Source of the DNA: Chloroflexota bacterium
GTDB taxonomy: Bacteria; Chloroflexota; Dehalococcoidia; Lucifugimonadales; GCA-002723415
Direction: 5' to 3'
NCBI GenBank assembly: GCA_002721445.1
Contig: PBKN01000017.1
Span: 1-54,884, forward strand
Length of the DNA: 54,884 nucleotides
Both the position numbers and the translations under genes were made by a program. Shown piece by piece: positions 1 to 54,884 of this stretch (within the stretch, counting starts at the first letter, position 1; each line of letters opens with the position of its first letter). A model generated the notes under the pieces. The model made no database searches. It was not told the origin of the DNA and worked only from the letters and a program-made list of their open reading frames with translations.

Positions 1-107
1 TAATAAGTATAATTCTACAAATTCAGAAGTGAATTCAGATAAATTGCCAACTAAAGATAAAAGTAATAAGTATAATTCTACAAATTCAGAAGTGAATTTA
101 GATAAAT
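1..107 (+). repeat. 63-bp tandem duplication in the dnaX linker
   Basis: A 44-base stretch at 1-44 recurs at 64-107 with a single mismatch (C at 36, T at 99). The period is 63 bases, or 21 codons, so the reading frame is kept. It duplicates the peptide NKYNSTNSEVN plus its spacer in the disordered linker ahead of the tau C-terminal domain. Another copy could lie to the left of the window. Confidence 0.9.
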
Positions 108-547
108 CTCCTTCTATAAACATTTCTAAAGAAGCTAATATTATTATTGATGATGTGAATATAAAAGATGAAACTCTTGTTAATGATCCATTAGTAGAAG
201 ATAATTGGAATGATATAAAAAAGAAACTTAGAAATGTTGGTAAAAGATTCAAAATTGGAGCTCTTTTAAATGTGTCTAAAACTCGTATAATTAACGAAGA
301 TTCTTTAATTGTTACTTTTTCACATAAATCACATGTAGAACGCTTAGATAATGAGATTACAGATCCTGTAGTACAAAAAGAGGTTGCTGATATATTAAAA
401 GAAATTCTTATAACAGTAAATAAAATAAAACCCAGAAATGCTGATGATATTAAAGAAGTAATAACTGATAAATCAAGCCATTTAGTTAGGTCAGCACAAA
501 ATTTTGGAGCACAAGTTTTTGAGAAAAATGAGGTAAATGATGAATAA
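2..547 (+). CDS. dnaX: DNA polymerase III subunit gamma/tau, C-terminal part (5' end outside window)
   Basis: The reading frame is open from the left edge, so only the tail of the clamp-loader ATPase is present and the AAA+ motor lies upstream. The segment coding for NWNDIKKKLRNVGKRFKIGA through FSHKSHVERLDNEI resembles the conserved C-terminal tau domain that contacts the polymerase and primosome. It is preceded by a low-complexity Asn/Ser/Lys linker that carries a 21-residue tandem duplication. The GTG at 29 is an internal codon and not a start. The stop overlaps the ybaB start, and dnaX-ybaB-recR is a very common bacterial gene order, which supports the call strongly despite the weak similarity of DnaX C-termini. 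Confidence 0.85.
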   Translation, partial: NKYNSTNSEVNSDKLPTKDKSNKYNSTNSEVNLDKSPSINISKEANIIIDDVNIKDETLVNDPLVEDNWNDIKKKLRNVGKRFKIGALLNVSKTRIINEDSLIVTFSHKSHVERLDNEITDPVVQKEVADILKEILITVNKIKPRNADDIKEVITDKSSHLVRSAQNFGAQVFEKNEVNDE

Positions 548-842
548 AAAAATGATACAACAAGCTAAGAAATTGCAGCAAGATATGTTGAAAATGCAAG
601 AAGATTTAGAAAATTCAACGGTTGAAGCGACATCAGGAGGTGGAGCTGTAAAAGTTGTAGTGAACGGTAAACTTAGAATAGAATCTATATCTATTTCTGA
701 GGAAGTGGTTGACAGTAATGAGATTGAAATGTTGTCGGATTTAATATTAGCTGCTGTAAATGAAGGCATTACCAAATCTCAAGATGAAGCATCTAAAAGA
801 ATGAGTTCTTTAACAGGTGGTTTAAACATTCCTGGTTTTTAA
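537..842 (+). CDS. ybaB: YbaB/EbfC family nucleoid-associated protein
   Basis: This 101-residue protein has the family's usual length and pattern: a Met/Lys/Gln-rich N-terminal helix (KMIQQAKKLQQDMLKMQEDL), the core segment VEATSGGGAVKVVVNGKL, and a C-terminal helix ending in TGGLNIPGF. Family members are dimers that bind DNA and influence gene expression and nucleoid structure. Two ATGs lie in tandem at 537 and 540, both inside the end of dnaX, so translation is probably coupled. The gene sits between dnaX and recR in the classical order and is probably co-transcribed with both. Confidence 0.95.
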   Translation: MMNKKMIQQAKKLQQDMLKMQEDLENSTVEATSGGGAVKVVVNGKLRIESISISEEVVDSNEIEMLSDLILAAVNEGITKSQDEASKRMSSLTGGLNIPGF

Positions 843-863
843 TTTAAATTTATTGAGTTTAAA

Positions 864-1481
864 ATGAATGAAATAGATAATATAAATACAGTACCTGATG
901 CTATATTAAAATTAATACAAGAGTTTTCAAAACTGCCTGGAATTGGAAAGAAAACTGCACAAAGGTTAACTTATCATTTAGTAAGAACAAATTTAGAAGA
1001 TGCTTTATCATTATCAGAATCTATAATGACAGTAAAAAATAATATCATTCTTTGTAGTGAGTGTTCTAATATTACTCAAATTGATCCTTGTAATATTTGT
1101 AATAATCCAATAAGAGATAAAACTAGAATTTGTATAGTAGAAGAAGCTTTAGATGTTTTAGCTCTTGAACGTACGGGTATTTTTAATGGTTTATATCATG
1201 TATTACATGGTGTGATTTCACCAGTAAATGGTGTAGGTCCTGATGATATCAATATTAAAAAACTTATAGAAAGAATTGATTCAGGTAACTTTTCTGAAAT
1301 CATATTGGCAATGAATCCTAATCTTGAAGGTGAAGCAACCTCTATGTATATAAATCAACTTTTAACTGGTAAAAATATAGATATTACACGTCCTGCTAGA
1401 GGTATACCTATTGGAAGTGATATAGAATACGCAGATGAAGTCACTTTAGGGCAAGCAATCACAGGTAGACAAAAGTTTTAG
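864..1481 (+). CDS. recR: Recombination mediator protein RecR
   Basis: The 205-residue length is typical of RecR, which forms a ring that with RecO (and RecF) loads RecA on SSB-coated gapped DNA. In order, it shows an N-terminal helix-hairpin-helix (FSKLPGIGKKTAQRLTYHL), a four-cysteine zinc finger (CSEC...CNIC), and a Toprim domain (ICIVEEALDVLALE, then LAMNPNLEGEATSMYI). It ends with the conserved ARGIPIGSDIEYADEVTLGQ segment. It lies 21 bases after ybaB and 20 bases before recO, so a dnaX-ybaB-recR-recO transcription unit is likely. Confidence 0.97.
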   Translation: MNEIDNINTVPDAILKLIQEFSKLPGIGKKTAQRLTYHLVRTNLEDALSLSESIMTVKNNIILCSECSNITQIDPCNICNNPIRDKTRICIVEEALDVLALERTGIFNGLYHVLHGVISPVNGVGPDDINIKKLIERIDSGNFSEIILAMNPNLEGEATSMYINQLLTGKNIDITRPARGIPIGSDIEYADEVTLGQAITGRQKF

Positions 1482-1501
1482 TTATTTGTATTTTATTAGA
1501 T

Positions 1502-2272
1502 ATGAGTAAAATACGTACAAGAATATATAAAACTGACGGAATAATTTTAAAACAAATACCTTTTTTAGAAAAAGATAGGATTATTACAATTTATTCTCAA
1601 GAATATGGCAAATTGAGATTGATTGCAAAAGGTATAAGAAGTCCAAAAAGTAAATTTGGTGGTTCATTAGAAACTTTAAATTCTGTTTCTTTATCTATAA
1701 TCAAACGAAATAGTATAGATTTAATTACAGAGTCATATACTAATGTGACCTATTTAAATATTAGAAATAATTTAAAATTATTATCAAAATCAATGTACTG
1801 GATTGAATTGATAGATTCTTTAACTGTTGAAAATGAACCTGTAAAAAATATGTTTCCATTAACTGAATTTACTTTAAATTTAATTAATGAAAATAATTGT
1901 AATGATTTATGTCTAAGGTATTTAGAACTTAAACTTATTATTATATCTGGCTATTCTCCTGAATTTTTTGAATGTACTTATTGTAGGAATAAATTGGAAC
2001 CTACAGATCATTTTTTTTCTTTTAATGACGGTGGTATATTTTGTGGTAAATGTAAAATAAACAGTAATACAACATTACTTAAAATTTCACTTAATTGCAT
2101 GAAAATAATTAGACTTTTATATAGAGAAAAAGATATTAATAATATACAAAAAATTAACCTAGAAAAAAATATCTTGCTTGAAATAGAAAATTTTTTACTG
2201 AGTTATTTAAAATATATACTTGAAAAAGATATAAAAAGTTATAAATTTATTAAAACAATATCTGAAATATAA
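1502..2272 (+). CDS. recO: DNA repair protein RecO
   Basis: The 256-residue protein begins with the RecO oligonucleotide-binding fold (TDGIILKQIPFLEKDRIITI, then YGKLRLIAKGIRSPKSKFGG). An all-helical domain follows, with a zinc-binding region (CTYC about residues 158-161 and CGKC about 180-183). RecO anneals complementary strands and partners with RecR. Direct adjacency to recR fits that partnership. The C-terminal third is divergent and Asn/Lys/Ile-rich, as expected from the base composition. Confidence 0.93.
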   Translation: MSKIRTRIYKTDGIILKQIPFLEKDRIITIYSQEYGKLRLIAKGIRSPKSKFGGSLETLNSVSLSIIKRNSIDLITESYTNVTYLNIRNNLKLLSKSMYWIELIDSLTVENEPVKNMFPLTEFTLNLINENNCNDLCLRYLELKLIIISGYSPEFFECTYCRNKLEPTDHFFSFNDGGIFCGKCKINSNTTLLKISLNCMKIIRLLYREKDINNIQKINLEKNILLEIENFLLSYLKYILEKDIKSYKFIKTISEI

Positions 2273-2472
2273 TTAATTGTTAAACATACTTCATCTATTA
2301 TGATTTATAAATTCTAATTTAGATTTATTCTATATTTGATTTGATAGCCATTTGTAATTTACTCTAGATGATTATAGCTACTATGTATAGCAAATATATA
2401 TATTTTTCTTTTAAAATTAACATAATACTCGTATTGTGAATTAATAATTTAAGCTATAAAATAAGCTAATCG

Positions 2473-2548
2473 GCCCCTGTAGCTCAGGCGGATAGAGCAA
2501 CGGTTTCCTAAACCGTGTGCCCCGGTTCGAGTCCGGGCAGGGGTACCA
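2473..2548 (+). tRNA. tRNA-Arg (anticodon CCT)
   Basis: A full cloverleaf can be folded by eye. The 7-bp acceptor pairs GCCCCTG (2473-2479) with CAGGGGT (2538-2544), with one G-T pair. There is a D arm, and the anticodon stem ACGGT/ACCGT encloses the loop TTCCTAA. The T arm CCCGG/CCGGG encloses TTCGAGT. The anticodon is CCT, reading the AGG arginine codon. The discriminator base A and the CCA end (2546-2548) are genome-encoded. Its G+C content is far above that of its surroundings, as usual for tRNA genes in AT-rich genomes. Confidence 0.97.
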
Positions 2549-2598
2549 TATAAATTAGTTTTATACTATTATTATATTTAAAAATTAGAGGTTATTAT

Positions 2599-3519
2599 AT
2601 GAAGTATAAATGGTATAAAGGCAATATACATACTCATACAACTGAATCGGATGGGGATGATACACCTGAATCAGTTGTAAAATGGTATAGAAAACATGGT
2701 TATGATTTCTTAGTATTAAGTGACCATAACCATATAACTTTATTAGAATACCCAAAAGGTAAAAGAAGGTTTAAAAGACCTCTGATGATTCCTGGTGAGG
2801 AAGTTTCAGCTAATATTGAAATAGATGGCAAATTAATACCTCTACATATTAACGGGATAGGTATAAGTAGATTAGTTGAACCTACTTATTCTGATACTAT
2901 AATTTCTACTATTCAAGCGAATGTTGATAATATCATAGAAGCAGGTGGTATAGCTTCAATTAATCATCCAAATTTTAAATGGGCTTTCTCTCATAATGAA
3001 TTAATTCATATAAAAGGAGCTAGTTTATTGGAAATACACAATGGTCATCCTGCTACAAATAATCAGGGAGGACCTGGTAAATTTAGTACAGAACAAATAT
3101 GGGACTTTATTTTAAGTAATAATAAAAAAATCTTTGGTGTTGCAACTGATGATTCACATAATTACCATGATTTTACACCTATTAAATCAAATCCAGGTAG
3201 AGGCTGGCTGATGGTTAAATCAAATGAATTATCTGTTGATAAAATTGTAGAATCGATTAAACTTGGTAATTTCTATTCAAGTACAGGTGTCACTCTTGAA
3301 GAAGTTAATATATCAAATAAATCTATTAATATAAATATATGCCAAGAAAAAGAATATATATATAAAACTGAGTTTATTGGAACTGATGGTGAATTATTAG
3401 CAATGGTTCCTGGATTAAATCCATCTTTTAAACTAGATAAAAACCAAATATATATTAGGGCAACAGTTACTAATTCTGGTGGTCAAAAAGCTTGGGTGCA
3501 ACCAACATTTATGAGTTAA
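2599..3519 (+). CDS. PHP-domain metal-dependent phosphoesterase (CehA/McbA-like)
   Basis: The 306-residue protein starts with the PHP metal-binding signature: HTH at residues 11-13, an Asp after ESDG, and SDHNH near residue 41. Further conserved elements are INHPNF and TDDSHNYH. These are the histidines and aspartates that hold two or three metal ions in the polymerase/histidinol-phosphatase fold. A C-terminal beta-rich part follows (KSNPGRGWLMVKS onward), which matches the CehA/McbA subgroup. The substrate cannot be told from sequence; members hydrolyse phosphate esters or carbamate-type bonds. There is no signal peptide, so it is probably cytoplasmic. Confidence 0.85.
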   Translation: MKYKWYKGNIHTHTTESDGDDTPESVVKWYRKHGYDFLVLSDHNHITLLEYPKGKRRFKRPLMIPGEEVSANIEIDGKLIPLHINGIGISRLVEPTYSDTIISTIQANVDNIIEAGGIASINHPNFKWAFSHNELIHIKGASLLEIHNGHPATNNQGGPGKFSTEQIWDFILSNNKKIFGVATDDSHNYHDFTPIKSNPGRGWLMVKSNELSVDKIVESIKLGNFYSSTGVTLEEVNISNKSININICQEKEYIYKTEFIGTDGELLAMVPGLNPSFKLDKNQIYIRATVTNSGGQKAWVQPTFMS

Positions 3520-3556
3520 TTATATTTTAAATAAAATATGAAATGAATTTAATTAA

Positions 3557-4924
3557 ATGCTAACCAAAATATTAAGTTTTAAAAATTTAATTTTATTATT
3601 TATATTAGCTTTTTTATTTTTCACAATAGATGTATTAAATACTGATTCACATATTACAAGAGTTAACACTATTTCAATTGATGGACCTATTAAATTAAAT
3701 ACTGCAAATTACATAGAAAGAATAATTTTAGAAAATGAAAATGATAATAATATAATTGTATTGATTTTAAATACTCCAGGTGGTTCTTACGAAGCAACAC
3801 GAAAAATAATTGAATTAATACTTGCGTCAAAAGTACCTATTATATCTTATGTTTATCCAGCAGGAGGACAAGCAGCTTCTGCAGGTACTTTTATAATGGC
3901 GGCTTCACATATTTCATCAATGTCTCCTTTTACTAGTTTAGGTTCTGCTACACCAGTTGATATAGATGGAAAAGATTTACCTAAAACTTTAGAAAATAAA
4001 ATTTCCAAAGATGCATCAGCACTAATTAGAGAATTAGCTACAGCTAGAAATAAAAATATTCAACTATTTGAATCAACTATTCAACAAACAGCTTCTTTTA
4101 ACTCAAATGAAGCTCTAGAATCAAATATGATTGATTATATTTCTAATGATTTAAATGCTCTTCTTGATTCTGTAAATGGTGAACAAGTCACTTTAGGTTC
4201 TAATAGCCAGTTTATTATAAATACAGATAATTTTGTTATTATAAATAAAAATATGAATTTAAATGAGAAAATTATAGATTTTATATCTAACCCTAATATA
4301 ACTTTTCTATTTTTAACTCTAGGAGCGTTATTAATATTTATGGAAATATTGATACCTGGAACAATTGTAAGTGGAGTTTTTGGAATAATTTTGTTGGTTT
4401 TAGCTTTTATTGGATTAAATAATTTACCAGTGAATTATTTTGCAGTTATTATGATTATATTAGCTTTAGTATTAATTTATATTGAATTTTCGATAGCTGG
4501 TTTTGGTATTGCAGGGATATTGGCTATTCTTTCTTTTGTATTTGGAGCAACAATATTGTTTGGCAATAATAGCATTGATTTTTTACCAAACAATAATGAA
4601 TCTTCAATATTTTTGGGTTTTAATGTAAATTTTTGGATTATTTTAACAAGTACTTTTTCTTTTGGTTTTTTTACATTATTTGTTATTTATGACATAAGAA
4701 AATCTCAAATTAAAAAAACTCAATATGATTTTGAATTATTAAACCAAATTGGGATAACAAAATCACAATTACATCCAAGAGGAATTGTATATGTTAAAGA
4801 TGAAGTATGGTCAGCTGAATCATATAATTTGGAAAATATACCAATAAACACAAAAATAAGAGTTATATCTATGCAGGAATTAATTTTAAAAGTGCAGATT
4901 GAAAAAGATAATGATAAAATTTAA
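3557..4924 (+). CDS. NfeD-type membrane-bound ClpP-class serine protease
   Basis: The 455-residue protein has an N-terminal hydrophobic segment (about 10-24). A ClpP/SppA-like protease domain follows, with the oxyanion segment NTPGG (72-76) and the nucleophile in QAASAGTF (Ser108). A Lys near 148-151 in ENKISKDA is the candidate general base of the Ser-Lys dyad. The second half holds several membrane spans (about 245-385) and ends with a small OB-like NfeDC domain containing RGIVYVKDEVWSAES. Long NfeD proteins are known to cleave stomatin C-termini, and the next gene encodes a stomatin/slipin. No clear ribosome binding site precedes the ATG. Confidence 0.92.
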   Translation: MLTKILSFKNLILLFILAFLFFTIDVLNTDSHITRVNTISIDGPIKLNTANYIERIILENENDNNIIVLILNTPGGSYEATRKIIELILASKVPIISYVYPAGGQAASAGTFIMAASHISSMSPFTSLGSATPVDIDGKDLPKTLENKISKDASALIRELATARNKNIQLFESTIQQTASFNSNEALESNMIDYISNDLNALLDSVNGEQVTLGSNSQFIINTDNFVIINKNMNLNEKIIDFISNPNITFLFLTLGALLIFMEILIPGTIVSGVFGIILLVLAFIGLNNLPVNYFAVIMIILALVLIYIEFSIAGFGIAGILAILSFVFGATILFGNNSIDFLPNNNESSIFLGFNVNFWIILTSTFSFGFFTLFVIYDIRKSQIKKTQYDFELLNQIGITKSQLHPRGIVYVKDEVWSAESYNLENIPINTKIRVISMQELILKVQIEKDNDKI

Positions 4925-4953
4925 ACCATATATTTACAAATAAAGGAGCTGAA

Positions 4954-5802
4954 ATGTTTATCATAAATTTCCTTAAAGATTATGAAAGAATAGCCAGATT
5001 TAAATGGGGTAACTTTACTGGAATGAAAGGACCTGGGCCAACTTTAATGATACCTATTATGCATAGTGGTGTGAAAGTTGATTTACGAACTGAAGTTATT
5101 GATATTCCTAGACAAACTAATATAACAAAAGATAATGCTCCTATTGATATTGATTTTCTCATTTATTTAAGAGTTATAGAAGGTGAAGCAGCTAAATCTG
5201 TTTTAGAAGTAGAAAATTATAGAATGGCAGTAATAGGATTGTCTACAACAACACTTAGAGCTGTTGTTGGTGAAATGACAGTTGATGAAGTCCTATCACA
5301 AAGAGAAAAAATAAATACAATGTTAAGAACTAAATTAGATAATGAAACTGGCAGATGGGGAATAAAAGTTACTAATGTTGAAATTAAAACAATTGAACCT
5401 GCTGCTGATATTCAAGAAGCAATGAATAGACAAATGTCAGCTGAAAGAGTAAGAAGAGCAGTAATAATTGAAGCAGAAGGTACCAGGCAGTCAGCGATTA
5501 CTGTTGCAGAAGGTGAAAAACAAGCAGCAATATTAAAAGCTGAAGGTCATAAAGAAGCTGAAATACTTACTGCTGAAGGAGATAAGCAAGCTGCAGTATT
5601 AAGAGCAGAAGGTTATAGCCTTTCTTTAGATAAAATTCAAAATATAGCTAAAGATATTACATCTAATACAATGAGTTTACAATATTTTGACACTTTAAAA
5701 TCTATAGGTGAAGGTCAATCAACAAAATATATTTTTCCTATGGAATTTACAAACTTACTTAAACCTTTTATTGAATCTAAAAAAGATGATAAAAACGATT
5801 AG
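4954..5802 (+). CDS. Slipin/stomatin-like SPFH (band 7) protein without an N-terminal membrane anchor
   Basis: The SPFH core is clear: the YERIARFKWG strand, KGPGPTLMIPIMHSGVKVDL, VIDIPRQTNITKDNAPIDID and VENYRMAVIGLSTTTLRAVVG. A long Glu/Ala/Gln-rich coiled-coil region follows (about 165-225, with repeated AEG.KQAA.L units). Slipins form large membrane-associated oligomers and are paired with NfeD proteases, as here, 29 bases downstream. Slipins normally begin with a hydrophobic anchor of about 20 residues. Here the core starts almost at residue 5. A good AAAGGAG site just ahead of ATG 4954 argues that this start is real and that the anchor is absent. Confidence 0.93.
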   Translation: MFIINFLKDYERIARFKWGNFTGMKGPGPTLMIPIMHSGVKVDLRTEVIDIPRQTNITKDNAPIDIDFLIYLRVIEGEAAKSVLEVENYRMAVIGLSTTTLRAVVGEMTVDEVLSQREKINTMLRTKLDNETGRWGIKVTNVEIKTIEPAADIQEAMNRQMSAERVRRAVIIEAEGTRQSAITVAEGEKQAAILKAEGHKEAEILTAEGDKQAAVLRAEGYSLSLDKIQNIAKDITSNTMSLQYFDTLKSIGEGQSTKYIFPMEFTNLLKPFIESKKDDKND

Positions 5803-5864
5803 GTGTTTTTACCCTATTAAAAAATTAACAAATATATTATAAGTATAAAAAATAGGAGGTTTAT

Positions 5865-6560
5865 ATGAATAAATATATAATATCTATTTCAATTTTAATA
5901 ATTTTATTTATGATTGGTTGTTCAGATGGAGTTGTTGGACAAGGAACTGGTGCTAGCACTAATACAAATGCTGATTTAACTATTCAACAAGAATTTGATG
6001 AAGTAAAATTAGAAATCCAAAAATTTAGAGATGAATATGGTACAGACCCTAAAGTTAATGCAGCTATTGATGAAGTTGAAATGATGGTTCAAGAAATGAG
6101 AATGTTAATGGAGTCTAATAAATTTCTTGAGCAAGAAATTCAATTTTTAAGACAAGATAATGATGAACTTCGTAGAGATAATGAGCAGCTTATAAAAGAT
6201 ATACAACAAATATCTTCTCAGTATGGGGATGATATGAATCAATCAATGAAAGATTTTGAAGTAATTAGAAAAGATATGGATAATTTAAGATCTGATAATG
6301 ATATATTAAGAAATGATTCAGATCTATTACGTCAAGATATAAAAGTTATAGAAGCTGATAGAGATAATTTGTCAAAATTTTTAGCTGAAGCAGAAGCTGA
6401 TAGAGATAAAATACAATTAGAAAATGATAAGATATTTCAAAATATGTTAGATAAAGATTCAGAAATTGATAAATTAGTTAGTGTTAATGAAGAACTTGTA
6501 AAAATGAATGATGATTTGTTGAAACTTTTATATCAAACAGATAATACAACAACACCATAA
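5865..6560 (+). CDS. Coiled-coil lipoprotein of unknown function
   Basis: The start at 5865 has an excellent AGGAGGT site. An N-terminal signal with lipobox FMIGC places the lipidated cysteine at residue 19. After a short Gly/Ser/Thr/Asn-rich spacer, nearly the whole protein (about 40-225) is predicted coiled coil, rich in Asp, Glu and Leu with repeated LRxDND-type heptads (LRRDNEQL, LRSDNDILRNDSDLLRQD). I recognise no catalytic domain. It follows nfeD and slipin on the same strand, so it may be an envelope spacer or a partner of that membrane complex. It is the last gene before a strong terminator. Confidence 0.8.
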   Translation: MNKYIISISILIILFMIGCSDGVVGQGTGASTNTNADLTIQQEFDEVKLEIQKFRDEYGTDPKVNAAIDEVEMMVQEMRMLMESNKFLEQEIQFLRQDNDELRRDNEQLIKDIQQISSQYGDDMNQSMKDFEVIRKDMDNLRSDNDILRNDSDLLRQDIKVIEADRDNLSKFLAEAEADRDKIQLENDKIFQNMLDKDSEIDKLVSVNEELVKMNDDLLKLLYQTDNTTTP

Positions 6561-6577
6561 TTAAAGTTAAAAATTAA

Positions 6578-6610
6578 AATAATAGGCATATTTTTAATAT
6601 GCCTATTATT
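6578..6610. terminator. Bidirectional intrinsic terminator between convergent genes
   Basis: A perfect 14-bp inverted repeat (arms 6578-6591 and 6597-6610, loop TTTTA) is flanked by T-rich sequence on the right and A-rich sequence on the left. It can therefore terminate both the lipoprotein gene on the plus strand and the NHL-repeat gene on the minus strand. The last codon region of the minus-strand gene (stop at 6606-6608) lies inside the right arm. Confidence 0.85.
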
Positions 6611-8723
6611 TTATACTTATAGCTAATATCTGATGATTAAAATGATCTGAAACTAATAATATATTTTTATTATAGAATTTTAAATTTCTTGGCAGGATCA
6701 TTTTATTATATTGATTAGTGTCATAGTGGTCTTCAAATTTAGATTTCCTTGTATTAATCCCAAATATGGATTCGATTTTTCCTTCTTCATTTATTTTACG
6801 TATTAATTTATTATTTGTATCTGAAAAATAAATTGTTCCATTTTCAGATACATCAATTCCTGAAGGGGAATCTAGATAAGAATCTATAGCTTTAGTACCG
6901 TCTTTGGAAAATCCTTTATCTCCATTACCAGCTACAGTAGTTATTATTCCTGTTTTATTATCTATTTTTCTAATTACATGAGCACCTTCATCTGCAAAAT
7001 ATAAGTTGCCTAGATTGTCAAAAGCAAGATCTACTGGAGAAACTAATTTACAATTAACAGCTAATTTATTGTCTCCACTATAACCGCTTATTCCAATACC
7101 GGCATAAGTATTTATTATTCCTGTTTTAAAGTCTATTTTTCTAATTTTACCAATGCCTGAGTCTCCAAAATATATATTGTCATTTGAATCATGTATGATT
7201 GACCTGGAATGAACTATATTTGATGATATAGATGGTCCTCCATCGCCTTTATCCCACGAAAATGCAGATCCAGCAACATTATGAATAATTCCATTTAAAT
7301 CTATCTTTCTTATATGAGAATGTCTTGTATCAGATATATATACTTCATTTTTAGAATTTACAGATACACCATAAGGATTTCCTAAATGAGCATTTGTAGC
7401 TAAACCGCCATCTCCACCATATGCTCTAGCTCCAGTACCTGCTATTGTTTCAATAGTATTATCAGAGCTATTTATTTTTCTTATACGTTGATTCCATGTG
7501 TCAGCAATATAAATATCTCCATTATTTGATATGCTAATGCCAAAAGGACTAGCTAAAAATGCATTTAAAGAGTCTTCTTTATCATGTATTGATGTACCTC
7601 CAAATATAGTTGATACATACCCTTTTGAATCAATCTGTCTTACTCTGCCACTACAATCGCTATATAATATATTGTTATCTCTGATATGTAATCCTACTTC
7701 AATTGAATTACATTCTGTTTCAGTAGCTAAAACATTTTCATCTCCATAACCAGGATTACCGTTACCTGCTACAGTAGAAACTATACCTGTTTCAGAATCT
7801 ATTTTACGTATACGAAAACCATATTTTTCACCAACATATATATTGTCTTTATCATCTATACATAATGCATCAGGCATAAGTGTGCTAGCGTTTACAGCTA
7901 AACCGCCATCTCCATTTGAAGCTTTATCTCCATTGCCAAATATTGTACTTACAATACCTGTTTTCATATCTATTTTTCTGATTCTATCGTTAGAATTATC
8001 ACATATATATAGATCCTGATTAGAATCAAAAGCTAGGTGTTCAGGATGGTTAAATGCAGCAATTTCCTTAGGCCCACCATCGCCAGAGTATCCACCTAGA
8101 CTTAATTTTTCTGCAACAATTGGTTTATATTGATTAAGATTTGTAGAATTATGTTTTGATAAATACCCAGCAAAAAGTGAAATCACACCTGATTTTTTAT
8201 CAATTTTTCTTATGTTATTTGACCATTCACTTGATATATATATATCTCCTTCTTCTGAAATTGCAATTCCACAATAGCAATCCATTTCAGCATTGATTGC
8301 TAGTTCACCATCACCTTTACGACCAAGCATACCATTACCTGCAATTGTTGTAATTATTTTTGTTTTATAATCTATCATTCTATAGACTTGATTGCCTAAA
8401 TCAGAAAAATAGATGTTATCATTATCATCAACTACTAAATCATGAGGACCATTTAGTTCTGCATTAATAGCTAACTCATTGTCACCACTGTAACCTTGCA
8501 TACCTGTGCCAGCTATAACGTTTAATTTTCCGGATTTATTAATCTCCCAAATTAAATTAAATGTATAATCAGCAATAATTAAGTTACTATTAGATAATTG
8601 GTCTATACCTAAAGGCCAACCTGCATCAGCATTTTTAGCGATTGTATTTGTTTTTATTCCATTTCCTATTATAGGAATGTAATTATTGTTTTCTAAAATG
8701 TTTAGTCTTTTTAATAAACTCAT
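6606..8723 (-). CDS. NHL-repeat beta-propeller protein
   Basis: The protein of about 705 residues is built almost entirely of about eleven copies of a 50-65-residue repeat. The consensus is AGNGxxGYSGDGGLAxNAxLxxPxGI, then a YxSDxxNxxIRKID strand, then TGIIxTV. This is the NHL type, which folds as beta-propellers used in binding and occasionally in lyase activity. There is no catalytic signature and no signal peptide, although many NHL proteins are exported. I chose ATG 8723 rather than the upstream in-frame TTG at 8741 because an AAGGAAA site lies just before 8723. It is divergent from the M20 amidohydrolase gene. Confidence 0.88.
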   Translation of the reverse strand: MSLLKRLNILENNNYIPIIGNGIKTNTIAKNADAGWPLGIDQLSNSNLIIADYTFNLIWEINKSGKLNVIAGTGMQGYSGDNELAINAELNGPHDLVVDDNDNIYFSDLGNQVYRMIDYKTKIITTIAGNGMLGRKGDGELAINAEMDCYCGIAISEEGDIYISSEWSNNIRKIDKKSGVISLFAGYLSKHNSTNLNQYKPIVAEKLSLGGYSGDGGPKEIAAFNHPEHLAFDSNQDLYICDNSNDRIRKIDMKTGIVSTIFGNGDKASNGDGGLAVNASTLMPDALCIDDKDNIYVGEKYGFRIRKIDSETGIVSTVAGNGNPGYGDENVLATETECNSIEVGLHIRDNNILYSDCSGRVRQIDSKGYVSTIFGGTSIHDKEDSLNAFLASPFGISISNNGDIYIADTWNQRIRKINSSDNTIETIAGTGARAYGGDGGLATNAHLGNPYGVSVNSKNEVYISDTRHSHIRKIDLNGIIHNVAGSAFSWDKGDGGPSISSNIVHSRSIIHDSNDNIYFGDSGIGKIRKIDFKTGIINTYAGIGISGYSGDNKLAVNCKLVSPVDLAFDNLGNLYFADEGAHVIRKIDNKTGIITTVAGNGDKGFSKDGTKAIDSYLDSPSGIDVSENGTIYFSDTNNKLIRKINEEGKIESIFGINTRKSKFEDHYDTNQYNKMILPRNLKFYNKNILLVSDHFNHQILAISIK

Positions 8724-8726
8724 ATA

Positions 8727-8733
8727 TTTCCTT
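8727..8733 (-). promoter_or_regulatory. Ribosome binding site fixing the NHL protein start
   Basis: On the minus strand the sequence AAGGAAA lies just upstream of ATG 8723, but inside the coding sequence if the TTG at 8741 were used. This favours the shorter protein. Confidence 0.6.
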
Positions 8734-8796
8734 AAATTCAACTTATAGTATATTTAATGTATATTATAGAAAAAATTTTATTTTATAAATATATGT

Positions 8797-8802
8797 GAGA
8801 GG
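8797..8802 (+). promoter_or_regulatory. Ribosome binding site fixing the M20 amidohydrolase start
   Basis: GAGAGG lies four bases before ATG 8807. It overlaps the alternative in-frame GTG at 8795, which would have no site of its own, so the protein probably starts MINKDDIK. Confidence 0.6.
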
Positions 8803-8806
8803 AATT

Positions 8807-10132
8807 ATGATAAATAAAGATGATATAAAGTTGAAATCTTATGAAGTGATTGATAAAAATTCGATTAAATTAATTGAACTTGCAAAAACTATAAGTAGAA
8901 ATGCCGAAACTGGCTTTAGAGAATTTAATACATCTGAACTTGTAAAGAAATGGTTTGATGAATTAAATATTAAACATCAAGATAATATAGCTATTACTGG
9001 TGTGAACGGTATAGTAAATTCTATGAAAGATGGTCCTACAATTTCGGTTATTGGAGAATTAGATTCAAATATAGTACCAGGACATCCAGAAGGTAATCCT
9101 GAGACTGGGGCTGGACATGCATGTGGACATCAAATACAAATTGCAAATATGATTGCAGTTGCAGTTGCAGTTACTAAAGCCAATATTCTTGATAATATAT
9201 CTGGGAGCATAAATTTTATGGCAATACCAGCTGAAGAATATATAGAACTTGAATTTAGAAAAACCCTGAAAGACAATGGACAAATAAAATATCTAACAGG
9301 TAAAGGAGAATTTATAAGACTGGGATTGTTTGATAATGTTGATATTGCATTTATGACACATGCTACATCTGATAACAATTATGGTAAATTACTTATTCCT
9401 TCTGGTAATAATGGTTTAATTGCAAAAAAAATTGAATTTATTGGTATTTCATCTCATGCAGGCACAGACCCTCATAATGGTATTAATGCATTAAATGCTG
9501 CAAACCTTTCATTACAGGCAATACATATGTTACGAGAAACATTTAAAGATAATGATACTATTAGAGTTCATCCGATTATTACAAAAGGAGGTGCTGCAGT
9601 AAATCAAGTACCTGATTCAGTGCATGTTGAAACATATATAAGAGCTAAGACTTTAGATGCAGTTTTGCAAACTAATAATAAGATTGATAAAGCAATTAAA
9701 CATTGTGCATTAGCTTTAGGTGCAAAAGTAAAAATCAGTAACCTTGGTGGTATGTTACCAATGATTAATGATTCTAATTTATCAAATATATATAAAGAAA
9801 ATTCTGAAGTAATAGTTGGAAAAGAAAATGTTAAAAATAAAGAACATTCAGGTGGATCAACTGATATGGGAGATGTTAGTCACTTAATTCCATCTATTCA
9901 TCCATATGTTACAGGTGCTTCAGGATCACATCACACGCATAACTTTAAAATAGAAGATTATGATTTAACAGTCATTACTGCAGCTAAAGCTATGCTTGGA
10001 ACTTTGATTGATATATTATATGATGATGCAAAATTGGGTAATAAAATAATATCTGAACATAAACCTAAACTGACTAAAAATGAATATTTAGATATTATGG
10101 ATAATTTGTATTCTGAAAACTTATATCAATAA
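8807..10132 (+). CDS. M20 family amidohydrolase (AbgB-like)
   Basis: The protein of about 441 residues has the M20D metallopeptidase signature: GELDSN, then GAGHACGHQIQ (metal-binding Cys/His), PAEEY (catalytic and metal-binding Glu pair), MTHATS, and the late metal-ligand region GGSTDMGDVSHLIPSIHP. A lid/dimerisation domain lies between (GISSHAGTDPHNGINALNA). STDMGDVS resembles AbgB, which cleaves p-aminobenzoyl-glutamate, and related N-acyl amino acid amidohydrolases. The substrate is unknown. All ligands expected for the binuclear site appear to be present. It is followed 13 bases later by an aldo/keto reductase gene in the same direction. Confidence 0.9.
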   Translation: MINKDDIKLKSYEVIDKNSIKLIELAKTISRNAETGFREFNTSELVKKWFDELNIKHQDNIAITGVNGIVNSMKDGPTISVIGELDSNIVPGHPEGNPETGAGHACGHQIQIANMIAVAVAVTKANILDNISGSINFMAIPAEEYIELEFRKTLKDNGQIKYLTGKGEFIRLGLFDNVDIAFMTHATSDNNYGKLLIPSGNNGLIAKKIEFIGISSHAGTDPHNGINALNAANLSLQAIHMLRETFKDNDTIRVHPIITKGGAAVNQVPDSVHVETYIRAKTLDAVLQTNNKIDKAIKHCALALGAKVKISNLGGMLPMINDSNLSNIYKENSEVIVGKENVKNKEHSGGSTDMGDVSHLIPSIHPYVTGASGSHHTHNFKIEDYDLTVITAAKAMLGTLIDILYDDAKLGNKIISEHKPKLTKNEYLDIMDNLYSENLYQ

Positions 10133-10145
10133 AGGATAAAATTAA

Positions 10146-11099
10146 ATGGAAATGTCATATTTAGGAAATACAGGTTTAAAAGTTAGTAGATTAGGAATTG
10201 GTTTAGCTGAAATTGGATATCAATTAACAACAGATAATGTTTTAGAAGCAGGAAAAGTGTTAAATACTGCTTTAGATAATGGAATTAATTTTTTGGATAC
10301 AGCTTCTTGCTATGGTTTAAGTGAAGATGGAGCATATGGGATAAGTGAAAAATTAATTGGTAAAACAGTATCTGGTAGAAGAAATGAATATATTTTAGCT
10401 ACAAAATGTGGACATTATCCATATAGGAAAAAGTTAGAAGATCATCCTAAAAGTTGGTTAGCATCAACAGTTGAATTAAATATTAATCAAAGTTTATCTC
10501 GCTTAAAAACTGATTATGTAGATTTATTACAAATACATTCATGTAGTTTAGATGTTTTAAAAAAAGGGGAAATTATTGAGGGATTAATAAAAATTAAGGA
10601 ATCAGGTAAAACACGTTTTATCGGTTATGCTGGTGATAATGAAGCTGCAGCATATGCTATGTCATTAGGTGTTTTTGATACTCTGCAAACTAGTTATAAC
10701 CTAGTTGATCAAAAAGCTAGATTGGATTTATTTCCATTAATCAAAAAGCAAAATCTTGGTTTAATAGTTAAAAGACCTATAGCTAATGCGGCCTGGAGGT
10801 CAAAAAAGAAAATATTTGTTGGTTTTTCTGATTATTTTGATGATTCATATAAAGAAAGAGCAAATGAAATGATTGCATTAGGTCCATTAAGTAATGAGCC
10901 GGATAATTCTATAGAATTGGCGTTAGGTTATGCTTTGTCTGAAAAAATTGTTGATACTGCTATCGTTGGTACAAAAGATGACAAACATTTATTAAGTAAT
11001 ATAAATTTGGTAAAAGACGGAATTAATTTAGATAAAAAATTAATTAATGAATTAAAATCTAGATTTGATAAACTTGGTGATAATTGGATACAGATGTAA
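10146..11099 (+). CDS. Aldo/keto reductase
   Basis: The 317-residue NAD(P)H-dependent oxidoreductase has a TIM barrel. It begins with MSYLGNTGLKVSRLGIGLAE and carries the catalytic tetrad region: Asp and Tyr in NFLDTASCYG, Lys in ILATKCG, and His in LLQIHSC. The cofactor-binding end TAIVGTKDDKHLLSNI is also present. It is closest in style to the YdhF/galactose-dehydrogenase-like bacterial aldo/keto reductases. An AAAGGA site precedes ATG 10146. Its end overlaps the next gene by 16 bases, which suggests translational coupling with the glycosidase-like propeller and a shared sugar or glycoside pathway. Confidence 0.92.
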   Translation: MEMSYLGNTGLKVSRLGIGLAEIGYQLTTDNVLEAGKVLNTALDNGINFLDTASCYGLSEDGAYGISEKLIGKTVSGRRNEYILATKCGHYPYRKKLEDHPKSWLASTVELNINQSLSRLKTDYVDLLQIHSCSLDVLKKGEIIEGLIKIKESGKTRFIGYAGDNEAAAYAMSLGVFDTLQTSYNLVDQKARLDLFPLIKKQNLGLIVKRPIANAAWRSKKKIFVGFSDYFDDSYKERANEMIALGPLSNEPDNSIELALGYALSEKIVDTAIVGTKDDKHLLSNINLVKDGINLDKKLINELKSRFDKLGDNWIQM

Positions 11100-12607
11100 A
11101 TTATAGTTTAATAGATCCACTATCATTTAAACAATTATTTTTAGATGATTATTCATTTCAAACAATAACAGGTCTAAAAAAAGTAATAAAAAGACCTAGT
11201 AAACAAGGTTATATTATTAAACCTGATAGGTCTAAAGGCCAAACTTTAGTTCAGAGTAACAATAAACCTATTTGGAATCCTGATATAAATAAATGGGAAT
11301 TATGGTATTTAGCTTTTTATAATGCTCCATTTCAAGGTCCTGGGAATATAAATTGGGGAGATTACCATTATGCAACTTCTAATGATGGAGTAGAATGGGA
11401 ATACCCTAATCTTGGATTGTATGAATGGGAAAATTCTTATCATAATAATTTAGCATACCATTCTAAATTAGATTTTTTAAAAAGACGTGCTCAAAAAAAT
11501 CCAGCCAATATTTCAGAAAGACGTTTACAGCACCTTATAAGAGATGATAATGATAAAGATATAAATAAATTATATAAAGGTCTTTTTAGTAATTCTGATA
11601 CTTTCAATAGATATCCTGCTTTCTCCTCGAATGGATTTGAATGGTTTTTTCCTAATATTGAAGGGATTTATAGTGAAGATACTTCATCTTTAATGTTTGA
11701 TAGTTTTAAATCCCAATTTGTTGCAACTGTAAAAAAAAGAACAGAATGGGGTAGGTCTGTTTGTATTTCCACTAGTAAAGATTTTATAAAATGGAGTATA
11801 CCTAAACTAATTTTACATACAGATGAAATTGATATGGTTAATCGACAAGAAAGAATAAATTTTGTTTTAAAAAACAAAGAATATTTATCACCTCCTAAAA
11901 TAGACATGAATACTGATTATATTGCGCAATTATATTTAATGCCAATTATGAATTATCAAAACCTATATATAGGTTTTCCTCTTATTTTTAATCCTGCTGG
12001 TCCAGATTTGCCACAAATGAATCACTGTGGTTTAAATCAAACTGAATTAGCTGTATCTAGAAATTTTTATGATTGGGAAAGAGTTGCGAATAGAGATATA
12101 TTTATTGGAATAGATCCATGGGATGGTATAAGCTATGACACTACTCAAGTTTCTATATGTGGATCGCCAATTATTAAAAACAATGAAATATGGATTTATT
12201 ATCAAGGAGCAAGATTTCGAGGATCTTCTGAAATTTACCATAATAAATATAAAGAATATTTTAATGATTTCGGTGCTTTAGGATTGGCTAAATTAAGACT
12301 TGATGGATTTGTATCATTATTTGCCGAAAATTATGGACAGTTAATCACAAAACCTTTTAAAGTATCTGAAAATATATTGAAGATTAATGCTAATTCATTA
12401 AAGGGCAACATTAAAGTTTCTATAGTTGATGCTCAAACATTAGATCCATTACCAAATTTTTCTTTACATGAATGCGATATCTTAGTTAGAGATAATATAG
12501 ATATTAAAGTTTCCTGGAATGGCAATAGTAAGATTAAATATAATAAACCTATTAGAGTTATTTTTAATCTTAAATGTTCAGAAATTTATTCATTTTGGAT
12601 TGAATAA
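11084..12607 (+). CDS. Five-bladed beta-propeller glycosidase-like protein (GH43/GH32-type fold)
   Basis: The 507-residue protein has repeated blade motifs: WNPDINKWELWYLAFYN, HYATSNDGVEWEYPNLGLY, VCISTSKDFIKWSIP and IWIYYQGARF. Aromatic W-Y strands alternate with S.DG..W turns, as in the GH43/GH32/GH117 superfamily. The opening KQLFLDDYSF is typical of uncharacterised environmental members. A beta-sandwich-like tail follows residue 410. The only in-frame start near the open end is TTG 11084, inside the preceding aldo/keto reductase gene; no ATG is available. There is no signal peptide, so it is probably intracellular, acting on imported saccharides. The exact family is not certain. Confidence 0.7.
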   Translation: MDTDVNYSLIDPLSFKQLFLDDYSFQTITGLKKVIKRPSKQGYIIKPDRSKGQTLVQSNNKPIWNPDINKWELWYLAFYNAPFQGPGNINWGDYHYATSNDGVEWEYPNLGLYEWENSYHNNLAYHSKLDFLKRRAQKNPANISERRLQHLIRDDNDKDINKLYKGLFSNSDTFNRYPAFSSNGFEWFFPNIEGIYSEDTSSLMFDSFKSQFVATVKKRTEWGRSVCISTSKDFIKWSIPKLILHTDEIDMVNRQERINFVLKNKEYLSPPKIDMNTDYIAQLYLMPIMNYQNLYIGFPLIFNPAGPDLPQMNHCGLNQTELAVSRNFYDWERVANRDIFIGIDPWDGISYDTTQVSICGSPIIKNNEIWIYYQGARFRGSSEIYHNKYKEYFNDFGALGLAKLRLDGFVSLFAENYGQLITKPFKVSENILKINANSLKGNIKVSIVDAQTLDPLPNFSLHECDILVRDNIDIKVSWNGNSKIKYNKPIRVIFNLKCSEIYSFWIE

Positions 12608-12611
12608 TAAA

Positions 12612-14297
12612 TTAATTAGATTTATCTTCTTGGATTGCAGTTGTTTTTCCTTTTTCTACATCTATTTTAAATAATAAAATATATCCAGAAAATATTAATA
12701 TTAATATAGTAAAAACACCTAATCTTTGATCAAAAAATCCAGTAGTTAATGTAAATAACAATGGTCCGAATACTGATGAAACTCTTCCTATAAAACCAAA
12801 AAAACTAAAAAATTCTGCACTTCTAGTTACAGGAGTCATTACTGAAAAAATACTTCTTGCTAGTGCTTGACTACCACCTAAGAATATACCAACAAAAGCT
12901 CCTAAAATTATCCATTGCATATTAACATTAATTCCTATTGGTTCCCATATGTATTTGCGAAGCGTAGTAGGCCACCAACCTAATGGACCATCAGTTTTAT
13001 TAGATAGATGATTTATACCTATGTAATCATCTGTAATATCATTATTAATAATTCTTAAAGAATAAGATGAATTGTTTTTTATATTTGACTTGAAATTAAT
13101 TAATTCATTATTGTCTAATTTGTCATTTAAGTTTAGGTCGGAATATTTTCTTGAAGTATCAGAAACTAAACTTAAATTACTCCAGTTTTTATCTTCAAAA
13201 GAATCAGTTAATTCTAATAACCTTATGATTTTATATTTCCCATTTTGTTCATCATTAATTAAGTAATCAAAATCTTTATCTAATTTAGGTTTTATTGGAA
13301 TAAATCCAATTGCTAATAATATAATTATTGCCCATCCAATAAGACATATTTTTAATGAAAACATTGCAGAATATTTTTCTGCAATTTTACTAGTAAATAA
13401 CGTTCCTGGTATAGCTATAAATTGTATTAATACAATGGCAATCATATTAGTTAATGTATTAATACCTAAAACATCAGGACCATATGCACCAGCTATATTA
13501 ATTACTGTAGCTATTCCATCATTAAATAACAAATAAGCAATTAAAAACATGAATAAAACTTTAAAATGTGAAATATTTTTTAGTGTATTAAATGTCTTTT
13601 TTATAGATAAATTTAAAATTGAAACTTTATTTAGATGATTATTACTTGAAACCTTATTATCGTCTAAAACTAAGACAGTGAAAAGTCCGAAGCCAAACCA
13701 CCAAAATCCAACTGATGCTAAGCAAATTCTAGTTACTATGTCTATATGGTCAGTTTCCATAAAAAGCATAATTAATACCAAGTGAATAACTAATAATAAG
13801 CCTCCACCTAAATATCCCAATGCAAAAGCTTTACAACTAATATCATCATGTTTATCTCTATCTGCAATGTCTGGCAAAAAAGAATTGTACCAAATAATAG
13901 CACCACTATAACCAATGTTAGAGAGAAAGAAACAACCTGAAAGAAATAACCAAGGAGAAGAAGTATATGCTGAGAAAAACATTAAAATAGTAAACAAACT
14001 ACCAAATAGGGTATAAACAAAAAGAAGGATTTTCTTTATTTTTTTAATATCGGCTAATGTACCCAAAAAAGGGCTACTTAATGCTACTATTGTGGTTGAT
14101 ATTGCTATAATCAAACTCCAAGATGAACTTCCAGTAAAATTTAATCCTAAAAATGTTACAGAATCTCCATATGAACTTTTAAATAGTTCAACAAAATATA
14201 CAGGTAATATTGCAACCATTAAGCTAGTTGAATAAGCAGAATTAGCCCAATCATATACTGACCAAGCAAAAACTCTATTATTTATTAATTTTTTCAT
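12612..14297 (-). CDS. UMF1/Atg22-type major facilitator transporter with a large soluble insertion
   Basis: The N-terminal motif FAWSVYDWANSAYSTS is the hallmark of the UMF1 (Atg22-like) MFS family, and the conserved LSSPFLGTLAD loop follows. About twelve membrane spans can be drawn. At 561 residues it is longer than usual because a hydrophilic, Asn/Asp/Ser-rich segment of about 120 residues (about 335-455) separates two late spans. The second UMF1 gene in the window (35684-36919, 411 residues) lacks it. Family members are thought to export small solutes such as amino acids. It is convergent with the propeller gene and 11 bases downstream of trhO, without an evident ribosome binding site. 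Confidence 0.87.
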   Translation of the reverse strand: MKKLINNRVFAWSVYDWANSAYSTSLMVAILPVYFVELFKSSYGDSVTFLGLNFTGSSSWSLIIAISTTIVALSSPFLGTLADIKKIKKILLFVYTLFGSLFTILMFFSAYTSSPWLFLSGCFFLSNIGYSGAIIWYNSFLPDIADRDKHDDISCKAFALGYLGGGLLLVIHLVLIMLFMETDHIDIVTRICLASVGFWWFGFGLFTVLVLDDNKVSSNNHLNKVSILNLSIKKTFNTLKNISHFKVLFMFLIAYLLFNDGIATVINIAGAYGPDVLGINTLTNMIAIVLIQFIAIPGTLFTSKIAEKYSAMFSLKICLIGWAIIILLAIGFIPIKPKLDKDFDYLINDEQNGKYKIIRLLELTDSFEDKNWSNLSLVSDTSRKYSDLNLNDKLDNNELINFKSNIKNNSSYSLRIINNDITDDYIGINHLSNKTDGPLGWWPTTLRKYIWEPIGINVNMQWIILGAFVGIFLGGSQALARSIFSVMTPVTRSAEFFSFFGFIGRVSSVFGPLLFTLTTGFFDQRLGVFTILILIFSGYILLFKIDVEKGKTTAIQEDKSN

Positions 14298-14308
14298 ATA
14301 TAAAATTT

Positions 14309-15280
14309 TTATGATTTATCTAAATTATATTCTTTGATATATTGATTATAATTTAAACTATCATATATATAACTTTGATCTCTTTCTTTTGCAAGCTCAA
14401 CTTGCTTTGATCTTTCTCGGAAATTATTTTTTCTTGATTCACTTGATTTTTTATAACATTTTGAACAGGATACATCTTTTTCATAACCGTTTAATAATTT
14501 TTCTTCTTCAGATATTGGATTGTTACATCCTCTACATAATTCATAGGAACCTGGCTCTAATTCTTCATTAACACTTACTCTATTATCAAATACAAAACAT
14601 TCACCATTCCATTTATTATTTTCTGATGAATTATCTTCTAAATATTTTAATATTCCTCCATCAAGTTGATATAAGTTATTAAAACCAATACTTTTCATAT
14701 AAAAAGATGCTTTTTCACAACGTATGCCACCCGTACAATACATAGCAATTTTTTTATTTTTATTAATTGTTAATTTATTATCAATAAAATTTTTAAATTC
14801 AACAAAAGAGTTTGATTCTGGAGTAATTGCTTGATTAAAGGATCCAATATCAGTTTCGTATTTATTTCTAACATCTAATATTAAAACATCATCATCATTT
14901 ATTAAATTATTCCATTCTTTAGAATCCACATGTGTAGCCCTAGGTAAATCCGCATTTATAGGATTATTAAGCATGCTTACAATTTCTTTTTTTATTTTTA
15001 CTTTAAGTCTATAAAAAGGCATTTCAAATGAATAAGATTCTTTAAGATTTAGCTGGTTGAAGCCTAAAGACTTTAAGAGGTATAAAAATTCATCCATATT
15101 ATCTCGTGTACCTGCCATAGTCCCATTAATTCCTTCTTTAGATAATATTGTTGTTCCCCTAATTTTTTTTAATGAAGAAAATTCAAAAATAGAATTTTCA
15201 ATAATTTTTGTATTGTTCAAATTTATGAATTGGTAAAAACTAAAAATTTTAAATTGTTGATTTGTATTAATATTTTGCAT
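14309..15280 (-). CDS. trhO: tRNA uridine(34) hydroxylase, rhodanese family
   Basis: The 323-residue protein matches TrhO/YceA from end to end. An N-terminal acylphosphatase-like domain contains TTILSKEGINGTMAG. A rhodanese domain has the active-site loop MYCTGGIRCEKAS. A C-terminal cysteine pair region (CRGCNNPI, CSKCYKK) follows, then a charged tail. TrhO hydroxylates U34 of certain tRNAs as part of 5-methoxy/5-carboxymethoxyuridine formation, using oxygen. It is divergent from the hydroxyacyl-CoA dehydrogenase-like gene and probably transcribed with the downstream transporter by proximity only. Confidence 0.93.
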   Translation of the reverse strand: MQNINTNQQFKIFSFYQFINLNNTKIIENSIFEFSSLKKIRGTTILSKEGINGTMAGTRDNMDEFLYLLKSLGFNQLNLKESYSFEMPFYRLKVKIKKEIVSMLNNPINADLPRATHVDSKEWNNLINDDDVLILDVRNKYETDIGSFNQAITPESNSFVEFKNFIDNKLTINKNKKIAMYCTGGIRCEKASFYMKSIGFNNLYQLDGGILKYLEDNSSENNKWNGECFVFDNRVSVNEELEPGSYELCRGCNNPISEEEKLLNGYEKDVSCSKCYKKSSESRKNNFRERSKQVELAKERDQSYIYDSLNYNQYIKEYNLDKS

Positions 15281-15380
15281 TTATTACATTTCTATTCATA
15301 TAATGTATTTCCATATTATATTTATGCTATATATATATCAATGGGAAAAACAAATATAGATTTAGAAATTTGGAGTAAAA

Positions 15381-16319
15381 ATGAAATTAATTGACATAAA
15401 AAATGTTGGAGTTATAGGTGGAGGATTAATGGGACATGGAATTGCAATTCAATTTGCAAGGTATGGATATACAGTAAATTTAAACGATACATCAGAAGAA
15501 AAACTAAAAGAATCACTTGATAATATTTTGTCAACTTGTAAAACAATGTCTAAATCAGGGATTATAAAAAATGATGAAATAAATAAAATAATAAGTAATA
15601 TTAATACTGATACATCATTAAAAAAAACTTGTGAAAATTCAGATTTTATCATAGAAGCTGTGTTTGAAGATTTAAAAATCAAAGAAGAAATATTCTCACA
15701 ATTAGATAAATATTGTAAAAAAGAGATAATATTATGTAGTAATACATCATCGTTTAAAGCAAGTCAAATATCAAAAAAATGCAGTAATTTTCAAGATAGA
15801 ATAATAGTTGCAAATTGGTGGAATCCTCCTCACATATTACCTCTTATTGAAGTAGTTGATTCTCCAAGTGTTTCTGATTATACAGCTAATTTAACTATGG
15901 AATTATTTAAAAATATTAATAAAAAACCAGTACTACTTAGCAAGGAATCTTTAGGTTTTATTGGGAATAGAATGCAATTTGCATTACTTAGAGAAGCAAT
16001 AGCTATTGTAAGTAATGGAATTGCAACACCTCAAGAAGTTGATGAAGTAGTAAAATATAGTTTTGGAAGAAGATTAGCATTAGCTGGTCCATTTGAAGTT
16101 TTCGATGCTGCAGGATGGGATACTATTACAGCAATCGCTAATGAATTATTTCCTGATTTGGATTCAACAAATAATGAACCCAAATTACTTACCGAAAAAT
16201 TAAGTAAAAATAATTTAGGTATGAAAACAGATAAAGGTTTTTATGAATGGAATAACAAATCAAAAGATAATTATAAAGAGAAAATTATATCTGGATTATC
16301 TGTTATTGATAAAATATAA
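15381..16319 (+). CDS. 3-hydroxyacyl-CoA dehydrogenase family protein with the catalytic His replaced by Asn
   Basis: The 312-residue protein has an NAD-binding Rossmann start (NVGVIGGGLMGHGIAIQFA), the DFIIEAVFEDLKIK segment, and the C-terminal helical domain (ESLGFIGNRMQFALLREA, then KGFYEW). In this family a His in the pattern HFFNP pairs with a Glu twelve residues later. Here the segment is VANWWNPPHILPLIEVV, giving Asn145 at the His position and Glu157 conserved. Either the catalysis is altered or the substrate differs. It is probably co-transcribed with the amidohydrolase 27 bases downstream. A TGGAG site precedes the start. Confidence 0.88.
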   Translation: MKLIDIKNVGVIGGGLMGHGIAIQFARYGYTVNLNDTSEEKLKESLDNILSTCKTMSKSGIIKNDEINKIISNINTDTSLKKTCENSDFIIEAVFEDLKIKEEIFSQLDKYCKKEIILCSNTSSFKASQISKKCSNFQDRIIVANWWNPPHILPLIEVVDSPSVSDYTANLTMELFKNINKKPVLLSKESLGFIGNRMQFALLREAIAIVSNGIATPQEVDEVVKYSFGRRLALAGPFEVFDAAGWDTITAIANELFPDLDSTNNEPKLLTEKLSKNNLGMKTDKGFYEWNNKSKDNYKEKIISGLSVIDKI

Positions 16320-16346
16320 AATTAAATTTTAGAGTTTGATATAAAT

Positions 16347-17474
16347 ATGAATAATATTAAATATGATCTAATTATTAATGCTGGTAAAGTATTTTGTTCA
16401 AAAAATAATATTGATGAACCTGGTTCTATTGCTATAAAAAATGGAAAGATTATAAAGTTTAATAAAAAAATTTCAAATCAAGCAACTAAAATTCTGGATT
16501 TTCCAAATGGAACATTACTTCCTGGCTTTATAGATTTACATACACATCCAGGACCAATTAATTGGAAATATGGTATGAATGCAGATAAATATATATTGTC
16601 TAGAGGTACAACTTCAATAATGTCACAAGGTGATGCAGGGGCAAATAATTGGGATAAATATAAAAACGATATAATTAAACCTTCAAAAATTGATATATAT
16701 ATGGCATTAAGTCCAGCTATTAATGGTGAAGAATTTCAACAACCTGTATTTAAAAATCTAGATGATATTAATAAAGATTTAGCAATAAAAACTATAAATA
16801 AAGAGAATGAACTGATATGGGGTTTATCAGTTAATGTTGCTGAACCATGTACATATACACATAAACCTGATTTTATTATGAATAAAGTTCTTGATATTGC
16901 TGAATATATTAGTAAACCAATATTGTATGGTGTTCGTTGGGAGCCTTTTGATTGGCATATTAAAGATCAATTAAATTTACTTAGAAAAGGTGATTTAGTA
17001 ACTTACTGTTTTCATATAGGACCAGGAGGGATAGCTCCTAAAGGTAGAGTGGAAGATAGCGTTTGGAAAGCTAAAGAATTAGGAGTGAAATTTGATATTG
17101 GTCATGGAATGGGATCTTTTAATTTTAATGTTGCAGAAACAGCAATATCAGAAGGATTTTTACCAGATTCAATATCTACAGATTATTATAGAAGACATAT
17201 AAATTCAGATCCAGTACATGATGTCCCTCATGTAATTTCTAAGTTAATTGCATCTGGTATGAACTATCAAGATGCTTTTGAAAGAGCTACATTATCACCT
17301 GCGAAGATTCTGGGTTTAGAAGATGAAATTGGTACTTTATCAATTGGTTCATCAGCTGATTTAGTAGTTATTCAAGAAAATAATAATATTGAATTAGTAG
17401 ATGTTAATGGTAATAAAAGAGAAGGTAAATTATTGGAGCCAGTTTTAACAATAAAAAAAGGAGAAATAATCTAA
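16347..17474 (+). CDS. Amidohydrolase-superfamily protein (Atu3266/EF_0837-like) with a degenerate metal site
   Basis: The 375-residue TIM-barrel protein has an N-terminal beta-sandwich half (NAGKVFCSKNN), then LPGFIDLHTHPGP with the first HxH ligand pair intact. Later come KFDIGHGMGSFNFNVAE and DSISTDYY, typical of the amidohydrolase/deacetylase subgroup, and the C-terminal SIGSSADLVVI. By eye alignment, the expected carboxylated Lys on strand 4 falls in GLSVNVAE. The His of strand 5 falls in ILYGVRWEP, and the His of the TH motif reads TY in DLVTYCF. Three usual ligands thus appear replaced, so activity is uncertain. No clear ribosome binding site. Confidence 0.82.
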   Translation: MNNIKYDLIINAGKVFCSKNNIDEPGSIAIKNGKIIKFNKKISNQATKILDFPNGTLLPGFIDLHTHPGPINWKYGMNADKYILSRGTTSIMSQGDAGANNWDKYKNDIIKPSKIDIYMALSPAINGEEFQQPVFKNLDDINKDLAIKTINKENELIWGLSVNVAEPCTYTHKPDFIMNKVLDIAEYISKPILYGVRWEPFDWHIKDQLNLLRKGDLVTYCFHIGPGGIAPKGRVEDSVWKAKELGVKFDIGHGMGSFNFNVAETAISEGFLPDSISTDYYRRHINSDPVHDVPHVISKLIASGMNYQDAFERATLSPAKILGLEDEIGTLSIGSSADLVVIQENNNIELVDVNGNKREGKLLEPVLTIKKGEII

Positions 17475-17540
17475 TTAGATTATTGACTTATAACCGATAT
17501 TAGTTAAACTACATATCACTTATAAGACTGAAAGGTTATT

Positions 17541-18221
17541 ATGAAAATATATAAATTTAATTTAATTAACTTACTATTGATTTTAATTTTTATATTATCA
17601 TGTAGTAATGATTCGACAACTATAGATGATTCAATTTCTAAAGAAACATTAGCTATATCTGTTACCTCAAATAATGTTTCACCTACACCAGAAGAAACAT
17701 CTAATATAGGACCTACAGGTAAAACTGAAACTGAATTGCGTGCTCAGGGTGATATAAAGACTTTGCGGACTGAAGAATCTGATGAATTAGCCCCTGAAAT
17801 TGAACATAATCCAAATTTTCAAGACTGTGCTGGTTTAAGAACTGCACAAAGTGGAGGTGGGCGAGGCGATGTACGTGGTCATACATTATGTACTGAAGAA
17901 AATTTAAGAGTATTGGTTCAGGATTATATAGATGCTCTAAATAAAAGCGATTTTGACTTAGTGAATAAATATATTGATGAAAATAGTTTAGCTGAACATT
18001 CCCCAATATTTGAAGATAAAAGCAATAAAATTAGTAGTGATAGTTTAAATTTAACCTGGGAAGAAGAAGAACCACCTGCAAAGAGAGGGTCTAAAAGTGC
18101 TTCAGTATTTATTAATGTAACTGCAGAAAATTTTTCTGAAAGATGGTTAGTAGACTTTATAGAGGTAGGGAAAAAGGGTGGAGGAATTTGGTATATAAGT
18201 TCTGTATCATATGATAAATAA
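17541..18221 (+). CDS. Lipoprotein of unknown function, paralogue 1 of 3
   Basis: The 226-residue precursor has a signal peptide and lipobox ending LILIFILSC (Cys21), so it is probably anchored to the outside of the membrane. After a Ser/Thr-rich spacer comes TGKTETELRAQGD, then NFQDCAGLR, a Gly-rich loop (GGGRGD) and a second Cys. A globular part follows (LRVLVQDYIDALNKSDFDLV ... LTWEEEEPP ... ERWLVDFIEVGKKGGGIWYI). The last part has the rhythm of NTF2/SnoaL-like domains, a weak inference. The two genes immediately downstream are paralogues. A GAAAGG site precedes ATG 17541. Confidence 0.8.
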   Translation: MKIYKFNLINLLLILIFILSCSNDSTTIDDSISKETLAISVTSNNVSPTPEETSNIGPTGKTETELRAQGDIKTLRTEESDELAPEIEHNPNFQDCAGLRTAQSGGGRGDVRGHTLCTEENLRVLVQDYIDALNKSDFDLVNKYIDENSLAEHSPIFEDKSNKISSDSLNLTWEEEEPPAKRGSKSASVFINVTAENFSERWLVDFIEVGKKGGGIWYISSVSYDK

Positions 18222-18269
18222 ATATTAATTATAAAAAAACAATTATTATATATAGATTGGATGTTAATT

Positions 18270-18932
18270 ATGAAAAAATTTATATCAAATATTATTGTCT
18301 TCTTTTCTTTATTAATTTTATTAATTTCGTGTAGTAATGACTCAACTACTACTGATTATTCTGCTCAAGTTGATCAAGAATTTAGAAATACTGCTCCGTC
18401 AGCTACAGTAGCTGCTGTTGTAACTGTAGCTCCAACTGGAAAAACTGAAACAGAACAGAGGAAACAAGGAGATGTACAAAGTATTCAAACTGAAGGTTTA
18501 GCTCCAGAAATTGCATACAACTCTAAATTTCAAGATTGTGTAGGAGTTCGTACAGGGAGCGGTGGAGATGGTAGTAGTAATATACGTGCATTTACTATAT
18601 GTCGTGCACAAAATTTAAGAGTATTGGTTCAAGATTACATTGATGCTTTAAACAATTCAGATATTAATTTAGTTAATAATTATATTGAAGAAAAATATTT
18701 AATAGAACATACTTCAATATTTGAACAAAAAAGCAAAACTGTAAAAGATAATGGTTTAAATTTAACTTGGATTGAAGAAGATCAACCTGGCATGAGAGGT
18801 TCAAAAAAAGCATCAATGTTTATAAACGTTACAGATGGAGATTTTTCTGAAAGATGGTTGGTAGAGTTTTTAGAAATAGGAAAAAGAGGTGATGGTATTT
18901 GGTCAATAAGTTTAATTGCATATGATAAGTAA
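18270..18932 (+). CDS. Lipoprotein of unknown function, paralogue 2 of 3
   Basis: Starting at ATG 18270 (an upstream in-frame ATG lies at 18261), the signal peptide ends LLILLISC with Cys21, the same position as in paralogue 1. It shares TGKTETEQRKQGD, LAPEIAYN, the Cys-x18-20-Cys segment around GSGGDGSSN, LRVLVQDYIDALNNSD, LNLTWIEEDQP, GSKKASMFINVT and ERWLVEFLEIGKRGDGIW. Between the two proteins the C-terminal two thirds are plainly homologous, while the Ser/Thr spacer varies. It probably arose by tandem duplication and is likely co-transcribed with its neighbours. Function unknown. Confidence 0.8.
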   Translation: MKKFISNIIVFFSLLILLISCSNDSTTTDYSAQVDQEFRNTAPSATVAAVVTVAPTGKTETEQRKQGDVQSIQTEGLAPEIAYNSKFQDCVGVRTGSGGDGSSNIRAFTICRAQNLRVLVQDYIDALNNSDINLVNNYIEEKYLIEHTSIFEQKSKTVKDNGLNLTWIEEDQPGMRGSKKASMFINVTDGDFSERWLVEFLEIGKRGDGIWSISLIAYDK

Positions 18933-18958
18933 ATTAATATAGGTATTGTGAAATAATT

Positions 18959-19603
18959 ATGAAAAAATGTATATATATAACTCACATAGTTTTTTTCTTA
19001 ATTTTAATGTCATGTTCTAACAATAATGATTCAAACAATATAATTACCCAAACTATTTCTGTGGATTCTGAAGCTTCTGCTGAAGATTCAGCAACTGAAC
19101 AAAATAAAGAATTGATTGAAAAAGCAAAAGATACTGAAAATGTTCAGATATATTTACAAGAATACGAATCAGAAGAACTTAATCATCATCCTGGTTTTAA
19201 AGAATGTTCAAAATCTAGAAGTAAAGTAGGAGGAAGAGGAGGTGGGAATACATTTGATTATAACTTATGTATTTATGACAACATGAGAACTTTAGTTAAT
19301 ACATTTTTTGAATCTATTAATACTTCTAATTTAGATAATATTTTAAAAGTCGTAGATGAAGATTCAAAATCAACAGTCACTAAATTATTAGAAGATAAAA
19401 TTAATAAGTTTTCAACTAATAATAGTAAATTAACTTGGATGGAAGAAAGCGAACCTCGAAAAACTGGATCTAGAAACATGTCAATGTATATTAATATATC
19501 TCAAGATGAAAATAGTATAGATAGATGGTTAATAAGTTTTACTGAATTAGGTAAAAAAGGTAGCGGGTTATGGGTAATTAAATCTGTTCAAGAAAATCAG
19601 TAA
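18959..19603 (+). CDS. Lipoprotein of unknown function, paralogue 3 of 3
   Basis: The 214-residue precursor has lipobox LILMSC with Cys19. It is the most divergent of the three. It keeps the two cysteines flanking a Gly-rich loop (FKECSKSRSKVGGRGGGN ... LC), MRTLVNTFFESINTSNLDNI, KLTWMEESEPR, GSRNMSMYINIS and DRWLISFTELGKKGSGLWVI. The TGKTETE segment of the other two is absent and replaced by an acidic stretch. It begins 27 bases after paralogue 2. Function unknown; the shared core suggests one ligand-binding or scaffold domain used three times at the cell surface. Confidence 0.8.
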   Translation: MKKCIYITHIVFFLILMSCSNNNDSNNIITQTISVDSEASAEDSATEQNKELIEKAKDTENVQIYLQEYESEELNHHPGFKECSKSRSKVGGRGGGNTFDYNLCIYDNMRTLVNTFFESINTSNLDNILKVVDEDSKSTVTKLLEDKINKFSTNNSKLTWMEESEPRKTGSRNMSMYINISQDENSIDRWLISFTELGKKGSGLWVIKSVQENQ

Positions 19604-19642
19604 ACTAAAAGTAATAACTGTTAAAAATACAACAGGCTATAT

Positions 19643-20602
19643 ATGATAAAACTTGCAGGTACATGGAATAAACTTCTTACAAACCCTATATTTGACCATA
19701 GTGAAGATGATTTATGGGATAAATATCCCTCAGCTCCACATATTTTACGTGTGGGGAATAAATTTAGAATGTATTATTATGGTGAAAGATTCGGTCCACG
19801 AGGTAAAGAAAGACGTATAGGTTTTGCAGAAGCACCATTAAATGATCCAACTAACTGGACAAAATCAATAACTAACCCTATTCTAGATTTATCTGAGCCA
19901 GGTAGTTTAGATTCTGTATGGTGTTCATATCCATGGGTTTTACCAATTACTGATTCACTCTGGTATATGTATTACACTGGATTTGGCGATCAATGGGTTA
20001 AAGACGACTTCAAATTAAATCATACTATGCTAGCAATCAGCCATGATGCTGGAATAACCTGGAAAAGAAGTGGTCTTGGATCACTATTACCTGTTGGAAC
20101 GCCTGGATCACCTCATGAACATGGTAGTGGTTCATGTTCAGTTTTAAAAATTGGAAATGAATATTGGATGTGGTATACCGCTTTAAGAACTGATAAAGAA
20201 TATCCAACAAGAAAAAACCTGAACATAGGAATTGCTTTGGCTACTTCAAAAGATGGATTAAAATTCATACCACATGAAGCAGGAATCGTAATAAAACCAG
20301 ATTTTAACAATCCAATTGAAGATTACATATGTTCTAAACCTGTAGTATATTTTGATAAAGGAATATATAAAATGTGGTATAACTCTGCAGGATCTGGATA
20401 CAGAGTTCGTTATGCTGAAAGTGAAGATGGAATAAATTTCAACATAGACCCTGATATAGTTATTGAAGCTTCCAATCAAGGCTGGGATTCAAATATGACA
20501 GAATATGTTTGTACAATAAGCCAAGAAGATAAAGAACTACTTTTCTACTGTGGAAATAATTTCTCTGGAATTGGGATTGCAGAAAAACTAAATGAAACAT
20601 AA
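19643..20602 (+). CDS. Five-bladed beta-propeller glycosidase-like protein
   Basis: The 319-residue protein resembles the GH43/GH32/GH130 propeller superfamily. Blade motifs recur: NPIFDHSEDDLWDKYPSAPH, FRMYYYGERFG, GFAEAPLNDPTNWTKS, WYMYYTGFGDQW, YWMWYTALRT, YKMWYNSAGSGYRVRYAES and LLFYCGNNFSGIGIAE. No signal peptide is visible, so it is likely intracellular. It is distinct from, but of the same fold class as, the 507-residue protein at 11084. The YhcH/YiaL-like sugar protein follows directly, which suggests a small saccharide-processing unit. The catalytic residues cannot be assigned safely by eye. Confidence 0.75.
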   Translation: MIKLAGTWNKLLTNPIFDHSEDDLWDKYPSAPHILRVGNKFRMYYYGERFGPRGKERRIGFAEAPLNDPTNWTKSITNPILDLSEPGSLDSVWCSYPWVLPITDSLWYMYYTGFGDQWVKDDFKLNHTMLAISHDAGITWKRSGLGSLLPVGTPGSPHEHGSGSCSVLKIGNEYWMWYTALRTDKEYPTRKNLNIGIALATSKDGLKFIPHEAGIVIKPDFNNPIEDYICSKPVVYFDKGIYKMWYNSAGSGYRVRYAESEDGINFNIDPDIVIEASNQGWDSNMTEYVCTISQEDKELLFYCGNNFSGIGIAEKLNET

Positions 20603-20665
20603 AAGATATATTAATGAACCATTTAAAACAAACTTATTTGTATATAGATTGTGGAGGGATAGGTA

Positions 20666-21253
20666 ATGCAAGTTGGATTAATTAAACAGTTTGAGAGATA
20701 CTGCCAGAATAGAGATATACCTGAAATTTACAGGATATTAACTGACTCTAAATTATCGAAATTGACTCATCCTGATTTAGATTCAAAAGGTATGGCCAAG
20801 CTAGAAGTATTTGGAGCCCGGGGTATATCTGTCGTTCTTCAGAGTACCAGCACTGGCCTTTCCAAGGATGGATTCTTTGAAGCTCACAGAGAATTTGTTG
20901 ATGTGCATGTACCATTGATTGGAGTAGAGTCTATCGGGTATACCCCATTGGACGGGAGAGTTAAAAAAGGAGGACCTGTGCCTATATATAACCTCTCTAA
21001 AAGTGATGATGTTACATACGCTCCTTTTGAATCGGAAAGTGAAATGACAGTCATTCGGCTTACGGAAGGGATGTATGCTTTGTTCGACCCGGACGATGTT
21101 CACATGCCTCGCTTACAAACTCAAGGTCCGTCGTCTTTGGTGAAAATGGTTATAAAAATACCCGTTGGATTCATACCTGCTCCTAACCAACAACTAATAG
21201 ATATATTATCACTAGAGGGAAGTGTGTTAGAAAAGCTTATTAATTTAGGTTAA
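20666..21253 (+). CDS. YhcH/YjgK/YiaL family (DUF386) cupin-like protein, probably acquired
   Basis: The 195-residue protein carries the family signature FEAHREFVDVHVPLIGVESI (about 71-90) and the late motif ALFDPDDVHMPRLQ (139-152), which supply metal ligands in this cupin-like fold. Relatives (EbgC, YiaL, NanQ) act on sugar anomers or sialic acid, or are beta-galactosidase-associated. It is longer than the usual 150 residues because of an N-terminal helix extension. By hand count, 202 of 480 bases at 20701-21180 are G or C (42%), clearly above its neighbours, with codons such as CGG, CCG and GAC. Its GGAGGG ribosome site is also unusually strong, so horizontal acquisition is likely. Confidence 0.88.
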   Translation: MQVGLIKQFERYCQNRDIPEIYRILTDSKLSKLTHPDLDSKGMAKLEVFGARGISVVLQSTSTGLSKDGFFEAHREFVDVHVPLIGVESIGYTPLDGRVKKGGPVPIYNLSKSDDVTYAPFESESEMTVIRLTEGMYALFDPDDVHMPRLQTQGPSSLVKMVIKIPVGFIPAPNQQLIDILSLEGSVLEKLINLG

Positions 21254-21293
21254 GACAATATCAACATAGCTAATCAAATTAAGTAGAGTAAAA

Positions 21294-22136
21294 ATGAAAT
21301 TAAGACCAGATATCAAAATTATTGAGATAGCTTCAAATATTTATGCTAGATTACATGATAACATGACAAATTCAGGTATCATAGTTGGAGATGAAGGAGT
21401 ATTGATAATTGATTCCTTAAGTATGCCATCATTTGCAAAAGATCTTATCTCAGATGTAAAGCATATAACTGATAAACCAATTAAGTATGTGATAGATACA
21501 CATGCTCACTGGGATCATTCTTGGGGGAATGAAGAATTTAACGATGTAACAATTATTGGTCATCAAAACTGTTACCTTGAAATGACAGATGTTGATTGGA
21601 ATGAAGAATGGAGATCTAAGATAGTAAATGGAGATGATTCTTGGGCTAAAGAAGCTAATATTGTAAATATAACTCCTCCTAACTTAACTTTCGAGAGCAG
21701 TATGTCTCTCTATATTGGTGGACGCCAGATTGAACTCATTTATTTTGGGAAAGCGCATACTAGTGGTGACATTTTTATAAATATTCCCAAAGAAAAAATA
21801 TTATTCACTGGAGATGTTATACAACGAAGAAAAATTCCTTATTTAGGTGATTGCTATCCTGCTGACTGGCCTCATACAAATGATAAAATATCTAAACTTC
21901 CGGTAGACATTTTTGTGTCTGGTCATGGAGATAATGGTAATCATAATGACTTAGTTGAAGCTAAAACTTTTATAAATGATTTAGTAAATTATAGTAAGAA
22001 TGCTTTAGATGAAGGCAGAAATATAAAACAGGCAACAGAGATAGTGATTAAAACATTATCTGATAGATACGAAAATTGGACAGGATTTGAGTCATTGGAT
22101 GAGCAAATACCAGACCTTATAATGAAACTTTCTTAA
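21294..22136 (+). CDS. Metallo-beta-lactamase-fold hydrolase
   Basis: The 280-residue protein has the complete MBL metal signature: HAHWDHSWGN (HxHxDH), GKAHTSGDIFI, FTGDVI and SGHGD. An N-terminal strand pair precedes these (NSGIIVGDEGVLIIDS). It belongs to the general SoxH/quinoprotein-relay or cyclase-like group and cannot be called a beta-lactamase. The segment LGDCYPADWPHTNDKI is typical of environmental members found near amidohydrolase and sugar genes. It has no signal peptide. It follows the YhcH-like gene by 40 bases, but its base composition is closer to the local norm. Confidence 0.88.
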   Translation: MKLRPDIKIIEIASNIYARLHDNMTNSGIIVGDEGVLIIDSLSMPSFAKDLISDVKHITDKPIKYVIDTHAHWDHSWGNEEFNDVTIIGHQNCYLEMTDVDWNEEWRSKIVNGDDSWAKEANIVNITPPNLTFESSMSLYIGGRQIELIYFGKAHTSGDIFINIPKEKILFTGDVIQRRKIPYLGDCYPADWPHTNDKISKLPVDIFVSGHGDNGNHNDLVEAKTFINDLVNYSKNALDEGRNIKQATEIVIKTLSDRYENWTGFESLDEQIPDLIMKLS

Positions 22137-22154
22137 TAACAAATTTAGTAAAGT

Positions 22155-22679
22155 CTATTTTATAAAAATTTCTATAAATTCAATCAATGTATAATTATCT
22201 AATACTTTATTTATATGCAGAATATATTCCTGAAAAATTTTAATTGCAAATAACGGGATTATTAATAAGTAAATATTTTTTTTTGTTAATCTTGAATGAT
22301 TTTTAGAAAGATTCAATGCAGATATACCTATTATCCAGACTTCAAAGAAGTTAGGGAATATAAATAAAATTATCCTTGATTTAGATATTTCATATATTAT
22401 TACTCCAATAATTCTATAGATAAATAAAGAGTATCCAATATATCTTTCTCTTTTATTAAACCTTAGCATAATTATTAAGAAAGTAATCATATATGAAATA
22501 TCTAATATTTTATCTAAAGTTTGATAATTAGATACACCTCCTAGTTTTAGGAAATTCATTAATATTAAGTCAGAAAAATCAATTAGAATTACACTAATAG
22601 CACCATAAAATGGATGAATAAAAACAGCAAATGAACCTATTAACCTAAATATTATTATTATTATTTCTTCAAGAGTCAT
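22155..22679 (-). CDS. Hypothetical integral membrane protein
   Basis: The 174-residue protein is Ile/Leu/Phe-rich with about five predicted membrane spans: around IIIIIFRLIGSFAVFIHPF, ISYMITFLIIML, YSLFIYRIIGVIIY, FFEVWIIGISAL and NIYLLIIPLFAIKIF. I recognise no family motif, although FRLIGSFAVFIHPFYGAISV and the FFEVWIIGI helix look constrained. It is convergent with the MBL hydrolase gene, 18 bases away, and shares its strand with the SDR and 2-hydroxyacid dehydrogenase genes upstream. Its ribosome site is weak. Real but unassigned. Confidence 0.65.
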   Translation of the reverse strand: MTLEEIIIIIFRLIGSFAVFIHPFYGAISVILIDFSDLILMNFLKLGGVSNYQTLDKILDISYMITFLIIMLRFNKRERYIGYSLFIYRIIGVIIYEISKSRIILFIFPNFFEVWIIGISALNLSKNHSRLTKKNIYLLIIPLFAIKIFQEYILHINKVLDNYTLIEFIEIFIK

Positions 22680-22718
22680 TTGTTCATTAGAATATCAGAT
22701 GTAAATTACTAAATAATT

Positions 22719-23531
22719 TTAATGTTCCATTACTGTGCCACCACACATGTTTATAGATTGACCAGTAATCCAAGATGTTTCTTCAGTACATAAATGTGCT
22801 ACAAAATCACCTACTTCTTCTGGTGAACCATTTCTACCTATTGATGATCTTTTGGACATTTCTTCCCATGTATCAGACCTGCCATATAAATCCATTCTTT
22901 GCGTATCAACAATTGCAGGACATACTGCATTTACATTTATTCCAAAAGGACCTAATTCTTTAGCCATAGATTGTGTCATTCCAACCATAGCATAATTTGC
23001 TGCATTATAAGCTAAATTATTAGCTGATGCTCTTTTACCCGATAAAGAAGCTATATTTACTATTTTTCCTCCAGATTTATTTTTTTTCATAAAAGGAATT
23101 ACATGTTTAGTACACAAATAACTACCTGTGACTTTGACATCAACAACTTTCTGAAATGTATTTAGGTCAACTTCTGTTATTGGACTTCTATCAGTACCAA
23201 TACCAACTGCAGCATTATTAACTAATATATCTATTGCATTAAATTTTTTATAGACTTCATTAATAACATATTGAACTTGCTTTTCATCAGTAACATCTAA
23301 ATTGAAAAATAATGATTCAGATCCTAATTCTCTAATTTTATTTGCAGTACTTTCAACATCCTTCCACCCAATTTTTTTCTCATCTTCAGGATAATTTTCT
23401 TGTTTACGTCCAGTACCTGTTACTACTACTTTAGCTCCTAGCTTTGCAAATGCAATTGCACTAGAATATCCAATTCCTCTTAATCTACCTGCACCAGTAA
23501 TAATTGCTACTTTTCCATTTAATTTAGTCAT
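22719..23531 (-). CDS. Short-chain dehydrogenase/reductase with the catalytic Lys replaced by Asn
   Basis: The 270-residue SDR has the dinucleotide motif TGAGRLRGIG (12-21), the NNAA motif (105-108), Ser162 in VNIASLSG and Tyr175. The YxxxK motif reads YNAAN, so position 179 is Asn instead of the general-acid Lys. The codon is AAT, read on the minus strand near 22995. The C-terminus ITGQSINMCGGTVMEH is normal for the family. An insertion after strand 2 (GRKQENYPEDEKKIGWKD) is unusual. It starts with a GGAG site at ATG 23531 and lies 12 bases downstream of the 2-hydroxyacid dehydrogenase gene, so the two are probably in one unit. Confidence 0.9.
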   Translation of the reverse strand: MTKLNGKVAIITGAGRLRGIGYSSAIAFAKLGAKVVVTGTGRKQENYPEDEKKIGWKDVESTANKIRELGSESLFFNLDVTDEKQVQYVINEVYKKFNAIDILVNNAAVGIGTDRSPITEVDLNTFQKVVDVKVTGSYLCTKHVIPFMKKNKSGGKIVNIASLSGKRASANNLAYNAANYAMVGMTQSMAKELGPFGINVNAVCPAIVDTQRMDLYGRSDTWEEMSKRSSIGRNGSPEEVGDFVAHLCTEETSWITGQSINMCGGTVMEH

Positions 23532-23543
23532 TTTAACTCCATA

Positions 23544-24524
23544 TTAATAATTAACTTCTGGATTAACACATGTTATTAATGATTTTTTGTTTACACCGTT
23601 GATCAGATTTTCTGCAGATATTTTAGACATTTCATATCTTGTTTTATAACTAGCACTTGCTATATGAGGAACAATTAAACAATTATCTAATTTAAGCAAA
23701 GGATCATCATTGGGAATTGGTTCAGGGTCTGTAACATCAAGAGCAGCAGCCCATATCTTTTTATCGAGAAGTGCATTGTAAAGTGCTTTACTGTCAACTA
23801 CGGGGCCTCTTGATACATTTACTAATATAGAATTATCTTTCATTAAATTCAATTCTTTTTCTCCTATTAAATGATAAGTATCATCATTTAAAACTGTGTG
23901 AAGAGAAATTATATCCGAATTAATTAATAAAGTTTTTAAATCTACATATTCTAAGGGTAGTTTTTCTTCTAAATCTTTTCTTCTATTAACATCATAGTAG
24001 ATAATTTTACAATCAAAACCAATTGCTCTTTTTGCTACTTCATATCCAATTCTACCCATACCTATAATTCCAAATGTAGATTTGTATATATCTTGTCCTA
24101 AAAAGTGAAGTGGGTGCCATGTTTTCCATTTGCCTTGATGAACAAATCTTTCAGATTCGGTAATACGTCTTGCAGCAGCCATTAATAAACTCCAAGTAGC
24201 ATCTGCAGTAGTTGAAGTTAATACATCTGGCGTGTTACCAACGGGAATTTTACGTTTAGTAGCTTCGTTAATATTTATATTATCAAATCCTACAGCAATT
24301 TGACTTATAACCTTTAATTGAGGTCCAGCAATATCCATTAATTCAGAGTCAATTTTATCAGTTAGCAAACATAATATACCGTCAATTCCTTTAACTTTTT
24401 TTAGTAAAATATCTCTAGGTGGAGGTAATTCATCTTCCCATAAATCTAATTCAGAATTATCTGATATATAATTTATCCATTCAGGAAATATATTTCTAGT
24501 TACTAATACTTTAGGTTTATTCAT
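23544..24524 (-). CDS. D-2-hydroxyacid dehydrogenase (glyoxylate/hydroxypyruvate reductase-like), paralogue 1
   Basis: The 326-residue NAD(P)H-dependent enzyme has the Rossmann motif GIIGMGRIGYEVAKRA. The catalytic triad regions are Arg in VNVSRGPVVD, Glu in DVTDPEP and His in VPHIASAS, all intact. The ITKDATWSLLMAAARR-type helix appears as STTADATWSLLMAAARRI. It is homologous to the protein at 46172-47152 that heads the sarcosine oxidase operon. The likely substrates are glyoxylate or hydroxypyruvate, inferred from family and context. It is divergent from thrC across a 125-bp intergenic region that contains a palindrome. Confidence 0.92.
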   Translation of the reverse strand: MNKPKVLVTRNIFPEWINYISDNSELDLWEDELPPPRDILLKKVKGIDGILCLLTDKIDSELMDIAGPQLKVISQIAVGFDNININEATKRKIPVGNTPDVLTSTTADATWSLLMAAARRITESERFVHQGKWKTWHPLHFLGQDIYKSTFGIIGMGRIGYEVAKRAIGFDCKIIYYDVNRRKDLEEKLPLEYVDLKTLLINSDIISLHTVLNDDTYHLIGEKELNLMKDNSILVNVSRGPVVDSKALYNALLDKKIWAAALDVTDPEPIPNDDPLLKLDNCLIVPHIASASYKTRYEMSKISAENLINGVNKKSLITCVNPEVNY

Positions 24525-24580
24525 ATTTTTATCTCATATATATTTATTTATTTTATCAATCTAGTATATCAAAACTACGT

Positions 24581-24601
24581 TCAATATTTCTTTAATATTG
24601 A
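24581..24601. promoter_or_regulatory. Palindrome in the divergent thrC / 2-hydroxyacid dehydrogenase promoter region
   Basis: TCAATATT (24581-24588) and AATATTGA (24594-24601) form a perfect 8-bp inverted repeat around TCTTT. Its right arm overlaps the first four bases of the candidate thrC -35 box. A dimeric repressor site is possible. In such AT-rich DNA an 8-bp palindrome can also occur by chance. Confidence 0.35.
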
Positions 24602-24626
24602 GTAAATAAAATCTAAAAGTTATAAT
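24598..24626 (+). promoter_or_regulatory. Candidate sigma-70 promoter for thrC
   Basis: TTGAGT at 24598-24603, a 17-base spacer, and a perfect TATAAT at 24621-24626 lie 24 bases before the thrC ATG at 24650. This would give a very short leader with no room for a riboswitch. Confidence 0.55.
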
Positions 24627-24649
24627 AAAAAAAAACTATAAAGGTTTAT

Positions 24650-25978
24650 ATGAAATTTAATGCATATTTCAGATGTTCAGAAGGTTGTAATAATAAATTC
24701 GATTTATTAGAGATAATATATCGTTGCCCTGAATGCAAAGGTCTATTATCTGTTGAGCATGATATGAATCAGTTAAAGTCTAGATCTGGAAAAGAATGGA
24801 AGAAAATTTTTGATTCTAGGTATATGAAAACTGAATGGCCTTATGGAAGTGGTGTATGGGGTAAAAAAGAATTTGTATTACCAAATTTAGATAATTCAAA
24901 TGTAGTTTCATTATATGAAGGTGGAACTAATTTGTTTTGGGCTGAAAGATTAGGAAATTTAATTGGATTAAATGATTTATGGGTTAAACAATGTGGAAAT
25001 AGTCATACTGGTTCATTTAAAGATTTAGGTATGACTGTTTTAGTTTCCAATGTGAAACAAAAAATAATTAATGGAGATAAAGTCAAAGCTGTAATATGTG
25101 CTTCTACTGGTGATACTTCAGCATCATTAGCCGCGTATTGTGCAGCTGCTGATATACCCGCAGTAGTTATATTGCCTAAATCAAAGATTTCTAATGCACA
25201 ATTGATTCAACCTATATCTAACGCAGCCTATACTATTTCATTAAATACTGATTTTGATGGATGCATGAAAATAATAAAAAAGTTAAGTGAAGATGAACGC
25301 TTTTACCTTGCTAACTCTATAAATTCCTTAAGAATTGAAGGACAAAAAACTCTAAGTATAGAATTAGTTCAACAATTTGATTGGCAAGTACCTGATTGGG
25401 TCATTGTTCCTGGTGGTAACTTAGGAAATGTATCAGCAATTGGAATTGGATTTAAAATGATGTTTGATTTAGGAATAATAAATAAATATCCAAGAATTAT
25501 ATGTGCTCAATCTTCGAATGCAAATCCATTATATATAAGTTATATTAATAAATTTAAAGAATTTAATTCTATTACTGCTAAACAAACTTCTGCCACTGCA
25601 ATCCAGATAGGAAATCCAGTAAGCTATAAAAAAGCTATAAAAATAATTAAAGAATTTAATGGTGTTGTAGAAGAAGTCAATGAAGAAGAACTAGTAGATG
25701 CAGTTGGAATAGCCGATAAAACAGGTTTATTTACTTGTCCTCAAACTGGAGTTGCTTTAGGAGCATTAATAAAATCTGTTAAAAAAGGATTAATAAAACC
25801 TAACGATAAAACAGTTGTGATTTCAACAGCAAATGGATTAAAATTTACAGACTTCAAAACTTCATTTCATGAAAATAGAATTGAAAATGTTATAAATAAT
25901 TCACATAGAATGCTACCTGTTGAAATTAATCCTGAATATTCAACAGTCTTAAATAGTATTTTAGAAAAATTTAATTAA
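24650..25978 (+). CDS. thrC: Threonine synthase
   Basis: The 442-residue PLP enzyme converts O-phosphohomoserine to threonine. The N-terminus has a rubredoxin-like four-cysteine zinc ribbon (C9, C13, C26, C29), as in many archaeal-type threonine synthases. The PLP lysine is Lys124 in GNSHTGSFKDLGM. The phosphate-binding loop is VPGGNLGNVSAIGIG, and CASTGDTSASLAAY is also present. A few related zinc-ribbon PLP enzymes share this architecture, but length and motifs favour ThrC. The next gene starts one base after its stop. Its product threonine is the substrate of the tdh-kbl route encoded elsewhere in the window. Confidence 0.93.
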   Translation: MKFNAYFRCSEGCNNKFDLLEIIYRCPECKGLLSVEHDMNQLKSRSGKEWKKIFDSRYMKTEWPYGSGVWGKKEFVLPNLDNSNVVSLYEGGTNLFWAERLGNLIGLNDLWVKQCGNSHTGSFKDLGMTVLVSNVKQKIINGDKVKAVICASTGDTSASLAAYCAAADIPAVVILPKSKISNAQLIQPISNAAYTISLNTDFDGCMKIIKKLSEDERFYLANSINSLRIEGQKTLSIELVQQFDWQVPDWVIVPGGNLGNVSAIGIGFKMMFDLGIINKYPRIICAQSSNANPLYISYINKFKEFNSITAKQTSATAIQIGNPVSYKKAIKIIKEFNGVVEEVNEEELVDAVGIADKTGLFTCPQTGVALGALIKSVKKGLIKPNDKTVVISTANGLKFTDFKTSFHENRIENVINNSHRMLPVEINPEYSTVLNSILEKFN

Positions 25979-25979
25979 T

Positions 25980-26261
25980 ATGAAACAAAATCAGATTATT
26001 AAAATAATATATTGTATTAAATGTAAATGGATGCTTAGATCTACTTGGATTGCACAAGAATTATTATCTACTTTTGAAAATGATATGATTGAAATAATAT
26101 TATCCCCATCAGATAACACAGGGATTTTCCAAATACTTTTAAACGATGAAATTATATGGGATTTTAAAATTTTACGTAAATTTCCGCAAGCAAAAGAATT
26201 AAAACAAATAGTTAGAGATAAAATTTTACCTGGTAAAAATTTAGGACATATTGATAATTAA
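25980..26261 (+). CDS. SelW/SelT/SelH-like (Rdx family) thioredoxin-fold protein, Cys form
   Basis: The 93-residue protein shows the family pattern: an opening beta strand, then CxxC in IIYCIKCKWMLRSTWIAQEL (Cys12, Cys15), and a later IWDFKILRKFPQAKELKQIV segment corresponding to the conserved WdRk..grFPe..elkq. In selenoprotein W the second Cys position holds selenocysteine; here it is a normal TGT codon. It is presumed to have a redox role. It begins one base after the thrC stop with no obvious ribosome site, which suggests translational coupling. Confidence 0.88.
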   Translation: MKQNQIIKIIYCIKCKWMLRSTWIAQELLSTFENDMIEIILSPSDNTGIFQILLNDEIIWDFKILRKFPQAKELKQIVRDKILPGKNLGHIDN

Positions 26262-26282
26262 AATATAATCAAGGATTTATAT

Positions 26283-26636
26283 ATGATTGATAATATTGCT
26301 GGTATTAATATATGGACTGATAATTTTAAGGAAATGTCTAATTTTTATGAAAATATTTTATCTTTAAAGGTACACTCAACAAAAGATAATTGGATATCAT
26401 TCGAATATTTAGATTTTCGATTAAATATAGGTACACATTCAATGGTTAATAAGAAAAATAATGATTCACATAGAATAATGATTAATTTATTATCCAATAA
26501 TATTGATCAAATGTACAAAACTTTATTGAATAAAGACGTTCAATTCATAAGAAAACCTGAAAAAGAAAAATGGGGAGGTTGGGTTGCAACCTTTTATGAT
26601 CCTGATAGGAATATATTACAGTTATTGCAAAAGTGA
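26283..26636 (+). CDS. VOC family (glyoxalase/bleomycin-resistance fold) protein
   Basis: The 117-residue single-domain protein has two beta-alpha-beta-beta-beta modules: INIWTDNFKEMSNFYENILSL to FEYLDFRLNIG, and HRIMINLLSNNIDQMYKTLL to WVATFYDPDRNILQLLQK. The metal-ligand spacing with a terminal Glu is not conserved (NILQLLQ in place of N.iEl.e), so it may be non-catalytic or use different ligands. An AAGGA site precedes ATG 26283. It is in the same direction as thrC and the SelW-like gene and overlaps the convergent Yip1 gene by 15 bases. Confidence 0.85.
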   Translation: MIDNIAGINIWTDNFKEMSNFYENILSLKVHSTKDNWISFEYLDFRLNIGTHSMVNKKNNDSHRIMINLLSNNIDQMYKTLLNKDVQFIRKPEKEKWGGWVATFYDPDRNILQLLQK

Positions 26637-27134
26637 TATTACTAATGATGCAATAATCGCATAAGGTAAAAATCCTAACAATACAACAAATACAGCTCTC
26701 CAAGTAGATGTATAATCTAAAGCCTGTCTTATAGCAATAATCATAGTAATCAAATTCCATACTCCTACAATAAATAAAACTATAGTAGTTAATATTGGTA
26801 TTAGTGCAAAAATTGAGAATAATTTAGGAGCTTGAGCATAACCAGTAGTTCTTGCTAATTCTCCCCAATTTGAACTTGTTTCCTGAGTAGGTAAAAGTTT
26901 TGTACCTACAAACATTGTAACTAATGCCCATAGTCCCCATAGAAATATACCTATAATAATTGCAGATATAAAATTTGGTAAAGAAAAACCTGTATCAGGT
27001 TTAAGTATTATTGCAGTAACTATAGATGATAAAACAACAATACTAAAAGATTGTATAGTTGCATTCTTATCAGCTTCAATTTCTTCATAGGTATTAACGT
27101 TTAGTGTCAATACTCCGATTATTCTATTAATCAT
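26622..27134 (-). CDS. Yip1-domain membrane protein
   Basis: The 170-residue protein has about four to five membrane spans: SFSIVVLSSIVTAIIL, FISAIIIGIFLWGLWALVTMFVG, LFSIFALIPILTTIVLFIVGVWNLITMIIAIR and AVFVVLLGFLPYAIIASLVISLL. The motif GELARTTGYAQAPKLF between spans is characteristic of bacterial Yip1-family proteins. Function is not established. An AAAGGA site precedes ATG 27134. It lies 13 bases downstream of the ThDP-enzyme gene on the same strand. Confidence 0.85.
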   Translation of the reverse strand: MINRIIGVLTLNVNTYEEIEADKNATIQSFSIVVLSSIVTAIILKPDTGFSLPNFISAIIIGIFLWGLWALVTMFVGTKLLPTQETSSNWGELARTTGYAQAPKLFSIFALIPILTTIVLFIVGVWNLITMIIAIRQALDYTSTWRAVFVVLLGFLPYAIIASLVISLLQ

Positions 27135-27147
27135 ATTTATCCTTTAT

Positions 27148-28815
27148 TCATAATGAACCATCTATTACTATATCAATTAATGATGGTTTTTGTGATTTAA
27201 TTGCTCTTTTTATAGCTGGTCCAATATCATTTGGATATAAAACTCTTTCTGAATTTAATCCCATACATTTAGCAATACCTGCCATATCAAACGGAATTCC
27301 AAAATCAGAATACAATAATTTTTCACCTGCAGGTTCATCTACATTTAATATTTCTTTTTGATATATACCAAAATTTACTTTTAATACTCTGTACATACCA
27401 TTATTACAAATAATAAAAATTGAAGGTATATTATCATTGGCAGCAGTCCATAAACCTTGTATTGTCATCATAGCACTCCCATCACCAATAATTCCAAATA
27501 CAGGTCTATCAGGGTAAGCGACTTTAGCACCTAAAGTTGCTCCAATTCCTCCTCCAATTGATTGCCCTCTAACACCTAATAAATCTCCAGGTTTATTTGC
27601 ATTAATATAATGCCTCAAAACAGTTCTATTACTTACTGAGTCATCGATTACAATTGAATTATCAGGAATACTATTTGAAATTTCATACATCATTCTTGCT
27701 GGTATTATTGGTTCGTTATCCCAATTTGTTACAAATGAAGATTCAAACTCATTATTATTTTTAATAACATTTGCTCTAGTATTATTTTGTATTTCAGAAA
27801 ATAATGAAATTTGATTATTTTTAATACTTTTATCTAATATTTTAAGAAGCTCTAAAAGAGCATGTTTACAATTAGATACAATACCTATATCTGTTGGTTC
27901 TGATTTTCCAACTTTACCTGGTACAGAATCGATATGTATAAGCTTAGTAGAAGAATCTAAAATAACGTCTCCCCAATAAAATAATTCTTCAAATGTATCC
28001 ATACCTATTGTAATTACTAAATCGAAATCTTTTATAATTTCACGCGAACTTTTACTTCTAAGAGAATGTATTCCAAAATATTGAGGATGGTTAGTAGGGA
28101 AAGAGACTTCAGCACCTCTTGATTGATATACGGGAGATCCTAGTATCTCAGCTAACTGAACTACTTCATTAACAGCATCATCATCAGCAACTCTATCTCC
28201 TGTAAGTATTAGAATAGATTTTGATTGGAGAATTAAATCTGAAGCATTAATTAAAGCAATTGGGTCAGGGTAATAATTAGAGTATATATTTGCTGAAGGT
28301 ATTATATTCATTTCAGCTTCTTCTTCAAGGCAATTAGAAGTAAAACCAACATAAACTGGTCCTTTTGGATGACTGTTAGCTTCATTAAAAGCTCTTCTTA
28401 TTGCGCTAGGAATTTGTTCTGGATGAGTTAATTCAACTGCCCATTTTGTTACAGGTCTTACTAATTCCGCTAAATCAGTTTTATTTTCTGTTATTTTTCT
28501 TACATCATAATTTGCTGATGTAACAACCATTGGGGTACCAGTATTATATGCATCTAACATAAGAGCAATTCCATTTGCTAGGCCACTATCTACATGTAGG
28601 CTAACAAAGGATGCCTTACCAGTTAATCTAGCATATGATTCTGCCATACCTATAGCAACACTTTCTTGTAATGTTAAAAAATATTTTAATTCTGGATAAT
28701 CTCCTAACATATCAATTATTGGACCTTCACTAGTTCCAGGATTACCAAAAATATGTTTAACCCCTTCAGACTTAAGCATTTCTAGTAGAGCTTTTTTACC
28801 ACTCATTTTTTCCAT
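27148..28815 (-). CDS. Thiamine diphosphate-dependent enzyme (acetolactate synthase/benzoylformate decarboxylase-like)
   Basis: The 555-residue three-domain ThDP enzyme has the N-terminal Pyr domain with HIFGNPGTSEGPIIDML and the catalytic Glu in LQESVAIGMAESYAR. A central Rossmann-like domain follows, then the C-terminal PP domain with the ThDP/Mg motif GDGSAMMTIQGLWTA...NN. The NPGTSE motif is closer to benzoylformate decarboxylase (MdlC) than to IlvB. No small regulatory subunit gene is nearby, which argues against acetolactate synthase. The substrate is probably a 2-oxo acid. An AGGAG site precedes ATG 28815. Confidence 0.9.
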   Translation of the reverse strand: MEKMSGKKALLEMLKSEGVKHIFGNPGTSEGPIIDMLGDYPELKYFLTLQESVAIGMAESYARLTGKASFVSLHVDSGLANGIALMLDAYNTGTPMVVTSANYDVRKITENKTDLAELVRPVTKWAVELTHPEQIPSAIRRAFNEANSHPKGPVYVGFTSNCLEEEAEMNIIPSANIYSNYYPDPIALINASDLILQSKSILILTGDRVADDDAVNEVVQLAEILGSPVYQSRGAEVSFPTNHPQYFGIHSLRSKSSREIIKDFDLVITIGMDTFEELFYWGDVILDSSTKLIHIDSVPGKVGKSEPTDIGIVSNCKHALLELLKILDKSIKNNQISLFSEIQNNTRANVIKNNNEFESSFVTNWDNEPIIPARMMYEISNSIPDNSIVIDDSVSNRTVLRHYINANKPGDLLGVRGQSIGGGIGATLGAKVAYPDRPVFGIIGDGSAMMTIQGLWTAANDNIPSIFIICNNGMYRVLKVNFGIYQKEILNVDEPAGEKLLYSDFGIPFDMAGIAKCMGLNSERVLYPNDIGPAIKRAIKSQKPSLIDIVIDGSL

Positions 28816-28989
28816 ATTGCTATTCTCCTAAAATATATTTATATTATAAATTAACATATATGGGTATTGATTTTATATATATTTATAGTATATATGATGA
28901 AATATATAAATTTAATTATTAATACGTAATATGAATCAGTACAAATTTATTATAAAGAAATATATAAAATACATTAAGGAGAACTAATA

Positions 28990-30195
28990 ATGATAACTAA
29001 CAAAGCTAAGGAATTACATTTTTCATCATTGGTTTTTGACACCCATTCAGATAGCTTGGGCAGAACAGTAGATAATGAAGAAGACTTAGGTACTAATACT
29101 TTAAATGGGCATATGGATTTACCTCGAATGAAATTAGGTAATCAAAATGCTCAATTCTTTGCTGCATTTGTTGATTCTGAAAGATTCAAAGTAGAAGAAG
29201 CAGTAAATAGAGCAAATCAATACTTTGATGCATTTGATAATTTATGTATTAATTATCCTGAAACATTAGTTAAAGCTAAAACAGCATCTGATGTAATAAG
29301 AATTAGAAAAGAAGGCAAAATAGCTGGTATTTTATGTGTTGAAGGAGGGCATGCAATTGTTGATAGTTTAGATGTCCTAAAAATGTTTCACTCTAGGGGA
29401 GTCAGGTATATGACATTAACTCATAATATGAGCAATAATTGGGCAGATGGAATTCAAGATGAAGCAGGTAGCGAAGCAATAATCGATTGGGATAAAAGTA
29501 AAATTATTCATGAAGAAAATGGATGGTTAAAATATGATACTAAACATAATGGCTTAACTGAATTTGGTAAAAAAGTTATTAAAGAAATGAATAGTATTGG
29601 TATGATAGTGGACATATCACATGTTGCCAGAAAAACTTTTTGGGATGTAATAGAAACTACAAAAAAACCAGTTATGGCTTCTCATTCTTCTGCATATTCA
29701 ATAGCAAAAAACCCAAGAAACATTGATGATGATCAATTGAAAGCTGTAGCAAAAAACAATGGTGTTGTTTGTGTTAATTACGAAGTAACATTTGTATCTG
29801 ATAAATGTAACCAGGAAACAAGAAAAATAGACACATGGAAACAAAGTGAGATAAAAAAATTAGAATCTAAATATAAAATTAATTCTGAACTTTATAATGA
29901 ATATATAAAAAAAATAAATATTGAACATAATAAAATCTCTCTACCACTATTAAAGCAACCTATATATACAGAAATAGTTGATCATATAGATCACATGGTT
30001 GATGTTGCAGGAATAGATCATGTGGGATTAGGTTCAGACTTCGATGGATCTAGAACCCCTACAGGTATGGAAGATTGTTCCAAAATACCTTTAATAACAC
30101 AAGAACTTATAAATAGAAATTATACAAATGATGAAATAAAAAAAATCTTGGGACTTAATGTACTTAGGGTATTAAGTGATGTAGTTGGTTCATAA
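28990..30195 (+). CDS. Membrane dipeptidase (peptidase M19 family)
   Basis: The 401-residue TIM-barrel zinc dipeptidase has the ligand motifs FDTHSD (17-21), CVEGGHAI (Glu), VDISHVARKTFWDV (His) and MASHSSAYSI (His), followed by GLGSDFDG. Family members hydrolyse dipeptides, including those with D-residues and some lactams. There is no signal peptide, so unlike the mammalian renal enzyme it is presumably cytoplasmic. An insertion (about 275-315, Lys/Glu/Ile-rich) lies before the last barrel strands. AAGGAG precedes the start. It is divergent from the ThDP-enzyme gene across 174 bp of very AT-rich DNA. Confidence 0.94.
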   Translation: MITNKAKELHFSSLVFDTHSDSLGRTVDNEEDLGTNTLNGHMDLPRMKLGNQNAQFFAAFVDSERFKVEEAVNRANQYFDAFDNLCINYPETLVKAKTASDVIRIRKEGKIAGILCVEGGHAIVDSLDVLKMFHSRGVRYMTLTHNMSNNWADGIQDEAGSEAIIDWDKSKIIHEENGWLKYDTKHNGLTEFGKKVIKEMNSIGMIVDISHVARKTFWDVIETTKKPVMASHSSAYSIAKNPRNIDDDQLKAVAKNNGVVCVNYEVTFVSDKCNQETRKIDTWKQSEIKKLESKYKINSELYNEYIKKINIEHNKISLPLLKQPIYTEIVDHIDHMVDVAGIDHVGLGSDFDGSRTPTGMEDCSKIPLITQELINRNYTNDEIKKILGLNVLRVLSDVVGS

Positions 30196-30263
30196 ATTTT
30201 TATATATAAATCTTTATATAATGCTGTTACAATAAAAATATATATATTTTAATGAGGTATAAT

Positions 30264-30455
30264 ATGCCAAAAAAAAGATTAAATATTGAATTTGAAATAG
30301 ATAGTACGCACTTAGAATTAATTGAAGATATAGCAAAAGAATATAAAATATCAAGTAATTCAAAAGCAATAAGAATTCTTTTAGATTATGTTGCTAAAGA
30401 TGCAGATTCATTTCAAATATTCTCTAAAGAAAATATGCGCTGCCGTTTCTGCTAA
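30264..30455 (+). CDS. Small ribbon-helix-helix-like protein with a C-terminal CxxC
   Basis: The 63-residue protein starts at ATG 30264, preceded by GAGG at 30254-30257; the in-frame ATG at 30252 has no site. It shows a short strand (RLNIEFEID), helix (THLELIEDIAKEYK) and helix (SNSKAIRILLDYVAKDA), the order of a ribbon-helix-helix DNA-binding monomer. It ends MRCRFC. The tdh gene begins nine bases later, so the two are co-transcribed and the small protein may regulate it. Function is inferred from secondary structure only. Confidence 0.6.
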   Translation: MPKKRLNIEFEIDSTHLELIEDIAKEYKISSNSKAIRILLDYVAKDADSFQIFSKENMRCRFC

Positions 30456-30464
30456 AGGTTTTTA

Positions 30465-31424
30465 ATGAAAAAGATTTTAGTTATTGGAGCTGGAGGACAA
30501 ATAGGATCTGATCTTATACCAATTTTACGTAAAAAATATGGTAATGATAATGTGATATCAGCAGGATATGAAAATGACTTGCCCTCTTATATTAAAGATA
30601 ATGGTCCACATACATATATTGATGTAAGGAATAAAAAGCAAATTGAACAAGTTATATGTCAATATAATATAAATACTATATTTAATTTAGCTTCTATATT
30701 ATCTGCTCTTGCTGAAAAAAAACTACTTTTATCATATGAGGTTAATTTTACAGGTCTTATTAATGTACTAGAAGCTTCAAAAGAAAATAATGTAAAGCAA
30801 GTTATTTTAGTAAGTTCTATTGCTGCATTTGGGTCATATACTCCAAATGAATTAACACCTAATGATACTATTCAAAATCCAAATACAATCTATGGAATAT
30901 CAAAAGTTTTTACTGAACTTTTAGGAAATTATTATGCAGAAAAAAAAGGATTAGATGTAAGAGGTATTAGATTACCTGGTGTAATCAGTTGGAAAAGAGA
31001 GCCAACTGCTGGAACAACAGATTATGCTGTTGATATATTTTATAAAGCAATATTAGAAAAGGAATATACATGTTTTCTAAATGAAAACACTAGGTTGCCA
31101 ATGATTTATATGCCTGATGCTATAAATGCTCTTATTAATTTACTTAATGCAGATATATCATATTTGAAACATAAAGTTGACTTTAATATAAATTCTATGA
31201 GTTTTACACCAAAAGAAATTGCAAATCTTATTAAACAACGTATACCTGAATTTAATATATATTATGAAATAGATCCTTTAAGACAATCTATTGCAGATTC
31301 ATGGCCAAATAGTTTAGATGATACCGTTGCAAGAAAAGAATGGAATTGGAACCCAAAATATAATATTAATGATATGATTGACGATATGCTATTTAATTTA
31401 AATATAAAACTAAATAAAAAGTAA
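30465..31424 (+). CDS. tdh: L-threonine 3-dehydrogenase, SDR (epimerase-like) type
   Basis: The 319-residue extended SDR has GAGGQIGSDLIPIL (the Gly-x-x-Gly-Gln-Ile-Gly form typical of this subgroup), LASILSALAEK, VSSIAAFG, YGISK (catalytic Tyr and Lys) and RLPGVISWKREPTAGTTDYAVDIFY. The last segment is diagnostic of the UDP-galactose-epimerase-like threonine dehydrogenases. The reaction is threonine plus NAD+ to 2-amino-3-oxobutyrate, which kbl (47311 in this window) converts to glycine and acetyl-CoA. AAAGG precedes the start. Usually tdh and kbl are adjacent; here they are about 16 kb apart. Confidence 0.88.
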   Translation: MKKILVIGAGGQIGSDLIPILRKKYGNDNVISAGYENDLPSYIKDNGPHTYIDVRNKKQIEQVICQYNINTIFNLASILSALAEKKLLLSYEVNFTGLINVLEASKENNVKQVILVSSIAAFGSYTPNELTPNDTIQNPNTIYGISKVFTELLGNYYAEKKGLDVRGIRLPGVISWKREPTAGTTDYAVDIFYKAILEKEYTCFLNENTRLPMIYMPDAINALINLLNADISYLKHKVDFNINSMSFTPKEIANLIKQRIPEFNIYYEIDPLRQSIADSWPNSLDDTVARKEWNWNPKYNINDMIDDMLFNLNIKLNKK

Positions 31425-31449
31425 TATTCTTTAATAAATTAGTGATTAT

Positions 31450-33918
31450 ATGTTCAAAATCTTTAAAAATATTTTTATTATAAGTTTAACATTTATTTTA
31501 TTAATTCTAATATCATGTACAGATGATAATGATTCAGATATAGATTTTGGATTAGTACCTACTATAGAATCAGTAATTACTAAAAGAGAAAATAATATAG
31601 AAGCAACAATAGAAGCTAGAGCTAAATTGCTTTCAGATGCTACAGCATACGCTAAATTATTATCATTACCTCCAACTCCTATCCCTACAGTTATACCTAC
31701 ATCAACACCATTTCCTACGCCTACAGTTACTCCAACACCTATACCAACAGTAGCTCCTACTACTATTCCTACAGCTATACCTACTCCAATAAAAATTAAT
31801 AATCCTGAAAATAATCAACCATCGTATAGTGATATAGCAAAAACATTGAGACCTTCAGTTGTTAAAATTGAAGGAAAAGAATCAGTAGGAACTGGTTTTT
31901 TAATTTCACAAAATGGATTAATTGTTACTAATGCACATGTTGTAGGTGATGAATTAGAATTATTGGTTACTCTATTCGATACGAATAAAAGAAAAGCTAT
32001 AGTATTAGGTAAAGATATTAATGAAGATATAGCATTATTGGCTATCGAAGGATATAAACTAAAACCAATTAGTTTTGGGAATCTTGAAAGACCCGCAGTA
32101 GGTGAGGAAGTATTAGCTATGGGATATGCATTAGATTTGCCTGGAAATGCTACTTTTACTAAAGGTATGGTTTCCGCATATAGGCCTAATCTTTTTGGCA
32201 ATTTAACTGCATTGCAAACTGATACAGCTATCAATCCAGGTAATAGTGGAGGTCCTTTAGTAGACCTTTATGGAAATGTTATAGGAATAAATACTGCTGT
32301 AGCTAAATCAGCAGAAGGAATAAATTTTGCAATTTCTATGGATGAAGCTATTAATTCTATTAATAGACTTAAAAATGGTAATGCTAAAAATAGTAAAGAA
32401 TTTGTTAATAGTAAATATCCATATCAAATAAATTTGTTAGATAATTGGAATGCATATGAAATAAGACCTGATTTTGTAATGCTATATGATGAAGAATCAA
32501 GTACTAGAATTTATATTTTAGTTCAGAAAATTGACTCCAATACAACAACAAAACAATATGCTGATAAAAGAATATCAATATCATCAAATCAAAATTTTGA
32601 GAACTATGAAAGAATATCAATATCAGAGGTTAAACTCGATGATCTTGACGCATGGGAAATCACTGAGATATGGAAAAGACCTGAGAATGATTTTACTCAT
32701 AAAGGAGTAGAATATTTCTTAACGAATTCAGGTTTAGGTTATTCAATATATACAGAGGCTGAAATATCATCCTGGCATGATTCTAAGAATAAAGTTAATA
32801 ATATATTAAAAACTTTTACTATAGATAAATCTGTAGTAAATACTGAAAGAATATCAGATGTCACAGCAACTCCTGAACCATTATTTGTAAATTCTAATTA
32901 TAATTTTGGACCTAAAGATATAATTGTAGAACATGATACAAAGGATGGTTTTATACCTTTTAAAGCAACTAATACAAATTTTTTAAACAGTGTAATTGAG
33001 TCAACAATTATTCCTCCTCACTATGATAAAAACAGAAAATGGAGTTCAGGATTTTTAATTAGACGTAAAAATAGTTCTCAATTACATTCCATAGGAATAA
33101 CAAGTGATGGGTATTGGTTCCATTATGCTAGAAATAAAAATTTAAATCCAGAAGATATAATAGCAACTGAATACACATCAGCTATTAAAATAGGATCAGA
33201 TGATAAAAATATATTACGCATAATATATATAGATGATAAAGGATGGTTATTTATTAACGAAGAATATATTACAAAATTAGATTTATCTTTATGGACAGGT
33301 TATGGAGATATTCAACCTATTGGTTCCTGGTTTACAGGAGATGAATACGATGGGGAACAAACTAAATTTAATAATTTAAATATTAAGTCCTTAGAATCAG
33401 CATACAAAAAAGAAAATGGGATAATAGAAGAATTGGGTAATGGTATGATAGATACATTTAATAGTGATGTATCTGTTACTGATTCTATAATCAATGCAAC
33501 TTTTTATTTTAATGATTTAAATATTACACAATGGAGTCCTGGAATATTTATAAGAAATAACCAAGTATCTGGAACTCACTGTATTGTGATTTCTGGTAAT
33601 GGTAACTGGAGTCATTTCATATGGACTCCAGCGACTTCATGGGAATTAATTAAATCTGATTACTCTGAAAAAATCAATATATTTGATAGTAATAAAAATA
33701 CTGTTCAAATTATGGTATTTGGTAAATCAGCTTGGTTATTTATTAATGGAGATTATATTGATAAATTAGATTTTAGTGATTTGACTGATGAAGGAAGAAT
33801 TCAAATTTTTAATAACTTTTTCTCTGAGGATGAAAATTTTAATAGTATAACTAATTTCAAAGATTTTCATATATTATCAGTTGGTGTAGATCCTAATTCT
33901 GTTAATATTAAAAAATGA
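31450..33918 (+). CDS. HtrA-like trypsin-fold serine protease lipoprotein with Thr-Pro linker and duplicated C-terminal domain
   Basis: The 822-residue protein has a signal peptide with lipobox LILISC (Cys23). A Pro/Thr repeat linker (about 74-114) follows, then a DegP-type protease domain with His163 (VTNAHVVG), Asp193 (NEDIALLAIEG) and Ser266 (INPGNSGGPLVD). No PDZ domain follows. After a middle region there are two homologous beta-rich domains (about 480-650 and 655-815). They share WSSGFLIRR / WSPGIFIRN, GYWFHY / GNWSHF and GWLFINEEYITKLDLS / AWLFINGDYIDKLDFS. These look like jelly-roll binding domains. It probably acts on the outer face of the membrane. Confidence 0.88.
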   Translation: MFKIFKNIFIISLTFILLILISCTDDNDSDIDFGLVPTIESVITKRENNIEATIEARAKLLSDATAYAKLLSLPPTPIPTVIPTSTPFPTPTVTPTPIPTVAPTTIPTAIPTPIKINNPENNQPSYSDIAKTLRPSVVKIEGKESVGTGFLISQNGLIVTNAHVVGDELELLVTLFDTNKRKAIVLGKDINEDIALLAIEGYKLKPISFGNLERPAVGEEVLAMGYALDLPGNATFTKGMVSAYRPNLFGNLTALQTDTAINPGNSGGPLVDLYGNVIGINTAVAKSAEGINFAISMDEAINSINRLKNGNAKNSKEFVNSKYPYQINLLDNWNAYEIRPDFVMLYDEESSTRIYILVQKIDSNTTTKQYADKRISISSNQNFENYERISISEVKLDDLDAWEITEIWKRPENDFTHKGVEYFLTNSGLGYSIYTEAEISSWHDSKNKVNNILKTFTIDKSVVNTERISDVTATPEPLFVNSNYNFGPKDIIVEHDTKDGFIPFKATNTNFLNSVIESTIIPPHYDKNRKWSSGFLIRRKNSSQLHSIGITSDGYWFHYARNKNLNPEDIIATEYTSAIKIGSDDKNILRIIYIDDKGWLFINEEYITKLDLSLWTGYGDIQPIGSWFTGDEYDGEQTKFNNLNIKSLESAYKKENGIIEELGNGMIDTFNSDVSVTDSIINATFYFNDLNITQWSPGIFIRNNQVSGTHCIVISGNGNWSHFIWTPATSWELIKSDYSEKINIFDSNKNTVQIMVFGKSAWLFINGDYIDKLDFSDLTDEGRIQIFNNFFSEDENFNSITNFKDFHILSVGVDPNSVNIKK

Positions 33919-33926
33919 AGGTAAGT

Positions 33927-34418
33927 ATGAAGTATTACATAATAATTATTACATTAATTATTTCTTTATTTATTATAGCTTGTAGTGGTAATTCTATTGA
34001 TTTAGAATCATCTGAATTGATTCAATTAAAAGATAATACCGGGGAAAAGCTCTTTAGATATAATAATTCTGGATGTAAAGGATATTATTGTGCATCTATT
34101 TCATTAGACTGGGAAGGGCAAATAAGTGATTTAGATTTACTCAAATTTGGTCAATGGTTATATAAAAATAGTGAAACAAAAATAAATGAAAATGAAAATA
34201 TAACTGGTAAAAAATATAGAATTAAAATATTCCACCCACCTGATTTTCAAAATTGCACTTGGGAAAATTCAAATGAATGCAATCAATATCTGATTGCTTT
34301 TTATTACAGAGATTTAAACATTCATAATCAAGGAGTGGTAAAACTTTATAATTATAATGGTGATACAAAAGAATATTCACAACCTATATTAGATTCTGAT
34401 ATTGAAAAATCTAAATAA
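33927..34418 (+). CDS. Small lipoprotein of unknown function
   Basis: Starting at ATG 33927 (GAAGG just upstream; the in-frame ATG 33915 overlaps the previous stop), this protein of about 163 residues has lipobox SLFIIAC (Cys19). The mature part has four cysteines in two pairs (GCKGYYC and NCTWENSNEC), suited to disulfides, and a motif YRIKIFHPPDF. I do not recognise a family. It follows the HtrA-like lipoprotein directly and may be a partner or inhibitor; that is only suggested by adjacency. Confidence 0.7.
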   Translation: MKYYIIIITLIISLFIIACSGNSIDLESSELIQLKDNTGEKLFRYNNSGCKGYYCASISLDWEGQISDLDLLKFGQWLYKNSETKINENENITGKKYRIKIFHPPDFQNCTWENSNECNQYLIAFYYRDLNIHNQGVVKLYNYNGDTKEYSQPILDSDIEKSK

Positions 34419-34422
34419 TAAT

Positions 34423-34427
34423 AGGAG
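34423..34427 (+). promoter_or_regulatory. Ribosome binding site fixing the PLP lyase start
   Basis: AGGAG seven bases before ATG 34435 selects the start MKEKIYKK over the in-frame codon at 34402, which lies inside the preceding lipoprotein gene. Confidence 0.7.
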
Positions 34428-34434
34428 AAATACT

Positions 34435-35697
34435 ATGAAAGAAAAAATTTACAAAAAATTCCCATTAAATGGTTTAAACAGATCTAAAATTTTGTCTGAG
34501 ATGGATAAAAGATCAACTTTAGATTTGAAATGGAAAGAAAGGCTTGCTGGGGGTGTTTCTTATCCAGCAGGAGAAGATGTACTAAACATTGCAAAAGAAG
34601 CGTATTTAAAGTTTTTTTCTGCAAATGCATTATATAAAAATATATTTTCTAGCGTCGCTCAATTTGAACAAGACCTTGTTGAAATGGCCTCTGATTTATT
34701 TAATTCTAATAAAGCTACAGGTAGTATAACTTCAGGTGGGTCTGAGAGTATATTATTAGCTATTAAATCAGCTAGAGATAGAGCTAAAGAATTACATCCA
34801 AATATTAAAGAACCCGAAATGGTAGTACCTGAATCAGCTCACCCTGCTTTTTGGAAAGGAGCACATTATTTTGGATTAAAAACTATAGCAACTCCATTGA
34901 AAAATGACGGAATGATTGATATGAAATCATATATTAATGCTGTAAATAAAAATACTGTTTTAATGGTTGGATCTGCACCTAGTTTAACATTAGGAATGAT
35001 AGATCCTATTTCTGAAATGGCATCTGTAGCCGATAAAAACAATATAAATTTTCATGTTGATGCATGTGTAGGCGGATTCTTTTTACCATTTTTAGAAAAA
35101 TCTGGAGAAAATTTAGAGAAATGGGATTTTAGAATACCTGGCGTTACAACTATTTCAGCTGATTTACATAAATTTGGTTATACAGCAAAAGGCGCATCTT
35201 TAATAATGTCTAGAGATGAAGATATTTTTAAACATCAAATATTTGAATGGGGCCCTCCTCATAGATCAAAAGAATATTACGTTACGCCTAACATGGCAGG
35301 AACAAGGCCTGGAGGTGGAATAGCTTCAGCATGGGCTGTTGTTAATTATTTAGGTATTGAAGGATATATTAAATTAGTTACTGATACTATGAATTATATA
35401 AGAAGATTTCAGAATGGTATTAATTCTATAAATGGATTAAAAGTATTAGGAAAACCAGTTATGTCAGTTTTTGCATATTCTTCTGACGAATTAAATATTT
35501 ATTCTATTGCATCTGGATTAGAAGATAGAGGATGGTTAGTTGGTAAAGATTCATTTCCCTTTAAAGCAATAAGATTTATGCAATCACCTGGTCATGCTCC
35601 ATATATAGATGATTATTTACGCGATTTAGAACATGTATCTAGATTAGTAAAAGAAGGTAAAATTTCTGATAAAGTAGAAACTGCTAATTATAATTAA
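34435..35697 (+). CDS. PLP-dependent group II decarboxylase family lyase (sphingosine-1-phosphate lyase-like)
   Basis: The protein of about 420 residues has the fold-type I PLP pattern: TGSITSGGSESILLAIKSAR, HVDACVGGF (Asp209 for the pyridine nitrogen) and SADLHKFGYTAKGAS with the Schiff-base Lys246. A conserved TPNMAGTRPGGGIASAWA also occurs, matching the GSRPG segment of sphingosine-1-phosphate lyases. Bacterial relatives cleave phosphorylated sphingoid bases or decarboxylate amino acids. No sphingolipid synthesis gene is evident here unless the 2-amino-3-ketobutyrate ligase-like gene at 47311 plays that part, which I doubt. It overlaps the convergent UMF1 gene by 14 bases. Confidence 0.87.
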   Translation: MKEKIYKKFPLNGLNRSKILSEMDKRSTLDLKWKERLAGGVSYPAGEDVLNIAKEAYLKFFSANALYKNIFSSVAQFEQDLVEMASDLFNSNKATGSITSGGSESILLAIKSARDRAKELHPNIKEPEMVVPESAHPAFWKGAHYFGLKTIATPLKNDGMIDMKSYINAVNKNTVLMVGSAPSLTLGMIDPISEMASVADKNNINFHVDACVGGFFLPFLEKSGENLEKWDFRIPGVTTISADLHKFGYTAKGASLIMSRDEDIFKHQIFEWGPPHRSKEYYVTPNMAGTRPGGGIASAWAVVNYLGIEGYIKLVTDTMNYIRRFQNGINSINGLKVLGKPVMSVFAYSSDELNIYSIASGLEDRGWLVGKDSFPFKAIRFMQSPGHAPYIDDYLRDLEHVSRLVKEGKISDKVETANYN

Positions 35698-36919
35698 CTT
35701 TCTTATTAATACGATTGTAACTGTTTAGAATTAATAATGAAATCAAAATAGTAATAGCTAAAAATATTACAGCTACTGGACGACCTAATTGTATTCCGTC
35801 AGTAATATATCCCCAAACAAAAAAACCAATTATTGATGAAATTCTTCCCACCATAGAATAAAGACCGAAAAATTGACCTACGTATTCTGGTGTACTTAAA
35901 GTAAGTAAATATGGCCTATCTGTAGTCCATATACCAGAAATTGCTACACCAGCTAAATTAAATAATATCCATGAATAAATGATATGAATTTCAGCATAAG
36001 CAAGATATGCTCCCCCAATTAAAACAATTATCCATAAACTAAGATCAATTTTGAGTGATTTTAATGGGCCAATTTTATCAACAAGAGATCCCCATAAAAA
36101 CGATGCTAATATTGCTGAAATTATTGCAGCCATTAAAACATATTGAGCATTTTCTTGAGTAAAACCTAATTCATTAGATACATATATACCACCAAACACC
36201 ATAAATGCATTAATTGCACCAGAATAAAGTAATCTTGCATATAAATAGGTTCTTAAACCAGGAAATTTCTTACTATTTAGAATACTATTTTTAATGTCAT
36301 GAAGAATATAGTATAAATTTATAGTCTTAATATCATTATTAATATTTATCTTTTCTTTAACAAAAATGAAAGATGGTATCGCAGTAATTATAAATAATAA
36401 GGCAGTTATTCTGAAAATTCCTATATAACCAATGCTATCAATAAATAAAATACTAATCCCTATACCAAATAAAGCGCCTATATAACCTAATGCAACACCA
36501 ATGCTTCCTATTCTCCCTTGATTATCTGTATTTGAAACTGAAGGCAATAAAGAATCATAAAAAACTAAAGCACATTGCTGCATGAAGTTAGCTACTATGA
36601 ATAGCATTATTGCTATTTTTAAACCATTTATACCTATAAGTGAAGTTGCTAAAGCACATGAACAACTTGTAATAATTAAAAACTTAATTTTTTTATTACT
36701 TTTATCTGAAATCGAACCTAATATTGGAGCAAATATTAATACTAATAACATAGAAAATGAATTTGCAAATGCATAAATTCTATCTGTACTTCCCATAATA
36801 TTAACTACCCATAATGCAAAATATATTGAAATAATATTTATATAAAAAGATGTATTAGCAAAATCATATAAACACCATGAGAATATCGATAATTTATTTA
36901 TACTATTTTTATAAATCAT
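35684..36919 (-). CDS. UMF1/Atg22-type major facilitator transporter
   Basis: The 411-residue protein with about twelve membrane spans begins IFSWCLYDFANTSFYINI, the UMF1 family motif, followed by LIFAPILGSISDKSNKKIKF (the MFS A-type loop). It is of normal family length and lacks the long hydrophilic insertion of the other UMF1 protein at 12612-14297. Efflux of amino acids or related solutes is assumed from the family. Its 3' end overlaps the PLP lyase gene tail-to-tail. It is divergent from the BNR protein gene. Confidence 0.87.
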   Translation of the reverse strand: MIYKNSINKLSIFSWCLYDFANTSFYINIISIYFALWVVNIMGSTDRIYAFANSFSMLLVLIFAPILGSISDKSNKKIKFLIITSCSCALATSLIGINGLKIAIMLFIVANFMQQCALVFYDSLLPSVSNTDNQGRIGSIGVALGYIGALFGIGISILFIDSIGYIGIFRITALLFIITAIPSFIFVKEKININNDIKTINLYYILHDIKNSILNSKKFPGLRTYLYARLLYSGAINAFMVFGGIYVSNELGFTQENAQYVLMAAIISAILASFLWGSLVDKIGPLKSLKIDLSLWIIVLIGGAYLAYAEIHIIYSWILFNLAGVAISGIWTTDRPYLLTLSTPEYVGQFFGLYSMVGRISSIIGFFVWGYITDGIQLGRPVAVIFLAITILISLLILNSYNRINKKVNYN

Positions 36920-36990
36920 AATAGAAAATATTTTATTAATTATTTATATAAAAAGTATATCTATAATTGGATATATACTAATTAAAAATA

Positions 36991-37018
36991 TGGATTTTTG
37001 ATTAAACTAGTCTATAAT
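36991..37018 (+). promoter_or_regulatory. Candidate promoter of the BNR-repeat protein gene
   Basis: A perfect TATAAT at 37013-37018 has a weak -35 match (TGGATT, 36991-36996) 16 bases upstream and lies 35 bases before ATG 37054. AT-rich DNA makes chance matches to the -10 box common. Confidence 0.3.
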
Positions 37019-37053
37019 ACAAAAATATATTTATAATCTTTAGGAAATTTTTA

Positions 37054-40000
37054 ATGTTAAAAATAAATAACAAATATACAGAAACATTAGAATGGAGAAA
37101 TACTGGTCCATTTAGAGGTGGTAGAGTTGTTGCTGCTGCAGGCGATCCACAAGACCAAATGGTTTTTTACTTTGGAGCATGTGGAGGTGGAGTATGGAAA
37201 ACTGAAGATGGTGGAGTTATATGGGAAAACATATCAGATAATTATTTTAATTCAGCATCTATTGGTGCATTAGCTGTTTCTAATTCAGATCCAAATGTTA
37301 TTTATGTTGGAACTGGAGAGTCTTGTATTAGAGGAAATGTTATAAGTGGAGATGGTGTATATAAATCTAATGATAAGGGGATAACATGGAAGAATATAGG
37401 TCTAAAAGAGACTAAACATATATCAAGGATTAGGATTCATCCATCTAATCCTGATTTAGTTTATGTAGCTGCACTGGGTCATATTTTTGGTTCAAATGAA
37501 GAACGTGGAGTTTTTAGATCAAAAGATGGAGGAAAAAACTGGGAAAAAATATTATATGTTAGTAAAAATGCTGGATCAGCTGATTTATCTATTGATATAA
37601 ATAATCCTAGAATTATTTTTGCATCTATTTGGGAAACTAAAAGAGAACCCCATACATTTACAAGCGGCGGAGAAGATAGTGGTTTGTATAAATCAACTGA
37701 TTCTGGTGATACATGGGAAAAATTAGATTCAACAAATGGATTACCCGAAGGAATTATGGGAAGAATTGGAGTTTCTATTTCAGCTTCAAAATCAGGTCGT
37801 GTATGGGCATTAATTGAATCTAAAGACAGAGGTCTTTTTAGATCAGAAGACTATGGTAATTCATGGGTTAAAATTAGCGATAACGCTGATATAATTCAAA
37901 GGCCATGGTATTATACACATATTTATTCGGACCCTAATGATTCTGAAACCGTTTATGCATTAAATTATAAAATGTGGAAATCTACAGATGGTGGGGTTAA
38001 TTTTAATATTATGGCTACTCCTCATGGGGATAATCATGAATTATGGATAGATCCAAATAATTCAAATAGAATGATCCAAGGCAATGATGGAGGCGCCTGT
38101 GTATCATTTAATGCTGGAAGGTCATGGTCCTCTATATATAATCAGCCAACTTCACAATTTTATCATTTAGATACAGATAATAAATTTCCTTTTAATTTAT
38201 ATGCAACTCAACAAGATAATAGTGCGATTTGTGTCCCCAGCAGAACAACACATGGAGGAATTCTTTGGTCAGATTGTTATCAAGTAGGAACATCAGAAAG
38301 TGGTCATATTGCAGTAGACCCTAAAGATTCTGATATAGTTTATTCTGGAGCAATAGGTAGTTCATCTGGAGGAGGAGATTCATTATTAAAATATAATCAT
38401 AAAACAAAACAAACTCGAATAGTATCTATATGGCCTGAGGTTACATGGGGGCATGGTGCTAAAGATCATAAATATCGTTTTCAATGGACATATCCGATAG
38501 TATTTTCTAAACATAACTTAGATAAAATTTATGTAACTGCTAATGTCGTTTTTAAATCCGAAAATGGGGGGCAAAGCTGGAAAGTTATCTCTCCTGACCT
38601 TACTCGTAATGATAAAACTAAAATGATACCATCTGGTGGACCAATTACCTTAGATGTAACAATGGTTGAAAATTATGGAACTATTTTTTCATTTGCAGAA
38701 TCTCCTCATGATGAAAATATTTTATGGGCTGGTTCTGATGATGGTTTAATTAATATATCCTTTGATATGGGTGAAACATGGAATAATATTACGCCATTAA
38801 ATATTCCTAATGATATTAGAATCGATAATATAGAAATCTCTCAACATAATCAATCTACTGCTTATATATCATGTACTAGATATAAATTTGACGATGACAC
38901 TCCATATTTATATAAAACAAATGATTATGGGAAAAATTGGAAATTAATAACTAATGGAATTCCAGATAATGATTTCACTAGAATAATTAGAGAAGATCCA
39001 GTTAATAAAGAGTTACTTTATGTAGGAACTGAAAATGGAGTTTATATTTCATTTGATGATGGAAATAATTGGGAAGGATTACAAATGAATTTACCTGCAG
39101 TTCCTATATCAGATATGAAAATAAAAGATGATGAATTAATAGTTGCGACTAATGGCAGAGGGTTTTGGATATTAAATAATCTTAATGTTTTACGACAAAT
39201 AAATAAAGAAAATATTGTAAAAAATTCACTCTTTAAGCCTTCTGATACATATCGAATATTTGCAGGCAACTCTCCTACAAAAGATGCTATAGGACAAAGG
39301 AATTATGGTTTTGGATTAGGTAAAGATGGAATATTTATTGATAAAAAACAAGCAAATAATGAAATAAATAGGAAGATATTAGATGGAGGTACTAATCCAC
39401 CAGATGGAGTAGCTATACATTATTATTTATCAGAAAAAAACTTATCTTCTTTAATTTTATCTGTACATGATGATCAAGATAAAGAAATTGCTACATTTAA
39501 GCCTAGTTCAGGAATTAATGATAATGAATTAAAAGAAAAACATATTACGACAAATTTAGGTTTAAATAAATTCATATGGTCAATGAGATATTCTGATGCT
39601 CTACAAGTAAATTATAAAGGTGCAATAGATCATGGATTACAAGGACCAATCGCACCTCCAGGTAAATATAAAGCTAAATTATTTAAAGATAAACAATTAA
39701 TAGAATCTCAAGAATTCAATATTATAAAAGATCCAAGAATAGAATCAACTAATAAAGACCTGATATCTCAGTTTGAATTTTTAATTAAAGTCAGAAATAA
39801 AATTAGTGAAACTAGCACTATAATTAATAAATGTATTGATTTAAGAGATCAGTTATCACATTCAATAAAAAAAATTGATAAAAATAATAAGGATTATAAA
39901 AAGACAATTAAAAATATAGATAAATTTTTAGAAAAATTATCTAATATAGAAAATAGCTTAATAGATTATAATACTATTCAAGGTAATGACAGGTTAAGTT

Positions 40001-40212
40001 CACCAGCTACTTTATATATAAAAATTAGAGAACTATCATTCGTTCCATCTCTATCTGATGATAAACCAACTGATCAATCAGTAAATGTATTAAATTTTTT
40101 ATCAAAAGAACTTGATAAAAAATTTGAAGATTTTAAAAAATTAACTGATTTAGAATTAAAAACATTAATCAAGAATTTAGATGATATTGGCCTACCAATA
40201 ATTAAAATTTAA
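37054..40212 (+). CDS. BNR/Asp-box repeat beta-propeller protein (VPS10/sortilin-like, glycosyl-hydrolase-like)
   Basis: The 1052-residue protein opens with LEWRNTGPFRGGRVVAAAGD, a signature of large bacterial BNR-repeat proteins. It carries about eleven Asp boxes of the type KSTDSGDTWEKL, each one a propeller-blade turn, within about residues 40-720. The C-terminal third (about 720-1052) has a beta-sandwich part (LGLNKFIWSMRYSD, APPGKYKAKLFKD) and a helical, Lys-rich end. Homologues are usually exported and act on or bind glycans or proteins. Here no signal peptide precedes the propeller, and the ATG 37054 context offers no longer start. It is probably co-transcribed with the serine hydrolase 15 bases downstream. 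Confidence 0.85.
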   Translation: MLKINNKYTETLEWRNTGPFRGGRVVAAAGDPQDQMVFYFGACGGGVWKTEDGGVIWENISDNYFNSASIGALAVSNSDPNVIYVGTGESCIRGNVISGDGVYKSNDKGITWKNIGLKETKHISRIRIHPSNPDLVYVAALGHIFGSNEERGVFRSKDGGKNWEKILYVSKNAGSADLSIDINNPRIIFASIWETKREPHTFTSGGEDSGLYKSTDSGDTWEKLDSTNGLPEGIMGRIGVSISASKSGRVWALIESKDRGLFRSEDYGNSWVKISDNADIIQRPWYYTHIYSDPNDSETVYALNYKMWKSTDGGVNFNIMATPHGDNHELWIDPNNSNRMIQGNDGGACVSFNAGRSWSSIYNQPTSQFYHLDTDNKFPFNLYATQQDNSAICVPSRTTHGGILWSDCYQVGTSESGHIAVDPKDSDIVYSGAIGSSSGGGDSLLKYNHKTKQTRIVSIWPEVTWGHGAKDHKYRFQWTYPIVFSKHNLDKIYVTANVVFKSENGGQSWKVISPDLTRNDKTKMIPSGGPITLDVTMVENYGTIFSFAESPHDENILWAGSDDGLINISFDMGETWNNITPLNIPNDIRIDNIEISQHNQSTAYISCTRYKFDDDTPYLYKTNDYGKNWKLITNGIPDNDFTRIIREDPVNKELLYVGTENGVYISFDDGNNWEGLQMNLPAVPISDMKIKDDELIVATNGRGFWILNNLNVLRQINKENIVKNSLFKPSDTYRIFAGNSPTKDAIGQRNYGFGLGKDGIFIDKKQANNEINRKILDGGTNPPDGVAIHYYLSEKNLSSLILSVHDDQDKEIATFKPSSGINDNELKEKHITTNLGLNKFIWSMRYSDALQVNYKGAIDHGLQGPIAPPGKYKAKLFKDKQLIESQEFNIIKDPRIESTNKDLISQFEFLIKVRNKISETSTIINKCIDLRDQLSHSIKKIDKNNKDYKKTIKNIDKFLEKLSNIENSLIDYNTIQGNDRLSSPATLYIKIRELSFVPSLSDDKPTDQSVNVLNFLSKELDKKFEDFKKLTDLELKTLIKNLDDIGLPIIKI

Positions 40213-40227
40213 ATAAGAGGTTGCTAT

Positions 40228-41067
40228 ATGGAAGATTTAAAAAATAAACTTAATTCAATTTGTGAAAACCAATCATTTCAAACAACATGGACATTAAAAA
40301 ATCTAATTAATGATAAAAATATTGATAGAGAAGGAGATAAACCTGTTTACTCAGCAAGTACTAGAAAGATATCAATATTAATGACTGCATTGAAACAAGT
40401 TTATGAAAATAAATTAGATCTTAATGAAAAATTAATAATAAAAAGTGATTATTTTAATAATACTTCTGGTGTATTTAGGTTTTGTGAACCAGGATTTAGT
40501 ATGCAAATTTACAACATATTAACTTTAATGATTATAGTAAGTGATAATGCGTGTACAGGAACTATAGTCGATCTAGTTGGATTAGACAACATTAATGATT
40601 TTTGTCAAAATATTGGAATGGTAAATACAAAACATATTCATGGCATTCCATTAGAGACTTTAAAATATGAAGGTGATTTACAAGAAACTAACTTTACGTC
40701 ATCTAATGATGTAACTCATTTACTAAATTTAATTTTAAATGGGAAATATAATTGTAATGATTCTTTAAATATTCTTGGAACTTCTCAAAATTTATGTTCA
40801 CTTGCTTTAGATATATTATCTGGACAACAATTTAGAAGTAAGATCCCTGGATTATTACCTTATAATACACTTGTTGCACATAAAACTGGAACTACACCAC
40901 ATAACCATAATGATGCAGGTATTGTTTTTAAAGATGATATACCTCAATATATATTTTCTGCATATACATCATTTGTTCCTACTGAAATTAATAATGTATC
41001 AGGTCAATATGTTGCTTCTGAATTAATTGCTGAAATGTCATACGAAATATATAAATATATCAATTAA
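40228..41067 (+). CDS. Serine hydrolase of the class A beta-lactamase/penicillin-binding fold
   Basis: The 279-residue protein carries the three active-site motifs: SxxK as STRK (Ser44, Lys47), SDN (105-107) and KTG (219-221). The omega-loop ExxxN of true class A beta-lactamases is not recognisable (the region reads LQETNFTSSNDVTHLL), and no signal peptide is present. A drug-resistance role is therefore unlikely. A cytoplasmic esterase or peptidase is more plausible. AGAGG precedes the start. It overlaps the end of the convergent sarcosine oxidase gamma gene by four bases. Confidence 0.85.
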   Translation: MEDLKNKLNSICENQSFQTTWTLKNLINDKNIDREGDKPVYSASTRKISILMTALKQVYENKLDLNEKLIIKSDYFNNTSGVFRFCEPGFSMQIYNILTLMIIVSDNACTGTIVDLVGLDNINDFCQNIGMVNTKHIHGIPLETLKYEGDLQETNFTSSNDVTHLLNLILNGKYNCNDSLNILGTSQNLCSLALDILSGQQFRSKIPGLLPYNTLVAHKTGTTPHNHNDAGIVFKDDIPQYIFSAYTSFVPTEINNVSGQYVASELIAEMSYEIYKYIN

Positions 41068-41633
41068 ATATATTCTAAAGAAGAATCTAAAATAGTTTCT
41101 AAAAGATGTTGAGAATAACTACGATTTAGTGTAAGAAATATTTCCTTTTGTATATTATTAGCCCAAATTATAGTTTTTATATTAGATACTAATGATTGAG
41201 CACAATAATCAGAGTTAATATTTTCGAGTATATCTAAGCTAGTAAGTTTAGATAGTACATTAATAAAATTTTCACCAGATAATTTAATTGTAGTATAAGA
41301 ACTTGATAGATCGAAGATAGATTTATAATCATCTATATATGTATATTTTGGTTTTTTACAAATATTCTGAAATTTATTTGACTCACTTATATATATCCAT
41401 TCATAGGGGGAAATCCATATTAATTTATCATTATCATAATGAGTAATTTTATTATTAATATTAGGAATTATTAATCCATCTACTTCTAATTTTGATTTAT
41501 TATCATATATAATATTTCTGTCAAATTTTATATTAAAATAATGTTTAAAACGAACTTCAGATATAGATATATTTTTATTATTCTGAAATTTATTTAAATC
41601 AATATGATTTACTGTAGGTGGAAATTCAATCAT
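41064..41633 (-). CDS. soxG: Sarcosine oxidase, gamma subunit
   Basis: The 189-residue protein is the most variable subunit of heterotetrameric sarcosine oxidase. It shows the folate-binding, GcvT-like pattern DKLIWISPYEWIYIS and FDLSSSYTTIKLSGENFINVLSKL, then AQSLVSNIKTIIWAN. Position gives the strongest evidence: it is last in the soxB-soxD-soxA-soxG order, overlapping soxA by four bases (ATGA). The gamma subunit supports assembly and the path between active sites. The sequence is weakly conserved but the context is decisive. Confidence 0.88.
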   Translation of the reverse strand: MIEFPPTVNHIDLNKFQNNKNISISEVRFKHYFNIKFDRNIIYDNKSKLEVDGLIIPNINNKITHYDNDKLIWISPYEWIYISESNKFQNICKKPKYTYIDDYKSIFDLSSSYTTIKLSGENFINVLSKLTSLDILENINSDYCAQSLVSNIKTIIWANNIQKEIFLTLNRSYSQHLLETILDSSLEYI

Positions 41634-44611
41634 TTTTGTTTAAGGCCTTCTTCATCATAAAAAATTGGTTTAGTAACTTTTGCAAAACTTCTATTAAGGT
41701 TCATATCTATAATTAATACTTTTTGATCCATCATTGAAAATCCATTTTTTACTAAAGCAAGTGCAAATGATTTTTTTAAAATAGGGCTAAAGTAACTTGA
41801 AGTTACATGTCCAAGTATATTTCCAGTTGGATTTTGAGATTCAGGATTTATTATATGAGCACCGTCTTTAATTATTTTTTCTGAATCTTCTGGTAATAAA
41901 CCAACTAATTGTTTTCTTTCTTCATCATGAAAATTTTTTCTATTAAGTGAACGTTTACCAAGAAAATCCTTTGACTTTGAAAGCATTTTAACAGCACCAA
42001 TATCTATAGGTGTTACCGATCCATCAGTATCTTGTCCAACAATTATATAACCTTTTTCAGCTCTTAAAATATGCATTGCTTCAGTTCCATAAGGAAGTAT
42101 TGATAAATCTCTTCCTAATTCAAATGTTTTATTCCAAAAATATTGTCCATAATTAGAAGGAACATTTATTTCATAACAAAGCTCTCCAGAAAAACTAACT
42201 CTAAATATTCTTACTGGTATATTATCAAAAGTAGTTTCTTTAAAAGACATAAAAGGAAATGCATCATTTGAAAAATCAACTTTACTAAATATTCTTGAAG
42301 CCAAAATTCGAGATTTCGGACCATTAATCGATATAGTAGTCCATTGGTCAGTTACAGATCTTAATGTAACATTAAAGTTATGCCATTCAGTTTGCAACCA
42401 TTGTTCTAACCAGTCTAAAACTGCAGTAGCTCCACTACTAGTAGTATGTAATAAATAATGATTTTCATCTAATTTAGCAATGACTCCATCATCAAAAATC
42501 ATTCCTTCATCATTTAGCATTAGAGAATACTTGCATTTACCTGTTTTCATTTTTGTAAATTTATTAGGGTATACCATATTTAAAAAATCAACAGAATCTG
42601 GCCCTACGAGTTCAATTTTACCTAATGTAGATGCATCAATTACTCCGACTGAGTTTCTAACTGCCAAACATTCTTGATTAACTGACTCTTCCATATTTTG
42701 GTTAAATTTTGCATAATACAAAGGTCTTTTCCATTGACCAACATTCTCAAAAATTGCATTTTTTTGTTTGTGCCAATTATGAATAGATGTTATTCGTACA
42801 GGGTCAAAAAACGAATTATTATTTCTACCTGAAATAGCACCAAAATTTATTGATGAAAATGGCGGTCTTGATTTAATATGGCCAATTTGTTCAGGAGATA
42901 ATTTTAATATATCTGCTAAAAGAAATATTATATTATCATTCGATTGTTTACCTTGATCTATTCCAGTACCAAACAGAGTGTATCGTCTTAGATGATCTAG
43001 AAATACAAATCCTTCTTTTACAGCATAATTTATATCAAATAAAGAAGTATCAGATTGATAATCAACAAAAACATTTTTTGTATTCATTTTATTTATATTA
43101 GATGGAATAAATTTAGAAATAGTGTAATTATCTGTATTTTCAAAATGTTTAATAGGAATTAATTTAGATAAATCAACTTTTTGCATATCAAATATTTTTA
43201 AAGCTTTTAAATATGAATATTTAATAGATTTTTGAAAATCAAATATTCCTGCAGATGCTCCAATATGAATTGGACTAAATTCAGTTTCAATTGGAATAAA
43301 GCAATCTAAGTTATCAGAATATTTTAATGTGCCACCAGATTGTACATGGAACTGGTTTATGGGAGAAAATCCATTAGAAACTGCAAGTAAATTACATTTA
43401 ATTTTAATTTCTTTTTTTGTTTCAATTGAAGATATATTTATTTGATTAATATGTTTATTACCAAATGCTTTTATTATTTCATGTTCTAAAATGATTTTTA
43501 CATTATTTTCTTGAAGTCTCTTTAATATTATTTCATTTATATTTTTTCTAACATCAATCACAGCATTAACATTTATACCATATTCTAATAAATCAAATAC
43601 CATTTGATATGAATAATCATTATTTGTATATAAAACAACATCATCTCCAGCAATAACTCCAAATCTTTCTAAATATGTTGATATAGAATTAGCTGACATT
43701 ATTCCGGGTAAATCATTATTTTCAAACAACATTGGTCTTTCAATATAACCAGCAGCAACAACAATTTTTTTAGATCTAATTTTCCAGAGAATTTGATCAG
43801 GTGAATATGTTTTATTTAAACTATTAATTATTGCTGAATTCTGTATCAATGTAGAAAAATTATGTTCATTTATACTTGATACTTTAGTATTTAATAAGAT
43901 TTTTATATTTGGATGTTTTAATACATATTTATTAATTTTAATATATTCGTCTTTTTGGTCATTATTATTAAATATATTATTAATATTTAACATCGTGGGA
44001 GAAGCGACTGAATCTTGTTCAACCATTAAAATTTTGTATCCAAGTTGTAAAGCTGAATAAGCAAAAGATATAGCTGAAGGTCCTGAGCCAATAATTAATA
44101 TATCTGTGTTTAAATGTTTCTTTTCATATCTTAAAGAATCAAAATCTGATTTCAATTCATCAAATCCTTTGGTTTTACGAATAAATTTCTCATAAACGTC
44201 CCACAAAAATCGTGGCCACATAAATGTTTTATATATAAAACCAGGTTGAAAAAATTTAGAAAAAACTCTTTTTAATGCGTACAAATCAAATTCTAATGAT
44301 GGCCATGAATTTATACTTTTAATATTCATATTCTCGGCGAGATATATATCAGTTGCTGATACATTAATAAATTCTTTATCATCTATATTTACGTGTATAA
44401 TTGAATTTGGTTCACCCAAATTATTAGTAAACAAACCTCTTGGCCTATGATATTGGATACTTCTTGATATTAAACTTATTCGATTTGCTAACAATGCAGA
44501 AGCAAGAGTATCTCCTTGAAACCCATACAATTTTTTATCATTAAAGTAAAATTCAATAGGCTTAGATCTGTCAATTAAACCTTTATTTTCTATTCTATTA
44601 ATTTGTTTCAA
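41630..44611 (-). CDS. soxA: Sarcosine oxidase, alpha subunit
   Basis: The 993-residue subunit has an N-terminal ferredoxin-like domain without cluster cysteines (FYFNDKKLYGFQGDTLASAL, RGLFTNNLGEPNS). An NAD/FAD dinucleotide-binding oxidoreductase domain follows (TDILIIGSGPSAISFAYSAL, about 169-188). The C-terminal aminomethyltransferase (GcvT-like) domain spans about 600-990 (MGLL-type core, LRAEKGYIIVGQDTDGSVTP). The complex oxidises sarcosine to glycine, passing the methyl carbon to tetrahydrofolate, with hydrogen peroxide formed from oxygen. The start codon is TTG at 44611, overlapping the soxD TGA stop, so translation is coupled. Confidence 0.95.
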   Translation of the reverse strand: MKQINRIENKGLIDRSKPIEFYFNDKKLYGFQGDTLASALLANRISLISRSIQYHRPRGLFTNNLGEPNSIIHVNIDDKEFINVSATDIYLAENMNIKSINSWPSLEFDLYALKRVFSKFFQPGFIYKTFMWPRFLWDVYEKFIRKTKGFDELKSDFDSLRYEKKHLNTDILIIGSGPSAISFAYSALQLGYKILMVEQDSVASPTMLNINNIFNNNDQKDEYIKINKYVLKHPNIKILLNTKVSSINEHNFSTLIQNSAIINSLNKTYSPDQILWKIRSKKIVVAAGYIERPMLFENNDLPGIMSANSISTYLERFGVIAGDDVVLYTNNDYSYQMVFDLLEYGINVNAVIDVRKNINEIILKRLQENNVKIILEHEIIKAFGNKHINQINISSIETKKEIKIKCNLLAVSNGFSPINQFHVQSGGTLKYSDNLDCFIPIETEFSPIHIGASAGIFDFQKSIKYSYLKALKIFDMQKVDLSKLIPIKHFENTDNYTISKFIPSNINKMNTKNVFVDYQSDTSLFDINYAVKEGFVFLDHLRRYTLFGTGIDQGKQSNDNIIFLLADILKLSPEQIGHIKSRPPFSSINFGAISGRNNNSFFDPVRITSIHNWHKQKNAIFENVGQWKRPLYYAKFNQNMEESVNQECLAVRNSVGVIDASTLGKIELVGPDSVDFLNMVYPNKFTKMKTGKCKYSLMLNDEGMIFDDGVIAKLDENHYLLHTTSSGATAVLDWLEQWLQTEWHNFNVTLRSVTDQWTTISINGPKSRILASRIFSKVDFSNDAFPFMSFKETTFDNIPVRIFRVSFSGELCYEINVPSNYGQYFWNKTFELGRDLSILPYGTEAMHILRAEKGYIIVGQDTDGSVTPIDIGAVKMLSKSKDFLGKRSLNRKNFHDEERKQLVGLLPEDSEKIIKDGAHIINPESQNPTGNILGHVTSSYFSPILKKSFALALVKNGFSMMDQKVLIIDMNLNRSFAKVTKPIFYDEEGLKQK

Positions 44612-44892
44612 TTTTTATCTCTTATAATTTGTTGGTTTTTCAAATTAAAAACTTTTGTTATTTCATTAGTATAAGTATTTCTCTCAAGATTAAACCACTG
44701 TCTACAACCACCTGAATGAAACCATTGTTCAACATGAATACCATTTATATTAGCTCTTGAAAATAAAAATTCAGCCCATTCATTGTCAGATAAATTATCA
44801 GGTTCTAAAGGCCTTTGTTCACGAACTTCACCACCATAATCAAATTCAGTTTCATCTCGTTCACCACAATATATACATTGTATTAATAACAT
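44608..44892 (-). CDS. soxD: Sarcosine oxidase, delta subunit
   Basis: The 94-residue zinc protein contains CIYCGERDETEFDYGGEV (Cys6, Cys9) and the later HSGGCRQWFN (His, Cys), completing the three-Cys/one-His zinc site known for this subunit, plus NGIHVEQWF. It stabilises the alpha-beta interface. A TAGGAGAT site precedes ATG 44892, eight bases after the soxB stop. Its TGA stop overlaps the TTG start of soxA. Confidence 0.95.
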   Translation of the reverse strand: MLLIQCIYCGERDETEFDYGGEVREQRPLEPDNLSDNEWAEFLFSRANINGIHVEQWFHSGGCRQWFNLERNTYTNEITKVFNLKNQQIIRDKN

Positions 44893-44899
44893 TTATCTC

Positions 44900-46171
44900 C
44901 TAATGAGCTACCCCAGCAGCTCCATGTTCATCAATTAATTTACCACTTGCAAATCTATCTAAACTAAAAGCTTCATTTAGAATGTGAGGCTTATCATTGG
45001 CAATAGTATGAGCAAATACATATCCTGAACCTGGTGTTGCTTTAAAACCACCTGTACCCCAGCCACAATTAATATATAGATTCTTTACTGGAGTATTACC
45101 AATTATAGGACATGCATCAGGTGAAACATCTACAAGGCCTGCCCATGTTCTTAAAAGTTTTACTTTACTAAATGCTGGAAATAATTCAATAATTGCACTT
45201 GTAGCATTTTCAATAACATTAAAACTTCCTCTTTGTGAATAACCAATATATTTATCTATACCTGCACCAATTACAAGTTCTCCTTTTTCAGCTTGGCTTA
45301 CATAAGCATGTACTGCGTTAGACATAACAACTGGGTTTAATATTGGTTTTATAGGTTCAGATACCCATGCTTGTAATGGATGGCTTTCTATTGGAAGTTT
45401 AAAATTACCCATTTCAGCAAATCTTGTAGAACTACCTGCAACTGCAACTGCAATTTTATTAGCAAAAATATCCCCTTTATCTGTTGATATGCCATTAACA
45501 ATATTGTTTTTAATAATTAAATTTCTAACTTCGCAATTTTGTACTATATCAATACCAATTTGATTAAGCCTTCTTGCAAAACCCCAGGCAACTGCATCAT
45601 GATGAACAGTACCACCACGTTTTTGTAATGATGCACCAAATATAGGGTATCGAGCAGTAGGAGATATATTTATTATTGGCATATATTCTTTTATTTCTTT
45701 TGGAGTTAAATATAAACTATCAATTCCATTTAACTTATTTGCGGTAACTCTTCTTGCTACATCACGTGCTTCTTGATAAGAATGTGCTAAGCTAAATACT
45801 CCTCTTTTTGTATACATTACATTAAAGTTTAAATCTTGACTTAAGTTGTTCCACAATTTTAAAGAATGTTCATATAATAAAGACGATTCTGTCCATAAAT
45901 AATTAGATCTTACTACTTGAGTGTTTCTACCAGTATTGCCTCTTCCAATCAAACCTTTTTCAACAACAGCTATATTTGTAATCCCATGATTTTTGGCTAG
46001 GTAATATGCTGTAGCCATTCCATGACCACCTCCACCAATTACAATAACATCATAATTTTTTTTTGGAGTTTTGTTGGACATTGATATATCCAAAACTGAA
46101 TTTTTCTTGAATCCACTTTTAATAATAGAAAATAATGAATATGTATTATTAGTATTTAATCTACTTTTCAT
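44900..46171 (-). CDS. soxB: Sarcosine oxidase, beta subunit
   Basis: The 423-residue D-amino acid oxidase-like flavoprotein has the FAD motif DVIVIGGGGHGMATAYYLAK (41-60) and EKGLIGRGNTGRNTQVVRSN. The site of covalent FMN attachment in this subunit, GGTxxHDAVAWG in relatives, is present as GGTVHHDAVAWGFAR with His191 at the conserved position. The C-terminus INCGWGTGGFKATPGSG is typical. It carries the sarcosine-oxidising active site. Its ATG follows the stop of the upstream 2-hydroxyacid dehydrogenase gene without a gap. Confidence 0.96.
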   Translation of the reverse strand: MKSRLNTNNTYSLFSIIKSGFKKNSVLDISMSNKTPKKNYDVIVIGGGGHGMATAYYLAKNHGITNIAVVEKGLIGRGNTGRNTQVVRSNYLWTESSLLYEHSLKLWNNLSQDLNFNVMYTKRGVFSLAHSYQEARDVARRVTANKLNGIDSLYLTPKEIKEYMPIINISPTARYPIFGASLQKRGGTVHHDAVAWGFARRLNQIGIDIVQNCEVRNLIIKNNIVNGISTDKGDIFANKIAVAVAGSSTRFAEMGNFKLPIESHPLQAWVSEPIKPILNPVVMSNAVHAYVSQAEKGELVIGAGIDKYIGYSQRGSFNVIENATSAIIELFPAFSKVKLLRTWAGLVDVSPDACPIIGNTPVKNLYINCGWGTGGFKATPGSGYVFAHTIANDKPHILNEAFSLDRFASGKLIDEHGAAGVAH

Positions 46172-47152
46172 TTATTTAGTCTTATCTTCATTGATACAAG
46201 ATAACATTTCTTTACCTGTTAATCCTAGGATTATATTTTTGGCCGCCATTAACCCCATATTTTCTATAGTTTTTGTACTAGCACTTGAAATGTGAGGGAC
46301 TATTAGAACATTTTGCATTGATAATAGTTTACTATCCATTTCTATAGGTTCAGGATCAGTAACATCAAGTGCAGTACCAGCAATACTATTAGATTCTAAA
46401 GCATTAATTAAAGCTTTTTGGTCAACAGTTTTACCTCTAGAAGTGTTTATTAAATATGCTGACTTTTTCATTAAATTCAATTCATCTACAGAAATAATAT
46501 GTTCTGTGTTTTTTGATAAAGGCACCAATACACATACATAATCTGATTCTTTTAAAAGGTTATTAAGATTAGGAGTCCATTTAACATTGAGTTTAGGTTC
46601 TAATTCATCTTTTCTTGATCTAGAATAATAAAGCACATTCATATCAAAACCTTGCGCTCTTTTTGCAAGAGCTTGACCAATTTTCCCAAAACCAATTATA
46701 CCTAATGTTGATCCATAAACATCTGGTCCAATATATGGGGTTTGATCAAAAAATTTCCAATTTCCTTTTAATACTTGATTATATGCATATGGAATTTGTC
46801 TAGCAATGGCAATGATTAAACCAAAAGTTAAATCAGCACAAGATTCATGTAAAACTCCAGGAGTATTACCAATTTTTATATTATTAATATTTGCTGTTTC
46901 AATATCAATATTATCAACACCAATTGCTCTATTAGATATTATTTTTAAATTAGGAGCATTTGAAATAATTTCTTTATCAATAACATCATCTACTTCAGTT
47001 AATATTGCATCTGCATCTTTAATATATTTTTTCAAATCATTTTTAGGAGCTTTTATTAATGAATTCCATACTGAAACATCAAAATTTTCTTCTAACAATT
47101 TAATTGCCTTTGGAACTCTAGAACGTGTGACGAAAACTTTTTGTTTATTCAT
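46172..47152 (-). CDS. D-2-hydroxyacid dehydrogenase (glyoxylate reductase-like), paralogue 2, leading the sarcosine oxidase operon
   Basis: The 326-residue enzyme has LGIIGFGKIGQALAKRA (Rossmann) and all three catalytic regions: Arg in INTSRGKTVD, Glu in DVTDPEP and His in VPHISSAS. It is the same length as, and clearly homologous to, the protein at 23544-24524. As first gene of the soxBDAG unit, with its stop abutting the soxB start, it is probably needed with sarcosine oxidation. Reduction of glyoxylate derived from glycine is one explanation (inference). A GGAG site precedes ATG 47152. Confidence 0.93.
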   Translation of the reverse strand: MNKQKVFVTRSRVPKAIKLLEENFDVSVWNSLIKAPKNDLKKYIKDADAILTEVDDVIDKEIISNAPNLKIISNRAIGVDNIDIETANINNIKIGNTPGVLHESCADLTFGLIIAIARQIPYAYNQVLKGNWKFFDQTPYIGPDVYGSTLGIIGFGKIGQALAKRAQGFDMNVLYYSRSRKDELEPKLNVKWTPNLNNLLKESDYVCVLVPLSKNTEHIISVDELNLMKKSAYLINTSRGKTVDQKALINALESNSIAGTALDVTDPEPIEMDSKLLSMQNVLIVPHISSASTKTIENMGLMAAKNIILGLTGKEMLSCINEDKTK

Positions 47153-47196
47153 ATATCTACTCCATCATATTTAATACTTTTAAATTGAATAAAATA

Positions 47197-47226
47197 ATTA
47201 TATTTAGTATTCTATGATTTTAACAA
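47197..47226 (-). promoter_or_regulatory. Candidate promoter of the 2-hydroxyacid dehydrogenase-sox operon
   Basis: On the minus strand TTGTTA (47221-47226), an 18-base spacer and a perfect TATAAT (47197-47202) lie 44 bases before the first start codon, in the 158-bp region divergent from kbl. No riboswitch-like structure was seen in the short leader. Confidence 0.45.
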
Positions 47227-47310
47227 TTTAATTATTATACTTTCAACTAAATTCGATAATAATCTAAAAATATTAGTTTATATATAAATTATTTATGAAT
47301 AGGAGTCCAA

Positions 47311-48498
47311 ATGGCATATACAAAAATTAAAAATTGGCTTGAAAAAGAAATAACTAATATACATGAAAGTGGTTTATATAAAAAAGAAAACATACTTACT
47401 TCCTCTCAATCAACTAATGTTGACACAACTGATGGAGAGAAAATAAACTTTTGTGCTAATAATTATCTAGGTTTAGCTGATAATAAAGAAATAATTAATA
47501 CAGTTAAAAATGGAATTGATGATTATGGTTTTGGGATGGCATCTGTAAGATTCATATGTGGTACGCAAAATATACATAAAAGTTTAGAAGATCAAATATC
47601 TAATTTTTTAGAAACTGAAGATACAATATTATACAATTCTTGTTTCGATGCTAATACTGGTTTATTTGAAACCATTTTAAATAAAGAAGACGCAGTAATA
47701 AGTGACCAGCTAAACCACGCAAGTATAATTGATGGAATAAGATTATGTAAAGCTGATCGTAAAAGATATAAACATAACGATATGAAAGATCTTGAAGAAC
47801 AATTATCTCAATCTATGGACAAGAGATTTAGATTAATTGCAACCGATGGAGTTTTTAGTATGCAAGGTGATTTAGCTCCATTAAACGAGATATGCGATTT
47901 AGCTGAAAAATATGATTCATTAGTAATGGTTGATGACTCTCATGCAACTGGATTTTTAGGTCCGAATGGAGCCGGAACTGCTGACCATTTAAATGTAAGA
48001 GATCGTATAGATATAACAACAAGTACACTAGGAAAAGCTTTAGGTGGAGCTTCCGGGGGATTCACATCTGGAAAAAAAGAAATTGTTGAATATCTAAGAC
48101 AAAAATCTAGACCTTATTTATTTTCAAATACCTTAGCTTCTCCAATTGTTATTGGTGCAAGTAAATCATTGGAAATAGTTTCAAATCAACCTGATAGAAG
48201 AAAGACTCTAATGGAAAACACATCTTATTTTAGAGAAAAAATGTCGAATTTAGGTTTTGAAATATTACCTGGTATACATCCTATAGTTCCAATCATGTTA
48301 AGGGATGAAATCAAAACTGTTAAATTAGCTGAATTAGTAAATAATCAAGGCATTTTGGTTGTAGGTTTTAGTTATCCAGTTGTTCCCCTAGGCGAAGCTA
48401 GAATTAGAGTACAACTATCTGCTATTCATACTAAAGAGCAACTCGATAAAGCAATATCAATATTTGAAAAATCAGCTAAAGAATTATCAATAATTTAA
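47311..48498 (+). CDS. kbl: Glycine C-acetyltransferase (2-amino-3-ketobutyrate CoA ligase)
   Basis: The 395-residue alpha-oxoamine synthase has FCANNYLGLADN, GTQNIHKSLE, DDSHATGFLGPNGAGT (His211) and the PLP Lys242 in STLGKALGGASGGFTSG, with a typical C-terminus. Length and the phrases VFSMQGDLAPL and NYLGLA match Kbl best; 8-amino-7-oxononanoate synthase and serine palmitoyltransferase are alternatives of the same family. The reaction splits 2-amino-3-oxobutyrate with CoA to glycine and acetyl-CoA, completing the route begun by tdh at 30465. AGGAG precedes ATG 47311. An SDR gene follows by 16 bases. Confidence 0.92.
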   Translation: MAYTKIKNWLEKEITNIHESGLYKKENILTSSQSTNVDTTDGEKINFCANNYLGLADNKEIINTVKNGIDDYGFGMASVRFICGTQNIHKSLEDQISNFLETEDTILYNSCFDANTGLFETILNKEDAVISDQLNHASIIDGIRLCKADRKRYKHNDMKDLEEQLSQSMDKRFRLIATDGVFSMQGDLAPLNEICDLAEKYDSLVMVDDSHATGFLGPNGAGTADHLNVRDRIDITTSTLGKALGGASGGFTSGKKEIVEYLRQKSRPYLFSNTLASPIVIGASKSLEIVSNQPDRRKTLMENTSYFREKMSNLGFEILPGIHPIVPIMLRDEIKTVKLAELVNNQGILVVGFSYPVVPLGEARIRVQLSAIHTKEQLDKAISIFEKSAKELSII

Positions 48499-48514
48499 TA
48501 AAGGAAAACCATTA

Positions 48515-49270
48515 ATGAATAATCAATCTAAAAAGGTAGCAATAATTACTGGAGCTGGCCAAGGTATGGGTAAAGCAGTAGCATTAAATTTAGCATCAGA
48601 GTCTTGTAATATAGTGATAAATGACCTTAATGAAAATTCAGGTATTGAAACAGCTAATCATATTAACTCTACATATGATTCAAAAGCTATATTCGTAAAA
48701 GGCAATGTAATTTCAAAATTTGATATAGATAATACAGTTAATTCAACTTTAGATGAATTTGGTCGAATTGATATTTTAGTTAATAATGCTGGAGTACTTA
48801 AACCAACAAAAGTGATTGATATTGAAGAGGATGAATGGGATTTTGTAGTAAATATCAATTTAAAAGGTACTTATATGTTTTCAAGAGGTGTACTTCCTGC
48901 AATGCAACAAAACGGGTGGGGGAGAATTGTAAATTTTTCATCTACAGCTGGTAAAAATATTAGTACTGTTGGTGGTGCTCATTACACTTCAGCTAAAGCA
49001 GGTATACTTGGTTTTACTAGACATTTAGCAAAAGAAGTTGCTGAATATGGAATTACTGTTAACTCTGTGTGTCCTGGCTTAATTGATACTGAAATGGTTC
49101 AATCAACAATTTCACAAGATCTATCTGAAAAATATGCTAATAGCTTTCCTATAAAAAGACTGGGAAAGCCAATTGAAGTAGCTGATTTAGTAAGTTTTTT
49201 AGTTTCAGATAAAGCTTCATATATTACTGGAGCATCTTTAGATATAAATGGTGGAGATTTAATGATATAA
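48515..49270 (+). CDS. Short-chain dehydrogenase/reductase (FabG-like)
   Basis: The 251-residue classical SDR has all motifs intact: TGAGQGMG, NNAG, Ser in VNFSSTAG, YTSAK (Tyr and Lys) and the C-terminal YITGASLDINGGDLMI. This contrasts with the SDR at 22719, which lacks the Lys. It may reduce a 3-oxoacyl thioester or act on a small hydroxy compound. AAAGGA precedes the start, and co-transcription with kbl is likely. Confidence 0.93.
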   Translation: MNNQSKKVAIITGAGQGMGKAVALNLASESCNIVINDLNENSGIETANHINSTYDSKAIFVKGNVISKFDIDNTVNSTLDEFGRIDILVNNAGVLKPTKVIDIEEDEWDFVVNINLKGTYMFSRGVLPAMQQNGWGRIVNFSSTAGKNISTVGGAHYTSAKAGILGFTRHLAKEVAEYGITVNSVCPGLIDTEMVQSTISQDLSEKYANSFPIKRLGKPIEVADLVSFLVSDKASYITGASLDINGGDLMI

Positions 49271-49282
49271 ATAATTAATATA

Positions 49283-50290
49283 TTATTTAAAATGATCCCA
49301 ACCTTTTGGATCAATATTTATTTCATTACCTAATTCATCTAAAATTATAATTTCTTTCTCAATTATTTTACCAATTATTGTTATATTCGTATTAATATTG
49401 TTTTTTATTTTTTTCATTACATCATTCTGGGCTGTAAACAATAATTCATAATCCTCACCACCATTTAATGCATAATCTAAATAATCATCTCTAAATGCAA
49501 TTTTAAGATATGAATCAATTGGTAAATCATTAGAATGTATTTCAGCACCTACGTTAGATGACTTACATAATTTATTAAGATCGTCTAATAACCCATCACT
49601 TATATCAATTGCTGAATTTGCACCTAAATTTAACAATTCAAGTCCTTCATTTACTCTAGGTATAGGGTTATTATGTGAATTAATTAGATGATCCTTTGCT
49701 AATTTATCATTTATATCAATATTTTCTGATAATATTTTGTAACCACCATAAGAAGAACCTATATTTCCTGTAATAGCAATTAAATCATTAACTAAAGCAC
49801 CAGAACGTTTAAGTACACCATTCTGTTTCAATGCCCCATATGCAGATATTGATATAAAGAAATCCCTTGATTTGACTATATCTCCTCCAATTACTGCAAC
49901 ATTATAGATTTTACATTTATTCATAATTCCTAAATATAATGATGTTAAATCTTCTACTTTGATTTCATTATTAATACCTAAATTAATAGTAATAAATATT
50001 GGTTTAGCCCCCATAGCAGCAATATCACTAAGATTAACTGAAACACTCTTGGATCCAAGTTGTTCCCAAGAAATATAATCTAAATTAAAATGAACATTAT
50101 CAACTAATGCATCAACAGTAACTACATGTGAATCATCCAAAGAATTCCATACAGCCGAATCATCACCAGACGGTACAGATAAAACATATCCTAATTCAGA
50201 TAGATTATTAATAATATCTAAATTATCTTTACTTATAACTTCCATCAAATGATTAATTAAATTAAATTCACCAAATTTTGATATATTCAT
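49283..50290 (-). CDS. thiL: Thiamine-monophosphate kinase
   Basis: The 335-residue protein of the AIR synthase-like ATPase family has an N-terminal GEFNLINHL, then SGDDSAVW, VTVDALVDNVHFNLDYISWEQLG, NLSDIAAMGAKPIF, GGDIVKSRD, AIDISDGLLDDLNKLCK and NGGEDYELLFTA, which are diagnostic for ThiL. It phosphorylates thiamine monophosphate to the diphosphate cofactor, relevant for the ThDP enzyme encoded at 27148. It is convergent with the SDR gene (12-base gap) and divergent from the crotonase gene. Confidence 0.96.
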   Translation of the reverse strand: MNISKFGEFNLINHLMEVISKDNLDIINNLSELGYVLSVPSGDDSAVWNSLDDSHVVTVDALVDNVHFNLDYISWEQLGSKSVSVNLSDIAAMGAKPIFITINLGINNEIKVEDLTSLYLGIMNKCKIYNVAVIGGDIVKSRDFFISISAYGALKQNGVLKRSGALVNDLIAITGNIGSSYGGYKILSENIDINDKLAKDHLINSHNNPIPRVNEGLELLNLGANSAIDISDGLLDDLNKLCKSSNVGAEIHSNDLPIDSYLKIAFRDDYLDYALNGGEDYELLFTAQNDVMKKIKNNINTNITIIGKIIEKEIIILDELGNEINIDPKGWDHFK

Positions 50291-50385
50291 ATATCTTTCC
50301 AGAAAGATTTTTAAATAATATATTTTAATTTAAACAATATTAGGGTATCATACATATCTGTTGATATATCGGAAAGGAATAAATT

Positions 50386-51201
50386 ATGAAATTTGTTGAT
50401 ATTTTATATGAAAAAGCTGATAACATTGCATGGGTTACTATTAACCGTCCAGAAGTATATAACGCTACCCGTGGTAGAACTACAGATGAAATGTCTATAG
50501 CTTTAGAAGATGCTGAACTTGATGACTCAATAAGAGTTGTAGTTATCTCAGGAACTGGTCCAAATGCTTTTTGTGCAGGAAGAGATCAAAGTGAAGATAG
50601 ACTAACGGATGATTATCATGGAACAGCTACATTAGACTATACAACATTAATTAAAGAGATGCCAAAGCCAGTTATTGCTATGGTTGATGGTTTCGCTATT
50701 GGTTCAGGTAACATTCTTGCATATCAATGTGATTTTACTGTTGCTTCAACAAGATCAAAATTTGGTCAAACAGGCCCGCGAGTAGGTAGCCCTGCATCAG
50801 GTTACGGAGTAGGATATCTTTCAGAAGTAGTAGGCAATAAAAGAGCTAAAGAGATATGGATGTTAAGTCAGCAATATACTGCAGAACAAGCATTCAACAT
50901 GGGACTAGTTAATTCAGTAGTTCCAGCTGAAAAATTAAAAGACGAAGTAGTAAGGTATTGTAACTTAATTAAAAATAATAGCCCTGTAATCTTAGAATTA
51001 GAGAAAATTACTTTTCATGAAATTGCTGGATACACTGAAGACTTACCTAGTCCAACTGAAAGATATATGTCTAATTACGATGAATCAGACGAAGCTGAAG
51101 AAAGAAGGTTAGCATTTATTGAACGAAGGCCTATAAATCCAGATAAAAACCTACCTTTCTTACACGTAAAAAGAAAGCAAAGATTAGGGGAAATGGAATA
51201 A
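50386..51201 (+). CDS. MenB/BadI-like enoyl-CoA hydratase-isomerase (crotonase) family protein
   Basis: The 271-residue crotonase-fold protein has oxyanion-hole segments AFCAGRDQS (61-69) and DGFAIGSGNI (101-110). The run KFGQTGPRVGS, KRAKEIWMLSQQY and AFNMGLVNSVVP is strikingly like naphthoate synthase MenB and ketocyclohexane carboxyl-CoA hydrolase BadI. However, the MenB motif GSFDGGYG reads GSPASGYG, so its conserved Asp is Ala137. No other menaquinone gene is in the window. True MenB activity is therefore doubtful; ring cleavage or hydration of another CoA ester is likelier. GGAAAGGA precedes the start. Confidence 0.87.
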   Translation: MKFVDILYEKADNIAWVTINRPEVYNATRGRTTDEMSIALEDAELDDSIRVVVISGTGPNAFCAGRDQSEDRLTDDYHGTATLDYTTLIKEMPKPVIAMVDGFAIGSGNILAYQCDFTVASTRSKFGQTGPRVGSPASGYGVGYLSEVVGNKRAKEIWMLSQQYTAEQAFNMGLVNSVVPAEKLKDEVVRYCNLIKNNSPVILELEKITFHEIAGYTEDLPSPTERYMSNYDESDEAEERRLAFIERRPINPDKNLPFLHVKRKQRLGEME

Positions 51202-51253
51202 CAATTCATCTATAAATACTTATACCTAAGTGTAACTTTACACAGGAGTTAAA

Positions 51254-51583
51254 ATGTCAAATACACAAATAAATATAAATTTAAGTTTTCCAAAAGCTGG
51301 AGTTGTTTTTGTTATAAAAGGAAATGAACCATCTTTTGAAATTACAGTAACCGACTCATCTGGGAAAAATCAAAATTTAAATGATTCACCTTATTTAAAA
51401 GATTGGGCTAAAGGATATTCAAGATGGTTAGTAAGGGCTAAAGTTAAAGCTAGTTTTGATGATAATAAAATATCAGGAACATTTTTTGAAGGTTTATCTC
51501 CAGAAGAAACATTAACTGGAATTAAAGATGCATGCGATATGATAAGACAAAGGTTTGAACATTATAAAGAAAGTGTTTTATAA
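51254..51583 (+). CDS. Hypothetical protein
   Basis: The 109-residue soluble protein with a strong CAGGAG ribosome site reads ININLSFPKAGVVFVIKGNE, then EITVTDSSG, a basic segment YSRWLVRAKVKASFDDNKI, and a C-terminal helix GIKDACDMIRQRFEHYKESV. It looks like a compact alpha/beta domain without cysteines or known catalytic motifs. It follows the crotonase gene by 52 bases in the same direction, so it may belong to that unit. I do not recognise a family. Confidence 0.7.
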   Translation: MSNTQININLSFPKAGVVFVIKGNEPSFEITVTDSSGKNQNLNDSPYLKDWAKGYSRWLVRAKVKASFDDNKISGTFFEGLSPEETLTGIKDACDMIRQRFEHYKESVL

Positions 51584-51586
51584 CCT

Positions 51587-52510
51587 TTACCAACGATCTT
51601 GAGGTAGAATAAATCCATCCAATATTTCTTCTATCTCATTAAGATCATTTTTAGTAAGTTTCCAATCTAAAGCTTTTATATTATGGTAGACTTGATTTGG
51701 TTTTCTTGCACCAACTATTACTGTTGTAACACTTTTATTAGCTAAAACCCATGCGATAGCTAATTGAATTATATCTCTACCATGATCTTCTGCCCAATTT
51801 CTTAATTTTTCAGTAACTTTGTATATATTGTCAAAATTGTCACCTTGCCATACGTTAATTAAGTCTTTACTACGAATATCTTCAGGGTTAAATTTATGTC
51901 CAGCTTTATAATGACCAGTTAATAAACCTTTACCTAATGGTGAATATGCCATTACACCTATTCCATTTTCTGCACAAAATGGCAATAAATCATTACCATT
52001 AACTCTATGAAGCATATTATATAAGGGTTGAACACTTTGAATATCTGTATATTTAACAACTTCTTTAGTTTGATTTACATCAAAATTTGAAATACCTATA
52101 TACCTAATTTTTCCCTGCTCCTTAAGTCTCAGTAATCTTTCTATAGTATATTCAATTGAAATTTCAGAATCATGATTGTGTAATTGATATAAATCTATAT
52201 AGTCAGTACCAAGACCTTTCAAACTATTCTCAAATGCTTGATCTAAGTGCTCTTTTTTATGATTACCCGATAATTTAGTTGCTATAAAAAGTCTATCTCT
52301 TTTACCTTTTATCACATTTCCAATTAAAGATTCAGTATTCCCATATTTTTCAGCAGTATCTATAAATGTAATTCCTACATCTAATACAGCATTTAAAGTT
52401 GCAATTGCTTGTTCTATTGGTGCATCTCCCATTATTCCGCTTATAGGCCATGCTCCATAGCAAAAAACAGGTACTGTAGGTCCATTATTTCCCAATTTAC
52501 GATGTTCCAT
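51587..52510 (-). CDS. Aldo/keto reductase
   Basis: The 307-residue protein has a complete tetrad: Asp and Tyr in TFIDTAEKYG, Lys in LFIATKLSG, and His in LYQLHNHDSE. It also has IRYIGISNFDVNQ, MAYSPLGKGLLTGHY and VIVGARKPNQVYHNI. This is the YajO/YhdN-type group acting on aldehydes or sugar carbonyls. GGAG precedes ATG 52510. It is divergent from the zinc alcohol dehydrogenase gene across 79 bp and three bases from the convergent hypothetical gene. Confidence 0.94.
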   Translation of the reverse strand: MEHRKLGNNGPTVPVFCYGAWPISGIMGDAPIEQAIATLNAVLDVGITFIDTAEKYGNTESLIGNVIKGKRDRLFIATKLSGNHKKEHLDQAFENSLKGLGTDYIDLYQLHNHDSEISIEYTIERLLRLKEQGKIRYIGISNFDVNQTKEVVKYTDIQSVQPLYNMLHRVNGNDLLPFCAENGIGVMAYSPLGKGLLTGHYKAGHKFNPEDIRSKDLINVWQGDNFDNIYKVTEKLRNWAEDHGRDIIQLAIAWVLANKSVTTVIVGARKPNQVYHNIKALDWKLTKNDLNEIEEILDGFILPQDRW

Positions 52511-52589
52511 AAATAATCTCCAAAAATAATCAATTATTTATTTACAGGATACTATATATTGTAGTATTAATGTTGTAAGGATAAATATT

Positions 52590-53594
52590 ATGAAATGTAT
52601 GACATGGAGAGGGAATAATAATTTTTCTCTTGATGAAATAGATATACCTAAAATAAGACCAGGTATGTGTCTTGTTAAAATACATACTGCTGGTATATGT
52701 GGTACTGATATACATATTACTCAAGGTCTCTTTCCTTCACCTGAAAATGTAATATTAGGACATGAATTCTCTGGAACAGTTGTTGAAGTTAGTCAAAATG
52801 TAGATAAATCATTATTAGGTAAAGATATTGCTGCACATACTGTTGGAGGATGTGGTAAATGTGAGAGTTGTAAGAGATGGACAAAAGCACATTGTGAAGT
52901 TAATAGAAGAAGAATTGGTGGATTTAGTCAGTATGTTTTATTATACGAGCAAGCATTATCAATTATACCGAGTAACTTATCATTAGAAAATGCATCTTTA
53001 ACTGAACCTGCCTCTGCAAGTTTATCTTGTGTAGAAATGTTAAAACCACCTCCCAGTAATAATACTGCTGTTGTTGTAGGTAATGGTTTATTAGGTTTAT
53101 TTACAATTTATTTTTTAAAACAAATTGGAATTGAAAAAATTATTTCTTCAGAAATAGATAATCAAAGAAGAAATTTATCAAAACAATTTGGAGCTGATAT
53201 TTTAGTTAATCCAATCGAAGAAAACCTTACTGAAATTGTTTCATCTGAAACAAATGGATATGGTGCTGATATTGTAGTAGAAGCAGTAGGAAATCCAAAA
53301 GTTTTAGAAGGATGTTTCCCACTAATTAGACCTAGAGGTCAAATGTTACTAGTTGGAGTAAATCCCAAGGGTTCTAAATTACCTTTTGATTTATATGAAA
53401 TGCACAGGAATGAAATTTCTGTTTTTGGTGCTTTTGGTCAAGGAAATTCGTTTGAAAGAGCATTAAATCATTTACCAAACATGCCACTTACTAATATTAT
53501 CTCTGGAAGATATCCCTTAGAACAACTGCCAAAAATTATACAAAAATCTGCTAATTTAGAAGGCATTAAGTTTGTAATCGGACCAAATGATTGA
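52590..53594 (+). CDS. Zinc-dependent alcohol/polyol dehydrogenase (MDR family)
   Basis: The 334-residue medium-chain dehydrogenase has a catalytic zinc site at Cys37 (GICGTDIH) and His58-Glu59 (LGHEFSG). The structural zinc cysteines are at 88, 91, 94 and 102 (GCGKCESCKRWTKAHC). The Rossmann domain begins AVVVGNGLLGLFTIYFL, with FGADILVNP and GYGADIVVEAVG. It resembles sorbitol/threonine-type dehydrogenases. The substrate is unknown; threonine is possible, but an SDR-type tdh is already present. AAGGA precedes the start. Confidence 0.92.
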   Translation: MKCMTWRGNNNFSLDEIDIPKIRPGMCLVKIHTAGICGTDIHITQGLFPSPENVILGHEFSGTVVEVSQNVDKSLLGKDIAAHTVGGCGKCESCKRWTKAHCEVNRRRIGGFSQYVLLYEQALSIIPSNLSLENASLTEPASASLSCVEMLKPPPSNNTAVVVGNGLLGLFTIYFLKQIGIEKIISSEIDNQRRNLSKQFGADILVNPIEENLTEIVSSETNGYGADIVVEAVGNPKVLEGCFPLIRPRGQMLLVGVNPKGSKLPFDLYEMHRNEISVFGAFGQGNSFERALNHLPNMPLTNIISGRYPLEQLPKIIQKSANLEGIKFVIGPND

Positions 53595-53671
53595 TAAAAG
53601 CTAGTATTTTATTACAAAATAATATATATTCTAAATCAAAATAAAAATAATTTTATTAAAGGATTTATAAT

Positions 53672-54070
53672 ATGAATATTATTGAAGCAGTTTCATCAGT
53701 ATTATTTAAAAACTATGTAAATTTTTCAGGAAGAGCAAGACGTTCTGAATTTTGGTACTATAATCTATTTCTATGGATTATTTATATTGCACTCTATATA
53801 ATTTTCATGCAGGTAGTTAATGATCTTAGTGATTGGAAATCTGCAATTTATATTGTTCTATTGTATTTATTTATTTATTTATTTACATTTTTACCTTCAT
53901 TGGCTGTATCGGTTAGAAGGCTACATGATGTTAATAGAACTGGAAAGTGGATTTTTTTATTATTTGTGCCAATACTAAATTTTCTTATCGCTATAGCATT
54001 TATAATTTGGTCTTTATCTCCTGGAACTGATGGTGCAAACAACTACGGTGATGATCCCAAAAAGGTGTAA
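53672..54070 (+). CDS. DUF805 family membrane protein
   Basis: The 132-residue protein shows the DUF805 hallmarks: NFSGRARRSEFWYYNLF near the start, about four membrane spans, SVRRLHDVNRTGKWIFLLF in the middle and a C-terminal SLSPGTDGANNYGDDP. Function is not established. An AAAGGA site precedes ATG 53672. It is convergent with the repeat-rich gene at the right edge. Confidence 0.93.
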   Translation: MNIIEAVSSVLFKNYVNFSGRARRSEFWYYNLFLWIIYIALYIIFMQVVNDLSDWKSAIYIVLLYLFIYLFTFLPSLAVSVRRLHDVNRTGKWIFLLFVPILNFLIAIAFIIWSLSPGTDGANNYGDDPKKV

Positions 54071-54094
54071 TTTATTATTCTAAATTGATAGTTA

Positions 54095-54883
54095 TTATTG
54101 TGAAGGAGCATTTGAAAAATCAGTCACACCATCTGCTCCTAACCACCATTGAATTGTCATAACACCACCATTAGTTGATACAAATCTCATTACACCGTAT
54201 TTATTAGTGTTATTAACTTTAAATACTAACAATCCATCATTTTGGGCACTTGAACCATGATATGAAGGTGCATCTTCTGAACAAATACCTACTACTAAGC
54301 CTCCTGTATAAGTTAACGATGAAACATTGGTTAATTCAGATAAACTATCGAATCCATCATAAGAACCACTGTGCCAGTTAATTGTTCCATTACATCCAGC
54401 ACCTGAACTATTTACATTTGCTACATCTATATGATTTCTAAAATAAAAATACCCTCGTTTACCACTTGCAATAGACCACCACATTCTATTAGATCCACTA
54501 CCAATATCATAACTAGAACTTTCACTCATATTTGTTGTTCCATATGTTCCATTCCATGAACTAGATGAAGGAGTAGCAGTAGGTGTTGGTGTTAAAGTTG
54601 GCGTAGGCGTTGGAGTAGCTGTTGGAGCAACAGTAGGTGTTGGTGTTAAAGTTGGCGTAGGCGTTGGCATAGCTGTTGGAGCAACAGTAGGTGTTGGTGT
54701 TAAAGTTGGTGTAGGCGTTGGCGTAGCTGTTGGAGCAACAGTAGGTGTTGGTGTTAAAGTTGGCGTAGGTGTTGGCGTAGGCGTATTAGAATTACCAGAA
54801 ACTATTAAAGTTCCTACTGTACCATTTCCAAATTCTGTACTTGCACTTGTACTATTTAAACAATAATACTGTAAACTACCTGT
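54095..54883 (-). CDS. C-terminal part of a Thr-Pro repeat surface protein (5' end outside window)
   Basis: The frame is open to the right edge and codes [20 protein letters not shown], then [10 protein letters not shown], a long Thr/Pro/Val/Ala linker built of an 18-residue repeat, and a C-terminal domain of about 150 residues (SSSWNGTYG ... [16 protein letters not shown] ... [16 protein letters not shown]). The Met at 54670 is inside the repeat and is not a start. Such Thr-Pro linkers are typical of extracellular, often glycosylated proteins; the HtrA-like lipoprotein at 31450 has a similar one. The terminal domain is Ser/Gly/Trp-rich and beta-type, possibly binding. Signal peptide and function are not visible. 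Confidence 0.8.
54582..54784 (-). repeat. 54-bp tandem repeats coding the Thr-Pro linker
   Basis: The unit starting GGTGTTGGTGTTAAAG on the plus strand begins at 54582, 54636, 54690 and 54744, a period of exactly 54 bases (18 codons). Copies differ by a few third-position or single changes, one of which creates the internal ATG codon (plus strand CAT at 54668-54670). The near identity implies recent expansion or ongoing homogenisation. Confidence 0.93.
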
Positions 54884-54884
54884 A

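Follow-up and report, generated by a model that had tools for sequence, protein, structure and literature searches.

Among described NTF2-like proteins, the enzymatic ones tend to be intracellular and the extracellular ones non-enzymatic, and a non-catalytic, ligand-binding function has been argued for the extracellular lipid-anchored domains (PMC3924330). The families DUF4878, DUF3887 and DUF3828 resemble the proteins studied here in having a lipid-anchored or secreted NTF2-like domain, and DUF4878 also shares with them a conserved Trp near the C-terminus (PMC3924330). The NTF2-like domain of Bd1075 targets this protein within the envelope (PMC8938487), and the same paper cites binding of peptidoglycan fragments by the NTF2 domain of Pgp2. 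From SAR202 genomes, paralog expansions have been described in catabolic enzymes (PMC5395668). The lipoprotein gene triplet described here, together with its paralogs, is a smaller expansion, in envelope proteins. These unannotated surface proteins of an uncultured SAR202-type bacterium with a small genome could be assigned a recognisable fold and placed in an uncatalogued group of Dehalococcoidia lipoproteins. Proteins of this kind are familiar, and the Cys pair of the triplet is a small lineage-specific elaboration.

The window, by which we mean the whole stretch of 54,884 nucleotides that was analysed, comes from a genome (G000) of 1.71 Mb in 18 contigs that is 99% complete. Three lipoprotein genes follow one another on its plus strand, P1 (17541..18221, 226 aa), P2 (18261..18932, 223 aa) and P3 (18959..19603, 214 aa), and the ORF calls leave gaps of 39 nt between P1 and P2 and 26 nt between P2 and P3. 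P2 probably starts at 18270 instead of 18261, since AATTATGAAAAAAT at 18270 matches the start of P3. The signal sequences consist of a hydrophobic N-terminus ending in LSC, ISC or MSC, with a low-complexity spacer next. Through a pattern scan, we found a lipobox with the invariant Cys in all three proteins (Cys21 in P1, Cys24 in P2 and Cys19 in P3), and they are predicted to be lipidated. A promoter scan was uninformative (52 sites vs 46 expected), and a terminator scan found none.

At the protein level P1 and P2 are 54% identical, and P1 and P3 are 32-34% identical in the alignment. Searching the genome with P1 recovered P2 at E 1.6e-72 and P3 at E 1.1e-35, and by these sequence comparisons the kinship of the three is far above chance. 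The DNA of P1 and P2 contains a 300-nt direct repeat of 73% identity and a second repeat at the gene starts. A tree of the core united the triplet with support of 98/97 and, within it, paired P1 with P2 at 93/81. The tandem triplet of related lipoproteins reported in the initial annotation was thus recovered from the three plus-strand ORFs, their lipoboxes and these identities, and the topology ((P1,P2),P3) agrees with its proposal of two duplications. The sequence motifs that it listed are all present, with small differences: the helix motif is DYIDALN in P1 and P2 but FFESIN in P3, and the final motif of P2 reads GKRG, not GKKG. Common to P1, P2 and P3 are LTW(E/I/M)EE, GS(K/R)xxSxxIN and RWLxxFxExGK(K/R)GxGxW. 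The spacer, which in P1 is a fast-diverging, low-complexity Ser/Thr/Glu stalk after the lipid anchor (17604..17816, plus strand), had been described as divergent, and this is borne out by identities of 16-46% (16-20% against P3), compared with 33-65% in the core and 29-43% in the Cys-loop region. For P1 and P2, dN/dS is about 0.26 in the core and about 0.37 in the spacer, and the core value indicates purifying selection to keep the proteins; the ratios of pairs with P3 are unusable because dS is near saturation.

We modelled residues 80-226 of P1 and 55-214 of P3 with AlphaFold from a 37-sequence alignment. The P1 model had a pLDDT of 86.9 and a pTM of 0.83, and the P3 model 81.7 and 0.77. In both, a long helix 1, a short helix and a third helix are followed by strands, four in P1 and five in P3, and the predicted NTF2-like core of helices and then an antiparallel sheet corresponds to 17898..18218 in P1 and to 19277..19600 in P3, both on the plus strand. 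When the models were compared with the PDB by Foldseek, the listed matches with a probability of at least 0.9 were nearly all NTF2-like for both proteins. Those of P1 included the RsgI9 NTF2 domain, Bd1075, the N-terminal domain of PBP2a and ketosteroid isomerases, and those of P3 included VirB8-like proteins, Bd1075, ketosteroid isomerases and SnoaL-like proteins. The best E values were 6.5e-4 for P1 (RsgI9 NTF2 domain) and 1.7e-3 for P3, and TM-scores normalised by query length were 0.36-0.53. Because these scores are modest, the superfamily is well supported, while the closest relative and the exact subfamily are not. In a profile search against the PDB, most top matches were ketosteroid isomerases, polyketide cyclases or similar proteins, at sub-threshold scores. 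The models thus give good support, at the level of the fold, to the earlier guess that P1 and P3 have an NTF2-like core. P2 (core at 18609..18929, plus strand) nearly certainly has the same predicted fold, because it is 54% identical to P1. A role in type IV secretion was considered on account of the VirB8-like matches and rejected; they are matches at the fold level only, and no T4SS gene was present among the neighbours examined.

In agreement with the initial annotation, which knew of no named family with this combination of features, none of the three proteins scored above a Pfam or NCBIfam cut-off. The most plausible match was Pfam TcaA_5th (PF22819), an NTF2-like domain that matched the P1 core weakly over helix 1 (E 0.0011, 19.7 bits vs a gathering cut-off of 23.6 bits); P2 and P3, however, were unmatched, and the other domains of TcaA are absent here. 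P1-P3 had no match to DUF4878 (PF12870), DUF3887 or DUF3828 at E <= 1, and none to Lumazine_bd_2 (PF12893) at the Pfam cut-off; a distant relative, L060, passes this latter NTF2-like family with 30.5 bits. PADLOC gave no match. Matches to SPACA9, DUF3531, Biliv-reduc_cat, PHROGs and NCBIfam lipoproteins were set aside as sub-threshold or as covering mostly signal peptide and linker. Literature searches brought up nothing relevant on SAR202 lipoprotein paralogs or on NTF2-like lipoproteins with disulfides.

Four further paralogs were found in the same genome, and the Cys pair is absent from all of them. Three are lipoproteins: contig 2 carries two of them (L014 7339-7959 and 9384-10043) and contig 16 the third (L015 6586-7227, minus strand). 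The fourth is a distant, apparently membrane-anchored paralog on contig 5 (L039). Like the triplet, the three lipoproteins have a Gly-rich segment before the core and the GS..LGM and FKE..K motifs, but they are only 18-22% identical to P1. They are 75-77% identical to one another, their core is under strong purifying selection, and they group together in the core tree (100/99). All seven members in the genome were grouped weakly (75/93), with long-branch warnings. In the ORF translations, the contig 2 paralogs have peptide ABC transporter ATPases as neighbours (L014 5096-10043), and the contig 16 paralog lies beside a lipoprotein resembling peptide-binding proteins (L015 4649-7227). Between the two paralogs on contig 2 there is also an unrelated plus-strand lipoprotein with four non-lipid Cys (L014 8005-8451).

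A profile of the core detected similar proteins in 15 others of 250 genomes of the order, some of the matches being short or weak, and a larger core profile detected them in 16 others among 294 genomes that sample the class. When named genomes were scanned, the matches were SAR202 cluster bacterium bin16, SAR202 Io17-Chloro-G4, further Chloroflexota MAGs and two MAGs with the title Deltaproteobacteria; one of these two appears to be the same as G488, a genome placed in this class, so that its title is probably wrong. Sampling across the phylum added one weak match. An hhalign comparison of the triplet core with 11 outside Dehalococcoidia lipoprotein cores gave a probability of 97.7% and an E of 1.8e-12, values that are somewhat favourable because the outside sequences had been recruited with profiles containing the triplet. 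The triplet shares the layout that characterises this NTF2-like lipoprotein group, a low-complexity stalk and then a homologous core of about 105 residues. The core consensus of the group is LRxLAFxYWEAxNAYDxEKxLxFLEExYR...SPP...GEWKIxFAEE, as for example in L071 (SAR202 cluster bacterium bin16) and L074 (Io17-Chloro-G4), and a lipobox is present where the N-terminus could be read. Unlike the triplet, these lipoproteins are mostly single copies without the Cys pair or the Gly-rich loop before helix 1, and they are about 12-26% identical to P1. None of the core members tested scored above the cut-off of a Pfam family. Orthologs bearing the Cys pair were found neither in 38 other genomes of the same order, nor in the 392 further genomes of the class sample, nor in the genome-contig collection, viral contigs, phages and plasmids. 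Matches in G031 and C8 were rejected as orthologs because they comprised only signal peptide and low-complexity linker, and one in G015 because only profile positions 7-51 were covered. These results indicate that the isolation of the triplet implied by the initial annotation does not hold, as four more members in the genome and the wider Dehalococcoidia group share the core.

The two Cys that had been noticed about 20 residues apart around a Gly-rich loop are present in each protein and always exactly 21 residues apart: Cys96 and Cys117 in P1 (17826..17891), Cys93 and Cys114 in P2 (18537..18602), and Cys83 and Cys104 in P3 (19205..19270), all on the plus strand. They are the only two Cys of each protein outside the lipobox, apart from Cys4 in the signal peptide of P3, and the ORFs of the window have a Cys content of about 1%. 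The Gly-rich stretch between them is poorly conserved. The P1 and P3 models both place the second Cys at residue seven of helix 1 and the first ahead of a short helical turn, and pLDDT drops to near 62 in part of the loop. In the three Cys-less lipoproteins, both Cys are replaced together, by Ala. One lipoprotein group has both Cys and the other neither, a pattern that favours a disulfide but amounts to a single comparison. On the core tree, the pair would either have arisen once, ahead of the triplet, or have disappeared from the other lipoprotein group. Other lipoproteins seen from the genome mostly have even numbers of Cys, 0, 2 or 4, with one exception. The joint presence and absence, the exact spacing, the presumed extracytoplasmic location and the mostly even Cys counts make it fairly likely that the paired Cys form a disulfide. 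Family searches found neither VKOR nor Thioredoxin_4 in the genome, and its single DSBA-family match has no obvious signal sequence and an in-frame TGA where the active-site Cys would be, so that a disulfide would have to form by other means. A dedicated catalyst is not indispensable for disulfide formation. That the searches found no VKOR or Thioredoxin_4 oxidase would also suit a pair that is redox-active or binds a metal or cofactor instead of forming a structural disulfide. We consider this unlikely, as a gap of 20 residues does not resemble the CxxC motifs of redox or metal sites, the pair is accompanied by neither a conserved His nor an additional Cys, and the mostly even Cys numbers in the other lipoproteins of the genome also speak against it.

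The best explanation, which we hold to be reasonably probable, is that P1-P3 are tandem duplicates that act as stalked, lipid-anchored, non-enzymatic ligand-binding or envelope-adaptor proteins of NTF2-like fold. The three genes would descend from one lipoprotein gene by tandem duplication, and their products would be exported and lipid-anchored, presumably on the extracytoplasmic side. Some 60-75 residues of disordered stalk would keep the NTF2-like domain away from the membrane, and the Cys-(20 residues)-Cys element just before and inside helix 1 would probably form a disulfide that pins the Gly-rich loop beside the domain. As a guess from the superfamily, the domain may bind a small ligand or a wall or envelope component non-catalytically, or serve as an envelope adaptor, and the copies would have diverged in loop and stalk. 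By analogy with the extracellular NTF2-like proteins described above, P1-P3 may be binding or adaptor domains in the envelope. If the domains do bind ligands, they would be candidates for cell-surface sensing or capture. A more elaborate version, in which lineage-specific SAR202 lipoproteins gained a disulfide-pinned cap loop over a ligand cup and were diversified in tandem for different ligands, forming an array of receptors for organic matter of the deep ocean or for wall fragments, seems to us rather improbable.

The neighbouring genes were the basis of the earlier suggestion that the triplet captures substrates for nearby hydrolase and saccharide genes. The triplet adjoins an amidohydrolase gene (16347-17474) and is followed by genes for a GH130-like propeller protein (19643-20602, plus strand, a sub-threshold assignment) and a YhcH/DUF386 protein (20666-21253), and the shared strand and short gaps would fit such a link. 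However, short gaps are common in the window, and the paralogs are located at other places in the genome, where their neighbours include peptide ABC transporter genes. Nor is the NTF2-like fold known to serve sugar capture of this kind. The suggestion was therefore left unsupported, and we regard it as quite unlikely. That P1-P3 are instead exported enzymes of the isomerase, cyclase or epoxide-hydrolase type at the surface is quite unlikely as well, for although ketosteroid isomerase and SnoaL-like structures are among the fold matches, identity to these matches is 6-20% in the fold alignments and extracellular NTF2-like proteins tend to be non-enzymatic (PMC3924330).

Several other loci were seen in the course of this work. 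A search of 246 other genomes of the order with the propeller protein at 19643-20602 yielded no homolog at E <= 1e-20, and the protein is possibly a lineage-specific acquisition. At 31450-34418 on the plus strand, an 822-aa lipoprotein with a trypsin-like protease domain is followed by a 167-aa lipoprotein that has four Cys and no Pfam match. Elsewhere in the genome, a DSBA-family ORF (L080, about 1358-1989, minus strand; G000:C9 near 76485-76961) reads MDKFIIYYDYS-TGA-PFVYNATVWLQEV, with the in-frame TGA at the position of the catalytic Cys. A hairpin, GCAAC-AGTTTG-GTTGC, lies within about 20 nt after it, and the same genome has a tRNA-Sec gene (L082, 60 bits, ARAGORN anticodon tca), and on its sequence this ORF is a candidate selenoprotein gene.
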